Below are positions 1 through 64,000 of a stretch of 64,000 nt of DNA, in pieces (the stretch's first letter is position 1; each line of letters starts with the position of its first letter). Position numbers and translations under genes: made by a program. The stretch is from NCBI RefSeq assembly GCF_002001165.1, contig NZ_MUNQ01000012.1, positions 62,001 through 126,000 on the forward strand, written 5' to 3'. This stretch comes from Rhodanobacter sp. C05. GTDB taxonomy: Bacteria; Pseudomonadota; Gammaproteobacteria; Xanthomonadales; Rhodanobacteraceae. Below the pieces are notes generated by a model. That model searched no databases and was not told where the DNA came from. It saw only the letters and a list, made by a program, of their open reading frames with translations.

Positions 1-713
1 AATTCACCACGGGCAACCGCCGCGAGCGCATCCGCCTGCTCGTCGAAGACGTGCTGGACGCTGCGTGCCAGCCGGTTCACCGCGGCGATGGCGTCACTGT
101 CTTGGTGCTGGACCAGACCTGCGCCGGCCAGCAACAGATTGGTGAAGCTGCTGGTCATCACCAGGCTGCGGTCATTGGTGCGTTCGTCGAGCACCAGAAC
201 GGTCACCCGGGGATCATCGCGGTAACTGGTGGCGAGCCTGCCATTGGCATTGCAGGTGATGACCAGATGGCGATAGTCAGGCGCATCCGCCAACAGGCGA
301 TCCACTACGCCGCAGCTTTCCGGGCTGTCGCCCGAACGCGCCAGCGAAATCAGCAAGCCGGCACCGGGCGGGAGCACACTGCGCCAATGCGTAAGCAAGG
401 TGCCGGCTGCGATGGCCTGTGCCGGGATGCCCAGGCCGAGCTGCAGGGTGGGTGCAAGGCATTCGCCGATATACATCGAACTGCCCGAGCCGGTCAGCAC
501 GATATGGCTCGGCGGTGGCGTCAACGCAGCCTGCAACTGCTCCCGCCGTTGTGGACTGCGCAGCAAGTCGGCCGTAGCCACCCATGTCGCCGGTTGCTGC
601 AGAATCTCGCGCAGGGTGTCGGCGTAGCCGCGCTCCTGCTGTTCTGCCAGAGGAAGCGACAGCAGCTCCCGCAGTCCGATCGAATCTTTCGTTTTATTTC
701 TTAATTTTGACAT
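1..713 (-). CDS. agaS: AgaS-like SIS-domain sugar-phosphate isomerase/deaminase (3' end missing)
   Basis: About 237 N-terminal residues are visible; the gene runs off the left edge. The SIS fold is clear: GSGSSMYIGE near residue 75, SLARSGDSPES near 125, and a DERTNDRSLVMTSSF stretch near 178, which correspond to the phosphosugar-binding segments of AgaS (galactosamine-6-phosphate deaminase/isomerase, formerly called tagatose-6-phosphate isomerase). The expected role is cytoplasmic conversion of an amino-sugar phosphate to a ketose phosphate for aldolase cleavage. It is divergent from a class I aldolase and near an AgaR-type repressor, which supports an aga-like pathway. The ATG at 713 is the only usable start I find, but it lacks a good ribosome binding site and an AgaR-like box (683-705) lies just inside it. 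The exact sugar substrate is unknown. Confidence 0.82.
   Translation of the reverse strand, partial: MSKLRNKTKDSIGLRELLSLPLAEQQERGYADTLREILQQPATWVATADLLRSPQRREQLQAALTPPPSHIVLTGSGSSMYIGECLAPTLQLGLGIPAQAIAAGTLLTHWRSVLPPGAGLLISLARSGDSPESCGVVDRLLADAPDYRHLVITCNANGRLATSYRDDPRVTVLVLDERTNDRSLVMTSSFTNLLLAGAGLVQHQDSDAIAAVNRLARSVQHVFDEQADALAAVARGE
683..705. promoter_or_regulatory. Candidate AgaR/DeoR operator
   Basis: The stretch reads TTTCGTTTTATTTCTT at its core and fits the published E. coli AgaR consensus (TTTCRTTTYRTTTYNYTT) almost completely. Further half-sites of the ATGAAAG/ATGAAAC type lie at 734-740 and 771-777 in the same divergent region. The likely ligand is the DeoR-family protein encoded at 3053-3850. 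The box sits within the first ten codons of agaS as called. Confidence 0.5.
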
Positions 714-770
714 TTTGCCAAATTCGATTGAATATGAAAGCATGTAGCTTCTGAACCGAGAGTATTCGAA

Positions 771-1688
771 ATGAAACAAAGCTTGCAAGAGGTTTCGAAC
801 ACTGGCAGCCAACTTTCCCGGCTCGCCCTGTCCCACGGCAAGCGCACCCGCCTGTGGCGGTTGCTGTACGGCCACGGCCCGCGCAACGGCAGCTTGCTGG
901 TGCTGCCGCTGGATCAGGGACTGGAGCATGGTCCCACCGATTTCTTTCCCCACCCACCGGCCGTCGATCCGGGCTACCAGTTTGAGCTCGCCGCGGCCGG
1001 GGGCTTTTCTGCCATCGCGCTGGGCATTGGCCTGGCCGAGAAGTACATGGCCGAGTACTGCGGCCAGGTGCCGCTGATCCTCAAGCTCAACGGCAAGACC
1101 AATATCGCCAGCGACGCCGAGGCCACCTCGCCGCTGTTTGCCTCGGTCGAGGATGCCGTGCGCCTCGGTGCCGACGCAGTCGGCTACACCATGTATGTGG
1201 GTTCGCCGCGCCAGCATGACGAGTTCCGTCAGTTCGAGAAGGTGCGCCAGGATTGCGAGCGCTACGGCATGCCGCTGGTCATGTGGGCATATCCGCGTGG
1301 CAGCGCCGTCAATGCCAAGGGCGGCACCAACACGCTGTACGCGCAGGATTACGCTGCCCGCGTCGCGCTGGAGCTGGGCGCCGACATCGTCAAGCTGCAC
1401 GAGCCCAACGACAGCGTGGCCAATGTGCCGGCGCCCTACGACAAGCTGCAGGAAGATGCTGGCGCCCGTTGCGCCCGCGTGGTGCGTTCGGCCGGCCGCA
1501 CAATGGTGCTGTTCTCCGGCGGCGAGAAGAACGACGACGACGCGGCGGTGCTGCGCAAGGTCGAGTTCTACATGCAGTCCGGCGCCAACGGCGTGATGTT
1601 CGGCCGCAACATGTGGCTGCGGCCGTTTGATCAGGCGGTGGCGCTGACGCGGCAGGTGCATGACATCATGGCGAAATATCCGCGCTGA
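771..1688 (+). CDS. Class I fructose-bisphosphate aldolase (DhnA/FbaB family)
   Basis: A 305-residue Schiff-base aldolase of the DhnA/FbaB type, a cytoplasmic TIM barrel. Visible landmarks are LPLDQGLEHG at 45-54, LILKLNGKT near 102-110, the Schiff-base lysine in GADIVKLHEP (Lys208) and FSGGEKNDD near 248-256, the phosphate-binding loop. It is shorter than E. coli FbaB (about 350 residues). It is divergent from agaS and precedes an amidohydrolase and an AgaR-like repressor. This suggests that it cleaves tagatose- or fructose-bisphosphate at the end of an amino-sugar route, where E. coli uses the class II enzyme KbaY/AgaY. That substrate assignment is inference; a general glycolytic or gluconeogenic aldolase is possible. 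GAGAG upstream of the ATG serves as ribosome binding site. Confidence 0.85.
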   Translation: MKQSLQEVSNTGSQLSRLALSHGKRTRLWRLLYGHGPRNGSLLVLPLDQGLEHGPTDFFPHPPAVDPGYQFELAAAGGFSAIALGIGLAEKYMAEYCGQVPLILKLNGKTNIASDAEATSPLFASVEDAVRLGADAVGYTMYVGSPRQHDEFRQFEKVRQDCERYGMPLVMWAYPRGSAVNAKGGTNTLYAQDYAARVALELGADIVKLHEPNDSVANVPAPYDKLQEDAGARCARVVRSAGRTMVLFSGGEKNDDDAAVLRKVEFYMQSGANGVMFGRNMWLRPFDQAVALTRQVHDIMAKYPR

Positions 1689-1690
1689 CT

Positions 1691-1824
1691 TCCCCCTCTC
1701 TCCTTTGGGGAGAGGGCTGGGGTGAGGGGCCGATATGGCGAAAGCTCTCATCGAAAAGTGCTTTGATCTAGGGTTTTCGCGAGCACCCGCCCCTCACCTC
1801 AATCCTCTCCCCAGAGGGGAGAGG
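1691..1824. repeat. Inverted pair of CCCTCTCC-type intergenic palindromes
   Basis: Two copies of a C/T-rich palindromic unit (about 1691-1730 and 1789-1824) face each other across about 60 bases between the aldolase and amidohydrolase genes. Each contains a CCTCTC...GAGAGG hairpin followed by a TGAGGGGC-like tail. A third related unit lies between sufD and sufS (55047-55167). This resembles the REP-like dispersed elements common in Xanthomonadales. It may form a strong hairpin that moderates read-through. Confidence 0.65.
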
Positions 1825-1844
1825 AAGAAAACCGAGACGACGCC

Positions 1845-3056
1845 ATGACCCACCAAAAATCCTGCCTCTGCTGCGCGCCCCCCACAGGAGCTGGCACGGT
1901 TCGCATCGAAAGCAGCAAAAACCCGCTGCAGACCCAGCCGGATGCCGGCAAGAGCGGGCTGCGCCTGAAGGACTTCCAGCCGCGCAGCATGCTGCATGTG
2001 CCGAAGACGCACATCGAACGGCCGCGCTTCCCGGTGATCGACGTGCACGCGCACCTGACCTGGTCCAGCAACGTGCGCAACGGCATCTCGGTCGGCGAAG
2101 AGGTCACCCTGTTCGCCCAGCCCGAAGACTTGCTGCCTGTGATGGACCGCAAAGGCGTGCGCACCCTGGTGAACCTCACCGGTGGCGTCGGTGCCGGGCT
2201 GGAAAAGAGCATCCGCAGCTTCGACAAGGCTGCGCCGGGGCGTTTCCTCACCTTGACCGAACCGTCCTACGAACACTTCCCCGAGCCGAACTACGCGCAG
2301 TTGCAGGGTGACGCGATCGCGCATGCCAAACGTGTCGGCGCGCGTGGGCTGAAACTGCTGAAGACGCTGGGGCTGTATCTGCGCGAGCGGATCGACGAAG
2401 GTCCGTTGGTGGCGGTGGATGACCGTCGCTTTGATCCGATGTGGGAGGCATGTGCAGCGCACGACATGCCCGTGTTCCTGCATGTGTCGGATCCGGAGGC
2501 GTTCTTCCTGCCCACCGACGCGACCAATGAGCGCTACGAGGAACTGGCCAACCATCCGGACTGGTCGTTCTACGGTCCGGAGTTTCCCAGCAATGCGGAG
2601 CTGCTCGCTGCGCGCGACCGCCTGATCGCGCGCCACCCGAAGACCACCTTCGCGCTGCTGCACGTGGGCAACAACGCCGAGAACCTGACAGCCGTCGCAG
2701 CCTGCCTGGACCGTTTCCCGAATACCGTGATCGACATCAGCGCCCGCGTCGGCGAGCTGGGCCGCCAGCCGCGCATCGCGCAACGCTTCTTCGACCGCTA
2801 CCAGGACCGCATCCTTTTCGGCACCGACGCCGTGCCGTCGCCGTATGGCGACGACGTGCCGCAGCAGCTGTTCGGCGACGAGCTGTACGAGATCTATTAC
2901 CGCTTTCTGGAAACCGAAGACGAATACTTCGATTACGCACCGGCGCCATCGCCGCCACAGGGCCGCTGGTCGATCTATGGGCTGGGATTGTCGGACACGA
3001 TTCTTCGCAAGATATACCATGACAATGCCGCCCGACTCCTGCATATCGACTCATGA
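1845..3056 (+). CDS. Amidohydrolase-family TIM-barrel hydrolase
   Basis: A 403-residue protein of the amidohydrolase-2 type. Metal-ligand features are visible in order: FPVIDVHAHLTW near residue 63 (HxH of strand 1), PVFLHVSDPEAFF near 207, a TFALLHVGNN strand near 266 and ILFGTDAVPS near 323 (the metal-binding Asp). Such enzymes hydrolyse or decarboxylate small substrates; the substrate is not evident. Its stop overlaps the ATG of the AgaR-like regulator, so the two are translationally coupled. In the amino-sugar setting it could replace a lactonase or deacetylase step, but it does not look like NagA. The first 50 residues are poorly conserved in appearance, so a later start such as 1989 is possible. 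Confidence 0.8.
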   Translation: MTHQKSCLCCAPPTGAGTVRIESSKNPLQTQPDAGKSGLRLKDFQPRSMLHVPKTHIERPRFPVIDVHAHLTWSSNVRNGISVGEEVTLFAQPEDLLPVMDRKGVRTLVNLTGGVGAGLEKSIRSFDKAAPGRFLTLTEPSYEHFPEPNYAQLQGDAIAHAKRVGARGLKLLKTLGLYLRERIDEGPLVAVDDRRFDPMWEACAAHDMPVFLHVSDPEAFFLPTDATNERYEELANHPDWSFYGPEFPSNAELLAARDRLIARHPKTTFALLHVGNNAENLTAVAACLDRFPNTVIDISARVGELGRQPRIAQRFFDRYQDRILFGTDAVPSPYGDDVPQQLFGDELYEIYYRFLETEDEYFDYAPAPSPPQGRWSIYGLGLSDTILRKIYHDNAARLLHIDS

Positions 3057-3850
3057 CCCAAGCCCCCATCGTTTCGCGCCGACTGCTGGTTGAAGAACGC
3101 CGCCGCCTGATCGTCGAACTGGTGGAACAACAGGGCCGCGCCACGGTGGAAGAACTGGCGACGCGCTTCAACACATCCACCGTGACGATCCGCGGCGACC
3201 TGGAAGCGCTCGCGCGCAGTTCGGCGATCGCCCGTTCGCATGGCGGTGCGTTGCCGGTTTCAGCGGCCACGAATGACACGCCGCTCAATATCAAGGAGAC
3301 CCGCTGGCATGCGCAGAAGCTGCGCATCGGTCAGGCCGCGTCGAAGATGATCCAGGATGGCGAGACGATCATCCTCGACTCCGGCTCGACCACGGTGGAG
3401 ATCGCCCGGCAGATCCGCCAGATGAAATTCGAATCGCTGACCGTGATCACCAATGCGCTGAACATCGCGATGGAATTGTCCGGCTTGCCGCAGATTCGCG
3501 TGATGATGCTCGGTGGCCTGTTGCGACAGACCTCGTATTCGCTGGTGGGGCCAGATGCCGAGCAGGCACTGGCGAAGCTCTCCGCCGACCGGCTGTTCCT
3601 CGGCGTCGACGGACTCGATCCCGAAGTGGGCGTGACCACGCCGGATCCGCTCGAGGCGGCGCTGAATGCGCTGATGATCCGCGTCTCACGGCAGACCATC
3701 GCCGTGCTCGATGCCAGCAAGCTGGGCCAGCGCAGCCTGTCGGTGATCACACCCGTACAGAACCTGCACATGGTGATCAGCGACAGCAGTGCGCCTGCCG
3801 AGACGGTCGAAATCCTGCGTGCCGCCGGCGTGCAGGTCATGCTGGTGTGA
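3053..3850 (+). CDS. agaR: DeoR/AgaR-family transcriptional repressor
   Basis: A 265-residue DeoR-family regulator. Residues about 10-65 form the DeoR helix-turn-helix (RRRLIVELVEQQGRATVEEL followed by FNTSTVTIRGDLEAL). The C-terminal part is the sugar-phosphate sensor fold, with DSGSTTVEIARQ near 108 and a VTNALNIA strand near 132. DeoR proteins repress sugar catabolic operons and release DNA on binding a phosphosugar. The start ATG overlaps the stop of the amidohydrolase gene by four bases. The AgaR name rests on the family and on the AgaR-like box at 683-705 next to agaS. Confidence 0.85.
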   Translation: MTQAPIVSRRLLVEERRRLIVELVEQQGRATVEELATRFNTSTVTIRGDLEALARSSAIARSHGGALPVSAATNDTPLNIKETRWHAQKLRIGQAASKMIQDGETIILDSGSTTVEIARQIRQMKFESLTVITNALNIAMELSGLPQIRVMMLGGLLRQTSYSLVGPDAEQALAKLSADRLFLGVDGLDPEVGVTTPDPLEAALNALMIRVSRQTIAVLDASKLGQRSLSVITPVQNLHMVISDSSAPAETVEILRAAGVQVMLV

Positions 3851-3927
3851 CACTCGCGCGCGTGGATGGCAAGGATGGCTGACTGCCACCCCGCATCCCC
3901 TGCGCAGCCGTCGACAACATCTCGCGA

Positions 3928-6747
3928 TCAGAACGTCAGCTTGTAACTGACCATGGCCATGTTTCCATCCTGGTACTGGTCGTAGTCCTTTTCGACATCC
4001 AGTTGCAGGCTGGATGTCGGCGAGAAACTCCAGTTGAGCGAAGTCGCGGCTACGCCGCCGTAGCGTGACAGGCCGATACCGCCCACCGGCGCCCATTGCG
4101 TCAGCCCGGTGAAGCTGGCGTCCGGTATCTCGCCGTGCATGGCGAGCGCCCGCTGCCACAGCAGCCGGGTCTGCCACGTCAAGGTGGTGCCACCATCGAG
4201 CGACCAGCGATGCATGGCACGCATACCCACGCCAGCCTGCCAGCGTTCGATGTTCTGCACATCGGACATCAGGCCGAAGCCATCCGCACCACCCTCGTTG
4301 AAGCCGTCACTCTGGATCTGCGCGTACTGGAGGTTCACGTAAGGAGTCAGCTGCGTGCCGCCCAGCGTGAGGCGATACCCGCTCTCGCCATAGGCCAGAC
4401 CGTAGTGGCCGTTGCTGTCGCTGAACACCCTGGAAAAATCATTGCCGAGCTCGAGTTCGCGCTGCATGTTCTCGCGATAGCTGCCGATGCCGAAACGCCC
4501 CATCGTGTACCAGTTGCCGTCGACTACACCACCGTAGAGCATCCCTTCCAGTGCGTGGCTGTAGCCCTGATCGGCACTTTCGGCAAGCCGGCCCAGGCCC
4601 TGGGTTTGGCTCACGGCATAACCCATCACACCATTCACCCCGAAGCGGCTGTCCGCGCCGACCATGATGCCACTCAGGTCGTAGCCGACATCGCTATAGC
4701 CACTGCGCGACATGCTGCCCTGGGCGCCCAGGTGCTGGGTCCAGCCACCCGGCGCGGGTGCGTCGAGCAACTGGTCGAAACGACTGGACAGTGCCTCGGT
4801 GCCTGCATCGATAGCCTCGAACGTCATCGCCGCACTGGCCGCATGCAACTGCCCCGAAAGGCTGCTGAGCGAATTCTGCGCGGCAGCCAGCGTGGCCGAT
4901 TGCTGCAGGCTCGCTGCGCCCGCGAAGAAACCGCTGGCGACTGCCTTGGAAGTCGTCGTCAGCGTGCCCTGCGTGAGCTGGCTGTCGAGCTGACCGAACG
5001 CGCTCTGCACGCGCTGCGCGGCGCCGTAGGAGGCCGCCGTGTAACTCGCGCCCTGTATCGCGGTGACATTCACCTGCTGCACATCGAGCCACGCATCGTT
5101 GGCGTCGTAATTGAGCGTGGAGGTCAGCATCACATTGGATGCCGTGTTCAATGCCGTGAACGTGCCGGTGAGACCTCCGTCGGCGGTCAGCACATTGGTA
5201 TGCGAGCTGACCACATAGCCCGGATTGGTGCCGGTCACGTACAGATCACCGCCGCTCAGGCTGGCCGTGCCGGCGACATTCAGCGCCGAACCCAGCGACA
5301 CCGCCAGCCGGCCGTTGCCCTGCTGCACATAGTTGCCTGCGACGTTGACATTGCTGCCGCTGATACCCAGCACACCGGCATTGGTCACGCTGCCGCCGAC
5401 AGTCTGGGTGCCGCTCAGCGTGGCGCCGGCGCTGATGCTCACACTTGAGGCCAGCGAAACGGCGGTGAGCGTGCCACCCTGCACCTGGGTCAGACCGGCA
5501 TAGCTCGATGGCTGGGTCAGGTTGAGCGTGCCGGTGCCCTGCTTGATCAACCCACCGGCGCCGGAGATCGGGTTGTTCCAGTTGGAGTTGCCGCTGAAAC
5601 TGACCGTGACATCACCCCAGTTGAATTGCTCGGGACCGTTCACCGCCTTGCCGACATCCAGCTCGCCATAGCCGAAGGTCGGATTCGGTTGCGAACCACC
5701 AAGGGGGTCGGCGGTACCGAGCAGGGTCTGGCGCACCAGGTCATTGGTGAAATACGGGTAGGCCTGCCACACCAGTGCTGCCGCACCGGATACCTGCGGC
5801 GCCGCGAGTGACGTGCCCTCCACGATGTAATAGGTCGGGTTGGTGGTGCTGGCGAGGGTGTCCTTGTCCAGGACAATCACGTCGCCCGGCGCCGCCAGGC
5901 AGTAATTCATCGCAATGCCGCACTTGTCGGAATAACTCTCCAGTTGGGTCGGGTTGTTGCTGTTGACCGCCACCACGGTCAGCCAGCCTTTCGCCAGATC
6001 CGGCGCAAGACTGGGCAGCGCGGCAATCGTGCTGGGATTGGCTTGCGAGTCGTTGCCTGCAGCAAACACCACCAGGCCGCCCCAGGAATTGATGTAAGTG
6101 CTGTAGGCCGCATCGAAGAGTTGGGTGGTGGCTGTATCGGTGGAGCTCCAGGTGATGCCACCCCATGAGTTGTTCATCACCTTGGCGCCATTCGCGATCA
6201 GATCCGCGCTGACCTGGGGCAGCGGATCGGCCGAAGTGACCTGCGTCGGTGGCGTGGAACCGTTGTCGTCGCCAGCGTTGTCGGCGATGATCCGCGCCGA
6301 CACCAGGTCGGCCCCCGGCGCAATGCCTCCCGGGAACTGGCCGAACGGTGCGCCCGCGGCGATTTCCGACACCCAGGTACCGTGGCCGACAACGTCATCG
6401 ATGCTCAGGTTGTTCGTGCTCGGATCCACATAGGTCAACTCCTTCAGCACCCGTCCGGCCAGCGCCGGATTGCTGGCCATGATGCCGGTATCGACCACGC
6501 CGATGATTACGCCAGCGCCGGTATAGCCCTGGTTGTGTGCGACATAGGTATGGGTGATCGAAAGCTGCGCGTCGAGCGGCGGCTGCGGCACGCTCGACGA
6601 CGACGGCGGTGCCGGCGCGGAAGGTGTCGGCTTGACGTTGCTGCTGCCCCCTCCGCCGCATCCACCGAGGCTCAACGCGACGCCGATCAACAACACCAGT
6701 TCGCGACAGTGCAGCTCATGCACGCCCGTATCCGCATGCGGCTTCAT
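3928..6747 (-). CDS. Lipidated subtilisin-like autotransporter protease (NalP/SphB1 type)
   Basis: A 939-residue protein with a type V secretion layout. The signal segment ends in a lipobox LSLGGC with Cys30 followed by a Gly/Ser/Pro linker. A peptidase S8 domain spans about 65-410, with catalytic Asp86 (VVDTGI), His122 (GHGT) and Ser313 (GTSLAAP). A beta-helix passenger follows, with an autotransporter strand repeat near 435-480. The last 280 residues form an outer-membrane barrel ending in Tyr-Lys-Leu-Thr-Phe. The start at 6747 is chosen because it gives a complete lipoprotein signal and has GTGAGG upstream; a longer frame to 6885 has no signal sequence. NalP and SphB1 are lipid-anchored proteases that process other surface proteins, so a similar maturation role is inferred. 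Confidence 0.9.
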   Translation of the reverse strand: MKPHADTGVHELHCRELVLLIGVALSLGGCGGGGSSNVKPTPSAPAPPSSSSVPQPPLDAQLSITHTYVAHNQGYTGAGVIIGVVDTGIMASNPALAGRVLKELTYVDPSTNNLSIDDVVGHGTWVSEIAAGAPFGQFPGGIAPGADLVSARIIADNAGDDNGSTPPTQVTSADPLPQVSADLIANGAKVMNNSWGGITWSSTDTATTQLFDAAYSTYINSWGGLVVFAAGNDSQANPSTIAALPSLAPDLAKGWLTVVAVNSNNPTQLESYSDKCGIAMNYCLAAPGDVIVLDKDTLASTTNPTYYIVEGTSLAAPQVSGAAALVWQAYPYFTNDLVRQTLLGTADPLGGSQPNPTFGYGELDVGKAVNGPEQFNWGDVTVSFSGNSNWNNPISGAGGLIKQGTGTLNLTQPSSYAGLTQVQGGTLTAVSLASSVSISAGATLSGTQTVGGSVTNAGVLGISGSNVNVAGNYVQQGNGRLAVSLGSALNVAGTASLSGGDLYVTGTNPGYVVSSHTNVLTADGGLTGTFTALNTASNVMLTSTLNYDANDAWLDVQQVNVTAIQGASYTAASYGAAQRVQSAFGQLDSQLTQGTLTTTSKAVASGFFAGAASLQQSATLAAAQNSLSSLSGQLHAASAAMTFEAIDAGTEALSSRFDQLLDAPAPGGWTQHLGAQGSMSRSGYSDVGYDLSGIMVGADSRFGVNGVMGYAVSQTQGLGRLAESADQGYSHALEGMLYGGVVDGNWYTMGRFGIGSYRENMQRELELGNDFSRVFSDSNGHYGLAYGESGYRLTLGGTQLTPYVNLQYAQIQSDGFNEGGADGFGLMSDVQNIERWQAGVGMRAMHRWSLDGGTTLTWQTRLLWQRALAMHGEIPDASFTGLTQWAPVGGIGLSRYGGVAATSLNWSFSPTSSLQLDVEKDYDQYQDGNMAMVSYKLTF

Positions 6748-6989
6748 TGGCAACCTCACCCCAGCGCCGACTACCCCGCGAAGCCCACCGTGGCGCCTGA
6801 CGCCGGTGAGGCCCTGTTCCCGCCAGTTTCGCACAACACCATCGCAACAATACGCGGCGCAGACGTTGCCCTGCCTCGTTTCCATCCCGGTTTGCCGTGC
6901 TTCGTGGCCGGCTGCGATAATCAGGCGGATATTTGCCGGGCGCTTGCGCCTTTTTCGCTACTTGAATTCTTGATCTTGCGGAGACCCCC

Positions 6990-8174
6990 ATGTCGGATGT
7001 CAGCGTCGTCATTGCCGGTGCCAAGCGCACAGCCATCGGCTCCTTCCTCGGCCAGTTCACCGGCGTGCCTACGCCAAAGCTGGGCGCCACAGCGATCCGT
7101 GCCGCACTGGAGCAGTCCGGCGTAGTGCCCGCCGATGTCAGCGAAGTGATCATGGGCTGCGTGCTGCCTGCCAACCTGGGCCAGGCACCGGCACGCCAGG
7201 CGGCACTGGCAGCCGACCTGCCGGCCAGTGTCGGTTGCACCACGATCAACAAGGTGTGCGGTTCGGGCATGAAGGCCATCATGCTGGGTCACGACCTGAT
7301 CAAGGCTGGCTCGGCGACCATCGTGGTGGCCGGCGGCATGGAGTCGATGACCAACGCGCCACACATGGTCAATGCACGTACCGGCATCCGTTACGGCGAC
7401 GGCCAGCTGGTCGATCACATGGCGTGGGACGGCCTCACCAATCCGTACGATGGCAAGTCGATGGGTGTGTTCGGTGAGCTCTGTGCCGACAAGTATCACT
7501 TCACCCGCGAAGATCAGGATGCGTTCGCGATCGAATCGGTCAAGCGCGCGCAAGCTGCTCAGCAGAATGGTGCATTCGCGGGTGAAATCGTTCCCGTCAC
7601 CGTGAGCGGCCGCAAGGGTGATGTACAGGTGGACACCGACGAACAACCCGGTCGTTCCGACATCGCCAAAATCCCGACGTTGAAGCCGGCGTTCCGCAAG
7701 GAGAACGGCACCATCACCGCGGCCAGCTCGTCCAGCATCTCCGACGGCGCTGCCGCACTGATACTGCTGTCGGCAGATGATGCAAACAAACGCGGCCTGC
7801 AGCCCTTGGCTCGCATCGTCGCCCACGCCACCCATGCGCAGGAGCCGCAGTGGTTCACCACTGCTCCGGTCGGTGCCATCCAGAAAGTGCTGGACAAGGC
7901 CGGCTGGAAGGTTGGCGATGTCGACCTGTTCGAGATCAACGAGGCATTCGCCGTGGTCGCGATGACACCGATGAAGGAGCTCGGCATTGCGCACGACAAG
8001 CTCAACGTCAATGGCGGAGCGTGTGCGCTGGGACACCCGATCGGCGCCAGCGGCGCCCGCCTGGTGGTGACCCTGCTCAATGCCCTCAAGACGCGTGGCC
8101 TCAAGCGCGGCGTGGCCAGTCTGTGCATCGGCGGCGGTGAAGCCACGGCGATCGCGGTGGAATGCATCGGCTGA
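6990..8174 (+). CDS. atoB: Acetyl-CoA C-acetyltransferase (thiolase)
   Basis: A 394-residue biosynthetic-type thiolase that condenses or cleaves acetoacetyl-CoA in the cytoplasm. All catalytic elements are present: nucleophile Cys90 in NKVCGSGMKA, His349 in CALGHPIGASGAR and Cys379 in LCIGGGEATA; the NEAF motif lies near 317. GGAGA lies upstream of the ATG. It stands shortly before a methylcrotonyl-CoA carboxylase beta gene, which fits leucine or acetoacetate catabolism, although a lipoprotein gene separates them. PhaA (polyhydroxybutyrate) is an alternative role because no phaB or phaC is visible. Confidence 0.92.
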   Translation: MSDVSVVIAGAKRTAIGSFLGQFTGVPTPKLGATAIRAALEQSGVVPADVSEVIMGCVLPANLGQAPARQAALAADLPASVGCTTINKVCGSGMKAIMLGHDLIKAGSATIVVAGGMESMTNAPHMVNARTGIRYGDGQLVDHMAWDGLTNPYDGKSMGVFGELCADKYHFTREDQDAFAIESVKRAQAAQQNGAFAGEIVPVTVSGRKGDVQVDTDEQPGRSDIAKIPTLKPAFRKENGTITAASSSSISDGAAALILLSADDANKRGLQPLARIVAHATHAQEPQWFTTAPVGAIQKVLDKAGWKVGDVDLFEINEAFAVVAMTPMKELGIAHDKLNVNGGACALGHPIGASGARLVVTLLNALKTRGLKRGVASLCIGGGEATAIAVECIG

Positions 8175-8208
8175 TGCGTCTATGACGCACGTCCCTTCCT
8201 GCGTCTAT

Positions 8209-8238
8209 CATGACAGCCGGTTAAACCGGCTTGTCATG
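8209..8238 (+). terminator. Hairpin after the thiolase gene
   Basis: A near-perfect palindrome (CATGACAGCCGG...ACCGGCTTGTCATG with one bulge) lies 35 bases after the thiolase stop. It lacks a T tract, so it may stabilise the mRNA end or be an operator rather than an intrinsic terminator. Confidence 0.4.
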
Positions 8239-8333
8239 GGTACCGCGGCGTTACCATAAAGAAGTGGCGCAATTTCCACGAAAGCGTTATTAATACACGG
8301 CCAAATGGCATTCCACGGCATAGGAGATCCACC

Positions 8334-8693
8334 ATGAAGTTTACGCGTACCCTTCTCGCCTCCGCGCTCGTCGCGTTGCTGGCGGCTTGCAGCAACGGCG
8401 CGCAGGATTCCGCGCAGGACGCCCAGAAGTCGGCTGATACCGCTCAGCAGGCTGCTGATACGGCTCAGCAGGCTGCTGCGGCTACGACCGCTGCAACCCC
8501 TGCTGCTGCTCCGGCTTCGACGGCTGCTGCTCCGGCCTCGACCGCCGCTGCTCCGGCTGCCGCCGGCACCGCTCCGAGTGCTGCTGACAGCATGAAGAGC
8601 GCCGCCAACAACGCTGCTGACGCCGCCGGCAAGGCTGCCGATGCTGCGAAAGATGCCGCTAGCGCTGCAAAGGCTGCCAGCGCGGGTCACTGA
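8334..8693 (+). CDS. Small alanine-rich lipoprotein
   Basis: A 119-residue exported lipoprotein of unknown function. The signal peptide ends at a lipobox ALLAACSNG (Cys19). The mature part is about half alanine with imperfect AADTAQQA and APASTAA repeats, then a C-terminal [19 protein letters not shown] segment with a regular, amphipathic helical look. The underlying DNA is repetitive (GCTGAT-CGCTCAGCAG units near 8433-8480). GGAGATCC upstream of the ATG is a clear ribosome binding site, and a strong terminator follows, so it is a monocistronic gene. It could be a Lpp-like or stress-related periplasmic helix protein; no enzyme motif is visible. Confidence 0.8.
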
Positions 8694-8720
8694 TCCCGTC
8701 AGGCTTCCTAGAGAAACCAA

Positions 8721-8750
8721 ACCGGCCGCGATCTGCGGCCGGTTTTTTTT
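8721..8750 (+). terminator. Rho-independent terminator of the Ala-rich lipoprotein gene
   Basis: A nine-base-pair GC stem (ACCGGCCGC / GCGGCCGGT) with a five-base loop is followed directly by a run of T residues to 8750. Confidence 0.92.
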
Positions 8751-8836
8751 CGTCCGGAGCAAAGCCACACCGATATTTCGGATCTCCAATGTCCGCCGCT
8801 ATCATCGGTGGTTTGTTCATGCCTGCAGAGCTGCCC

Positions 8837-10444
8837 ATGAGTGCCATCGTTTCGCAGATCGACCCGCGCTCGCCCGACTTCCAGGCCAGCAGTGCGCAGC
8901 TACGCAGCATGGTCGACGACCTGCAGCGTGAATTGATCCGCAGTGCGGAAGGTGGTGGCGCCAAGGCCCGCGAGAAGCACACCGCACGCGGCAAGCTGCT
9001 GCCGCGCGAACGCATCCGTGCCCTGCTCGATCCGGGCTCGCCGTTCCTGGAACTGTCCGCACTGGCCGCACATGGCATGTACGACGATGCAGCACCGGCT
9101 GCCGGCCTGATCACCGGCATTGGCCGGGTCAATGGCATCGAGGTGGTGGTGGTGGCCAACGACGCCACGGTCAAGGGTGGCACTTATTTCCCGATCACCG
9201 TAAAGAAGCACCTGCGTGCGCAGGAAGTGGCACTGGAGAACCGCCTGCCCTGCGTCTATCTGGTCGACTCCGGCGGCGCCTTCCTGCCGCTGCAGGACGA
9301 GGTGTTTCCGGACAAGGAGCACTTTGGCCGCATCTTCTACAACCAGGCACGCATGTCGGGCCTCGGCATCCCGCAGATCGCGGTGGTGATGGGTTCTTGC
9401 ACGGCCGGCGGGGCCTACGTACCGGCCATGAGCGACGAGACGATCATCGTGCGTGAACAGGGCACGATCTTCCTCGGCGGCCCGCCGCTGGTGAAGGCCG
9501 CTACCGGCGAAGTGGTGGATGCGGAGACATTGGGTGGCGCGGATGTGCACACCTCCATCTCCGGCGTGGCTGACCATTACGCCGAGAACGATGCGCATGC
9601 ACTCAGCATCGCACGCGATATCGTGGCCAGCCTCAACCGCAAGAAGGACATGCCGCTGGCGCTGCGTACGCCGGTCGAGCCTAAGTATCCGGCCGAGGAG
9701 CTTTACGGCGTGATCCCGCAGGACACGCGTCGCCCATTCGATATCCGCGAAGTGATCGCGCGCATCGTCGACGGCTCGGAGTTCCATGAATTCAAGGCGC
9801 GCTACGGCAAGACCCTGGTCACCGGCTTCGCGCATATCCATGGCTACCCGGTAGGCATCATCGCCAACAACGGCATCCTGTTCGCCGAGAGCGCGCTCAA
9901 GGGCGCGCACTTCATCGAGCTGTGCAACCAGCGCAACGTGCCGCTGGTGTTCCTGCAGAACATCACCGGCTTCATGGTCGGCAAGAAGTACGAGCAGGCC
10001 GGCATCGCCAAGGACGGCGCGAAGATGGTCACCGCCGTGGCCTGTTCGCACGTACCGAAGTTCACCGTGGTGATCGGCGGCAGTTTCGGCGCCGGCAACT
10101 ACGCGATGTGCGGGCGTGCCTACGGTGCGCGCTTCCTGTGGATGTGGCCGAACGCGCGGATCAGCGTGATGGGCGGCGAGCAGGCCTCGTCGGTGCTGGC
10201 CACGGTGAAGCGCGACGGTATCGAAGCCGCTGGCAAGACGTGGAGCGCGGAAGAAGAAGAGGCCTTCAAGGCGCCGATCCGCGATCAGTACGAACGCCAG
10301 GGTCATCCGTATTACGCCAGCGCGCGACTATGGGACGACGGCATCATTGATCCGGTCGACACTCGCCGCGTATTGGGCCTGGCGATCTCCGCGTCGCTCA
10401 ACACGCCGATCGAGCCGCAACGTTACGGCGTGTTCCGCATGTAG
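8837..10444 (+). CDS. liuB: Methylcrotonyl-CoA carboxylase, carboxyltransferase (beta) subunit
   Basis: A 535-residue carboxyltransferase, the usual length for MCC beta, acting in leucine degradation by moving CO2 from biotin to 3-methylcrotonyl-CoA. Both crotonase-like halves are visible: the N-terminal [16 protein letters not shown] near 198-213 and the C-terminal [16 protein letters not shown] near 413-428. The start at 8837 ([10 protein letters not shown]) matches the usual N-terminus; in-frame ATGs at 8789 and 8819 would add a non-conserved extension. The biotin-carrying alpha subunit, isovaleryl-CoA dehydrogenase and HMG-CoA lyase are not nearby. Other acyl-CoA carboxylase beta subunits such as geranyl-CoA carboxylase are the main alternatives. 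Confidence 0.9.
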
Positions 10445-10454
10445 GCTGGCATGA

Positions 10455-10482
10455 GGTTGCGGTGAATCCTCTCACCGCAACC
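10455..10482. terminator. Hairpin between convergent liuB and obgE
   Basis: A perfect 11-base-pair stem (GGTTGCGGTGA / TCACCGCAACC) with a six-base loop fills the gap between two convergent genes. There is no clear T tract on either strand, so it is likely a bidirectional or Rho-assisted terminator. Confidence 0.6.
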
Positions 10483-10487
10483 CTGCT

Positions 10488-11675
<1,188 letters not shown>

Positions 11676-11933
11676 TTACGCCTGCACGACGTCGACGAAA
11701 CGGCGATTCTTGTCGCCGCGAACTGCAAACTGGACGGTACCGTCGACCAGCGCGAACAGCGTGTGGTCACGACCCAGACCCACGCCGGTACCCGGATGGA
11801 ACTGGGTGCCGCGCTGACGCACGATGATGTTGCCGGCTTCGATTGCCTGGCCACCGTAGATCTTCACGCCCAGGTATTTCGGGTTCGAATCGCGACCGTT
11901 GCGGCTGGAACCTACGCCTTTTTTATGTGCCAT
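11676..11933 (-). CDS. rpmA: 50S ribosomal protein L27
   Basis: An 85-residue L27 protein with the characteristic start [19 protein letters not shown] and the [15 protein letters not shown] segment near residues 35-49. It sits near the peptidyl transferase centre, where the N-terminus contacts tRNA. It lies 18 bases after rplU on the same strand and is co-transcribed with it. Confidence 0.98.
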
Positions 11934-11951
11934 GACTCAATGCTCCAGTGC

Positions 11952-12266
11952 TCAGGCGTTGATGCCTGTGATCTCGATTTCGGTGAAATGCTGACGGTGA
12001 CCCTGCTGACGCTTGTAATGCTTGCGGCGGCGGAATTTGATGATGCGGATCTTGTCGGCACGGCCGTGCTTGCGCACGGTGGCGCTGACGGTGGCGCCTG
12101 CCACGATCGGTGCACCAACGGTGACCGACTCGCCGGAACCGACCAGCAACACCTGGTCAAAGCTCACGCTGGCGCCTTCTTCGGCGGTCAACAGCTCCAC
12201 ACGCAGGACGTCGCCCTGCATGACACGGTACTGCTTGCCACCGGTCTTGATGACTGCGTAACTCAT
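11952..12266 (-). CDS. rplU: 50S ribosomal protein L21
   Basis: A 104-residue L21 protein with the start [15 protein letters not shown] and the basic [16 protein letters not shown] segment near 77-92 that binds 23S rRNA. It is the first gene of the rplU-rpmA(-obgE) operon, and a good sigma-70 promoter lies about 70 bases upstream. Confidence 0.98.
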
Positions 12267-12333
12267 GGGAATGCCCTTCTGTCGTTATTCTCTTGGGTAT
12301 CGCCAGACCTTGAACGTGGTTGGCGAACCGCAG

Positions 12334-12363
12334 ATTATAGCGACCATCCTTTGCACTGGTCAA
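12334..12363 (-). promoter_or_regulatory. Sigma-70 promoter of rplU-rpmA
   Basis: On the minus strand TTGACC (12363-12358) and a perfect TATAAT (12339-12334) are separated by 18 bases. Transcription would begin near 12327, leaving a leader of about 60 bases. Confidence 0.8.
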
Positions 12364-12403
12364 ATACTGACCAGCTCACAATCCCGCCGGAAGGCATCAG
12401 CAG

Positions 12404-12916
12404 CTAGTGCGCCGGCTTCGCCACTGGTGCCGGCGGGGTGGCTGCCGGAGTGGCAGGGCAGCGTCCATTGGCGTCCAGAGTGCCCTTCTGCTGCAGGCTC
12501 TTGATCATGACTTGACCTCGTTCACGCATCCATTGTTGACCGATTTTTGCACTCTCGGCCACCGTCAGCGGCATCTGCATGACCACTTTCTGACCCAATG
12601 GCGACTGGTAAAACTTCAGCAACCCTGCAATGTCCTCGGCAGTGAAATGGCTCTGATAGATTGGCACCATGCGGCTCAGCAACTGCTGTGCACCGCTGGT
12701 ATCGATGAAATTCTGCCAATACGAGGCCGATACACAGGGCACTGCTTGCGCCATCACTCCAGCCATCTGGGAGTTCATCTGGCCATAGGTCTGGGCCAAG
12801 TGCATCACCTCGAACAACTGGCGTACCTGCTGCTCACTTGGCTGCGCAGCCATAGCCGGGCCCATCGAACCACAAGCCAGCAGCAAGCCCGCTGCAACCC
12901 CGATCCATTTACGCAT
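12404..12916 (-). CDS. DUF2059 periplasmic protein
   Basis: A 170-residue secreted protein. The start at 12916 is chosen because GAAAGGAGA lies just upstream and it opens directly into a signal peptide (MRKWIGVAAGLLLACG, cleavage after AMAA near residue 24). The DUF2059 core is visible in HFTAEDIAGLLKFYQSPLGQ near 91-110 followed by a VVMQMP segment. It ends with an Ala/Pro-rich tail. The family has no established activity. It is divergent from uvrA. Confidence 0.85.
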   Translation of the reverse strand: MRKWIGVAAGLLLACGSMGPAMAAQPSEQQVRQLFEVMHLAQTYGQMNSQMAGVMAQAVPCVSASYWQNFIDTSGAQQLLSRMVPIYQSHFTAEDIAGLLKFYQSPLGQKVVMQMPLTVAESAKIGQQWMRERGQVMIKSLQQKGTLDANGRCPATPAATPPAPVAKPAH

Positions 12917-13085
12917 GACAATCTCCTTTCGTCCCCGGTGGTCATGGCCGCCATGGCCCGAACCGTCATTTAGCCATAGCCGTTGCGACAAGGGAAAGCG
13001 GCGATTGCACCCGGCGATCACGGTTCATCCATGAACTATCCAAACTCCTTGGTATAGTAAAGGTTCCCCCCCACATCATGGCGTC

Positions 13086-16028
13086 ATGGACACCATACGC
13101 ATCCGCGGCGCGCGCACGCACAACCTCAAGAACATCGACCTCGACCTGCCGCGCGACCGGCTGATCGTGATCACCGGCCTGTCCGGCTCAGGCAAGTCCT
13201 CGCTGGCGTTCGACACGATCTATGCCGAGGGCCAGCGCCGCTATGTCGAGTCGCTCTCGGCGTATGCGCGACAGTTCCTGTCGATGATGGAGAAACCCGA
13301 CGTCGATCATATCGAGGGTTTGTCGCCTGCGATCTCGATCGAGCAGAAATCCACCTCGCACAACCCGCGTTCCACCGTGGGCACGATCACCGAGGTGTAC
13401 GACTACCTGCGCCTGCTGTACGCCCGCGTCGGTACGCCGCGTTGCCCGGACCACGGGATTCCGCTGGAGGCACAGACGGTGACCCAGATGGTCGACGCCA
13501 CGCTGGCGCTGGATCCGGAAAAGCGTTTCATGCTGCTGGCGCCAGTGATCCGCGAGCGCAAGGGCGAGCATGTGCAGGTCTTCGACCAGCTGCGTGCGCA
13601 GGGTTTCGTGCGTGCGCGTGTCGACGGCACCGTGTTCGATCTCGACGCCGTGCCGCCGCTGACGCTGCGCCAGAAGCACACCATCGAGGTGGTGATCGAT
13701 CGTTTCCGTCCGCGCGACGACATCAAGCAGCGGCTGGCCGAATCGTTCGAGACTGCGCTGCGACTCGGCGACGGGCTGGTGATCGTGGTCGACATGGATG
13801 ACGCGAAGGCTCCGGAACAGCTGCTGTCCTCGCGTTACTCCTGCCCCGTATGCGATTACTCGCTGCCGGAGCTGGAGCCACGCCTGTTCTCGTTCAACTC
13901 GCCGGTGGGCGCCTGCCCTTCATGCGATGGTCTTGGCGTGACCCAGGTATTCGATGCCTCGCGCGTGGTCGGCCATCCGGAGCTGCCGCTGTCCGGCGGC
14001 GCCGTGCGCGGATGGGACCGGCGCAATGCGCACTACTTCCAGCTGATCCTGTCGCTGGCGGCGCATTACGGTTTCGACGTCGACACACCGTGGCAGAAGC
14101 TTCCAGCAGACGTCCAGAAGGCCGTGCTGCATGGCAGCGGCAAGGACAAGATCGCGTTCCGCTACATCACCGAGCGCGGCGGCAAGGTCACCCGCGAGCA
14201 CGCGTTCGAAGGCATCCTGCCGAACCTGGAACGGCGCTACAAGGAAACCGAATCGCCGGCGGTGCGCGAGGAGCTGGCGAAGTACATCAGCGACCAGCCC
14301 TGCCCGACCTGCGATGGCCAGCGGTTAAACCGCTCGGCACGCAATGTGTTCGTCGCCGACCACGCACTACCCTCGCTCACCCATCGCTCGATCGACGACG
14401 CGCTGGCGTTCTTCGACACCTTGAAGCTTACTGGCTGGCGCGGCGAGATCGCAGTGAAGATCGTCAAGGAAATTCGCGAGCGGCTGAGCTTCCTCAACGA
14501 TGTGGGCTTGAACTACCTCACCCTGGACCGGCAGGCCGATTCACTGTCCGGCGGCGAGGCGCAACGCATCCGCCTGGCTTCGCAGATCGGTGCAGGTCTG
14601 GTCGGCGTAATGTACGTGCTGGACGAACCCTCGATCGGTCTGCACCAGCGCGACAACGAACGCCTGCTCGGCACCCTGACTCGTCTGCGCGACCTCGGCA
14701 ACACGGTGATCGTGGTCGAGCACGACGAGGATGCGATCCGCATGGCCGACCATGTGCTCGACATCGGCCCCGGTGCCGGCGTGCATGGCGGTGAAATCGT
14801 CGCGCAGGGCACGGTGAAGGACATCCTCGCTGCGCCGCGTTCGATCACAGGCCAGTTCCTCTCCGGCAAGCGCGCGATCGAAGTGCCGACCGAGCGACGC
14901 CAACCGAGCGACGCCGATTCGTGGCTGCATCTGAAAGGCGCCAGCGGCAACAACCTGAAGAACGTCGACCTGGCAATCCCGGCCAGGCTATTCACCTGTG
15001 TCACCGGCGTCTCCGGCTCCGGCAAGTCGACCCTGGTCAACGACACCTTGTTTCGCCTCGCCGCCACCGAATTGAACGGCGCCAGCACACAGCCGGCCGC
15101 GTACAAGTCGGTCAAGGGCATGGACCTGTTCGACAAGGTGGTCGACATCGACCAATCGCCGATCGGCCGTACCCCTCGCTCCAACCCCGCCACCTACACC
15201 GGCCTGTTCACCCCGCTGCGCGAAATGTATGCGCAGGTGCCGGAGGCGCGTTCGCGCGGCTACACGCCGGGCCGCTTCAGCTTCAACGTGCGCGGCGGCC
15301 GCTGCGAGGCCTGCGAGGGCGACGGCATGATCAAGGTGGAGATGCATTTCCTGCCCGACGTCTACGTGCCCTGCGACCTCTGCCACGGCAAGCGCTACAA
15401 CCGCGAAACCCTGGAGATCCACTACAAGGGCCACACGATTGCCGACGTGCTCGACATGACGGTGGAGGATGCGCTGAAGCTGTTCGAGAACGTGCCAACG
15501 ATCGCGCGCAAGCTCGATACGCTGCGCGCGGTAGGCCTGGACTACATCAAGCTTGGCCAGAGCGCGACCACGCTGTCCGGCGGCGAGGCGCAGCGCGTGA
15601 AGCTGTCCAAGGAGCTGTCCAAGCGCGATACCGGTCGCACGCTCTACATCCTCGACGAGCCGACCACCGGCCTGCACTTCCACGACATCGAACAGCTGCT
15701 CGATGTGCTGCACCAGCTGGTCGACCAGGGCAATACGGTCGTAGTGATCGAGCACAACCTCGACGTGATCAAGACCGCCGACTGGATCGTCGATCTCGGC
15801 CCGGAAGGCGGTGCCGGTGGCGGCCGCATCCTGGTTTCGGGCACACCGGAAACCGTGGCCGCCACGGCAGGTTCGCATACCGGCCATTTCCTCGCTCCGC
15901 ATCTGAAGGTCACCAAGGCAGGCAAGGCTGCCCGCGCCCCGGAGGCCGAAAAGCGGGTCAAGGCGGCGACCAAGCATATTGCCTCCGCCGACAAGCACAG
16001 GCCTGTGCCACGGAAAAAGCGTTCATGA
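13086..16028 (+). CDS. uvrA: Excinuclease ABC subunit A
   Basis: A 980-residue UvrA, the damage-sensing ATPase of nucleotide excision repair, which loads UvrB at lesions. It has two ABC ATPase modules: Walker [10 protein letters not shown] near 31-39 and GVSGSGKST near 639-647; signature [12 protein letters not shown] near 487 and [12 protein letters not shown] near 829; and zinc-finger cysteines near 253-280 and 740-767. The last 40 residues are unusually rich in Lys and Arg. I see no clear LexA box upstream, only a TATAGT-like -10 at 13053. Its stop overlaps the ATG of the next, frameshifted gene by four bases. Confidence 0.98.
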
Positions 16029-16520
16029 GTCCCCGCAAGTCATCCTCCAAGATTGTCGATGCACCTGCGGCGGATTCGATCGCTTCCGTCGATGGGCAGT
16101 CGCAGACAACTCTCGGTACGCTGCTGCACGTCGCATCGATCGGCGTGCGCTGGCGCGACCTTGACGCGTTCAATCACGTCAACACGCCAAAATAACCTCA
16201 CCTACCTGGAAGAGTCGCGCCTGCAATGGCTGAGTCACGTGCCGGGACCGTGGTTCGACGAGCAGGCGATGCCGGTGATGGCTGCCAGCGAGGTGAATTA
16301 CCGCCGCCCGATCGAATGGCCGGCGCAGCTTGAGGTGCAACTGTCCTGCGCACGTCTCGGCAACAGCTCGCTCACGATCGCCCATCGCATTGTCGATACC
16401 GCCAATACCAACCGGCTGTATTGCGATGGTCACGTGGTCATGGTGTGGATGAATCCGGCCACCGGCAAACCAGTGCCACTTCCGGCTTGCATCCGTGCGT
16501 CGGCCACGAGCAATCAGTGA
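16025..16520 (+). pseudogene. Acyl-CoA thioesterase (YbgC/4HBT family) with a frameshift
   Basis: Two adjacent frames together form one hot-dog-fold thioesterase. The first frame (from 16025) carries IGVRWRDLDAFNHVNT, with the conserved Asp of the family; it hits TAA at 16193. The second frame then continues with NNLTYLEESRLQWLSHVPGP and the rest of the domain to 16520. Removing one A from the AAAA run at 16189-16192 restores a single frame of about 164 residues. The gene overlaps the uvrA stop by four bases. A sequencing error in the homopolymer, a real inactivating mutation, or less likely a +1 recoding event could explain it. Confidence 0.75.
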
Positions 16521-16622
16521 ACGAATGACGGTGGCATTGACGTAAGCATATGACGGCATCGACACCCGTCATGCCTGTGGGATGGCTATGATGGCTTCCT
16601 GCCCTTCGACGGAGTTCGACCG

Positions 16623-18092
16623 ATGACGGCATTACACCACTCCAGCGCTCTCGCCATCGCCTGTGTCGCTGCCCTGGCTGGTATGACGCAGGCACATGCG
16701 GCAGACACCACCTCGCTCACCCTCTACCGCAGCGACAGTGCTGCGCTGTATGCCAGCAAGGGCGACGGCAGCGTGGATGAGGGTTACGCGGTAGCGCGCG
16801 AGCAGCGTGCACTCAATCTGACCACCGGCATTCACGACGTGGTGATCGGGGATCTGCCCGATTCTCTCGACCCCGAGGCACTCGCCCTCAGCTTCCCCGG
16901 CGGTGATGCCAGGGTGATCTCGCAACGTCTGCTGTTGGCACAGGGTGAAAACGCGGCGCTGACCGGACTGATCGGTCGCAGCGTGGATGTACTTGGCAAT
17001 GATGGCCAGCCACTGGCCAGTGGCCACTTGCTGCGCGTCAGTGACGGCCTGCTGGTACGCAATGACCGCGGCGACACCACCCTGGTCAACCACTACGCAG
17101 CCGTACGCACCTCCGCTGGCGACTTCCCTGCCGGCTCCAGCCTGAGCCTGCGCGTGGATGCTGCCCACACCGGCCAGACCAGTGCCGTACTCAGCTATCC
17201 CACTTCGGGTCTGGGCTGGCGCGCGGCCTATGTGGCGACGCTGCAACCCGGTGGCGCATGCCGCATGCAGTTCGAATCACGCGCCAGTATCGCCAACCGC
17301 AGCGGACGAGACTGGCATGACCTGCAGCTCACCCTGATCGCCGGCGAACCGAACATGGCCAAGGCTTCGGCACCGCGGCCGATGATGGCGATGGCGCGCG
17401 GCTTCAACGCCAAAGCCGAAAGCGCCGAACTGCCGCAGCAGACTGGCCTCGCCGATTACCGCAGCTACACGCTGCCGGCTGCCGTCGACCTGCCCGATGG
17501 CAGCGTCAGCCAGGTACCGCTGTATGCCACTCGCGCGCTGGATTGCGAGCGCACCGCACTGTACGAGAACGGCAGTGCGTGGATGCCGCCGCAGCCGATG
17601 CTGAATCGTGATTTCAACCCCGGTGGCGGCAGCAGCATCATCAGCACCCTGAAACTGCAGGCGTTCGACAGCCTGCCGGCCGGCTATCTGCGCGTACTCA
17701 CCGCCGACCGCAACGGCACCGCGCAATTCATCGGTGAAGGCCGCATCGACGACACCCCGAAAGGCAGCGACGCCACCATCACGCTGGGCACCGCGTTCGA
17801 CCTGCGTGCCGAGCGCACGCGCACCAGCTTCAGCGTTGACAAGAACGGGCGCACACTGGACGAGGCGTTCCACATCAACCTGAGCAATGCCGGTGGCAGC
17901 ACCCGCACTGTGACCGTACGCGAACATCCCAATCGCTGGCGCCAGTGGACGCTGGTGTCATCCAGCAACAAGCCCAGCCAGCAAACGCTGGACACGCTGG
18001 AGTTCCGCGTCGAGATACCAGCCAACGGCAAAGCCGTGCTGGACTACGCAGTGCGCTACCGCTGGACTGCCGACGAAAACCCACAGCCGTGA
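16623..18092 (+). CDS. DUF4139 secreted protein
   Basis: A 489-residue protein with a signal peptide (cleavage after QAHAA near residue 27). The family is DUF4139, a beta-rich C-terminal domain; GLGWRAAYVATL near 197-208 and the AERTRTSF strand near 398 are typical features. Members are envelope or secreted proteins without known activity. The start follows a plausible GGAG at 16610. It is separated by 22 bases from the downstream enoyl-CoA isomerase and may be co-transcribed, though no functional link is evident. Confidence 0.82.
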   Translation: MTALHHSSALAIACVAALAGMTQAHAADTTSLTLYRSDSAALYASKGDGSVDEGYAVAREQRALNLTTGIHDVVIGDLPDSLDPEALALSFPGGDARVISQRLLLAQGENAALTGLIGRSVDVLGNDGQPLASGHLLRVSDGLLVRNDRGDTTLVNHYAAVRTSAGDFPAGSSLSLRVDAAHTGQTSAVLSYPTSGLGWRAAYVATLQPGGACRMQFESRASIANRSGRDWHDLQLTLIAGEPNMAKASAPRPMMAMARGFNAKAESAELPQQTGLADYRSYTLPAAVDLPDGSVSQVPLYATRALDCERTALYENGSAWMPPQPMLNRDFNPGGGSSIISTLKLQAFDSLPAGYLRVLTADRNGTAQFIGEGRIDDTPKGSDATITLGTAFDLRAERTRTSFSVDKNGRTLDEAFHINLSNAGGSTRTVTVREHPNRWRQWTLVSSSNKPSQQTLDTLEFRVEIPANGKAVLDYAVRYRWTADENPQP

Positions 18093-18114
18093 ATCACCGA
18101 GCCGGAGCCACATC

Positions 18115-18870
18115 ATGCTCAACCTGACCAACCACGAAAACATCCGCGAAATCCAGCTGGCCCGCCCGCCGGTCAACGCATTGAACCTGGAGCTGCTGCT
18201 CGCTCTGCGGGCCGCGATCGACGACAGCGTGCGCGACGGCGTGGGCGGCGTCGTGCTGTCAGGTGCGCAGGGATTGTTCTCTGCCGGCGTCGACGTGCCG
18301 GCCCTGCTCGGCCGCGACCGCGCCGGTGTGCGCGAATACTGGCGCGAATTCTTTGCACTCTGCGCCACTCTGGCTCGTTCGCCGATCCCGCTGGTGGCTG
18401 CCATCAGCGGCCACAGCCCAGCTGGCGGAGCAGTACTGGCGTTGTTCTGCGACTACCGGGTGATGGCCGAAGGCCCGTACCGGATCGGACTGAACGAGGT
18501 GCAGGTGGGGTTGATCGTGCCCGAAGCGATTCAGCTGGCGCTGCGCCGCGTGGTCGGTACCTATCGCGCCGAACGGTTGCTCGTCGCGGGCGCCATGATC
18601 GAATCGGCCGAAGCCCTGGCATGTGGCTTCGTCGACGAACTCACCGGTGTCGACCAGGTGGCCGTACGCGCCAGGCACTGGCTGGGTGAACTGCTGACGC
18701 TGCCAGCGCATGCCATGCTCGCTACCCGTACGCTGGCGCGGGCCGACTTGGCCGTGGCATATGCCGATCCGGACAAGCTGCCACTGGATGATTTCGTCGA
18801 GGCGTTCTTCCATCCGCAGACGCAGGCGGTGCTGCATCAGTTGGTGGCGCGACTCAAGAGCAAGAGCTGA
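18115..18870 (+). CDS. Enoyl-CoA isomerase (crotonase fold, ECI1-like)
   Basis: A 251-residue crotonase-family enzyme. It looks like the delta3,delta2-enoyl-CoA isomerase branch rather than a hydratase: the oxyanion segment reads SGHSPAGGAVLALFCDYRVM (about 99-118) and is followed by IGLNEVQVGLIVP, where the Glu aligns with the single catalytic glutamate of mitochondrial ECI1. Such enzymes shift double bonds so that unsaturated fatty acids can enter beta-oxidation. The distinction from a hydratase is based on these two segments and is fairly firm; the substrate range is unknown. Confidence 0.82.
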   Translation: MLNLTNHENIREIQLARPPVNALNLELLLALRAAIDDSVRDGVGGVVLSGAQGLFSAGVDVPALLGRDRAGVREYWREFFALCATLARSPIPLVAAISGHSPAGGAVLALFCDYRVMAEGPYRIGLNEVQVGLIVPEAIQLALRRVVGTYRAERLLVAGAMIESAEALACGFVDELTGVDQVAVRARHWLGELLTLPAHAMLATRTLARADLAVAYADPDKLPLDDFVEAFFHPQTQAVLHQLVARLKSKS

Positions 18871-18889
18871 TCAGTTGTTGCGTGCCGGG

Positions 18890-19741
18890 TCAGCCCTTGG
18901 CCACCGGTCGTGCCGGGTCACTGATCCAGCCGCTCCATGACGGTGCGTACAGCCGCGAACCGTGCAGCCCGGCATGCTCCATCGCCAGCAAGTTGTGGCA
19001 GGCGGTGACACCGGAGCCACACATGTGTACCACTTGCGATGCTGCAGTGGCACCCAGCACGGCAACGAATTCGTCATGCAGCTGGGTGACCGACTTGAAG
19101 CGACCGTCGCTGCCCAGGTTGTCGGCAAACGGCCTGTTCAAGGCACCAGGTACATGGCCACCGACCCGATCCAGCGGCTCGACGTCGCCGCGATAGCGCG
19201 GTGCGGCACGTGCATCCAGCAACTTGCCCGCGGCGCCAGCGCGCACGGCGGCATGATCCAGCAAGACCTGCCCCGCGTCGAAGCCCAGTGACACCTGACT
19301 TGGAGTCCGCGCGGCCGACTCACCGGACTCGACCGGCAGGCCCGCCGCCAACCATGCGGCATAGCCGCCATCCAGCACGGCAACATGGCGCATACCCACC
19401 AACCGCAACAACCACCACAATCGTGCCGCAGCCAGCGCACCGCCGGCCGTGTCATAGCAGACCACCTGCAGGTCAGGCTGCCAGCCCCAGCGCGACAACA
19501 GCGCGCTGAACGCCTGCTCCAATGGCAGCGGGTGCCGACCCAGACCCTCAGTCTGGCGCGACAGATCGGACAGATCGTGATCGAGACTGGCGTACACCGC
19601 GCCCGGAATATGGCCGTCCCGATAGTCACGTGCACCCTTGTCAGGATCAGCCAGGTCGAAACGGCAATCGACGATCAGCACCTGCTGCGATGGCAGCGCC
19701 GCGAGGCTGGCAGCATCAATGAGCGTGGTGTACCTGGTCAT
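18890..19741 (-). CDS. sseA: 3-mercaptopyruvate/thiosulfate sulfurtransferase
   Basis: A 283-residue tandem rhodanese. The inactive N-terminal domain has GHIPGAVY near 43-50, and the catalytic domain has GGHVPGALN near 194 and active-site loop CGSGVT at 241-246, the CG[S/T]GV[T] form typical of 3-mercaptopyruvate sulfurtransferases rather than the CRxGx[R/T] of thiosulfate rhodaneses. The ATG at 19741 overlaps the stop of the upstream NUDIX gene by four bases, so the pair is translationally coupled. An in-frame TTG six bases upstream is less likely. Confidence 0.9.
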   Translation of the reverse strand: MTRYTTLIDAASLAALPSQQVLIVDCRFDLADPDKGARDYRDGHIPGAVYASLDHDLSDLSRQTEGLGRHPLPLEQAFSALLSRWGWQPDLQVVCYDTAGGALAAARLWWLLRLVGMRHVAVLDGGYAAWLAAGLPVESGESAARTPSQVSLGFDAGQVLLDHAAVRAGAAGKLLDARAAPRYRGDVEPLDRVGGHVPGALNRPFADNLGSDGRFKSVTQLHDEFVAVLGATAASQVVHMCGSGVTACHNLLAMEHAGLHGSRLYAPSWSGWISDPARPVAKG

Positions 19742-20334
19742 GCGCAACCCATCCTCTGCAGCAGGTTGAACAGCATCGCGGCGGTGGCGCCCCAGATGCG
19801 GTGACCACCGTGGATGAACTCGACCATCGGTCGATGGTGGCCGCGAAATTCCATCGTATAGCGACGCAGGTTGGCCGGCTCCAGGAAGAACGCCAGCGGC
19901 ACCTCGAACACTTCAGCCACTTCATCCGGCGCCGGATACAGCTGTGCGCCGGCGGCAATCTGCGCCACCACCGGCGTGATGCAATAGCCGCTGATCGTCT
20001 CGAAACAATCCAGGTAACCCAGCGGCGTCACCAGCGCACGATCGAGGCCGATTTCCTCTTCGCTCTCGCGCAATGCCGTGGTCAGTGCATCGCCGCCATC
20101 GGCGGGGTCGCTGCGCCCACCGGGAAATGCTACCTGGCCGGCGTGCGACTGCAGGTGGTCGGTCCGCACGGTGAGTACCAGCCTGGGCTGCACGCCTTCG
20201 CGCAAACCGACCAGCACGGCAGCCGGCTGACGCTGCGTGGTGCCGAGCAGTTCGGTCATGTCAGCATGGTTCCAGCCTGGCGCCATCGGTGGTGCCGATA
20301 GCGGGTGGAGCGCCTTGATGAGCGCCTCCATCAT
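19738..20334 (-). CDS. CoA pyrophosphatase-type NUDIX hydrolase
   Basis: A 198-residue NUDIX protein. The NUDIX box begins at FPGGRSDPADGG (near 71-82) and continues with ALRESEEEIGLD, giving the REx2EE core. The position of the box and the upstream LVGLREGVQPRLVLTVRT segment match the YeaB/NudL CoA pyrophosphatase group, which cleaves CoA to phosphopantetheine and ADP. It overlaps the DUF1289 gene upstream and the sulfurtransferase gene downstream, each by four bases. Confidence 0.85.
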   Translation of the reverse strand: MMEALIKALHPLSAPPMAPGWNHADMTELLGTTQRQPAAVLVGLREGVQPRLVLTVRTDHLQSHAGQVAFPGGRSDPADGGDALTTALRESEEEIGLDRALVTPLGYLDCFETISGYCITPVVAQIAAGAQLYPAPDEVAEVFEVPLAFFLEPANLRRYTMEFRGHHRPMVEFIHGGHRIWGATAAMLFNLLQRMGCA

Positions 20335-20522
20335 GACAACTCGCGGGCAGGCAGAATCACCTGCATGACATAACGCCTCTCGGCATCACTCATCACGCGC
20401 CAGCGACCGATTTCCTCGCCGGTGCGCCAGCAACCCACGCAATAGCCGCGCTCATCCAGCCGGCAGATGCCGATGCAGGGGGTTAGTGGAGGTGTTTCGG
20501 CAGGGCTCGGATCGTTCGGCAT
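20331..20522 (-). CDS. DUF1289 small cysteine-rich protein
   Basis: A 63-residue protein with the four-cysteine pattern PCIGICRLDERGYCVGCWRT, which defines DUF1289 and suggests a bound metal or Fe-S cluster. The C-terminal WRVMSDAERRYVMQVI helix is also typical. Its function is unknown. I use the ATG at 20522; an in-frame GTG at 20540 is possible, and neither has a convincing ribosome binding site. Its stop overlaps the NUDIX start. Confidence 0.75.
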   Translation of the reverse strand: MPNDPSPAETPPLTPCIGICRLDERGYCVGCWRTGEEIGRWRVMSDAERRYVMQVILPARELS

Positions 20523-20548
20523 GCCCTGCCATGTTACCACCGCAGGAT

Positions 20549-21274
20549 TCAGGGCCTGGCCGAATCAGGCTTGATCTCGAGCAGCTGAATTTCGAATACA
20601 AGCGCCTCGTTCGGGCCAATCCGCGGAAGCTGGCCGTCTTCGCCATAGGCCAGTTGCGGCGGAATCACCACCTTCCAGCGATCCCCCACATGCATGCGCG
20701 GGATCACGTCGCGCCAACCGGAAATGACTCCGTCCACCTCGAAACTCACCGGCGCGCCATGCGCCCAGGTGCTGTCAAACTCGGTACCGTCGACCAGCAT
20801 GCCGCGATAGTTCACCACTACCCTGCTGGTCACGGTCGGGCTGACCGTGCCTGTGCCCTTGCTCAGCACCGCGTACTGGATGCCTGAGGGCAGTTGCACC
20901 ACGCCCGGCTGTTGTCCGTTGCGCGCCATGAACTCGGCGCTCTTGCGTGCATTGGCTTCGGCAATCCGCTTGAATTCGGCCAGCGCATTCGCATGCATCT
21001 GCCGCTCGAGACTGCGCAGCTGCTCATGCATTTCCGGTACAGGTACCGTAGGCTGTCGCTTGGCATAGGCATCCTGGATCGCACGCATCAGGACCGCAAC
21101 ATCCACATCCGGTCGGCCATCGGCAAACTGGCTGCCGATCTGGTAGCCAATCGCATAAGAAAGCTTGGACTTGTCCAGCTTCACAGGCGCGCTGGCCATT
21201 GCTGCGCGATTCTGCGCATGCGCCATCCCACCCAGCAGCAAGGTGCCGAGCAGTACGCAACGCAGATATGTCAT
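20549..21274 (-). CDS. Periplasmic FKBP-type peptidyl-prolyl isomerase (FkpA/Mip-like)
   Basis: A 241-residue protein. The start at 21274 follows GGAGAAAGG and opens a signal peptide ending at GMAHAQ near residue 20. Residues about 32-115 form the helical dimerisation region (KLSYAIGYQIGSQFADGRPD). The FKBP domain follows, with VVNYRGMLVDGTEFDSTW near 156, GWRDVIPRMHVG and IPPQLAYGEDG. It catalyses proline isomerisation in periplasmic folding. Longer in-frame starts up to 21313 lack a signal sequence at the terminus. Confidence 0.9.
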   Translation of the reverse strand: MTYLRCVLLGTLLLGGMAHAQNRAAMASAPVKLDKSKLSYAIGYQIGSQFADGRPDVDVAVLMRAIQDAYAKRQPTVPVPEMHEQLRSLERQMHANALAEFKRIAEANARKSAEFMARNGQQPGVVQLPSGIQYAVLSKGTGTVSPTVTSRVVVNYRGMLVDGTEFDSTWAHGAPVSFEVDGVISGWRDVIPRMHVGDRWKVVIPPQLAYGEDGQLPRIGPNEALVFEIQLLEIKPDSARP

Positions 21275-21441
21275 GCCTTTCTCCATCGGGCCGTTCTCTA
21301 TCGCGACTGGCAATTCAGACGGTTCATCCTAAGCGGTTCGCGGGATTCGTGCAGCGGTCGCTGCTTCTGGCTTGAGAAACCCGCTGGCGACAAAGGTTCC
21401 CGCTGCTACCATCGCGCCCTTGCATCCATCAGGAGCCGTTC

Positions 21442-22224
<783 letters not shown>

Positions 22225-22277
22225 ACCTGCCAGAGCCAGAGCTGCATATCTGACCTGATCGCTGCGGGACGCAGCGA

Positions 22278-23195
22278 TCAGTGCTCCCCGCGATACTTCT
22301 TCTCGCCCGCCGTGATGCGCAGATCGAGCCGGTTCTCGGGTGGCGCCAGCGGACAGGTGGCGAACGGCGTGAACGCGCACGGTGGGTTGTAGGCCTCGTT
22401 GAAGTCAAGGATCACCTTGCCATCCTTCGGCAACGCGGCGTACAGGAAACGTGCGGCGCCATAGGTCTCCTTGCCTGAAGTGCGATCGGCGATCACAAAG
22501 AACAGATCGCCACCAGGCTCCTCCTGATACGGCAGCAGCTCGTAGGTGTGGCCGTCGTGCTGGAACACTGCCTTGCCCGGCACGTCGACCTTGTCGATCG
22601 TGCCGATCACCGAACCGATCTCCAGCTTGTGCGGCGGGTCGAACGGCACCCAGGTGGCCACGATGTGCCAGGACGGATCGATCGGAAAATAGTCGATGCC
22701 GAGAAAATTTTTCCGCGTGATCGCGTCGCTGTCCTTGACGCGCAGCGCTTTGCGGCCGTCACGATCAATCACGTAGAAGTTCGCCGCGCCGAAACTCACC
22801 AGGGTCGGCGACGCGTCACCGGTGACATGTGCATCGTCGATCAACGCCGCTTCGGCCACGGCCTTGCCGTCGATCGTGGCCGCACTCCCTGTGGCCAGCA
22901 CGATGTGCAGGGAGCCATCCTTCGCCAACTTCACCGTGCCGAGATGCGCCGGACCCGCCTTCAGTACGATGTCGTTGTTGGCCGCGCTGCCGACATGGTT
23001 GTCACCTTCTTTCAACCACTCCAGACCGGTCAGGCTCAGCCAGCCGTTCGGCGCAGTGAGCCGTTCCAGACGACCGCTCCGCCATTGCTGGATCTGCTGT
23101 TCGTAGGTCGCCACAGGGGTTGCGGCAGGTGTTTCAGCGTGCACGGCTACAACTCCGGAAAACAGGGCAATGGCAACAATGGCATGACGCAACAT
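22278..23195 (-). CDS. DUF1684 secreted protein
   Basis: A 305-residue protein with a signal peptide (MLRHAIVAIALFSGVVAVHA, cleavage near residue 20). The DUF1684 signature is visible: NGWLSLTGLEWLKEGDNHVG near 48-67 and the C-terminal LDFNEAYNPPCAFTPFATCP near 268-287. The family is widespread in Bacteria and has no established function. The start at 23195 is chosen for the signal peptide. It lies 70 bases after mutL on the same strand and could be read from the mutL transcript. Confidence 0.85.
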   Translation of the reverse strand: MLRHAIVAIALFSGVVAVHAETPAATPVATYEQQIQQWRSGRLERLTAPNGWLSLTGLEWLKEGDNHVGSAANNDIVLKAGPAHLGTVKLAKDGSLHIVLATGSAATIDGKAVAEAALIDDAHVTGDASPTLVSFGAANFYVIDRDGRKALRVKDSDAITRKNFLGIDYFPIDPSWHIVATWVPFDPPHKLEIGSVIGTIDKVDVPGKAVFQHDGHTYELLPYQEEPGGDLFFVIADRTSGKETYGAARFLYAALPKDGKVILDFNEAYNPPCAFTPFATCPLAPPENRLDLRITAGEKKYRGEH

Positions 23196-23265
23196 GGGCA
23201 GCGATCCGCGCGAGGCAGGAACTCCGAGTATGGCCGTCCGTTTGCTCACAGGGCAAGTCGTGTCG

Positions 23266-25080
23266 TCAGCGACCACGCATGAACAGTTTGTCGAGTTCGG
23301 CCACGCTCAGCTGAATCCAGGTCGGGCGGCCGTGGTTGCATTGACCGGAGCGTTCGGTCACTTCCATCTCGCGCAACAGGGCATTCATTTCGGGGATCGT
23401 CAGGCGCCGTCCGGCGCGCACCGAACCGTGGCAGGCCATGGTCGAGAGCAGCTCGTTCTCCAGCTCCTGCAGACGACGCGAACTGCCGTGCTGGGCCAGT
23501 TCGGACAGCACGTCACGGCTGAGCTGGCCGACATCCGCGCCTTCCAGCAGCGCCGGAATCCGTCGTACCACGATCGTCGCCGGACCACTGCGCGACAGCT
23601 CCAGGCCCCACTCGGCCAGCGCCTCCGCATGTTCCTCGGCCGCCGCGGCCTCCTTCGCACTGACCGCGACACTCATCGGCACCAACAACATCTGCGAACG
23701 CAAGTTGCTGCCAACCCGACCTGATTTCAGCTTCTCGTAGGTGATCCGCTCATGCGCCGCATGCATGTCCACCAGCACCAGGCCGTGCGCATTTTCGGCC
23801 AGCACGAAGATGCTTTTCAGCTGTGCGATCGCGAATCCGAGCGGCGGCGTTTCGCCCTCTTCCGTCGCCGGCATCGGCACATGCGCCACCGATGATCCCG
23901 GCGATTCACCAAGCAGAGCGGCATAACCGGCCAGTGGCGCATCGCGCACGCCCAAGCTCAGCCGACTCTGGCTGAACTGGCCGGACCACGCCGGCGTGCT
24001 GGATGGTGCAGGCGCCGTGGCGACGTATGGCTCATGCGAACCGTGTGCCGGTTCGGTTGTCGGCAACGTGTTCAGGCCCGCACGTGTCTGCGCCAACGCC
24101 TCATGCAGGGTGCGGAACAGGAAATCATGCACCAGCCGCTGCTCGCGGAAACGCACTTCGTGCTTGGCCGGATGCACGTTCACGTCCACACCAGCCGGAT
24201 CGAGTTCCAGATACAGCACGAACGCGGCGTGCCGGCCGTGGAACAACACATCGGCATACGCCTGACGCACGGCGTGAGCCACGATGCGATCACGCACCAG
24301 CCGGCCGTTGACGTAGAAATACTGCGAGTCGGCCTGCGCGCGTGACGCCGTCGGCAAACCGACCCAGCCGGACAGATGCAGGCCGGCCATGGCGTGATCG
24401 ATGCGCAGGCTCTGCGCCGGGAATTCCTCGCCCAGCACCTCAGCCACCCGCTGCAGCTCGGCCTGCTCATCGCGGGCAGCTTTCCACACGCGCACCGGCT
24501 TGCCGTTGTGGCTGAGCCGGAACTCCACTGCCCCGCGCGCCAGCGCCAGCGAATTCAGCAGGTCGTCGATATGCGCGAACTCGGTGCGCTCGGCGCGCAT
24601 GAATTTCCGCCGCGCCGGCACGTTGTAGAACAGGTCGCGCACTTCGACGCTGGTGCCTTGCGGATGCTGCGCCGGGCGTGCTGCCTGAAGCTTGCCGCTG
24701 TCGACCTCGATGCGGAACGCAGCATCCTGCCCGCGTGTCCGCGAGGTCAGCGCGAAACGCGATACCGACGACACCGAGGCCAGTGCCTCGCCGCGAAACC
24801 CCATGCTGGCGACATGTTCCAGGTCGTCGAAGCTGCCGATCTTGCTGGTCGCGTGCGAGGCCACTGCGAGGGGTAATTCGTCGACATGGATGCCGTCGCC
24901 GTCGTCCCGCACGCGGATCAATCGCGCACCGCCGGCTTCGATATCCACTTCGATGCGGCTGGCACCGGCGTCGAGGCTGTTCTCGACCAGTTCTTTCACC
25001 ACCGACGACGGCCGTTCGATGACTTCGCCGGCGGCGATCTGGTTGATGAGTTCGGGGGGTAGTACACGGATCACGTTCAT
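23266..25080 (-). CDS. mutL: DNA mismatch repair protein MutL
   Basis: A 604-residue MutL with the GHKL ATPase at the N-terminus: Glu-Asn in [11 protein letters not shown] (30-40), DDGDGI (59-64), [11 protein letters not shown] (77-87) and GFRGEAL (94-100). The C-terminal dimerisation domain carries [12 protein letters not shown] at 438-449, ACHGSV at 549-554 and CNHGRPTW at 581-588. These are the metal-binding motifs of the endonuclease-type MutL, with Met replacing Gln in the first. The gene follows amiC by 49 bases, a common gamma-proteobacterial arrangement. Confidence 0.96.
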
Positions 25081-25129
25081 CCGCGAACTTTAGCAGCGAA
25101 CGCCAAGCGCACTGCGCCAACGAACGCGA

Positions 25130-26704
25130 TCAGCTCGCCGGAATGGTCAGCATGGTGCCGGCGTGCACGGTATCCGTACTCAGCTGGTTGGCATTCTTCA
25201 GCGCACCGACACTGATGCCGTATTGGCGAGCGATGCTGCGCAGGCTTTCACCGCGGCCGACCCGGTGCAGGTCGCGCACACCGGCATCCGCGGGGGACGA
25301 GGGATTGCTGGCCAGCGTGGTTCCGGTCGCCTTGGCTGGCGTGCCACTGTCGTCGTCGTTGCCTGACTTGCCTGACGCCAACTGGATACCGTTGCGGCGC
25401 GCCGCCTGTGCCGCAAACCAGGTGCCTGGCGGCGGCGTGGACTCGAAATAGTTCTTCACGCCATCCATCACCGCCCCGGCCAGTTGCTTCTGGTGCGCCG
25501 GGTCGCGCAGCTTGCGCTCTTCGTCCGGATTGCTGATGAATGCCGTCTCGACCAGGATCGACGGTACATCCGGCGAACGCAGCACCACGAAGTTGGCACG
25601 TTCGACATAGCCGCGATGGGTCGGACCAAGCTGGCCCAACGCCTTGAGCACATTGCCGGCGACCACCTCGCTGGCCTGCATCGCCCAGCCCTGCTGCAGA
25701 TCCAGCAGCACCTTGGCCAGTCCATCATCCTTGTCGTCAAGCGTGGTGCCACCGATCAGGTCGGCACGGTTTTCACGATCAGCCAGCCAGCGCGCCGCTT
25801 CATTGGTCTTGCCGCGCGGCGACAGTACCCAAACGGACGAACCCCTGGCGTCATCGCTGGTGAAGGAATCCGCGTGGATCGCCACGAACAGATCGGCATT
25901 GTTCTCGCGGGCGATCTCATAGCGCCGTTTGAGGTCAATGAAATAATCACCGTCGCGCGTCAGCACGGCCTTCATGCCCGGCTGACTGTTGATCTGTGCC
26001 GCCAAGTCGCGCGCCACGGCAAGCGTGACGTTCTTTTCCAGCGTGCCATCGGGACCATGCGCGCCCTGGTCCTTGCCACCATGACCGGCGTCGATCGCCA
26101 CGATCACCTGACGCTGGCCATTCAGCATGGCTGCCGCCTGCTCGGTGACCGCCCGGCTGCTGTGCGAGGAACTGCTGCGACGCCGGGGCTCGGCCAGCAC
26201 CGAACTGGACGAATCTGTCTGCCCACCATCAGTGTCTGGTTCAGCAGCCTTTGCAGGCACCTCCGGCTTCACCATGACCACCGCTTTCGTGGGGTTGCCG
26301 TTGCCCGGATAAAGATCGAGCACCAGCCGATAGTCCGTGCCATTGACCGGTTTCAGTACAAAACTCTTCAGACTGCTACCCGCTGCGACCTTCGCGGTCA
26401 GCTGGAGCCGGTCACCGATTCGGGCATGGCTCAGGCCACGCAACAACCCCTGGGCAACGGGATCGGCAAAGCCCCGCGCTGCCTCACTGCCTGGCAGATC
26501 CACCACGATCTGGTCATTGGCCTGACTGATGGTGTATTGCAGGGAATCGGTGATATCGAGCACCACACGGGTGTAGTCCGGGCCCGCCCAGACACGGGCA
26601 CCTTTCAGCTCGGCCGCCTGCGCCGCCGACAGCGACACACCCGCCAGAACTGCGACGACGGCCCATCCACCCAGTTTGTTCAGGTAACCCCTCATGCGCC
26701 GCAT
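25130..26704 (-). CDS. amiC: N-acetylmuramoyl-L-alanine amidase with AMIN and LysM domains
   Basis: About 524 residues. A signal peptide leads to an AMIN domain (about 35-130, ELKGARVWAGPDYTRVVLDI) that targets septal peptidoglycan. The zinc amidase_3 domain follows, with IVAIDAGHGGKDQGAHG near 202, a KNVTLAV helix and VAIHADSF near 274, and FVVLRSPDVPSILVETAF near 368. A LysM repeat (HRVGRGESLRSIARQYGISV) closes the protein. It cleaves the stem peptide from glycan during daughter-cell separation. Start is uncertain: ATG at 26704, 26695 or 26755. It belongs to the nnr-tsaE-amiC-mutL group. Confidence 0.92.
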   Translation of the reverse strand: MRRMRGYLNKLGGWAVVAVLAGVSLSAAQAAELKGARVWAGPDYTRVVLDITDSLQYTISQANDQIVVDLPGSEAARGFADPVAQGLLRGLSHARIGDRLQLTAKVAAGSSLKSFVLKPVNGTDYRLVLDLYPGNGNPTKAVVMVKPEVPAKAAEPDTDGGQTDSSSSVLAEPRRRSSSSHSSRAVTEQAAAMLNGQRQVIVAIDAGHGGKDQGAHGPDGTLEKNVTLAVARDLAAQINSQPGMKAVLTRDGDYFIDLKRRYEIARENNADLFVAIHADSFTSDDARGSSVWVLSPRGKTNEAARWLADRENRADLIGGTTLDDKDDGLAKVLLDLQQGWAMQASEVVAGNVLKALGQLGPTHRGYVERANFVVLRSPDVPSILVETAFISNPDEERKLRDPAHQKQLAGAVMDGVKNYFESTPPPGTWFAAQAARRNGIQLASGKSGNDDDSGTPAKATGTTLASNPSSPADAGVRDLHRVGRGESLRSIARQYGISVGALKNANQLSTDTVHAGTMLTIPAS

Positions 26705-26873
26705 TGAAGCGCAGACATTCGCCGAATGCAAGGCCATTTTCCCTTGTATATCCATAACCTGCGCTGCATTTGTCAGGTTGTATCAAGTTATTGAACGCAA
26801 GCCACGCATTTCGAACGGATCCTTGATGGCCTTTTGTGCGAAGAATTTCCCAGACTGAACAACTACTTGGCGA

Positions 26874-27350
26874 TTATTCCGGTAGCCGTTGGAGTAGTCG
26901 CTCTCCGCGGACGGTAAAGGCCTGCAGCAAGGCACAGCGGCCGCTTCCGAAATAATCGAGCTGCAACTCCAGATCGGCGAGTGGCAGCGCACCCGTGCCG
27001 CGTTCGGGCCACTCCACCAGCACCAGCGCACTCGGATCACCCAGTGCATCCAATCCCAGCCATTCCAGCTCGCCGGGATCAGCAATCCGGTACAGGTCCA
27101 GATGCCAGGCTGCCTGCTGCCGCACCGTGTAGCCCTCGATCAGGCTGTAGGTCGGACTCTTGATGCGCTCACCCACTCCCATCGCGGTCAGCAAGGCCCG
27201 CGCAAAACTGGTCTTGCCAGCGCCGAGCGGACCATGCAGGTAAAGCACCAGGCCATCATCCAGCTCTGCTGCCAAGTGCGTGGCCAATGCGGTGGTGGCG
27301 GCCTCATCGGGCAGCGTCCAGCGCCGTTCGAGATCGAAACGGTCAGTCAT
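26874..27350 (-). CDS. tsaE: tRNA threonylcarbamoyladenosine biosynthesis ATPase TsaE
   Basis: A 158-residue P-loop protein (formerly YjeE) of the TsaBDE complex, which makes t6A37 in tRNAs that read ANN codons. HGPLGAGKTSFARALL at about 39-54 is Walker A, followed by KSPTYSLIEGY and the WHLDLYRIADPGELEWLGL segment typical of TsaE. The ATG at 27350 lies inside the 3' end of nnr (8-base overlap), so the two are coupled. Confidence 0.95.
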   Translation of the reverse strand: MTDRFDLERRWTLPDEAATTALATHLAAELDDGLVLYLHGPLGAGKTSFARALLTAMGVGERIKSPTYSLIEGYTVRQQAAWHLDLYRIADPGELEWLGLDALGDPSALVLVEWPERGTGALPLADLELQLDYFGSGRCALLQAFTVRGERLLQRLPE

Positions 27351-28836
27351 GCAGATGCCCTGACAAGTTATTGCCGAGTGTACGCAACGGTGCCAGCAAG
27401 TCGCTGGCCAGCAATCCGCGTTCGCCCTGCTGCGCAGCCAGATCGCCGGCGCGCGCGTGCAGACCCACGCCGAGGCAGGCTGCCTGCCATGCCGTGCAGC
27501 CCTGCGCCAGCAACGCCGCGATGACACCGGTGAGCAGATCGCCCATGCCGCCCGAAGCCATCCCCGGATTGCCCCACGGACAGACGTCCAGACGTCCATC
27601 CGGATCAGCGATCAGACTGCCCGAACCTTTCAATACAACCGTGGCCGAATAACAGCGTGCCAGTTCGCGCACCGCCGAAAAGCGATCCCGTTCGACATCT
27701 GCCGTCGACACACCCAGCAGACGGCCTGCCTCACCGGGGTGCGGGGTCAGCACCGTCGGCACGGTGAACGTGCATGGTCTTTGCGCCAGCAGGTTCAGGC
27801 CATCGGCATCGAGCACCAGCGGCTTGTTTGCACCCAGTGTGGCCTGCCACAACGCATGCGCCCAGGTGTGCTGCCCCAATCCAGGCCCGAGTGCGAGTAC
27901 GTTGGCTCGCTCCAGCAACGGCGCCAGGGCCTGCGTTTCATCGACGGCATGCACCATCAATTCCGGACGCGTGGCATTCAGCGCCAGCACGTGGTCGGCG
28001 CGGGTCGCCACACTGACCAGTCCAGCGCCAGCACGCAGCGCGGCCTCGCCGGCAAGGCGCACGGCACCCGCCATGCCGTGATCGCCGCCAATCACCAGTA
28101 CATGGCCGTTGGAACCCTTGTTGGCATACCGTTCACGCGACGGCATCGCTTCGGCGACCAGCAATTGCGCATCGGGTTGAACACCAGCGTAGATGCTCTC
28201 AGGCACGCCAAGACCGGCCAGCTCCAGTACACCGACATGATCGGCAGCACGCCCGCTATGCAGGCCGCGTTTGTTGGCGATGAACGTCAGCGTGACATCC
28301 GCGCGAACCGCAGCACCCAGGCAATGACCACTGTCCGCATTCAATCCGCTGGGCACATCCAGTGCGAGCAACGGCTTGCCACTGGCATGCATGCTGTCGA
28401 TCAAGCGCGCCACGGATGGCTCGAGAGCACGGTTGAAGCCAATCCCATATAGCGCGTCGACCAGCACCTCCACCACTGGCAGCCTCGATTCGGCATTCCA
28501 CAGATGCACCTGGCCGCCAGCGGTTTCCCATTCATTGCGCGCCATGGCGGCGGCGCCATGGGATGCCGTGCCAATCGCCACGATCTCCACCTGCAGTCCC
28601 GCTTCGCGCGCCAGCACGCCCAGCAGGAAACCGTCGCCACCGTTGTTGCCAGGACCGCAGCAGATGCCGAGATGGCGAACCTGCGGCCAGTGCCGGCGCA
28701 GAATGAGCAGCGCCGCGCTGGCAGCCCGGCGCATCAGCTCATGGCTGGAGATACCCATGGCCGCGAGCGCAGCGCCTTCCATCTCACGCACCTGTTCGAT
28801 GGTATAGAGCGCGCGGTTGTGCGAATGGGCTGGCAT
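27343..28836 (-). CDS. nnr: Bifunctional NAD(P)H-hydrate epimerase/dehydratase
   Basis: A 497-residue metabolite-repair enzyme. The N-terminal YjeF_N epimerase domain (about 1-210) has CCGPGNNGGDGFLLGVLARE near 59. The C-terminal ribokinase-like dehydratase has GNPGMASGGMGDLLTGVIAA near 428 and the ALGPGLGQH segment near 308. Together they return damaged hydrated NADH or NADPH to the native form, using ADP/ATP in the second step. The start at 28836 matches the family; a longer open frame upstream overlaps divergent queG and is not real. It is first in the nnr-tsaE-amiC-mutL series. Confidence 0.94.
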   Translation of the reverse strand: MPAHSHNRALYTIEQVREMEGAALAAMGISSHELMRRAASAALLILRRHWPQVRHLGICCGPGNNGGDGFLLGVLAREAGLQVEIVAIGTASHGAAAMARNEWETAGGQVHLWNAESRLPVVEVLVDALYGIGFNRALEPSVARLIDSMHASGKPLLALDVPSGLNADSGHCLGAAVRADVTLTFIANKRGLHSGRAADHVGVLELAGLGVPESIYAGVQPDAQLLVAEAMPSRERYANKGSNGHVLVIGGDHGMAGAVRLAGEAALRAGAGLVSVATRADHVLALNATRPELMVHAVDETQALAPLLERANVLALGPGLGQHTWAHALWQATLGANKPLVLDADGLNLLAQRPCTFTVPTVLTPHPGEAGRLLGVSTADVERDRFSAVRELARCYSATVVLKGSGSLIADPDGRLDVCPWGNPGMASGGMGDLLTGVIAALLAQGCTAWQAACLGVGLHARAGDLAAQQGERGLLASDLLAPLRTLGNNLSGHLHD

Positions 28837-28875
28837 GCGCGAATTATAGGCATGACACACCTCTACAATAGACGG

Positions 28876-29949
28876 ATGCCCATGGCTGATCTCCGCACCA
28901 TTCCCGACTACGTCGCACTGGCCGGCGACATCAAGCGCTGGGCCGTCGAGCTCGGCTTTGCCGAAGCCGGCATCAGCGGCACCGATCTGGGCGAGGACGA
29001 GGAGCATCTGAAGCGCTGGCTCGACCAGGGCCATCACGGCGAGATGGAGTACATGGCCCGGCATGGCACCCGGCGCAGCCGTCCGGCCGAGCTGGAGCCG
29101 GGCACGCAACGCGTCATTTCGGTGCGCATGGACTACATCCCGCCAGGTACCGCGAACGCCTGGGGCGTGCTGGAAGATGGCGAGGCCGGCTACGTGTCGC
29201 GTTATGCGCTTGGCCGCGACTATCACAAGTTGATGCGCAACCGGCTGCAGAAGCTGGCCGAGCGCATCCACGCCGTGGTCGGCGACTTCGGCTATCGCGC
29301 CTATGTGGATTCCGCGCCGGTGCTGGAGAAGGCGCTGGCACGCAACGCGGGGCTCGGTTGGATCGGCAAGCACACTGTGCTGATCAATCGCCGCGCCGGT
29401 TCGTATTTCTTTCTCGGCGAGCTGTTCACCGATCTGCCTTTGCCGGTCGACGAGCCAGCCAGCGCGCACTGCGGCAGCTGCACCCGCTGCATCGAAATCT
29501 GCCCGACCCAGGCCATCCTGGGTCCTTACCGGCTGGATGCAAAACGCTGCATTTCCTATCTCACCATCGAACTCAAGGGCAGCATTCCGGAGGATCTGCG
29601 CGCGCCCATGGGCAACCGCATCTTCGGCTGCGACGACTGTCAGTTGATCTGCCCGTGGAACAAGTTCGCGCAAGACACCACCGAGCCTGACTTCGCCCCA
29701 CGGCACAGCCTCGATGGCGCGAAACTGGTCGAGCTGTTCGCGTGGAGCGAGCAGGAATTCCTCAGCCGTACGGAAGGCATGGCGATCCGCCGCACCGGTT
29801 ACGAAGGCTGGCTACGCAATATCGCGGTGGCACTGGGCAACGCGCCATCATCCGCCGAGGTGACTGGCGCGTTGCAGTCCCGTCAGGGAGATGCCTCCGA
29901 CGTGGTGCGCGAACATGTGCAGTGGGCGCTGGACAGACATCGAAGCTGA
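28876..29949 (+). CDS. queG: Epoxyqueuosine reductase
   Basis: A 357-residue cobalamin-dependent Fe-S enzyme that makes the last step of queuosine synthesis on tRNA. The DUF1730 domain includes RNAGLGWIGKHTVLINRRAG near 156. Two [4Fe-4S] clusters are marked by CGSCTRCIEICPTQAI near 199 and CDDCQLICPWN near 252; a C-terminal HEAT-like segment follows. The start is placed at 28876 (MPMADLR); ATGs at 28852 and 28882 are in frame, and the first would leave almost no leader from the divergent nnr start. Confidence 0.93.
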   Translation: MPMADLRTIPDYVALAGDIKRWAVELGFAEAGISGTDLGEDEEHLKRWLDQGHHGEMEYMARHGTRRSRPAELEPGTQRVISVRMDYIPPGTANAWGVLEDGEAGYVSRYALGRDYHKLMRNRLQKLAERIHAVVGDFGYRAYVDSAPVLEKALARNAGLGWIGKHTVLINRRAGSYFFLGELFTDLPLPVDEPASAHCGSCTRCIEICPTQAILGPYRLDAKRCISYLTIELKGSIPEDLRAPMGNRIFGCDDCQLICPWNKFAQDTTEPDFAPRHSLDGAKLVELFAWSEQEFLSRTEGMAIRRTGYEGWLRNIAVALGNAPSSAEVTGALQSRQGDASDVVREHVQWALDRHRS

Positions 29950-29998
29950 TGCGACCGCGCCGGATCGGGCGCAACGACGACGGCTCGGCGGAAGCGGA

Positions 29999-30385
29999 TC
30001 AGGCGGTCGCCATCTGCTTGGGAATCGAGCGGTTGGTGTGCGAGATGCGATTGTCGGCATCCGCGTAGACCAGCGTCGGCTGGAACTGTTCCAGCTCCGC
30101 TTCCGACAGCTGCGCAAACGCAGCGATAATGATCAGATCGCCCGGCTTCGCGCGATGCGCGGCACTGCCGTTGACCGAGATGATGCCGGAGCCTTCTTCG
30201 GCACGCAGCGCATAGGTGACGAAGCGCTTGCCGTTGTTGATGTTCCAGGCGTGGATCTGCTCGTACTCGCGGATACCCGAGGCATCCAGCAGCAAGCCGT
30301 CGATCGCGATCGAGCCTTCGTAGTGCAGCTCGGCATGGGTCACCGTCGCGCGGTGGATCTTGGCCTTGAGCATGTTCAGGTGCAT
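29999..30385 (-). CDS. panD: Aspartate 1-decarboxylase
   Basis: A 128-residue proenzyme. It makes beta-alanine for pantothenate. The self-cleavage site Gly24-Ser25 in [10 protein letters not shown] matches the canonical position; Ser25 becomes the pyruvoyl group. [16 protein letters not shown] near 9-24 and the [16 protein letters not shown] strand near 48 are typical. It is the last gene of the pan run, 100 bases after panC. Confidence 0.96.
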
Positions 30386-30485
30386 GACGTTCTTTCCAGC
30401 AGGGACAGCCCGCAGAGTTGGCAATTATCGAACCGATGACGTTGCACCGCAACATCATCGATGCCGATACCAATATGCGGCTGCC

Positions 30486-31331
30486 TCAATCGAACAGCAA
30501 GTTGTCGATCAGCCGGGTATTGCCCAGGCGTGCCGCGATCAGGGCGATCAGGCCGTCGCGCTGGCCTTCGGCCGGCTCGGCCAGGTCCTCGGCACGGCGA
30601 ATTACCGCGTAATCGGGTACGAAACCGGCACGCATCAGGCGTGCCGCGGCAACCTGTTCAAGCGCACGCCAGGCATGGCCCTTGCCGAGCAATTCACGCA
30701 TTTTCAGCAAGGTATCGTGGATCAGCGGCGCGCGCAGGCGTTCCTCGGCAGACAGATACTGGTTGCGCGAACTCAGCGCCAGGCCATCGTCGGCACGCAA
30801 GGTCGCTGCAGCCATCACCTTCACCGGCAACGCAAGGTCACGCACCATCCGTTCGATCACCTTCAGCTGCTGGAAGTCCTTCTGACCGAACACCGCCAGG
30901 TCTGGTTGCACCAGGTTGAACAGCTTGCACACCACGGTGGCCACACCATCGAAATGCCCAGGCCGGTGCGCACCTTCCAGTGTCTCGGTGATCTGCGGCA
31001 CGCGCAGGCTGACACTGTATTCCGCACCAAACGGATAAATCGTCGCCACATCCGGCGCGAACAGCAGGTCGCAATCCTGCTCGGTCAATGCCGTCTGATC
31101 CTGCAGCAAGGTGCGTGGATAGCGCTCGAAATCCTCGTTCGGACCGAACTGGGTGGGATTGACGAACACGCTGGCGACCACCCGGTCGGTGCGTGCCCGC
31201 GCCAGCTTGATCAGCGACTGGTGGCCTGCATGCAGGTTGCCCATGGTCGGCACGAAACCCACCGTCTGGCCCTTGGAACGCCAGCCGCGAATCGCGGCGC
31301 GCAGGGCGGGTGCATCCTGGACGGTCTGCAT
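30486..31331 (-). CDS. panC: Pantothenate synthetase
   Basis: A 281-residue ATP-dependent ligase joining pantoate and beta-alanine. FVPTMGNLHAGHQSLIKLAR near 27-46 holds the HxGH nucleotide motif; VFGQKDFQQLKVIERMVRDL near 147-166 and LALSSRNQYLS near 183 (the KMSKS-like loop) complete the site. It is 19 bases downstream of panB in the same operon. Confidence 0.97.
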   Translation of the reverse strand: MQTVQDAPALRAAIRGWRSKGQTVGFVPTMGNLHAGHQSLIKLARARTDRVVASVFVNPTQFGPNEDFERYPRTLLQDQTALTEQDCDLLFAPDVATIYPFGAEYSVSLRVPQITETLEGAHRPGHFDGVATVVCKLFNLVQPDLAVFGQKDFQQLKVIERMVRDLALPVKVMAAATLRADDGLALSSRNQYLSAEERLRAPLIHDTLLKMRELLGKGHAWRALEQVAAARLMRAGFVPDYAVIRRAEDLAEPAEGQRDGLIALIAARLGNTRLIDNLLFD

Positions 31332-31349
31332 GGTGCGTTGACTCGCTGA

Positions 31350-32180
31350 TCAGTTGAAACAATGTTCAGGGGCCGGAAACGCACCGCTGCGTACGTCCTC
31401 GGCATAGGCAGCGATAGCCGCCGCCACCGAATCGCGCCCAACCAGAAAATCCTTGCTGAACTTCGGTCGCTTGCCCGGCGTGATGCCGAGCATGTCATGG
31501 ATCACCAGCACCTGCCCGTCGCAATGCGGACCGGCGCCAATGCCGATGACCGGAATATCCACCGCCGCGGTCACCCGCTCGCCAAGACTGGTCGGCACGC
31601 CTTCGAGCACCAGCAGATCCGCGCCGGCCGCCTGCACTGCCCGCGCCTCGGCCAGTACATGATCGGCGGCGGCCTGTTCGCGGCCCTGGATACGGAAGCC
31701 ACCGAACTTGTGCACCGACTGCGGCGTCAGCCCCAGATGCGCGCAGACCGGAATCGCGCGTGCGGTCAGCGCGGCAATCGCCTCAAGGATATGCGGTGCC
31801 GCACCTTCGATCTTCACCATCGCCGCACCGGCTTCGCCGACCAGCCGTGCCCCGGCTTCCAGCGCGTGGGCGACATCGCGATCGGCCATGAACGGCATGT
31901 CCGCGACCAGCAGGGTCGACGACAGCCCACGGGCCACCGCGGCGGTGTGATAGACCATGTGATCGAGCGTCACCGGCAACGTGCTGGCATGACCCTGCAC
32001 CACCATGCCGAGCGAATCGCCCACCAGCGCGATGTCGACTCCAGCTGCCTCAAGCTGCCAGGCAAAACTGGCGTCATAGGCGGTGAGCATGACAATGCGC
32101 CGCCCCTGCGCCTTCATCGCACGCAGACCGGGCACGGTCACCGGCTTGCGTTCGGGAGTACTGGCGTTTTGCACGTACAC
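31350..32180 (-). CDS. panB: 3-methyl-2-oxobutanoate hydroxymethyltransferase
   Basis: A 276-residue TIM-barrel enzyme that makes ketopantoate from ketoisovalerate and methylene-tetrahydrofolate. [20 protein letters not shown] near 51-70 carries the metal-binding Asp, and [15 protein letters not shown] near 203-217 is also conserved. The start is GTG at 32180, with AGGA seven bases upstream. It links folate metabolism (folK upstream) with pantothenate. Confidence 0.96.
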
Positions 32181-32234
32181 GATGATTCCTGGGTGATGGC
32201 GGATGCCGATTATCCGGCGTGCCGCGAGAAACGC

Positions 32235-32714
32235 TCAAGGCAATCTTTCACAACCGGCCAGATCGAGCCGCGCCAGCTGTTCCGCCACCGTAACGCCCCC
32301 GGACAGCAGCAGCGCAGGTTCGATGTCATGCAGTGGCAGCAACACGAACGCACGTTCGGCCATGCGTGGATGCGGCAGGGTCAGTCGGGCATCGTCAAGT
32401 TGCACGCCATCGACATGCAGCAGATCCAGATCCAGCGTGCGCGGCCCGTTGCGTTCGGCACGCACACGACCGGCATGCTGCTCGATCTCCAGCAACGCAT
32501 CGAGCAACGCATGCGGCGACAACGCAGTATCCACCTTCACCGCGGCATTGACGAACGATGGTTGCTCCAGCAATCCCCAGGGCGGCGTGCTGTACAACGA
32601 CGAACATTGCAGCAGGCGCGTATCCGGCAGGCTCGCCAGTGCAGTCATCGCATCCAGCAACTGCTGCTGCGGATCACCCAGATTGCTGCCCAGCGCGATA
32701 TAGGCCAGCGTCAC
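32235..32714 (-). CDS. folK: 6-hydroxymethyl-7,8-dihydropterin pyrophosphokinase
   Basis: A 159-residue HPPK of folate synthesis. ALGSNLGDPQQQLLDAM near 7-23, LYSTPPWGLLEQPSFVNAAV near 41-60 and the GPRTLDLDLLHVDG loop near 91-104 with catalytic Asp pair are all present. It begins with GTG at 32714, overlapping the pcnB stop by four bases (GTGA). Confidence 0.96.
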   Translation of the reverse strand: MTLAYIALGSNLGDPQQQLLDAMTALASLPDTRLLQCSSLYSTPPWGLLEQPSFVNAAVKVDTALSPHALLDALLEIEQHAGRVRAERNGPRTLDLDLLHVDGVQLDDARLTLPHPRMAERAFVLLPLHDIEPALLLSGGVTVAEQLARLDLAGCERLP

Positions 32715-34069
32715 GCGGAACCCGGTTTTTCGCCGGAGCGCCGGCGCCGCCGGCGCGGACGTGACGCCTTGCTGACCACCGGGACAGGCATGCTGTCACT
32801 GGCACTGCTGCCGCCACCTGCCGGCAACGCCGCCGACAGTACGTCCGGCGGCAACTGCTGCGCATGCGCCCACCACTGGCCCAGTTCGCGCATAGCCGGC
32901 GATTCATCCGCACGCAGCAACAGAAAGTCGAATGCCGCACGAAAGCGCGGGTGCGTCATCAGGCGGAACACACGCTTGCGCTGCACCTGCTCGAAGCGCG
33001 GCTGCAACGACCAGATCTCTTCCATCGTGAAGGTGAACCGGCGTGGGATCGCCACCCGCTGGCACTGTTCGCCGACCACCTGCGCAGCTGCGCGTGCCCA
33101 GGCTTCATTGCTGTCCTGACCACGTGCGATCGCCTGATGTGCCACATCGCGCACTTCGCCCCACAGCAATACCGCAAACAGGAACGCCGGCGTGACCGAC
33201 TTGCCTTCGGCCACCCGGCTGTCGGTATTGGCCAGCCCGTGCTCGACGAGCGAGCGCAACGCCTCGTCACCACGCTTGAGCGCCCGCGCAGTCACCGGAA
33301 ACAGGGACTTCAGCAGACCACACTGTTCCAGCATGCGGAAACTCTTCAGTCCGTTGCCGCTGAGGAACATCTTCAGCGATTCGTCGAACAGTCGCGCCGG
33401 CGCGGCCTCGGCCAGCAACGGCCCGAGACTCTCGAACGGCGCCATGGCAGCCGTGTCGATGCGCATGTCGAGCTTGGCCGCCAGTCGCGCAGCGCGCAGC
33501 ATGCGCACCGGATCCTCGCGATAGCGGATGACCGGATCACCGATCAGCCGCAACACGCGATCATCCAGATCCTGCATGCCGCCGACGTAGTCACGCACCG
33601 AGAAATCGCTGATGTCGTAATACAGCGCGTTGGCGCGGAAATCGCGGCGTATCGCGTCCTCCTCGATCGTGCCCCAGATGTTGTCGCGCACGATGCGGCC
33701 ATCGACGATGTGGCGATCACCTTCGCCGCCTTCTTCGCCGAGCCCCCGGAACGTCGCCACCTCGATGATCTCCGGACCGAACACCACATGGGCCAGGCGG
33801 AAGCGACGACCAATCAGGCGGCAGTTGCGGAACAGCCGTTTCACGTCGTCCGGCGTCGCGTCGGTAGCGACATCGAAATCCTTCGGCTGCAAGCCCAGCA
33901 GCAGGTCCCGCACGGCACCACCGACCAGATAGGCGGCATAGCCGGCCTCGTTCAGGCGATACAGCACTCGCAAGGCCGCCTTGCTGATGTTCTTGCGGGA
34001 AATGGAGTGCTGATCGCGCGGAATGATCCGCAGCGCTGGCTTGGTGTCAGTCCCTGATTCGAGGTTCAA
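32711..34069 (-). CDS. pcnB: Poly(A) polymerase I
   Basis: About 452 residues from a TTG start at 34069, preceded by AAGGA. The nucleotidyltransferase core has AYLVGGAVRDLLLGLQPKDF near 46-65 with catalytic Asp-x-Asp following, the RRDFRANALYYDI segment near 130 and the RYREDPVRMLRAARLAAKLD helix near 175. A Lys/Arg-rich C-terminal tail (KASRPRRRRRRSGEK) binds RNA. It adds 3' poly(A) tails that direct RNA to decay. An ATG at 34156 would extend it by 29 residues lacking conservation and run toward the tRNA promoter. It leads the pcnB-folK-panBCD operon. Confidence 0.92.
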   Translation of the reverse strand: MNLESGTDTKPALRIIPRDQHSISRKNISKAALRVLYRLNEAGYAAYLVGGAVRDLLLGLQPKDFDVATDATPDDVKRLFRNCRLIGRRFRLAHVVFGPEIIEVATFRGLGEEGGEGDRHIVDGRIVRDNIWGTIEEDAIRRDFRANALYYDISDFSVRDYVGGMQDLDDRVLRLIGDPVIRYREDPVRMLRAARLAAKLDMRIDTAAMAPFESLGPLLAEAAPARLFDESLKMFLSGNGLKSFRMLEQCGLLKSLFPVTARALKRGDEALRSLVEHGLANTDSRVAEGKSVTPAFLFAVLLWGEVRDVAHQAIARGQDSNEAWARAAAQVVGEQCQRVAIPRRFTFTMEEIWSLQPRFEQVQRKRVFRLMTHPRFRAAFDFLLLRADESPAMRELGQWWAHAQQLPPDVLSAALPAGGGSSASDSMPVPVVSKASRPRRRRRRSGEKPGSA

Positions 34070-34181
34070 GCAGTCAGAATCCTTGTGCGGTGAGTACGCT
34101 CTGGTGTTCAACGAATCGCACCGCCGATACCGCGCACGAGCAGAGCGTATGCGCATGGTGCCGGCTGATACGCGTCAAGCA

Positions 34182-34209
34182 TTGCCGGACGAAACAATTC
34201 CGTTATACT
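34182..34209 (+). promoter_or_regulatory. Promoter of tRNA-Glu
   Basis: TTGCCG (34182-34187) and TATACT (34204-34209) are separated by 16 bases and followed by a GC-rich GCGCGCC discriminator, typical of stringently controlled stable-RNA promoters. Transcription would begin near 34217, about 13 bases before the tRNA. Confidence 0.75.
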
Positions 34210-34229
34210 AGCGCGCCTCGCAGGATAAC

Positions 34230-34305
34230 GCTCCCTTCGTCTAGTGGCCCAGGACACTGCCCTCTCAAGGCGGGAACACGAGTTCGAGTCTCGTAGGGAG
34301 CACCA
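34230..34305 (+). tRNA. tRNA-Glu (anticodon CTC)
   Basis: A 76-base cloverleaf. The acceptor GCTCCCT pairs with AGGGAGC, the discriminator is A and CCA is encoded. The D arm is close to other tRNA-Glu (GTCTAGTGGCCCAGGAC). The anticodon loop CTCTCAA gives anticodon CTC for GAG codons. The T arm is CGAGTTCGAGTCTCG. A CTC isoacceptor is common in high-GC genomes alongside the TTC form. Confidence 0.95.
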
Positions 34306-34455
34306 CTACCTGTGCAATCATCCATGATTGCCGTTGCCTGGAAGAGTCTCTACAACCTGCGGCTCTTGGCCACTGGCTGGATTAGAAGCGGCCATCCATG
34401 GCCGCACTCTTCACAAGAGCCTTCCGACCGCCACCCATACAGTTGAATTGCCTCC

Positions 34456-34779
34456 ATGACTTTCGTCGTCATCGACAACTGCATCAAGTGCAAATACACC
34501 GATTGCGTTGAGGTCTGCCCGGTCGATGCCTTCCATGAAGGCCCCAATTTCCTCGTGATCGATCCGGACGAGTGCATCGACTGCACCTTGTGCGAGCCGG
34601 AGTGCCCGATCAACGCGATCTATCCGGAAGACGATGTCCCCGCCGGCCAGGAAGCCTTCGTGGCGCTCAACGCCGAGCTGGCCAAGGACTGGCCGGTGAT
34701 TACCGAGCGCAAGGACAGCCCGGCCGACGCCAAGGACTGGGAAGGCAAGCCGGACAAGCTCAAGTTGCTGCAGCGCTGA
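34456..34779 (+). CDS. fdxA: 7Fe ferredoxin (FdxA)
   Basis: A 107-residue electron carrier. [18 protein letters not shown] (9-26) and [16 protein letters not shown] (39-54) provide the ligands for one [3Fe-4S] and one [4Fe-4S] cluster, as in Azotobacter/Pseudomonas ferredoxin I; the C-terminal extension is also typical. Monocistronic, ended by a strong bidirectional terminator. A tRNA gene lies 150 bases upstream. Confidence 0.96.
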
Positions 34780-34792
34780 ATCTCCACCATCC

Positions 34793-34832
34793 ATAAACGG
34801 AAACGCCGCCCTCGAGGCGGCGTTTCCGTTTA
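34793..34832. terminator. Bidirectional terminator between fdxA and the BamC-like gene
   Basis: A long perfect palindrome (about 18 base pairs around a CTCG loop) flanked by A-rich and T-rich arms serves two convergent genes. Confidence 0.88.
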
Positions 34833-34844
34833 TGTTGCTGGCGA

Positions 34845-35435
34845 TCAGCCGCCCAGATGCGACTTCAACGTGTCGATCACCTTGGCTACTGCGCCGACAT
34901 TGCCCTGCGCACGGATTTCGCTGGCGTTCGTGCCGCTGCCGCCGATGCTTACCTGCACCTGGTATGAGGAGCCCGACGTACCACTGGAATCGCTCTTGTC
35001 GTGACTGAACATGCGGTGGAAAAAGCCTTTCTTCTTCGGCTGCTGTGCAATCGAGCTCGGAACGCTAAGGGTGTAACCATGGGCAGTATCGTCATGACTG
35101 ACCACCTGACCCAGGCTGCCGCCCTGCAACACATCCCCCACTTTGCGGTACGTGTTGTCGACGCTGTCGGCCACCACGAAACCGTCGGTGATCTGGCCGC
35201 CGGCTTCATTGACGCGTGCAACTGCGCCGTTTGAGGTCGGCTGGTTCGCGCCAGGTGCCGGGATCACCAAGGCATCGCTGGTCGAAGGCCGATCCAGGGT
35301 GGGCGGGATCTCCAGCGGCGACTCCTGCTGGGCGGTGTCCCACGCCTTGTGCGTGCGGAACATGCCGCAGCCAGAAAGCAGCAGGCCGCTGAGGGCCACA
35401 GCCGACAAGGCCACGAGGAGGGAGGTTTTCTTCAT
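34845..35435 (-). CDS. BamC-position outer-membrane lipoprotein
   Basis: A 196-residue lipoprotein with lipobox LSGCG (Cys23) after MKKTSLLVALSAVALSG. An N-terminal IPPTLDRPST segment resembles the unstructured BamC N-terminus (which binds BamD), and a helix-grip-like segment follows (NTYRKVGDVLQGG). It lies directly after dapA, the position of bamC (nlpB) in many Gammaproteobacteria. It is much shorter than E. coli BamC (344 residues) and appears to keep only one of the two C-terminal domains. Assignment as BamC is by position and partial resemblance. Confidence 0.75.
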   Translation of the reverse strand: MKKTSLLVALSAVALSGLLLSGCGMFRTHKAWDTAQQESPLEIPPTLDRPSTSDALVIPAPGANQPTSNGAVARVNEAGGQITDGFVVADSVDNTYRKVGDVLQGGSLGQVVSHDDTAHGYTLSVPSSIAQQPKKKGFFHRMFSHDKSDSSGTSGSSYQVQVSIGGSGTNASEIRAQGNVGAVAKVIDTLKSHLGG

Positions 35436-35469
35436 GTAATGGGATTCCGTGAGTAAGTCAGGCAACCGT

Positions 35470-36366
35470 TCAACCGGCCGCAGTCGCCAAGGATGCCAGA
35501 CTGGACAGCGCTTGGTGCAATCGGGCGCGATCCGGACCGTCGTTCAGTTCAACCAGGGGCAATCTCGGCAACGCCAATCCCAGCCCCAGCAATGGCAGAC
35601 CAGCCTTGACCGCGATCGGGTTCGGCGCACAGTTGAGCGCCTGTACCAGTGGCTCAAGTGTCGCATGACACCGCGCCGTGGCGGCAGGGTCGCCACCCAC
35701 GGCTGCATCGCACAAGGCTCGAAAAGCCTGCGGTACCAGATTGGCCACCACCGAGATCGTACCAGCCGCGCCCGCCAGCATGGCTTCGCCGGCACTCCCG
35801 TCGTCACCGGACAGATAGACGAAATCCGCGCGAACAAGTTCCGCCAGCGCCGAAATCCGTTCGCGATCACCGCGCGCTTCCTTGATGCCGACGATCGCCG
35901 GGTGCTCGCGCAGCCGGGCGACGGTCTCCGGCAGCAGGTCGCAACCGGTGCGGCTGGGCACGTTGTAAAGCAGGACCGGCAAGCCACCGTGCTCGGCCAC
36001 TTCGAGGAAATGCAGGCGCAGGCCTTCCTGGGTCGGGCGCACGTAATAAGGTGTCACTACCAGCGCCGCATCGGCCCCCAGCACTCTGGCACGACGGGTC
36101 AAGGCAACGGTCTTGGCAGTACCCGCTTCGCCGGTACCGGCGATCACGGGTACGCGTCCGGCTACGCGCTCGACCGCAAACGCCAGCAGCCGGTCGAACT
36201 CGTCATGTTCCAGCATGTGTGCTTCGCCGGTGGAGCCGGCTACCACCAGCGCCTGCGTGCCGCCAGCAAGCTGATGGTCGAGCAACCGGCCAAACGCCGG
36301 CAGGTCGAGGGCACCGTCGGCCGCGAACGGGGTCACCAGCGCGCAGATGCTTCCGCGAATGTTCAA
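35470..36366 (-). CDS. dapA: 4-hydroxy-tetrahydrodipicolinate synthase
   Basis: A 298-residue TIM-barrel aldolase of lysine and diaminopimelate synthesis. Schiff-base Lys162 (VGIKEARGD), Tyr134 in YNVPSRTG and the GSTGEA loop near 44-49 match DapA positions. It condenses pyruvate with aspartate semialdehyde. The lipoprotein gene downstream starts 34 bases later. Confidence 0.96.
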   Translation of the reverse strand: MNIRGSICALVTPFAADGALDLPAFGRLLDHQLAGGTQALVVAGSTGEAHMLEHDEFDRLLAFAVERVAGRVPVIAGTGEAGTAKTVALTRRARVLGADAALVVTPYYVRPTQEGLRLHFLEVAEHGGLPVLLYNVPSRTGCDLLPETVARLREHPAIVGIKEARGDRERISALAELVRADFVYLSGDDGSAGEAMLAGAAGTISVVANLVPQAFRALCDAAVGGDPAATARCHATLEPLVQALNCAPNPIAVKAGLPLLGLGLALPRLPLVELNDGPDRARLHQALSSLASLATAAG

Positions 36367-36470
36367 GACTCGATTCCGCTCCAGATCAAGCCGTACATGT
36401 TACTTGCCGCCTCGCAAGACGGGCAAGTAAGCCCGATCGGAGTAATCTCGGCGTTTCCGCATCATGCGGC

Positions 36471-37067
36471 ATGCCGCCACAGGTAGAACCTTTGAAACCC
36501 ACTTCCGTCCCTTCTGCCCCGACTGCGCGCGCAGGCAATGACAACCAGCTGCTGATCCAGGCGCTCACACCAGCAAGCAAATCGCCGCTGCTGGCACTGG
36601 CCAAGCGCATCGCCGACGCCGGCTGCAACCTGTCCGAGTCACGCGTGTCGACGATCGGTACGGAAATCTCGCTGATGCTGCTGGCCAGCGGCGCATGGGA
36701 TGCGCTGGCCAAGCTGGAAACTGCCCTGACCAAGCTGGCCCGTGACGAAAGCCTGCGACTGGTGCACTACCGCACCGGCCCGCGCGAGAACAGCTCGCAC
36801 CTGCTGCCATACCTGGTGGAAGTGGTGGCGGCCGACCGGCCCGGCATCGTGGCGCGTATCGTGGAATTCTTCACCCAGCACGGTATCAGTGTGGAGCAGC
36901 TCAATTCCACCCGCTATCAGGCGATGCAGACCGGGGCGGAGATGTTCCAGGCCCAGTTCACCATCGGCATCCCGGCGGAGATCCACATTGCCGCGTTGCG
37001 CGACGATTTCCTCGAGCTGTGCGACGGCCTGAATCTCGACGCCATCATGGATCCGGTGAAGTTCTGA
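36471..37067 (+). CDS. gcvR: GcvR-like ACT-domain regulator
   Basis: A 198-residue protein with two ACT domains: about 22-95 (LLIQALTPASKSPLLALAKR) and about 108-185 (YLVEVVAADRPGIVARIVEF). In E. coli GcvR binds GcvA and represses the glycine cleavage operon when glycine is low. No helix-turn-helix is present, consistent with a co-repressor. The start is ATG at 36471 or TTG at 36492. It is divergent from dapA and followed by bcp, an order also seen in other Gammaproteobacteria (dapA-gcvR-bcp). Confidence 0.85.
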   Translation: MPPQVEPLKPTSVPSAPTARAGNDNQLLIQALTPASKSPLLALAKRIADAGCNLSESRVSTIGTEISLMLLASGAWDALAKLETALTKLARDESLRLVHYRTGPRENSSHLLPYLVEVVAADRPGIVARIVEFFTQHGISVEQLNSTRYQAMQTGAEMFQAQFTIGIPAEIHIAALRDDFLELCDGLNLDAIMDPVKF

Positions 37068-37289
37068 GGATCGCGCGATCCGGGGCATCTGACAAGGACT
37101 GTTATCGGCGGGTACGCACGCGCTAGTCTTGCTCCCGGGACTACCGAGGAACCTTGCATTGCCGTCAGTGTGCCGATCCAATCCGATCGCTTTCTGCGCA
37201 CCGCCCGCAGTGTTCATCGTCAGCCGGTTCCCATACCTCCCACTTCACATGCATGCGCAGCCGCTCTGCACGGCCGCGCAGGAGTAGTC

Positions 37290-37751
37290 ATGCCCGAAAT
37301 CGGCAAAAGGGTCCCCACACTCAACGGTGTCACCGGCGATGGCAGCGAGTTGAAGCTGGCCAGCCTGAAGGGACAATGGGTCGTGGTGTATTTCTATCCC
37401 AAGGACAGCACGCCAGGCTGTACCAATGAGGCGAAGGATTTTCGCGACCTTTATCCGAAATTCCACGAGCGCCATGCGCAAGTCATCGGCGTGTCACGCG
37501 ATTCCGTAAAATCGCACGCTAGTTTTGCCGCGAAGCAGGAGCTGCCGTTCCCGCTGGTTTCCGATTCCGAAGAGACATGGTGCCAAGCATTCGATGTGAT
37601 CCACGAAAAGGTGCTGTACGGAAAACGTCATCTGGGCATCGTGCGCAGCACCTTCCTGATCGACCCACTGGGGAAACTGGTCCACGAATGGCGCGGAGTG
37701 AAAGTGCCAGGCCACGCCCAAGACGTGCTCGACACCATCCCTGCCCAGTGA
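37290..37751 (+). CDS. bcp: Peroxiredoxin BCP/PrxQ
   Basis: A 153-residue thiol peroxidase that reduces hydroperoxides using thioredoxin. The peroxidatic Cys44 is in YPKDSTPGCTNEA. The residue five positions later is not Cys as in E. coli Bcp; instead Cys98 (SEETWCQAFDV) is placed as the resolving Cys of the Xanthomonas PrxQ subgroup. GGAG eight bases upstream of the ATG supports the start. Confidence 0.94.
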   Translation: MPEIGKRVPTLNGVTGDGSELKLASLKGQWVVVYFYPKDSTPGCTNEAKDFRDLYPKFHERHAQVIGVSRDSVKSHASFAAKQELPFPLVSDSEETWCQAFDVIHEKVLYGKRHLGIVRSTFLIDPLGKLVHEWRGVKVPGHAQDVLDTIPAQ

Positions 37752-37884
37752 CCGCCAAGCCATTCATGGCCTTCACCCGCATGGCGTGCCGGCAATCGGC
37801 CGGCGCTTCATGCCGTCATCACGCTCCCGCGATGCGTCGTGCATCGCGGCTCTTTCATCTCCCCACCAGCGAGGACACTTCCGC

Positions 37885-39267
37885 ATGACCGGAAGCAAGC
37901 GCATCTACGCTCTCGACACCAACGTCCTGCTGCATGACCCGACCTCGCTGTTCCGCTTCGAGGAACACGACGTCTTCATCCCGATGACCGTGCTGGAGGA
38001 GCTGGACGAAAAAAAGAAAGGCGCTTCGGAAGTCTCGCGCAACGGCCGCCAGGTCAGCCGATTCCTCAACGAGCTGATCGAGCTGGGCAAGCAGCACGAC
38101 CTGGGCGAAGGGCTGGAACTGAGCAACCCGCAGGGCATCAAGCTCAAGCGTGGCGGTTCGGTCGGCCGGCTTTACTTCCAGCACCGCACCAGCAGCAATG
38201 GCCACACCAAGGCCGACAACCAGATCCTGTCGGCGGTGATCGAACTGCGTGACCAGAATCCCGATCGCGCAGTGATCCTGGTCACCAAGGACATCAACCT
38301 GCGGATCAAGGCGAGCATCAACGGCATCGTCGCCGAGGATTACGAGAACGATCGTGCGCTCGATGATTTCTCCCTGCTCTACACCGGTTCGGCCGAACTG
38401 ACCGAGGACTTCTGGGACCGTCATCCGGAAGTGCAGTCATGGACAGAGCGTGGGCGCACGTTCTACAAGGTGAATCGTCACGAGGAGGAAAACTGGCATC
38501 CCAACGAATGCCTGTTCCTGCCCGGCGAAAACAGCGTCGAGTTGCGCGTGCTGCATATCGACGACACCAGCGCCACGCTGGTGCTGCTGGACGACCATTC
38601 ACACGCCAACCATCACGTCTGGGGCATCGGTGCACGCAACCGCGAGCAGAACTTCGCGCTCAACGCACTGATGGATCCGGACGTCGATTTCGTCACCCTG
38701 CTCGGCAACGCCGGCACCGGCAAGACCCTGCTGGCGCTGGCGGCCGGCCTGGCGCAGGTGATGGACCAGCAGCGTTACCGCGAGATCATCATGACTCGCG
38801 CCACCGTTTCGGTGGGCGAGGACATCGGCTTCCTGCCCGGCACCGAGGAGGAGAAGATGACGCCGTGGATGGGTGCATTGACCGATAACCTCGAAGTACT
38901 CGCGAACCCCGAGGATGGTGGCAGCTGGGGCCGCCAGGCCACCAACGACCTGCTCGCCTCGCGCATCAAGATCCGTTCGCTCAACTTCATGCGAGGGCGC
39001 ACCTTCCTGTCGCGCTATCTGATCATCGACGAGGCGCAGAACCTCACCCCGAAGCAGATGAAGACCCTGATCACCCGTGCCGGCCCCGGCACCAAGATCG
39101 TCTGCCTCGGCAATGTCGAACAGATCGACACGCCCTACCTCACCGAAACCACCTCCGGCCTCACCTATGCGGTGGACCGCTTCAAGCAGTGGGAGCATTC
39201 GGCGCATATCACGCTGCGCCGCGGTGAACGCTCGCGACTGGCGGACTTTGCGGCGGAGTCGCTCTAA
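37885..39267 (+). CDS. PhoH-family protein with N-terminal PIN domain
   Basis: A 460-residue PIN-PhoH fusion. The PIN domain (about 5-140) begins IYALDTNVLLHDP and carries conserved acidic residues (VTKDINLRIK near 133). The PhoH ATPase/helicase domain starts near 245, with Walker A LGNAGTGKTLLALAAG near 273, Walker B YLIIDEAQNLTPKQM near 375 and the CLGNVEQIDTPYL segment near 407. It is thought to be an RNA helicase with ribonuclease, related to toxin-antitoxin PIN proteins. It is eleven bases from thiD. Confidence 0.92.
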   Translation: MTGSKRIYALDTNVLLHDPTSLFRFEEHDVFIPMTVLEELDEKKKGASEVSRNGRQVSRFLNELIELGKQHDLGEGLELSNPQGIKLKRGGSVGRLYFQHRTSSNGHTKADNQILSAVIELRDQNPDRAVILVTKDINLRIKASINGIVAEDYENDRALDDFSLLYTGSAELTEDFWDRHPEVQSWTERGRTFYKVNRHEEENWHPNECLFLPGENSVELRVLHIDDTSATLVLLDDHSHANHHVWGIGARNREQNFALNALMDPDVDFVTLLGNAGTGKTLLALAAGLAQVMDQQRYREIIMTRATVSVGEDIGFLPGTEEEKMTPWMGALTDNLEVLANPEDGGSWGRQATNDLLASRIKIRSLNFMRGRTFLSRYLIIDEAQNLTPKQMKTLITRAGPGTKIVCLGNVEQIDTPYLTETTSGLTYAVDRFKQWEHSAHITLRRGERSRLADFAAESL

Positions 39268-39278
39268 GTTCACCTCCG

Positions 39279-40064
39279 ATGCAACGCATGCACCCACCGA
39301 TCGCCCTCACCATCGCCGGCTCCGATTCCGGCGGTGGTGCGGGCATCCAGGCTGACCTGAAAACCTTCCACGCGCGAGGTGTGCACGGACTTTCCGTGAT
39401 CACCGCCATCACCTCGCAAAACACCCGTGGCGTCAGCGCGGTGCACGCGGTACCGCTCACGCACATCCGCAGCCAACTCGCCGCGCTGTTCGATGACTTT
39501 CCGATCGCCGCGGTGAAGACCGGGATGCTCGGCAACGCCGCGATCACCCGGTTGGTGGCGCGCGAGATGGCTGCGCGCAAGCCGGCATGGCTGGTGGTCG
39601 ATCCGGTGATGATCGCCACCAGTGGCGCACGCCTGCTGGACGAAGATGCAGTCGAAGCGTTGACCGAGGAACTGATCCCGCTGGCCGACCTGCTCACCCC
39701 GAACCTGCCCGAGGCCGAGGCATTGCTTGGCCATCCGATCAGAACCGCCGCGCAGTTCGACGCAGCAGGCGAGGCATTGCTGATGCTCGGTGCCGGCGCC
39801 GTGCTGCTCAAGGGTGGCCACGCCCAAGGCGATGAAGTGGTCGATCGCTACTACGATGCCCGCAGCGTGCTGGAACTGCGTCACCCACGATTGCCGCTGG
39901 AAGGTCATGGCACCGGCTGCACGCTGGCATCGGCGATTGCCGCCGAACTCGCCTGCGGGCGCTCGCCGCGTTCAGCCGTGCGCCGAGCAGTCGCCTACGT
40001 GCATCGCGCGCTGCAACGCGGCTACCGGCCTGGCGGCGGGGCCGCACATGTGCTGCAACACTGA
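39279..40064 (+). CDS. thiD: Hydroxymethylpyrimidine (phosphate) kinase
   Basis: A 261-residue ribokinase-fold enzyme of thiamine synthesis. LTIAGSDSGGGAGIQADLKT near 9-28 and the C-terminal GHGTGCTLASAIAAELACG near 208-226 (catalytic GTGC) define ThiD. It phosphorylates HMP and HMP-P. An in-frame ATG at 39288 is an alternative start. I see no TPP riboswitch upstream; it is probably transcribed with the PIN-PhoH gene. Confidence 0.94.
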   Translation: MQRMHPPIALTIAGSDSGGGAGIQADLKTFHARGVHGLSVITAITSQNTRGVSAVHAVPLTHIRSQLAALFDDFPIAAVKTGMLGNAAITRLVAREMAARKPAWLVVDPVMIATSGARLLDEDAVEALTEELIPLADLLTPNLPEAEALLGHPIRTAAQFDAAGEALLMLGAGAVLLKGGHAQGDEVVDRYYDARSVLELRHPRLPLEGHGTGCTLASAIAAELACGRSPRSAVRRAVAYVHRALQRGYRPGGGAAHVLQH

Positions 40065-40142
40065 ATGACCTCCGCCGTGCAGCATCTGTCGCGAGTGAAC
40101 GCCATGTGCGAGCGAGTAGAATGATCTCTTGACTGCTCCGCC

Positions 40143-41117
40143 ATGGTTTTACTTGTCGACATGATCCTTGCCCCCCGTCTCGTCCTGCTGGCCCTGTTCG
40201 CCTTCTTTGCGCTATGCGTGCTGCTGGTGCATCTGCGCGGACGCGTGCGGCTGCGTTTCGATCGCCAGCTGGTCGACCACTCGGCAGTCTTCGCGCCATA
40301 CAACCTGCTGATGTATGCGTTCTCAGCCGTGCCGGCGCGACCGATCCTGGACCGCCAGGGCTTCCCGCAACTGGATCTGTTGCAGGCGAACTGGCGAGCC
40401 ATCCGCGACGAGGCGACGCACCTGTTCGACGAGGGTTATATACGCGCTGCCGCGAAGAGCAACGATGCCAGTTTCAACAGTTTCTTCAAGCAGGGCTGGA
40501 AGCGTTTCTACCTGAAATGGTACGGCGAACCGCTGGCCTCGGCCGAGGCGCTGTGTCCACAGACGGTGGCCTTGCTGAAGTCGATACCCAGCGTGAAGGC
40601 CGCGATGTTCGCGCTGCTGCCGCCAGGCAGCAAGCTCAATCCGCACCGCGATCCGTTTGCCGGTTCGCTGCGTTACCACCTTGGCCTGATCACACCGAAC
40701 TCGCGGGACTGCCGCATCTTCGTCGATGGTGAGGAACATGCCTGGGGCGACGGCAAGGACGTGGTGTTCGACGAAACCTATGTGCACTGGGCCGAGAACA
40801 AGACCGAACAGACCCGGGTGATCCTGTTCGCCGACGTCGAGCGGCCGCTGCGCACGCGCTGGATGAATGCGATCAACCATCGGGTCGGCGCGTTCATGGG
40901 CAAGATCACTGCTTCACCGAACACCGAGGGCGAAACGGAGAAAACCGGTTTCGTGAACCGGCTGTTTGCGCTCAGCCAGCGCAAGCGCGGCACCGGCCAT
41001 GCATTCAAGGTGGCCTTCAAGAGCCGCTACAAGAAGCTGTACAAGGCCTGCAAGTACCTCGGGATATTGCTGCTGATCTGGCTGATCTTCCTGGCACCAT
41101 GGCCATTGTTCCGCTGA
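40143..41117 (+). CDS. lpxO: Lipid A hydroxylase LpxO-like aspartyl/asparaginyl beta-hydroxylase
   Basis: A 324-residue membrane-anchored Fe(II)/2-oxoglutarate oxygenase. A transmembrane segment (about 9-30) opens the protein and another (LGILLLIWLIFLAPWPLF) closes it. The oxygenase core includes PPGSKLNPHRDPFAGSLRYH near 161-180 with the Fe ligand His-x-Asp, and FDETYVHWAENKTEQTRVIL near 211-230 with the distal His and Arg. LpxO adds a 2-hydroxyl to a lipid A acyl chain at the inner membrane. The start may be 40143 or 40161. Confidence 0.86.
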   Translation: MVLLVDMILAPRLVLLALFAFFALCVLLVHLRGRVRLRFDRQLVDHSAVFAPYNLLMYAFSAVPARPILDRQGFPQLDLLQANWRAIRDEATHLFDEGYIRAAAKSNDASFNSFFKQGWKRFYLKWYGEPLASAEALCPQTVALLKSIPSVKAAMFALLPPGSKLNPHRDPFAGSLRYHLGLITPNSRDCRIFVDGEEHAWGDGKDVVFDETYVHWAENKTEQTRVILFADVERPLRTRWMNAINHRVGAFMGKITASPNTEGETEKTGFVNRLFALSQRKRGTGHAFKVAFKSRYKKLYKACKYLGILLLIWLIFLAPWPLFR

Positions 41118-41119
41118 GC

Positions 41120-41146
41120 AGTCACATCGCGTGATCCTGGTGCGTC
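41120..41146 (+). promoter_or_regulatory. ECF41-type promoter of the sigma factor gene
   Basis: AGTCACA (41120-41126), 16 bases, then CGTC (41143-41146). This matches six of seven and four of four positions of the ECF41 motif TGTCACA-N16-CGTC known for this sigma group, at an appropriate distance from the ATG at 41176. It implies autoregulation. Confidence 0.7.
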
Positions 41147-41175
41147 CTTGATGCATCAAGCCGACGGAGAACGCC

Positions 41176-42078
41176 ATGGATCCGCATACCGCCCTGTTCC
41201 AGCAGCACCGCTCGCGCCTGTTCGGGCTGGCGTACCGCATGCTCGGTACACCGGCCGATGCCGAAGACGTGCTGCACGACGCGTGGCTGCGCTGGCACAC
41301 ACAGGATGCCGACGCGCTGGACGATGCCGAGGCGTGGCTGGTCACCGTGACCACCCGGCTGTCACTGGATCGCCTGCGCCGCGCCAAGACCGAACGGGCG
41401 CACTATCCGGGCCCCTGGCTGCCGGAACCGCTGATCGCGGAGTCCGAGCAGCCCGAAGCACAACTGGAGCGCGCCGAGAGCCTGACCTTGACCTTCCTGC
41501 TATTGCTGGAACGTCTGAGCCCCGAGGAGCGCGCCGCCTTCCTGCTGCGTGAAGTGTTCGATTACAGCCATGCCGAGACGGCTGCGATGCTGTGCATCGG
41601 TGAGGACGCCTGCCGCCAGCGCGTGCATCGGGCGAAGCAGCGGCTGCGCGAGGATCGCCCGCGCCAAGCGATGCCGAACATCGACACCCAGCGGCGTCTG
41701 CTCGAACGCTTCATGCAGGCGCTGCAGCAGCCCGACATGTCCACGTTGCGCGCATTGTTTGCCGAAGATGCCATGAGCATCGCCGACGGCGGTGGCCTGG
41801 CACGGGCCACCCTGCACCCGCTGCACGGTGCCGAGCGGCTGGCTCGGCTGTACATGCAGATTGCGCTGCAGCAGCAGCGCCACGGCGTACGCCACGAGAT
41901 CCGCCAGCTCAATGGCGCACCGGCCCTGTTCGGCTGGTATGGCGACACGCTGGTCACGGCCAGCTGGATCGACGACGACGGCGAGCGCATCACCGCGATT
42001 CACTCGCTGCGCCACCCCGGCAAGCTCGCCCGGCTGGCGACTGTCACGAAATCGGCGGCATCCACGTCCTTGCATTGA
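41176..42078 (+). CDS. sigJ: ECF41-group RNA polymerase sigma factor (SigJ-like)
   Basis: A 300-residue extracytoplasmic-function sigma factor with a fused C-terminal SnoaL-like regulatory domain. Region 2 (about 8-75) starts FQQHRSRLFGLAYRMLGT; region 4 (about 105-160) has LERLSPEERAAFLLREVFDY. The ECF41 hallmarks are all there: WLPEPL at 81-86 in the linker, DGGG at 204-207 and NGAPA at 246-250. In this group the C-terminal domain controls activity directly without an anti-sigma factor. It is followed by the usual partner, a carboxymuconolactone decarboxylase-family gene. Confidence 0.92.
   Translation: MDPHTALFQQHRSRLFGLAYRMLGTPADAEDVLHDAWLRWHTQDADALDDAEAWLVTVTTRLSLDRLRRAKTERAHYPGPWLPEPLIAESEQPEAQLERAESLTLTFLLLLERLSPEERAAFLLREVFDYSHAETAAMLCIGEDACRQRVHRAKQRLREDRPRQAMPNIDTQRRLLERFMQALQQPDMSTLRALFAEDAMSIADGGGLARATLHPLHGAERLARLYMQIALQQQRHGVRHEIRQLNGAPALFGWYGDTLVTASWIDDDGERITAIHSLRHPGKLARLATVTKSAASTSLH
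42042..42068 (+). promoter_or_regulatory. ECF41-type promoter of the downstream AhpD-like gene
   Basis: TGTCACG (42042-42048), 16 bases, CGTC (42065-42068): ten of eleven positions of the ECF41 motif. It lies in the last codons of the sigma factor gene, 49 bases before the ATG of the partner. Confidence 0.72.
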
Positions 42079-42116
42079 ACGGCCACTGCCGGCCGCACAC
42101 TGCGAAGGAGAACCCC

Positions 42117-42572
42117 ATGCCCCGCTTCAATGTCATCAAGCGCCCCAACGCCACCAAGCCGCTATTCGCCCTGGCCGAATACGTCAAGAACTGCGGCATC
42201 GAGCAAAGCCTGATCGAACTGGTTCTGATGCGCGCATCGCAGATCAACGGCTGCGCCTATTGCCTGGACATGCACAGCAAGGACGCCCGCGCCGCCGGTG
42301 AGACCGAGCAACGCCTGTACCTGCTGCAGGCTTGGCGCGAGGCGCCTTTCTACAGTGCACGCGAACGCGCCGCATTGGCTTGGTGCGAAGCTGTGACACG
42401 GCTCGACCCGATCCACGGCGTGCCAGACGAAGTCTACGAAGAAGCCCGCACCCAGTTCAGCGAGGAGCAGCTGATCGACCTCAACATGGCGGTGATCCTG
42501 ATCAACAGCTGGAACCGCATCGCCATCCCATCGCGAGCCGACGTGAACAGCTACAAACCGGCAGCGCACTGA
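42117..42572 (+). CDS. Carboxymuconolactone decarboxylase-family protein (ECF41 partner)
   Basis: A 151-residue AhpD-like protein. The redox motif EX(6)CxxC is visible in ASQINGCAYCLDMHSKDAR near 40-58, with the downstream His used in AhpD peroxidase chemistry. The family protects against peroxide or organic hydroperoxide, but the substrate of the ECF41-linked branch is not known. GAAGGAGA is just upstream of the ATG. It has its own ECF41 promoter and a terminator. Confidence 0.9.
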   Translation: MPRFNVIKRPNATKPLFALAEYVKNCGIEQSLIELVLMRASQINGCAYCLDMHSKDARAAGETEQRLYLLQAWREAPFYSARERAALAWCEAVTRLDPIHGVPDEVYEEARTQFSEEQLIDLNMAVILINSWNRIAIPSRADVNSYKPAAH

Positions 42573-42584
42573 ATCCACACCATG

Positions 42585-42617
42585 AAAAAGCCGCGGCGTA
42601 TCGCGCCGCGGCTTTTT
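42585..42617 (+). terminator. Terminator of the ECF41-partner gene
   Basis: AAAAAGCCGCGGCG-TATC-GCGCCGCGGCTTTTT forms a strong stem with T tract; its A-rich left arm lets it work for the convergent isocitrate dehydrogenase gene as well. Confidence 0.92.
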
Positions 42618-42637
42618 CGTATCAAGGCTGTTGAAAC

Positions 42638-43651
42638 TCAGCCCTTGATACGCTTCACAATGGCATCGGCGAAACTGTCGGTGCTGCCGTTGCCACCGAT
42701 ATCCGGCGTCACGCTGGCCCGGTCGTCGGTCATGGTGGCGCGGATCGCCTGGCGCAGCTGGTCGCCCTTGGCAACCATGTCCAGATAGTCGAGCATGTCG
42801 GCAGCCGCCAGCAGCAACGCGCACGGATTGGCGATGCCTTTGCCGGCGATGTCCGGCGCCGAACCGTGTACCGCCTCGAAGATCGCCGCGGTGGTACCGA
42901 TATTGTCGCCCGGTGCCAGACCCAGGCCACCAACGAGACCGGCGCACAGGTCGGACAGGATGTCGCCAAACAGGTTGGTGGTGACGATCACGTCGAACTG
43001 TTCGGGCTTCATCACCAGCTGCATGCAGGTGTTGTCCACGATCATCTCGTTGAACTCGATCTGCGGATATTCCTTGGCAACCTCGCGAGCCACATTGAGG
43101 AACAGCCCCGAACTGGTCTTCAGGATATTCGCCTTGTGCACCGCGGTGATCTTCTTGCGACCTTTCTTCACCGCCAGCTCGAACGCGTAGCGCACGATGC
43201 GGGTGCTGCCTTTGCGGGTATTGCGCGCGACCGACTCGGCGATCTCGCCGTCGGCGGACAGCGTCTGCCCCTCGGAGCGGTACGCACCCTCGGTGTTCTC
43301 GCGCACCGTGATGATGTCGATGTTCTCGTAGCGCGACTTGGTGCCCGGGAAGCTGACCGCCGGGCGCACATTCGCGTACAGGTCGAAATGCCGGCGCAGA
43401 GTCACGTTGATCGAGGTGAAGCCGTCGCCGATCGGCGTGGTCAGCGGGCCTTTCAGCGCCACCTTGTGTTCGGCGATCTTGTCCAGCGTCGCCTGCGGCA
43501 GCAGCTCGCCGTGCTTTTCCAGCGCGACCATGCCGGCGTCGACAAACTCGTAGCTGAGGCCGCAATCCAGCGCGTCGAGCACGCGCAGCGTGGCCGACAT
43601 GATCTCCGGGCCGATGCCATCGCCGGGGATCACGGCAATTGTCTTGCTCAT
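42638..43651 (-). CDS. NAD-type isocitrate dehydrogenase (IMDH/IDH family)
   Basis: A 337-residue beta-decarboxylating dehydrogenase. VIPGDGIGPEI near 7-17, IDIITVRENTEGAYRSEG near 113 (substrate loop), the catalytic-Lys segment TAVHKANILKTSSGLF near 168 and FGDILSDLCAGLVGGLG near 224 are visible. The short length and the NTEGAYRSEG loop suit the eukaryote-like NAD-dependent isocitrate dehydrogenase found in Xanthomonadales more than LeuB. Homoisocitrate or tartrate activity cannot be excluded. ATG at 43651 has GGAG upstream. Confidence 0.85.
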   Translation of the reverse strand: MSKTIAVIPGDGIGPEIMSATLRVLDALDCGLSYEFVDAGMVALEKHGELLPQATLDKIAEHKVALKGPLTTPIGDGFTSINVTLRRHFDLYANVRPAVSFPGTKSRYENIDIITVRENTEGAYRSEGQTLSADGEIAESVARNTRKGSTRIVRYAFELAVKKGRKKITAVHKANILKTSSGLFLNVAREVAKEYPQIEFNEMIVDNTCMQLVMKPEQFDVIVTTNLFGDILSDLCAGLVGGLGLAPGDNIGTTAAIFEAVHGSAPDIAGKGIANPCALLLAAADMLDYLDMVAKGDQLRQAIRATMTDDRASVTPDIGGNGSTDSFADAIVKRIKG

Positions 43652-43874
43652 GGGGGAACTCCTGATAGCGGAAACTGACGAGCAGCACGTGCGGAGAGGT
43701 AGTGCCAAATGAAAACAGGCACGTGCTGAAACCGGTCAATTATCCCTGATAGCGCCCTACGCGAACAGGGCGAAGGCTTCGCAAGGCATTGCAAATACTC
43801 GCACGCAGCATTGCGAAAAGCCGCAGACGATCATGCCCTGGCGCGATCGTCCGGTTATCCGCCAAGGTGTTGGT

Positions 43875-44255
43875 TCAGGCGTGATCGGTGCAGGCGGCCG
43901 CATCGTTGCCGCTGCCCGACTCGAGCTGGTCGAGCAGATCCACGGCACGGCGCAGGTGCGGGATCACGATCGAGCCGCCCACTACCAGACCCACGCTGAA
44001 TACCTCGAAGAACGCATCGCGCTCGACGCCGGCTTCCTTGCACTGGGCTACGTGATAGCTGATGCAGTCGTCGCAACGCAGTACCAGCGAGGCGACCAGG
44101 CCGAGCATCTCCTTGGTCTTCACATCGAGCGCACCAGCCTTGTAGGTCTGCGTATCCAGCGCGAAGAAGCGCCGCACGACCTGATTGTCCTCGGCCAGGA
44201 TGCGCTCGTTCATGCGCTGGCGAAACGCGGTGAATTCGGCAAGCTTGTCGCTCAT
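43875..44255 (-). CDS. Carboxymuconolactone decarboxylase-family (AhpD-like) protein
   Basis: A 126-residue protein with the CxxC redox motif in SLVLRCDDCISYHVAQCKEA near 56-75, preceded by the conserved KTKEMLGL helix. It differs from the ECF41-linked paralogue at 42117 and ends in an Asp/Ala-rich tail. It starts with an ATG that overlaps the stop of the glutaredoxin gene by four bases, so both are likely made together and may be redox partners. Actual substrate unknown. Confidence 0.86.
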   Translation of the reverse strand: MSDKLAEFTAFRQRMNERILAEDNQVVRRFFALDTQTYKAGALDVKTKEMLGLVASLVLRCDDCISYHVAQCKEAGVERDAFFEVFSVGLVVGGSIVIPHLRRAVDLLDQLESGSGNDAAACTDHA

Positions 44256-44515
44256 GCGCCCTGCTCCAGCAACTGCGTCAACTTGCCGCTGCGGTCGGCC
44301 GCCACCAGCTCGTCATACCCACCCACGAACTGGTCGTTGATGAAGATCTGCGGCACGGTGCGGTGCCCACCACTGCGTGCCAGCATGGCATCGCGCTGGA
44401 CCGGGTCGGTATCGACGCGCACTTCGCTCCATTCCAGCCCCTTGGACTTGAGCAAGTTCTTGGCGGCCACGCAGTATGGGCATACGGCGGTGGAATAGAC
44501 CTCGATCTTCGACAT
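44252..44515 (-). CDS. grxC: Glutaredoxin 3 (GrxC)
   Basis: An 87-residue dithiol glutaredoxin. The active site CPYC is at residues 12-15 (VYSTAVCPYCVAAKNLL); TVPQIFINDQFVGGYDEL near 54-71 binds glutathione. It reduces disulfides using glutathione. The start at 44515 has GGAG eight bases upstream. It is transcribed ahead of an AhpD-like gene. Confidence 0.94.
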   Translation of the reverse strand: MSKIEVYSTAVCPYCVAAKNLLKSKGLEWSEVRVDTDPVQRDAMLARSGGHRTVPQIFINDQFVGGYDELVAADRSGKLTQLLEQGA

Positions 44516-44652
44516 CACGACACTCCGGAACAACTGAAAAGGACCGCCTGAAAATGGGGTGCGCGGGCCAGCTACTCAAGCCGCGGCAGCCCCTTATTCA
44601 GGCACTGAACCAGCGCCGCCGTTGGCGGTCACAGTGCTATTGTCGCCTACCG

Positions 44653-46356
44653 ATGACCATGACACCAAGACGACTGACTCCACGCCTGCTGACAGTCCTG
44701 ATCAGCGCCGGGCTGGCCTGTAGCGCGGGCGCTCAGCAGGACGTGCGCCTGCCGGATCTGGGCAGTTCGGCGAATGCGCTGATCTCGCCACAAGAAGCGC
44801 AGGATTACGGCGACTCCATGCTGCGCCAGATGCGCGCGCTGGACATGGTGGTGGACGACCCGCTGCTGGACGATTACATCAACGACCTGGGTTACCGGCT
44901 GGTCGCCAACTGCGACAAGCCGAAGGACCACTTTGCGTTCTTCATCGCGAAAGATCCCGAGATCAATGCATTCGCCGCACCCGGTGGTTACATCGGAGTG
45001 AATTCCGGGCTGGTCCTGATTACCCAGGACGAGAGCGAGCTGGCCGGCGTGATCGCCCACGAGATCGGCCATATCACGCAAAACCATCTGCAACGCGCAT
45101 TCGAGGATTCCAAGAAGGATGCGCCGTTGATGGCGCTGGTCCTGCTGGGCGCGATCGCCGCTGGTGCCGGCAGCCGCGGAGGCGATGCACCGATGGCCGT
45201 GCTGGCCGGCGGCCAGGGCCTGATTGCGCAGAAATCGATCAATTTCACCCGCAAGGACGAGATCGAAGCCGACCGCGTCGGCATCCAGACGCTGGCCAAT
45301 GCCGGTTTCGATCCGAACGCAATGGCCGGCTTCTTTCAGCGCATGGAGGACGTGATGAGCGCCGACGCAGGCGGCATCGACGTGCCGGCGCTGCTGCAGG
45401 ACCATCCGGTCACCAGCGCGCGCATCAGCGACGCCAAGGCACGCGCTGGCGCCCTGATCGCCGCCCAGAAGCTGCGCCCGTCCGGCAGCACCATGGATCG
45501 CAACCAATGGGCCAGGAACACGGCCCCGATCCCGTTCGTCAAGGATCCAAGCATCCTGAACCAGCCACTGGTATCGGCCAACCGCAAGGACACCTGGGCG
45601 TTGATGCGCGAACGCGTGCGCGTGCTGGCTGGCGACGCCCCCAAGCTGGCCATCTACTACGCATCCGGCCTGCAGAAACAGCATGGCTTCGACACCACAG
45701 CGAATCATTACGGTTACGCACTGGCCCTCATCCGCAGCGGTCGTGGCACCGCGGCGATCGATCAGCTGCAGCCCTTGCTGAAGTCATACCCGGACAGCCT
45801 GATCCTGCAGCTGGCATTGGCTGATGCCCGCCTTCAGGCCGGCCAGCGTGCCGCGGCGCTGGTCAGCTACAGCAGCCTGAATGCACAGTCGCCGCGCAAC
45901 CGCGCCGTGGCACTGGCCTATGCCGAGGCCCTCACCCACAGCGGCGACACTGCCCAGGCCAGCCAGGCGGCGGACCTGTTGCGGCCCCTGCTGGACAATG
46001 CCAGCGAACCGGAGATCTACAGCGCCTATGCCCGCGCCAGTGAAAAGGCCGGCGACAGCATCCGCGCCGGAGAAGCTTTTGCCGACGCCAGCTACTACTC
46101 CGGCCGTCCGTTCGACGCGATGGAACAGCTCAAGCGTCTTCTCAAACGCACCGATCTCGACTACTACGCGCGGGTACGTATCCAGGCACGCATCGCCGAG
46201 CTGACCCCGTTGGTACTGGAACTGCACAAGCGCAGGATCAAGACCGACGACAGCCCCGACGGCCAGCAACAGTGGCAATCGCAGGACCACTGCACTGCCA
46301 GGCTGTGTTTAGGCCTGGGTGCCGGGCCTGCCGGCACCGGCCTGCCACCCTCGTGA
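44653..46356 (+). CDS. bepA: M48 metalloprotease/chaperone BepA (YfgC)
   Basis: A 567-residue periplasmic protein. A signal peptide (about 1-28, cleavage after SAGAQ) leads to an M48 zinc protease domain with HEIGH at 136-140 and [12 protein letters not shown]-like third ligand helix near 200, then a C-terminal TPR region (about 330-530) of Ala-rich helices. BepA aids LptD assembly and degrades stalled outer-membrane proteins. The terminal 25 residues look unrelated. It is divergent from grxC. The start may be 44653 or 44659. Confidence 0.9.
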
Positions 46357-46438
46357 CGCCCTCCCGGCATGGATGTCATCGACACGTAACATTGATCAGC
46401 TGCAATATGTTCGTCATAAGCCAACGGCAGACCACGGC

Positions 46439-47128
46439 GTGCACAAACGCATCCTGATCGTAGAAGACGAAGTCTCGATACGCGAAATGATCGCCTTCGC
46501 CCTGCGCAAGGCCGGCATGGACGCGATGCAGGCGGCTGACGCCCGTGCCGCCCAGCTGGCGATTGCCGAGCAGGTACCCGACCTGATCCTGCTCGACTGG
46601 ATGCTGCCCGGCACCAGCGGACTGGACCTGGCCCGGCGCCTGCGCAAGGAAGAGCTCAGCCGCGAAATCCCGATCATCATGCTCACCGCGCGTGGTGAGG
46701 AGATGGATCGTGTCAACGGCCTGGAGGCCGGTGTCGACGATTACGTGGTGAAACCCTTCTCCACCCGCGAACTGATCGCACGGATCAAGGCCGTGCTGCG
46801 ACGCAGCCAGGGCGATGATGGTTCCGGCATGGTCGAACTGGGCAAACTGCGCATCGACGGACCGGCGCATCGGGTATTTGCAGGCGATGAAGCCGTGCCG
46901 ATCGGCCCGACCGAATACCGCCTGCTGTATTTCTTCATGACCCACCCGGAACGCGTGTATTCGCGCACCCAGCTGCTCGACCACGTCTGGGGCGGCAGCG
47001 TCTATGTGGAAGAGCGCACGGTCGATGTGCATATCCGTCGTCTGCGCAAGACGCTGGAACCTTGGAAGTTGGAAGACATGGTGCAGACCGTGCGCGGCAC
47101 CGGCTACCGCTTTTCGCTGAGTGCCTGA
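46439..47128 (+). CDS. phoB: Phosphate regulon response regulator PhoB
   Basis: A 229-residue OmpR-family regulator, the same length as E. coli PhoB. The receiver has the acidic pair (ILIVEDE) and phosphoacceptor Asp53 in [10 protein letters not shown], with [10 protein letters not shown] near 103. The winged-helix domain occupies about 130-228 ([35 protein letters not shown]). The start is GTG at 46439; ATGs at 46319 and 46373 would add sequence not found in PhoB. It activates Pho genes under phosphate limitation and is followed by phoR, ppk and ppx. A possible Pho box lies at 46373-46390. Confidence 0.94.
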
Positions 47129-47210
47129 TCCGCTCGACAGGCTTGCGATGGGCCCGGCTTTTGCCGATGCTGGGCTCCCGCCGTCCTGAGCCCACCGGCA
47201 CTCCGTCCGC

Positions 47211-48479
47211 ATGGCCCAACCTGCAGCACTCTCCTGGAAATTGCCTGCCTCTCTCGTGGCAGGCTTGTTCGTGGGCGCATTGCTGGGCTGGCTGGTACAC
47301 GGACATCTTGCCAGCGGGGTCGCGATTGTCGCCGTGGCGGAAGTCGTCTTGCTGCTGACCCGAATCCGTCATCAAGTGCAGCCCATGATGGCGGTACCGG
47401 CTTCCGCCAGCCCTCTCCAGCATGACCGTTTCATGACGCGTTCCCGCCGTATTGCCTCCAGTCTGCGCGACTTGCGCAACGCCGCCAGCCAGTTGCCGGA
47501 CGCCGTCGTGCTGCTCGATCAGAACCAGCAGGTGCGCTGGTTCAATCATGCCGCCGAGAATCTGCTGGGTCTGAGCCGGCCGAAGGATCGTGGCGTACTT
47601 CTGCAGCAGCGGCTGGCCACCTCGGACCTGTCCGACTGGTTGCGTGACGGCACCCTGGAGCCGCTCAATGACGTGTCTGCGCCGGGTCAGCCGGAGAGCC
47701 ACCTCAACGTCAGCATGCTCCCGTTCGGCCGTCGCCAGCAGTTGTTGCTGGCCCGTGACATCAGCCATCTGACCAGACTTGAGCAGGTACGGCGTGATTT
47801 CGTCGCCAATGTCTCGCATGAGCTGCGCACGCCGCTGACCGTTATCCACGGCTATCTCGAATTGATCGATCCGGAAGATGTTCCCGAACTGGCGCCGGTG
47901 CTGAGCGAGATGCGCGCGCAGTCGAAGCGGATGGGCCAGATCGTCGAGGATCTGCTGGCGCTTTCCCGGCTGGAAACGCAGCACCAGATCGTGGACGAAC
48001 GGGTGCAGATGGCTCCGCTGCTGGCCACCGTACGCAAGGAAGCCGAGGCGCTCAGCCAGGGCCGCCACAAGATCACGCTCGAATCCAGCGCGGAGGCGGA
48101 TCTGCTCGGCTCGCCGAAGGATCTGCACAGCGCGCTGTCGAACCTGGTCAGCAACGCGGTGCGCTATACACCGACCGGCGGCAGCATCACCATCCGCTGG
48201 CAGCGCACATCCGACGGCGCCGCGTACTCGGTGAACGATACCGGTTTCGGAATTTCCGCCACGCATCTGGCCCGCCTCACCGAACGCTTCTACCGGGTCT
48301 CCTCCAGCCGCTCACGCGACAGCGGCGGTACCGGGCTTGGTTTATCGATCGTCAAGCACGTGATGAACCTGCACCAGGCACAGCTGCGGATCGAAAGCAC
48401 GCCCGGTGCGGGATCCACCTTCACCTGCCACTTCAACCAGGCACGCCTGCTGACACCAGGTGGCAACGAGGAAGGTTGA
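47211..48479 (+). CDS. phoR: Phosphate regulon sensor kinase PhoR
   Basis: A 422-residue histidine kinase. Two N-terminal transmembrane helices (about 11-30 and 33-52) have almost no periplasmic loop, as in PhoR. A PAS domain (about 85-185) precedes HisKA with phosphoacceptor His203 (FVANVSHELRTPLTVIHGYL). The ATPase domain has NLVSNAVRYTPTGGSI near 312 and GGTGLGLSIVKHVM near 377. It senses phosphate through the Pst transporter and PhoU and phosphorylates PhoB. Confidence 0.95.
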   Translation: MAQPAALSWKLPASLVAGLFVGALLGWLVHGHLASGVAIVAVAEVVLLLTRIRHQVQPMMAVPASASPLQHDRFMTRSRRIASSLRDLRNAASQLPDAVVLLDQNQQVRWFNHAAENLLGLSRPKDRGVLLQQRLATSDLSDWLRDGTLEPLNDVSAPGQPESHLNVSMLPFGRRQQLLLARDISHLTRLEQVRRDFVANVSHELRTPLTVIHGYLELIDPEDVPELAPVLSEMRAQSKRMGQIVEDLLALSRLETQHQIVDERVQMAPLLATVRKEAEALSQGRHKITLESSAEADLLGSPKDLHSALSNLVSNAVRYTPTGGSITIRWQRTSDGAAYSVNDTGFGISATHLARLTERFYRVSSSRSRDSGGTGLGLSIVKHVMNLHQAQLRIESTPGAGSTFTCHFNQARLLTPGGNEEG

Positions 48480-48524
48480 GGGCCGCAGCGTTTCCTTGGC
48501 CGGCGCCTTGGGCCAGAATGAAGC

Positions 48525-50618
48525 ATGCATCAACCATCCCCTGCCTCACCCAGCGAACCCGACCTGACTGCGCCCGGCCTGTACCTCAGCCGCGAACTGG
48601 CCGCACTGGAGTTCAATTTCCGCGTACTGGCCATGGCGCGCGATCCAGCCGTACCGCTGCTGGAACGGCTGCGCTACCTGAGCATCGTGGCAAACAACCT
48701 CGATGAATTCTTCGAAGTACGCGTGGCGATGCTCAAGCATCACCACGCCTTCGGCTCGGCGGCACCGGGACCGGATGGCCTGTCGTCCCTCGAGCTGCTG
48801 GCGCGCATCCGTACCCGTGCGCTGGACCTGGTCAGCGACCAGTACGCAACCTGGCAGGAGCAGCTTCGACCACAGCTGGACGCTGAGCAGATCCACATCC
48901 TCACCCGCAAGCAATGGAATCCGCGCCAGCGCCGCTGGCTGCAGGGCTATTTCGAGCATGAGGTGCTGCCGGTACTGTCGCCGCTGGGGTTGGACCCGGC
49001 GCATCCGTTTCCGCGCATCCTCAACAAGACGCTCAACATCGCCGTGGTGCTGAAGGGTCGCGATGCGTTCGGTCACGAAGGCCACATGGCATTGGTGCGG
49101 GCACCACGCTCGCTGCCGCGGATCATCCGCGTACCGGCCGAGGTCAGTGGGCCGGGCGAGCATTTCGTGTTCCTTGCCGAATTGCTGCAGGCCTTTGTCG
49201 ACCTGATGTTTCCGGGCTTCAAGGTGGTCGGCTCGTATCAGTTCCGGGTCACCCGCAACAGCGAACTGATCGTCGAGGAGGCCGAGGTGCAGAACCTGGC
49301 CCTGGCACTCAGCGAGGAACTGGTCGGCCGCGGCTACGCGCGACCGGTGCGGCTGGAGATCGCCAACGATTGCCCGCAGGCGATCACCACGATGCTGATC
49401 CAGAACTTCCAGCTGGAAGAGACCGACGTGTATCGCTGCGACGGCCCGGTCAACATCATCCGCGCAGGATTGATCTACGACTGGCTGGACCGGCCGGAAC
49501 TGAAGTTTCCGCGCTTCAACTCGCAGCTGCCGGCACCGCTCGAGAGCAGCCGCAACAAGTTCGAACTGATCGGCCAGCGCGACGTGCTGCTGCACCATCC
49601 ATACCAGAGCTTTGCCGCGGTGATCGACCTGCTGCGCCAGGCCACCGCCGACCCGCAGGTGCTGGCGATCAAGCAGACGCTGTATCGCGCCGGCGAAGAC
49701 ACGCCGCTGGTCGATCTGCTGGTGGAGGCCGCACGCAACGGCAAGGACGTCACCGTCGTGATCGAGTTGCGCGCACGTTTCGACGAGGAGGCCAACATCC
49801 GCCTGGCAACCCGGCTGCAGGAAGCCGGCGTGCAGGTGGTGTATGGCGTGGTCGGCTTCAAGACTCACGCCAAGATGATGCTGATCGTGCGACGCGAAGG
49901 TGAGCTGCTGCGGCGTTACGTGCACCTGTCGACCGGCAACTACCACCAGATCAACAGCCGCACCTATACCGACATCGGCCTGATGACCGCCAACGCGGAA
50001 ATCGGCGAGGACCTGCACAAGGTGTTCCAGCAGTTGTCCGGGTTGGGGCCGATGATCAAGCTGAAACGCCTGCTGCATTCACCATTCACGCTCTACACCA
50101 GCGTGATGACGAAGATCGAGCGCGAGACTGCGCATGCACAAGCCGGTCGGCCGGCACGCATCGTCGCCAAGCTCAACGCACTGAACGAGTCGCACGTGAT
50201 CGAGGCGCTCTATCGCGCCTCGCAGGCAGGCGTGGAAATCGACCTGATCGTACGCGGCGCCTGCACCCTGCGACCCGGGCTACCGGGCATTTCCGAGCGT
50301 ATCCGTGTGCGTTCGATTGTCGGCCGTTTCCTCGAACACAGCCGGGTGTACTGGTTCGCCAATGACGGCGATGCCGAGCTGTACTGCGCCAGCGCCGACT
50401 GGATGGAGCGCAACCTGATGCGACGGATCGAGGTGGCCTTCCCGATCCTCGATCCCGAACTCGCGGCACGGGTGTTCGAGGAAACCCTCGCCAACGGGCT
50501 GGCCGACAACACTCAGGCGTGGCTGCTCGACAGCAACGGCCGCTACACGCGTGCACAACCCGGCGGCAACCCACCGTACAGCGCGCAGCTGGGTCTGCTC
50601 GAAAGGTTCTGCAAGTGA
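48525..50618 (+). CDS. ppk1: Polyphosphate kinase 1
   Basis: A 697-residue PPK1, making inorganic polyphosphate from ATP at the membrane. The N-terminal helical domain begins LSRELAALEFNFRVLAMARD (21-40). The autophosphorylated histidine is His448 in VVGFKTHAKMML, followed by HLSTGNYHQINSRTYTDIGL near 467-486. The nucleotide-binding NNLDEFFEVRVAMLKHH (57-73) is also conserved. It begins 45 bases after phoR, in the order phoB-phoR-ppk-ppx. Confidence 0.96.
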   Translation: MHQPSPASPSEPDLTAPGLYLSRELAALEFNFRVLAMARDPAVPLLERLRYLSIVANNLDEFFEVRVAMLKHHHAFGSAAPGPDGLSSLELLARIRTRALDLVSDQYATWQEQLRPQLDAEQIHILTRKQWNPRQRRWLQGYFEHEVLPVLSPLGLDPAHPFPRILNKTLNIAVVLKGRDAFGHEGHMALVRAPRSLPRIIRVPAEVSGPGEHFVFLAELLQAFVDLMFPGFKVVGSYQFRVTRNSELIVEEAEVQNLALALSEELVGRGYARPVRLEIANDCPQAITTMLIQNFQLEETDVYRCDGPVNIIRAGLIYDWLDRPELKFPRFNSQLPAPLESSRNKFELIGQRDVLLHHPYQSFAAVIDLLRQATADPQVLAIKQTLYRAGEDTPLVDLLVEAARNGKDVTVVIELRARFDEEANIRLATRLQEAGVQVVYGVVGFKTHAKMMLIVRREGELLRRYVHLSTGNYHQINSRTYTDIGLMTANAEIGEDLHKVFQQLSGLGPMIKLKRLLHSPFTLYTSVMTKIERETAHAQAGRPARIVAKLNALNESHVIEALYRASQAGVEIDLIVRGACTLRPGLPGISERIRVRSIVGRFLEHSRVYWFANDGDAELYCASADWMERNLMRRIEVAFPILDPELAARVFEETLANGLADNTQAWLLDSNGRYTRAQPGGNPPYSAQLGLLERFCK

Positions 50619-50700
50619 CCCGGTCCATGCTGATACGGCCTTTTATCCATTTCATGCGTATGTGCGGGAATCCGCGCCTCGCGATCCAGGGAGTGTTGGC

Positions 50701-52218
50701 GTGAGCCCAGCCGAACAGACACCCATCCGCGACGGCGAACTGATCGCAGCCGTGGACATGGGCTCGAACAGCTTCCACATGGTGGTGGCACGCATGGAAC
50801 ACGGCGAGCCACGCGTGATCGACCGGCTGCGCGATACCGTGCGGATGGCTGCCGGCCTGCGCGCCGACGGCACACTGGATGCGGAACGCCGCGCCCGGGC
50901 GTTGAATTGCCTGGCTCGTTTCGGCCAGCGCATCGCCGGCCTGCCCTCGATCCGGGTACGTGCGGTGGCAACCAACACCGTGCGTCGACTGGCCTCACCA
51001 CAGGCGTTCCTGACCGCCGCCGAGGCCGCCCTCGGTCATCCGATCGAGGTCGTCTCGGGCCGCGAGGAGGGTCGCCTGATTTTCCTCGGTACCGCACACG
51101 ATCTGCCCTCCTCGCGCGAGCCGCGCCTGGTCATCGACGTCGGCGGCGGCAGTACCGAATTCATCATCGGCCGCGGACTGGCGCCGTTGCACACCGAGAG
51201 TGTGCAGGCCGGCTGCATCGCCTCGACCCTGCGCTTCTTTCCGGGCGGCAAACTCAACCGCAAACGCTGGCAGCGCGCACGTAGCGAGATCGGCGTGCTG
51301 TTGCAGCAGTTTGCCGAGGATTACCGCGAATCGGGCTGGCAGGACGCGTACGGCTCGTCCGGCACCGCCAAGTCGATTGGCGCGGTGGTGCAGGCAATGA
51401 AGTTTTCCGATGACGGCATCACCCCGGCCTCGCTCGCTTCGCTGCGCGACGTGCTGATCGAACACGGCCAGATCGACACGCTCAAGCTGCCCGGCCTGGT
51501 CGAGGAACGCGCGCCGGTGATCGCCGGTGGCGTGGTGATCTTCGAGGCGGCATTTGCCGCGCTCGGCATCGAGCGGATGCGCGTGTGCGAGAGCTCGATG
51601 CGCGAAGGTCTGCTGTGGGATCTGCTCGGCCGCGCCGGCGGCAGCGACCCGCGTACTGCCAGCATCGACGCGCTGGCCACCCGCTACGGCGTGGATCGCG
51701 CGCAGGCACGTCGGGTGGAATCGACCGCCCTGATGTTCTTCGACCAGATTGCGCACTCATGGAAACTCGACGCCGATGCGCGCGAATGGCTGTCGTGGGC
51801 GTCCCGCGTGCATGAAATCGGTCTGGCCATCGCACACAGCCAACACCACCACCATGGTGCCTATATCCTGCGCCATGCCGATCTGGCCGGCTTTTCGCGG
51901 CAGGAACAGCAACTGCTGGCGGCGGTGGTCGAGATGCATCGGCGCAAGCCGGACCGTGCGGTGATCCTCGCGCTGCCGCAGCGCTATCGCCAGCTCGCCC
52001 GTTACACCACCGCTCTGCTGCGTCTGGCCGTACTGTTCCGCCGCGCCCGCCGCGCCGAATCGTTGCCGCCGATGCGGCTTGCAGCGAACAGCAAGTCCCT
52101 GCGACTGAAGCTGCCTATCGCCTGGCTTGAGCAGCACCCGCTCAGCGAAGCTGACCTGCAGCAGGAACAGGCGCCGATGGCGGAGCTGGGGTTGCGACTG
52201 GAACTCTCTGCCAGCTGA
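50701..52218 (+). CDS. ppx: Exopolyphosphatase / pppGpp phosphohydrolase
   Basis: A 505-residue Ppx/GppA phosphatase. The actin-like ATPase fold has IAAVDMGSNSFHMVVARMEH near 14-33 and LVIDVGGGSTEFIIGRGL near 143-160, containing the P-loops. The C-terminal HD-like region includes HEIGLAIAHSQHHHHGAYIL near 375. It degrades polyphosphate from the chain end. The GTG at 50701 with GGGAG upstream is chosen; an ATG at 50551 lies within ppk. Pairs with ppk1 to set polyphosphate levels. Confidence 0.93.
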   Translation: MSPAEQTPIRDGELIAAVDMGSNSFHMVVARMEHGEPRVIDRLRDTVRMAAGLRADGTLDAERRARALNCLARFGQRIAGLPSIRVRAVATNTVRRLASPQAFLTAAEAALGHPIEVVSGREEGRLIFLGTAHDLPSSREPRLVIDVGGGSTEFIIGRGLAPLHTESVQAGCIASTLRFFPGGKLNRKRWQRARSEIGVLLQQFAEDYRESGWQDAYGSSGTAKSIGAVVQAMKFSDDGITPASLASLRDVLIEHGQIDTLKLPGLVEERAPVIAGGVVIFEAAFAALGIERMRVCESSMREGLLWDLLGRAGGSDPRTASIDALATRYGVDRAQARRVESTALMFFDQIAHSWKLDADAREWLSWASRVHEIGLAIAHSQHHHHGAYILRHADLAGFSRQEQQLLAAVVEMHRRKPDRAVILALPQRYRQLARYTTALLRLAVLFRRARRAESLPPMRLAANSKSLRLKLPIAWLEQHPLSEADLQQEQAPMAELGLRLELSAS

Positions 52219-52288
52219 TCGAAGCTCCGCATTCCCGAGCCACACCATGCCGCAGCCGCGTATCATGTGCGGACGTCCAGACTGTCTG

Positions 52289-52993
52289 ATGCCCATGTTC
52301 AAGTCCCTGCTTGCCACCCTGCTGTTGCTCCTGCCGCTGACCCTGACGGCACAAACCGCCAAGCCGAAGCCGGCCGCCACGACGGCAACGCCGCAAGTAC
52401 TGCTGCGTACCTCGCAAGGCGACATCACGCTGGAGCTGTATCCGGACAAGGCACCGAAGAGCGTGGCCAATTTCCTGCAGTACGTACGCGACGGCTTCTA
52501 CGACGGCACCCTGATCCATCGGGCGATTCCCGGTTATCTGGTCCAGGGCGGCCTGTACACGCGCGACCTGCAGCCAAAGCGCACGCGCCCGGCGATCGTC
52601 AGCGAAGCCGACAACGGCCTGTCCAACCTGCGCGGCACATTGGCCGTCGCGCGTGGCGCCGATCCGAACTCCGGTACCGCACAGTTTTTCTTCAACCTGG
52701 TCGACAACCGCCGGCTGGATTTCGTCGGCAACCAGAGTGGCCTGACCTGGGGCTATACGGTGTTCGGCAAGGTGCTCAAGGGCATGGACGTGGTCGACAA
52801 GATCGCCGCCATGCCCACCCACGCGCTCGGCCCGTTTGCCGGCGACGTACCGAATCCGCTGGTGCTGATCGAGAGCGCGCACGTGATCGGCGAGGAGATA
52901 CCGGTTCCAGCCGCCAGCGCCAGGGCACCTGCGGTAACGACACCGGCGACCAAGACCAACCGGAAACCCACCAAGCCCAACGGCAACGGTTGA
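52289..52993 (+). CDS. ppiA: Periplasmic cyclophilin-type peptidyl-prolyl isomerase
   Basis: A 234-residue cyclophilin with a signal peptide (MPMFKSLLATLLLLLPLTL, cleavage near residue 23). The isomerase core has APKSVANFLQYVRDGFYDGT near 57-76, LIHRAIPGYLVQGG and ARGADPNSGTAQFFFNLVDN near 118-137. It folds periplasmic proteins. A Thr/Lys/Pro-rich tail of about 40 residues follows the domain. An ATG at 52295 is also possible. It is nine bases from lpxH and probably co-transcribed. Confidence 0.92.
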   Translation: MPMFKSLLATLLLLLPLTLTAQTAKPKPAATTATPQVLLRTSQGDITLELYPDKAPKSVANFLQYVRDGFYDGTLIHRAIPGYLVQGGLYTRDLQPKRTRPAIVSEADNGLSNLRGTLAVARGADPNSGTAQFFFNLVDNRRLDFVGNQSGLTWGYTVFGKVLKGMDVVDKIAAMPTHALGPFAGDVPNPLVLIESAHVIGEEIPVPAASARAPAVTTPATKTNRKPTKPNGNG

Positions 52994-53001
52994 TCGTCAC
53001 G

Positions 53002-53730
53002 ATGGCAACGCTGTTCATCTCCGACCTGCATCTGGATCCGGCTCGGCCACAGATCACCACGCTGTTCGAAAACTATCTGGCCGGTGACGAGGTGCGCCAC
53101 GCGGATGCGTTGTATATCCTCGGCGACCTGGTCGAAGCCTGGATCGGCGACGACGATGACGCCGAACTGCCGCGGCGCATCGCCGAAGCCACCCGCGCGG
53201 TGCACGACGCCGGCGTGCCGGTCTACTTCATGGTCGGCAACCGCGACTTCCTGCTCGGCGAGGCGTTCGCCCGGCGTGCCGGCATGACCCTGCTTGATGA
53301 TGGCGCCGTGCACGGCGTCCAGGGTCGACGCACCCTGCTGATGCATGGGGACGTGCTGTGCACCGACGACGTGGCCTACCAGGCTGTGCGCCAGCAGGTA
53401 CGCAACCCGCAATGGCAGGCGCAGATCCTGGCGATGCCGCTGGAGGCGCGTCGCGCCTTCGCCGCGCAGGCGCGTGAGGACAGCCGCAAACATACCGGCA
53501 GCACGATGGAAAGCATCATGGACGTGAATGCCGCAGCCGTGGCCAACGCCATGCGCCAGGCCGGCGTGACGCGGCTGATCCACGGACATACGCATCGCCC
53601 TGCAGCGCATGCCTTCGAACTCGACGGCCTGCCGGCCGAGCGAATCGTGCTCGGCGACTGGTACGAGCAGGGCTCGGTACTGCGAGTGACTGCAGATGAC
53701 GTGGTGTTGCGCGGACTCGCGACCGCCTGA
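53002..53730 (+). CDS. lpxH: UDP-2,3-diacylglucosamine pyrophosphatase LpxH
   Basis: A 242-residue calcineurin-like metallophosphatase of lipid A synthesis. The metal motifs are FISDLHLDP (5-13), GDLVEAWIGDDD near 41, FMVGNRDFLLG near 76-86, MHGDVLCTDDVAYQ near 113 and IHGHTHRPAAH near 194. It removes UMP from UDP-2,3-diacylglucosamine to give lipid X. The ppiA-lpxH pairing is common in Gammaproteobacteria. Confidence 0.96.
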   Translation: MATLFISDLHLDPARPQITTLFENYLAGDEVRHADALYILGDLVEAWIGDDDDAELPRRIAEATRAVHDAGVPVYFMVGNRDFLLGEAFARRAGMTLLDDGAVHGVQGRRTLLMHGDVLCTDDVAYQAVRQQVRNPQWQAQILAMPLEARRAFAAQAREDSRKHTGSTMESIMDVNAAAVANAMRQAGVTRLIHGHTHRPAAHAFELDGLPAERIVLGDWYEQGSVLRVTADDVVLRGLATA

Positions 53731-53767
53731 CCGGGATATATCGCCTGATCGCTATCCGGCGACAGCC

Positions 53768-55030
53768 TCACATCAGCAGCGTGCGCACCTTGAGCAGGGC
53801 GACGATGAACGCGTCGATCTCCTCGCGCGTGTTGTAGAACGCCAGCGAAGCGCGCAGCGTGGCGGGCACGCCATAGAACTGCATCAGCGGGTGTGCGCAG
53901 TGATGGCCGGAGCGCACGGCGATGCCCTGCAGATCGAGCAGAGTCGCCATATCGGTGGCCTGCGCGCCCTCCAGCAGGAACGAGATCACTGGCTCCTTTT
54001 CCTTCGCCTCGCCGAAGATGCGCAGCCCGGGAATCTCGCGCAGCCGCTCGGTGGCATAGGCGAGCAGGTTCTGCTCCCATGCGTGGATCGCTTCGAAACC
54101 CACCGAATGGTAGTAGTCGATCGCTGCCGCCAGGCCGACGAAGCCTGCGATGTTAGGTGTGCCGGCCTCGAACTTGTGCGGCGGCGCGGCGAACGTGGTG
54201 CCGCTGAAACGCACCTCGCGGATCATCTCGCCGCCGCCGAAGAACGGCGGCATCGACTCCAGGTGTTCGCGCTTCGCCCATAGCGCACCGGTGCCGGTCG
54301 GGCCGAGCATCTTGTGCCCGGTGATCGCGTAGAAATCGCAGCCAAGCGCCTGCACGTCGACCGGCCGATGCGGCACGGCTTGAGATCCGTCGACCAGCAA
54401 CGCGATGCCGCGCTTTTTGCACTCGCGTGCGATTTCGCGCACCGGATTGACCGTGCCCAACACGTTGGAGACATGGCTGACGCAGGCCAGCTTCACGTCC
54501 GGCGTCAGCATCTCGATGTACTTCTCGACGATCAGCTCGCCGCGCTCGTCGATCGGCGCCGCCTTGACCGTGGCGCCGCTGCGTGCGGCGACCAGCTGCC
54601 AGGGCACGATGTTGGCATGGTGCTCCATGACCGTGGTGAGGATCGCGTCGCCGGGCTGCAGCCGCGGCAGCGCGTAGCTGTATGCAACCAGGTTGATCGA
54701 CTGGGTGGTGCCGGAGGTGAGGATCAGTTCGTTGCGTGACGTCGCATTGATGAAACCTGCCAGCTTGTCGCGCGCGCCTTCGTACGCCGCGGTGGCTTCC
54801 TCGCCGAGCTGGTGCACGGCACGCGCCACGTTCGCGTTGTGCTCGCGGTAGTGCGCGTTCACCGCCTCGATCACCGACAGCGGCTTCTGGCTGGTGTTGG
54901 CATTGTCGAGGTATACCAGCGGCTTGCCATGCACGCTGCGTGCGAGCAGCGGGAAATCCGCGCGGATGCGCTGAACGTCGAAAACCGTGGGAGTTGCGAC
55001 TTGTGGTGCGGTCATCTTCGACGCTTCCAT
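53768..55030 (-). CDS. sufS: Cysteine desulfurase SufS
   Basis: A 420-residue PLP enzyme supplying sulfur for Fe-S assembly. VYLDNANTSQKPLSVIEAVN near 42-61, the PLP-binding Lys in AITGHKMLGPTGTGALWAK near 238-256 and the active-site Cys in VRSGHHCAHPLMQFYG near 375 match class II (SufS) desulfurases. The start at 55030 follows GGAGCCACC; an in-frame ATG at 55015 is an alternative. It is the last suf gene here; no SufE, SufU or SufT follows, only convergent lpxH. Confidence 0.95.
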   Translation of the reverse strand: MEASKMTAPQVATPTVFDVQRIRADFPLLARSVHGKPLVYLDNANTSQKPLSVIEAVNAHYREHNANVARAVHQLGEEATAAYEGARDKLAGFINATSRNELILTSGTTQSINLVAYSYALPRLQPGDAILTTVMEHHANIVPWQLVAARSGATVKAAPIDERGELIVEKYIEMLTPDVKLACVSHVSNVLGTVNPVREIARECKKRGIALLVDGSQAVPHRPVDVQALGCDFYAITGHKMLGPTGTGALWAKREHLESMPPFFGGGEMIREVRFSGTTFAAPPHKFEAGTPNIAGFVGLAAAIDYYHSVGFEAIHAWEQNLLAYATERLREIPGLRIFGEAKEKEPVISFLLEGAQATDMATLLDLQGIAVRSGHHCAHPLMQFYGVPATLRASLAFYNTREEIDAFIVALLKVRTLLM

Positions 55031-55046
55031 AGGTGGCTCCTTAGGT

Positions 55047-55167
55047 GGCTCCCTCCCCTGCCTGCCCCAAAGGGACTTCCTTCGGTCGCAGAGGAGGGTT
55101 GGAGTGGGGTCGCTCTTCGCAAGAGCGTCACCCCCTCCCGACCTCCCCCTGCAAACAGGGGGAGGAG
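55047..55167. repeat. C-rich palindromic repeat between sufD and sufS
   Basis: The 142-base gap contains at least two hairpins. CGCTCTTCGCAAGAGCG is near 55109-55125, and a perfect ten-base-pair stem CCTCCCCCTG / CAGGGGGAGG with a four-base loop is at 55142-55165. Sequence style matches the CCCTCTCC-type palindromes at 1691-1824. It interrupts the operon and could attenuate sufS relative to sufBCD. Confidence 0.6.
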
Positions 55168-55172
55168 AAAAA

Positions 55173-56488
55173 TCATGCAGGCAATTGCGCGACCAACAGT
55201 CCCGACAGATGCTCGCGCAACGCCTCGTTCGGCAGATCATCCAGCACCGCGCGACAGAACGCGGCGGTGAGCAGCGCACGCGCTTCCGCCAGCGGAATCC
55301 CGCGCGAACGCAGATAGAACAGCGAGCGTTCATCGAGCTGACCGACAGTGGCACCGTGCGCGGCCTTCACCTCGTCGGCATAGATTTCGAGTTCCGGCTT
55401 GGTGTCGATCTCGGCGCCCGGCGACAGCAGCAGGTTCTTGTTGCTGAGGCTGGCGTCGCTGCCATCGGCACCGGGCGCCACCACGATCGCGCCACGGAAC
55501 ACGCCACGCGCGCGGTCGTTGGCCACACCGCGCCAGGTCGAGGTGGACCTAGTGTTCAACGCCTGGTGACGGATCGCCAGCTGGGTATCGATATGCTGGC
55601 GACCGTGCGGCATGAACACACCGCGGGTATCGAAGCATGCGCCGTCGCCGACCAGCTCGGCGCGCAGGTCGTGGCGCACCAGGGCACCACCGAGCTCCAG
55701 CGCATGCAGCATCGCGTGTGCACGCGCGTGCAGGCGCACGCTGCTGCGGCGAATCAGGCTGGTGGCAATCGCGACGTTCTGCACTACGGCGTGATGCAGT
55801 TGGGCGCCTTCGTGCAGTTCGATGTCGCTGACCACGGTGGCCAGCTGCGCCGGCTCGGCATCGGAAACATGCTGCTCGATCAGGCTCAGGTCGGCACCTT
55901 CGCCCAGCTCGATCACGTTGCGCAGGTGCCAGGCGAGTTCGACGTCGGCAGCGGCACCGACGAATACCAGCTGCACCGGTGCAGCGACCTTCACGCCAGC
56001 GGCAACACGCAGCATCACACCATCGGCAGCACTGGCGGCGTTGATCCGGGTAAACGCGTCTCCCACTTCGCGGGCATCACCGATCAAAGCCGGCCGCGAC
56101 AGCACGAAGCGCAACGGCTCCGGGTCATCGTGCAATGCCTGCGACAGCGGCTGCAGGGTCAATCCGGCCGGCAACGCATCAAGTGCGGACAGATCGGCCC
56201 GGAACACGCCGTTGACGAAGACCAGTCGCGGTCCGTCGACACCGGGCAACGCGAACGTCGAGGCAGCCACCGCACGCAAGGCCGCACCATCATCGCCATG
56301 GGTAAAGCGGCGCTGGCCGAGCGCACGCAGGGCAGTGTATTTCCACGCTTCCACCCGCGTATCGGGCAGGCCGGCGGCGGCAAACGCCGCACGATTCTCA
56401 TGCCTTGCCGCATCGAGCCAGGCGATGCCGCTGGCCGGCAGCGGCACATCGAGCAGGGACTCGACCAACGGCAGCGGTGCCGACTGGC

Positions 56489-56492
<4 letters not shown>
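55173..56492 (-). CDS. sufD: Fe-S cluster assembly protein SufD
   Basis: A 439-residue beta-helix scaffold protein that forms the SufBC2D complex. The C-terminal SufBD signature is visible in SRGIPLAEARALLTAAFCRA near 400-419 and the MLHALELGGALVRHDLRAEL segment near 264-283. The ATG overlaps the sufC stop by four bases. Confidence 0.95.
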
Positions 56493-57243
<751 letters not shown>

Positions 57244-57247
<4 letters not shown>

Positions 57248-57759
57248 TTCTTCTTTTTCTCGATCAATTGCAGGATGCACGGGCCATTGCCCATGATCGC
57301 GAGGTCACCATCGATCACACTGGATTTCGCGTCTACCGAGAGGTCACACAAGGCGGAAATCGGCGCTTTCGGCACATCGCCCAGCATGGTCGGGTCCGAA
57401 AGCCATCCGGCGCGCCAGGTCTTGGCGTCGGTGGAAAGGCGCAAGCCCCACGGCACGGTGTGCAGATCCACACTGACCAGGGGAATCGCCGCCTTCTTCT
57501 TCGTCACGCGATAGAGCGGCCCCACGGTGAAATGCCCCTGCTCATCCGTCACCGCCTCGTCCTTGAGCGCGTCGGGCGCGGGAACACCGGTGTCATTGAG
57601 CACATCGGCCAGTTGCACGTGGACACCTGGCACGGGAACACCTGCGCGGGTCACGGTACCGCTGATCTGCGGCGCGGTGAGATCGTGGTGCTTGACCGGA
57701 ATGCAGCCGGAGAGTGCTGCTGCCGCAGCGATCATCAGCACGCTGGTAAGCAATTTCAT
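57244..57759 (-). CDS. Lipoprotein of unknown function inside the suf operon
   Basis: A 171-residue lipoprotein: MKLLTSVLMIAAAAALSGC has a lipobox with Cys19. The next 60 residues (PQISGTVTRAGVPVPGVHVQ) look like a carboxypeptidase-regulatory/transthyretin-like beta fold, followed by a region with a Cys pair (ALCDLSVDAKSS and GNGPCILQLI) that could form a disulfide. It ends in a run of lysines. It lies between sufB and sufC and overlaps sufC by four bases, so it must be translated with the Fe-S genes. No known suf function is exported, so its role here is unexplained. Confidence 0.82.
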
Positions 57760-57871
57760 GCTGTGGTTCCTTGGATTTTCCCGAGACATGGAGGGGTTGA
57801 GTATCGACAGGCTCATGACAGCGCCCGGACCAGAAGGTGCCTGCCGCGCTGCATGGCACTGCAGACCTTCA

Positions 57872-59346
<1,475 letters not shown>

Positions 59347-59350
<4 letters not shown>

Positions 59351-59820
59351 TCGGTGGTGGCCTCGCCGGTTTTCACGGTGACCGCAATCTTTTGGCGCTG
59401 ATTCAAGGAGGCTGACGGCAACGGCTTGAGCATTTCGGCCAGGCTGACTGCGCGCAGGGTTTGGTCCAGCACGCTGTTGATCCGCTGCCAGCTGCCGCGC
59501 ACGCCGCACTGTGATTCGCGATCGCATTGGCCTTCGCCTGCGCTGCACTCGGTCATGCCGATCGGGCCTTCCAGTGCCTCGACAATTTCGGCCAGCGAAA
59601 TCTCGCTGGCCGGTCGCGCCAGCCGATAACCGCCGTTGACACCGCGGAACGAGTCAACCAGCGCGGCGTGACCAAGCGCCTTCAGCAACTTGCTCACCGT
59701 CGGCAATTCCAGATGCGTTTCGTCGGCGATCTGCACCGTGCTGAGCACGTCATCCGGATGCGCGGCGATGCAGGTCATCACCACGGTGGCGTAATCGGTG
59801 AGTCGGCTGACGCGGAGCAT
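59347..59820 (-). CDS. sufR: Rrf2-family SUF operon regulator
   Basis: A 157-residue Rrf2/IscR-type regulator of the SUF-associated subgroup. The winged helix begins [20 protein letters not shown], with recognition helix near [20 protein letters not shown] (39-58), and [12 protein letters not shown] follows. Three cysteines in [14 protein letters not shown] near 92-105 are the expected Fe-S ligands. It would sense cluster status and control sufBCDS. It is the first gene of the operon, divergent from glnK. Confidence 0.93.
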
Positions 59821-59858
59821 GAATGCGCTCGGGCCCGGGGGCTTGAATCGGGACTAAA

Positions 59859-59887
59859 ATGGTACTGATTTGGCGCCGTGTGGTCAA
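59859..59887 (-). promoter_or_regulatory. Candidate suf promoter overlapped by a possible Rrf2 operator
   Basis: On the minus strand TTGACC (59887-59882) and TACCAT (59864-59859) are separated by 17 bases, about 40 bases before the sufR ATG. A partial IscR-like palindrome on the plus strand (GACTAAAATGGTAC, near 59852-59865) covers the -10 element, as expected for autorepression. Confidence 0.5.
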
Positions 59888-59897
59888 TTCAACCGAA

Positions 59898-59964
59898 CGC
59901 ACCAATATCGGGCAATGCTCCTCGATCATCGCTCACTTATCGTGCATCGAACCCGATCGGTGCA
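59898..59964 (+). promoter_or_regulatory. Two candidate NtrC-binding sites upstream of glnK
   Basis: Compared with TGCACC-N5-GGTGCA, CGCACC-AATAT-CGGGCA (59898-59914) matches nine of twelve positions and CGAACC-CGATC-GGTGCA (59948-59964) matches ten. The sites are 50 bases apart, centred about 130 and 80 bases before the predicted start, the usual enhancer position. Confidence 0.5.
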
Positions 59965-60008
59965 ATGCAAGCCACTGAAATCATGAGTCACGCCTGACCC
60001 TGACGCGA

Positions 60009-60024
60009 TGGCACGCATCGTGCT
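60009..60024 (+). promoter_or_regulatory. Sigma-54 promoter of glnK-amtB
   Basis: TGGCACG-CATC-GTGCT keeps the invariant GG and GC dinucleotides at the exact ten-base spacing and fits TGGCAC-N5-TTGC except for one T. It would start transcription near 60035, 26 bases before the glnK ATG. Confidence 0.75.
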
Positions 60025-60036
60025 GCATCGCAATAA

Positions 60037-61714
<1,678 letters not shown>

Positions 61715-61725
61715 CGCTGCCGAAT

Positions 61726-61754
61726 GGACGGCGGCGGATCACATGCCGCCGTCC
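61726..61754 (+). terminator. Hairpin after amtB
   Basis: A ten-base-pair stem GGACGGCGGC / GCCGCCGTCC begins 12 bases after the amtB stop. No T tract follows, so it is a likely but atypical terminator. Bases 61755-61833 hold nothing I recognise. Confidence 0.55.
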
Positions 61755-61833
61755 AGCGCCAAGCCGCCCTGCGACTGTGCCATGGGTGCGACACGGGCAC
61801 GCGAGATGGCGGCAACTTCGTCACCAGTGGATG

Positions 61834-64000
61834 CTATCCATTTGCTACGCGGATCCCGGCATTTGCTGTGGTGCTGGTGAAGTCCACTGCGCCGCGCGGC
61901 GCTACTGCGAAGTGTTTGGTCGCAAACCGGATTCGCATGGCCTCGTCCCATTCCAGATCGTCGAGGTTGAGCGTGTCCTTGGTTTCGCGCACCAGGTAAA
62001 GGTGTTCCTCGCCGTCGCGTTCGAACACGATGGCCCAATCCGGCGAATACTCGCCCACCGGTGTTTTCACGCGGAAGCGGCGTGGCAGTTTGGTGAATAG
62101 CTTTACCGTGCCACGGTGGTTTTCCAGCAATTCGGCGAAGGATTTTTCCACCAAACTGTCGTAGTCCACGTAGTCGTGAAGGTTGGCGCCGTCGATTGGT
62201 GCCTCTGCCACTCCCGACGATGGCGTTGGCTGCCCTGGTACGGCCAGCGGCTTGTTCTTGGTTTCGCTATCCAGAAACACCACGTTGGCGTCCCACCAGT
62301 GGGCTTCGTCCACGGGAACGTACTCGATGTTTTGAACCATCTGTTCGATGACCGCAGTGCGGATCACATGGGCGACGATGCGCGCCCAGTATCCCGGATC
62401 ATGGATGGCGCCGGCCCGATAGTGCGTCGGAATGGCCGACAAGATCGCCACTACGGTCGGCCGGGTCAGCTGCAGGGGAAACTTGCCGTGCTGGAGTTGG
62501 TCTTCGACCATCTGAACCACATTGGGCAACCGATGTCCAGCCAGAACCACGCGCTCGCCGGAGGTTTCCGCAACAGTCACATCAGTGGTGATGACCTTGC
62601 CGCGGTCGTCGTATACCAGATCTGCGCTCTGAACCACGTTGGCTCGCCGCTGGATGTTTCGCAGGTTGTCCAGGTGCTCGTGCGTGGCCACGGTCGCGGC
62701 CAGCGTGGCTTCGTCCACGCGCTCGATGCGATACACGGCCCGGTAACGAATACGCTGCCACAACGCGGCAAACTCGGGGCTTTGGAACTTGTCCGGCCGC
62801 AGGTGGATGGTAACGATGTGATCTTCGTTTTCCACGTCCGGCCGGTCGCCAGCACCGCCGTACTCGGCGTTGAGACCATCGCGAAACTCGCTGAAGCTCT
62901 CGTCCACCACCAAGGTCAGGCGGTTGGTCGCTTCGTCTTGCACGCGGTTGCCGTTTTGATCCACCGGCAGGCGCAGGCCGCGCCCGATTTGTTGCCGGCG
63001 CTCAGTATCGGATCGGGTGTGTCGCAGGAACCCGATCTGGAATACGTTCGGATTATCCCAACCTTCGCGTAACGCCGAGTGCGAAAAAATGAAAGCGCGC
63101 GGGTTGGTCAAATCCAGCAGTTTTTCCTTGTTGGTGATGATCTCGTCGTAGGCCCGCGCCTCGAACCCTTCTTCGCTCGCCTTGCCGCTGGTGTCCTTGT
63201 AAATCCCGGTCTTCGTTGATGGGAAGTAGTGGACACGCAATGTCGCCGGATCGGGCATGGCAGCGGCCGGTCGCCCGGATCGTGCCCATTCCTCGCGGAA
63301 CAGCGCATCGAACATCGCCGGCAGGGTCGCGACGTTGCCGATGTAGTCGGCGACGCGCTCCACAAAGAACAGCGACAGCACTTTAAGGCCCTGCCCGCGC
63401 TGCTCCACATCCGCCTGTTTTTGCAGGTGTGCGCGGATGGTGTGGCGTACCTGATCGCGCCAGACCGACAAGCCGTCCACGCCCAAGGTTTGGCCAGTGG
63501 CCAGTGTTACGCCGTTCTCAAACCGCAGTTCCGACCGAGTCATGCTTTCAATGATGTAGCCCTGGTATTGGGCCAACCCGCCGCTTTCGTCCTGCACGTC
63601 GGTCCCCGGCGCCAACACCACGGTTTGGCGATCACCAACAGCCGCGTCGATGACCAGTTCGGCCAGCCAGCGCGTGGTCCCTCGCAGGGCTCTGGAACGG
63701 ATTCCCATGAGGTGTAGGTATGGCTGACCGCTGGCACCAGCGACCACGCCCTTCACGCTCACGTGCTTCACCAAACCCAGTTCCGCCGCACGCTTGGCGG
63801 ACAGGCGATGAACCAGGTTGTACGGATCGCGGTGCGTGGCGCTGTACCGCAGGGCCACCAACGGATTGAGGGTGGCAATCGTTTTCCGGCGTTTGGATGT
63901 ACCCATGTTTTGGGGTTCGTCGATCAGCACCACCGGCCGCAGCTGGGCCAGTTGAGCGATCCCGGTGGCTTCTCTGTTCCAGAGGTTGGCCTGTTCCGGC
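61834..64000 (-). CDS. res: Type III restriction enzyme, Res subunit (5' end missing)
   Basis: About 721 C-terminal residues; the frame is open to the right edge. Helicase features come first: motif II VVLIDEPQNM near the edge (63909-63939), a motif III-like LRYSATHRDP, motif V HSALREGWDNPNVFQIGFLR and motif VI RRQQIGRGLRLPV. The C-terminus has a PD-(D/E)xK nuclease (YSPDWAIVF followed by LYLVRETKD, near 61975-62045). This is the Res architecture of type III systems, which cleave after translocation when bound with a Mod methyltransferase. Mod is normally upstream of res, i.e. beyond 64000. Base composition looks slightly less GC-rich than the amtB region, suggesting acquisition. Confidence 0.9.
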   Translation of the reverse strand, partial: PEQANLWNREATGIAQLAQLRPVVLIDEPQNMGTSKRRKTIATLNPLVALRYSATHRDPYNLVHRLSAKRAAELGLVKHVSVKGVVAGASGQPYLHLMGIRSRALRGTTRWLAELVIDAAVGDRQTVVLAPGTDVQDESGGLAQYQGYIIESMTRSELRFENGVTLATGQTLGVDGLSVWRDQVRHTIRAHLQKQADVEQRGQGLKVLSLFFVERVADYIGNVATLPAMFDALFREEWARSGRPAAAMPDPATLRVHYFPSTKTGIYKDTSGKASEEGFEARAYDEIITNKEKLLDLTNPRAFIFSHSALREGWDNPNVFQIGFLRHTRSDTERRQQIGRGLRLPVDQNGNRVQDEATNRLTLVVDESFSEFRDGLNAEYGGAGDRPDVENEDHIVTIHLRPDKFQSPEFAALWQRIRYRAVYRIERVDEATLAATVATHEHLDNLRNIQRRANVVQSADLVYDDRGKVITTDVTVAETSGERVVLAGHRLPNVVQMVEDQLQHGKFPLQLTRPTVVAILSAIPTHYRAGAIHDPGYWARIVAHVIRTAVIEQMVQNIEYVPVDEAHWWDANVVFLDSETKNKPLAVPGQPTPSSGVAEAPIDGANLHDYVDYDSLVEKSFAELLENHRGTVKLFTKLPRRFRVKTPVGEYSPDWAIVFERDGEEHLYLVRETKDTLNLDDLEWDEAMRIRFATKHFAVAPRGAVDFTSTTANAGIRVANG

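Follow-up and report, generated by a model that had tools for sequence, protein, structure and literature searches.

Rhodanobacter sp. C05, a soil bacterium of the Rhodanobacteraceae (Lysobacterales) with a genome of 4.25 Mb in 30 contigs, carries a sigma factor gene directly followed by a gene for an enzyme of the CMD/AhpD type. We analysed this pair within a stretch of 64,000 nucleotides, referred to here as the window, to which all coordinates apply unless a locus is named. The gene order comprises an LpxO-like hydroxylase gene, the sigma gene and the CMD gene, all on the forward strand, then a terminator-like hairpin and an isocitrate dehydrogenase gene on the opposite strand. The gene for the LpxO-like lipid A hydroxylase (40143-41117, forward strand; NF033391 with 412 bits, below the cut-off of 500) ends just 5′ of the promoter of the sigma gene, and 43 of 44 orthologous loci have a similar gene that ends no more than 200 nt before the sigma gene. 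The terminator-like hairpin with its A/T flanks (42582-42620 on the forward strand; -31.8 kcal/mol on this strand, -29 kcal/mol on the other) is common to the CMD gene and the convergent isocitrate dehydrogenase gene; a pattern scan for terminators did not pick it up, probably because its T run pairs within the stem. Past the isocitrate dehydrogenase gene, a second CMD/AhpD-type gene (43875-44255, reverse strand; PF02627) adjoins a glutaredoxin gene (44252-44533, reverse strand; PF00462), and for these two no link to ECF41 promoters was seen in the window.

The sigma gene (41176-42078, forward strand, with ATG at 41176 and the stop codon TGA at 42076-42078) encodes 300 amino acids. The protein contains sigma regions 2 (PF04542, residues 7-71) and 4 (PF08281, residues 107-157) only, as ECF factors do, and a C-terminal extension of 143 residues after region 4, where about 100 residues with three conserved motifs are expected for ECF41. 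It scores above the cut-off for the SigJ subfamily NF007214 and slightly under the cut-off for TIGR02957 (SigX4), and it matches SigJ of Mycobacterium tuberculosis (PDB 5xe7) over residues 7-235 with E=3.3e-38. The two sigma regions and the SigJ subfamily assignment uphold the identification as an ECF41 factor made in an earlier note on this DNA, and the hallmarks WLPEPL, DGGG and NGAPA named there are all found in the protein. Among the 44 orthologues, DGGG occurs in 43, NGxPA in 36 and [HN]PxKL in all 44, letters which we take to be the three conserved motifs of the ECF41 extension. The linker motif WLPEP, present in 40 of the 44, has been described for ECF41 factors (Wecke et al. 2012, PMC3426412). 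No SnoaL match was obtained for the extension in Pfam at E<=1e-3, and the alignment with the PDB structure of SigJ stops at residue 235. The genome contains one ECF41-like gene; the other matches, with 28-33% identity, extend over residues 5-162 at most. Within the genus the locus is not universal: the sigma gene is absent (no match at E<=1e-30) from 18 of 45 Rhodanobacter genomes, and one more has a distant paralogue only.

The CMD gene (42117-42572, forward strand) encodes 151 amino acids with a CxxC core (GCAYC). The protein matches PF02627 with E=6.8e-19, lies above the cut-off for the ahpD core profile TIGR00778 and matches the PDB entries 2gmy and 7xw1. By its CMD domain and CxxC core it is assigned from sequence to the CMD/AhpD family, and the AhpD-like partner noted before is thus upheld by PF02627 and TIGR00778. 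A putative ribosome-binding site, AAGGAG, is located at 42105-42110.

In its arrangement the locus, with the CMD gene directly downstream of the sigma gene and an LpxO-like rather than an anti-sigma gene upstream, is that of ECF41. Wecke et al. (2012, PMC3426412) report from experiments with two further ECF41 factors that TGTCACA-N16-CGTC precedes a CMD gene, which was the sole detectable target. The systems Ecf41Bli/ydfG of Bacillus licheniformis and Ecf41Rsp/RSP_0606 of Rhodobacter sphaeroides, as presented in that text, likewise comprise a C-terminally extended sigma factor, an adjoining CMD gene, the TGTCACA-N16-CGTC promoter and no anti-sigma gene seen next to them. Table 4 of the same paper lists 53 loci of the order >ECF> >COE>, about 20% of them with both promoters, and its text gives no phenotype or signal found for ECF41. 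Unlike in the two systems named, both genes carry a promoter in Rhodanobacter. The sigma/CMD circuit with two promoters is an arrangement already described for ECF41 in 2012. The compact circuit of sigma factor and target gene put forward in the earlier note, with its gene identities, both promoters and their placement, holds and matches this description.

Promoters of the sigma and CMD genes

Both genes are preceded by an ECF41-type promoter motif on the forward strand. P1, upstream of the sigma gene, spans 41120-41146, with AGTCACA as the -35 element (41120-41126) and CGTC as the -10 element (41143-41146), and ends 30 nt 5′ of the sigma ATG. P2, upstream of the CMD gene, spans 42042-42068, with TGTCACG (42042-42048) and CGTC (42065-42068), and ends 49 nt 5′ of the CMD ATG. 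Each matches TGTCACA-N16-CGTC at 10 of 11 positions with a spacer of 16 and a single mismatch, just as the earlier note had counted. Its placement of the second promoter inside the last codons of the sigma gene is equally correct, since P2 precedes the stop codon and lies wholly within the last 12 sense codons.

The abundance of the motif is uninformative because the counts are at or below the controls: 12 occurrences with at most two mismatches in the window compared with 22.4 expected, and 36 with at most one mismatch in the genome compared with 54 for the reversed control. Enrichment was therefore discarded as evidence for the promoters. As for other targets in the genome, for which the earlier note suggested a scan, a model of promoter and hairpin (see below) raised only P2 above noise among the 150 of 4617 first-look candidates scored. 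The evidence is in the placement, which is not due to chance. With 36 matches over about 8.5 million strand positions, the probability that both short upstream stretches contain one by chance is of the order of 1e-4.

Orthologues were compared in 44 loci, 26 from the genus (including the locus studied here) and 18 from the family, with sigma identities of 67-93% apart from our own. In all 44, P1 scores 8/11 or better and lies with its first base 52-59 nt upstream of the sigma start. P2 likewise reaches 8/11 or better in all 44 and starts exactly 37 nt ahead of the end of the sigma stop codon, a position tied with another place in one locus. P2 scores 11/11 in 2 loci, 10 in 25, 9 in 12 and 8 in 5 (L022, L040, L046, L048 and L062), and P1 reaches only 8/11 in L047 and L062. 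The two promoters share an extended consensus, with C before the -35 element in 43/44 and 42/44 and C after CGTC in 43/44 and 44/44 for P1 and P2, respectively. A palindrome downstream of P1, TTGATGCATCAA at 41148-41159, was dropped from consideration, as among the 44 rows it occurs only in the window and in L017.

The position of P2 inside a reading frame allows its conservation to be read codon by codon. In frame, the -35 element is divided as x-GTC-ACG and the -10 element as xCG-TCC. The -10 codon xCG is GCG in 25 orthologues, ACG in 17 and CCG in 2, so that the amino acid varies, while its wobble base is G in 44/44; the following codon is TCC in 43/44. The -35 codons are GTC in 40/44 and ACG in 42/44. 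A wobble base that stays fixed while the amino acid changes is the reverse of usual coding evolution, and P2 is therefore under constraint at the DNA level: judged from this codon pattern, these codons preserve DNA rather than protein.

A hairpin where the CMD transcript is predicted to begin

Transcription start sites were predicted from published mapping. By 5′RACE, Wecke et al. (PMC3426412) placed the starts of ECF41 targets at a G followed by a leader of 22/23 nt according to the text, and this led us to set +1 at the 9th nucleotide after CGTC. Table 5 of that paper gives leaders of 31/32 nt for the same genes; our guess is that the two sets of values would agree if the table counts from the end of the motif. 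The predicted P2 start on the forward strand is then 42077, which is the G in the TGA that ends the sigma gene. The earlier note mentions neither this coincidence nor the hairpin described below. This base is G in 75 of 76 aligned loci, and the sigma stop codon is TGA in 61/61 loci with P2 at -37 versus 10/17 elsewhere (Fisher 7e-6, a value uncorrected for relatedness). For the sigma mRNA a leader of 21 nt without hairpin is predicted from the position of P1 (41155-41175, forward strand), and the stretch 41155-41178 folds to -0.7 kcal/mol. Predicted sigma leaders in 77 loci have 20-22 nt in 44 cases and 0-1 nt in 20. In loci of the sister family, for example L119, L121 and L128, the predicted P1 +1 falls at or next to the ATG and the sigma mRNA appears leaderless.

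Given this start, the CMD transcript opens with 5′-GAA, and a hairpin begins at +4 (42080-42095, forward strand), in which CGGCC (42080-42084) pairs with GGCCG (42091-42095) around a loop at 42085-42090. It leaves the AAGGAG stretch outside; in a fold of the whole leader, this stretch is touched by a weak 2-bp pairing. The hairpin of the window alone is unremarkable (z -0.93), and the case for it is accordingly a comparative one.

The comparison covered 88 loci. Twelve of them (L022, L042-L045, L046, L083, L088, L090, L105, L109 and L110) were left out of a 76-row alignment, no CMD gene having been detected at most 200 nt downstream; with L046 and L083 restored, 78 leaders were available, and a covariance model of promoter and hairpin was built from a thinned set of 55 of these. 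One and the same stem finder reported the hairpin in 73 of 78 P2 leaders, in 1144 of 7800 shuffled P2 leaders and in 3 of 86 P1 leaders, the folded P1 stretch being partly coding in 29 of the 86 rows because the sigma start lies less than 15 nt from the predicted +1; counting only P1 leaders of at least 15 nt, the number is 1 of 57. A stricter fold test found the hairpin in 59/76 P2 versus 2/75 P1 leaders. Among the 78 leaders, 75 have a stem of any kind; in 73 of these its first base lies at +3 to +5 and thus, given the predicted start, within a few nucleotides of the 5′ end. The loops have 3-6 nt. In L081, L107 and L108 the stem is interrupted. L105, one of the loci outside the alignment, does carry P2 and the hairpin.

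The stem also covaries. Six of seven stem pairs change on both sides, G-U pairs occur, and 81% of cells pair compared with at most 51% for slid partners, values reached in 0 of 500 shuffles; the thinned 55-row set gives a similar picture. On a tree of the sigma proteins with the promoter part removed, double changes that convert one standard pair into another on a single branch were counted 8 times, compared with 0-2 times for slid partners. The longer stem had been chosen beforehand for the pair counts, which therefore favour this structure, and the slid controls and the tree counts serve as safeguards; unguided RNAalifold recovered the three inner pairs only. By comparison of sequences, most of the P2 leaders compared are thus shown to contain a covarying 5′ hairpin at the predicted start.

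Two familiar identities for the hairpin were rejected. It is not an intrinsic terminator, as no T run follows it and the terminator scan reported none there, and it is not a known Rfam element, the two sub-threshold matches in Rfam being chance matches that both fall on the terminator at 42582-42620.

The hairpin keeps its distance to P2 where the sigma stop codon lies well upstream (e.g. L093, L095, L096 and L098), and in L046, which has two successive promoters, a hairpin is found at each. L090, L109 and L110, where the CMD gene is missing, showed no P2. In genome G014 the elements are separated: its CMD gene lies about 13 kb from the sigma gene (locus L196), accompanied by a fragment of the sigma tail that holds a 10/11 P2 and an intact hairpin. 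At the sigma gene itself (L022), the CMD gene has been lost from its position, the remaining P2 is degraded to AGTCACG/CGTA and the right arm of the hairpin is gone, while the covariance model still scores 31.9 bits. The CMD gene of G014 appears to have moved rather than to have been copied and then lost. Comparison across loci thus shows promoter and hairpin to belong with the CMD gene and not with the sigma stop codon, as far as sequence can tell.

Several further loci add to this distribution. Unlinked CMD genes with an ECF41-type promoter were met in G084 (L193, 932-991), where the stem GUGGGGC pairs with GCCCCAC, and in G239 (L198, 902-961), where the stem is bulged; both genes are candidates for distant ECF41 targets. 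In G282 (L083) the sigma gene is followed by two tandem CMD genes. Both have an ECF41 promoter, but a hairpin is present only at the first, the second promoter (10/11) being without one. Four Rhodanobacter genomes have paralogous ECF41 loci in which a LysR-type gene divergent from a CMD gene is preceded by an ECF41 promoter and a hairpin (L147 at 4886, L148 at 1801, L149 at 4648 and L150 at 5124; the LysR-type family was confirmed for L148 only).

Searched against the Rhodanobacter genome, the combined model gave one strong match, P2 with 73.6 bits, followed by 16.8 bits for the next (150 of 4617 first-look candidates scored). In the order, 79 of 298 genomes contain a match, and 78 of these 79 have an ECF41-like gene; the match in the remaining genome, G284, was judged to be due to chance. 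Conversely, 28 of 106 ECF41-bearing genomes are without a match; since these include G307 and G329, two genomes with units in the alignment, the scan misses some units. The survey for ECF41-like genes covered 299 genomes and that for model matches 298, and the two were compared by eye. Weak matches in L194, L195 and L199 and one of two in L192 were likewise attributed to chance; the other in L192 consists of a promoter and hairpin before a gene without identification, and further matches in L185, L188 and L189 have E values of 0.002-0.007. Outside the Lysobacterales, 20 of 23 ECF41 loci carry the motif at 10/11 or better, and among the folds read a comparable hairpin was seen in L118 only, at +7. 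Consequently, ECF41 function does not require the hairpin.

Proposed function of the promoter-hairpin unit

The reading we favour, and consider rather probable, is that of an ECF41 autoregulatory module in which P1 and P2 are combined with a 5′ hairpin that stabilises the CMD mRNA, the enzyme being made in excess over the sigma factor. A signal would relieve the inhibition exerted by the fused C-terminal domain of the sigma factor, which would then direct RNA polymerase to P1, from which its own gene and, by read-through, the CMD gene would be transcribed, and to P2, from which the CMD gene alone would be transcribed. The CMD mRNA from P2 would begin with 5′-GAA at the G of the sigma TGA, followed by the GC hairpin. 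With only about 3 unpaired nucleotides left at its 5′ end, this RNA would most likely be barred to RppH and RNase E and would be stabilised for this reason; the sigma mRNA would be without such protection, and the enzyme would therefore be made in excess over its regulator. We infer that this sigma factor recognises the two promoters and activates its own gene, that the mRNA is stabilised and that the C-terminal domain plays the part described; the exact start site is a prediction. In other ECF41 factors, activity rose on partial truncation of the C-terminus and was abolished by its full removal. The text of a review (PMC3997798) explains stabilisation by 5′ structure with the dependence of RppH and RNase E on single-stranded 5′ ends, and also puts at only about 10% the share of E. 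coli mRNAs affected when RppH is lost. An RppH homologue and two genes of the RNase E/G type are present in the Rhodanobacter genome.

Other roles for the hairpin have to be weighed. It might act in the long P1 transcript as a barrier to processing or decay between the sigma part and the CMD part, for which co-transcription of both genes is plausible and the hairpin, where P2 is at -37, begins about three bases or less from the sigma stop codon. We regard this as unlikely, because in loci with a distant stop codon (the four named above and others) the hairpin tracks P2 and not the stop, and because it also precedes unlinked CMD genes. An equally improbable role is that of a regulatory RNA through which a bound protein or ligand would control translation of the CMD gene. 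In favour of it, the hairpin stands in the leader of just one enzyme gene and is conserved across an order. Against it, the loops differ in length and, apart from a common first A, in most of their sequence, the hairpin does not include the ribosome-binding site, and no Rfam family scored above its gathering threshold. The inverted repeat could also be a DNA operator to which a dimeric repressor or activator binds just downstream of P2. Short palindromes at a near-fixed distance from P2 would suit an operator, and symmetric changes in both arms are expected for it too. Against it stand loops of 3 to 6 nt, which change the spacing of half-sites, G-U pairs in the stem, quite different stem sequences in L089, L107 and L193, and a window in which the sigma gene is the sole regulator gene adjoining the CMD gene, so that we give an operator little chance. 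It is hardly credible that P2 is a chance match or a decayed remnant and that the CMD gene is expressed only by read-through from P1: common as the motif is in the genome, P2 keeps its exact place in 44 orthologues, with constraint visible in the codons, and is retained at a CMD gene without an upstream sigma gene.

The proposed stabilisation of the CMD mRNA by its 5′ hairpin has known parallels in the stem-loops of ompA and papA, which consist of a short stem a few nucleotides from the 5′ end and leave the ribosome-binding site free. The Rhodanobacter CMD leader, taken from its predicted start, has the same short stem near the 5′ end and the same free ribosome-binding site. Both E. coli mRNAs are cited for their 5′-terminal stabilising stem-loops in the review (PMC3997798). 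Unlike these, the Rhodanobacter stem is tied to the target of one sigma factor, and its stabilising effect is a deduction. The locus also differs from the Ecf41Bli and Ecf41Rsp systems (PMC3426412), whose leaders have 22/23 nt by the text: here P2 lies within the sigma tail, its predicted start coincides with the stop codon and the CMD leader opens with a hairpin. The terms hairpin, stem-loop, inverted repeat and secondary structure are all absent from the main text of Wecke et al. (2012, PMC3426412), and among the mostly open-access papers listed in searches none was seen to deal with a hairpin in the leaders of ECF41 targets.

We propose that the ECF41 output of the Lysobacterales is a portable unit, in which a promoter at a near-fixed distance from a covarying 5′ hairpin marks CMD transcripts (LysR-type transcripts in the four Rhodanobacter loci) wherever they are encoded and adds a post-transcriptional layer that gives regulator and target mRNA different fates; for this wider proposal we see the balance as even. 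At the same time, the locus illustrates cleanly how a stop codon can be the predicted start site of a promoter, recognisable by wobble bases that stay fixed amid amino acid change. The motif alone cannot find ECF41 targets, being rarer in the genome than its reversed control, whereas promoter and hairpin together give one clear match in the Rhodanobacter genome and reveal unlinked CMD genes elsewhere, and ECF41 targets therefore become more predictable in the Lysobacterales. If the hairpin does stabilise the target mRNA, similar promoters would be enough for a single sigma factor to achieve weak expression of its own gene and strong expression of its enzyme.
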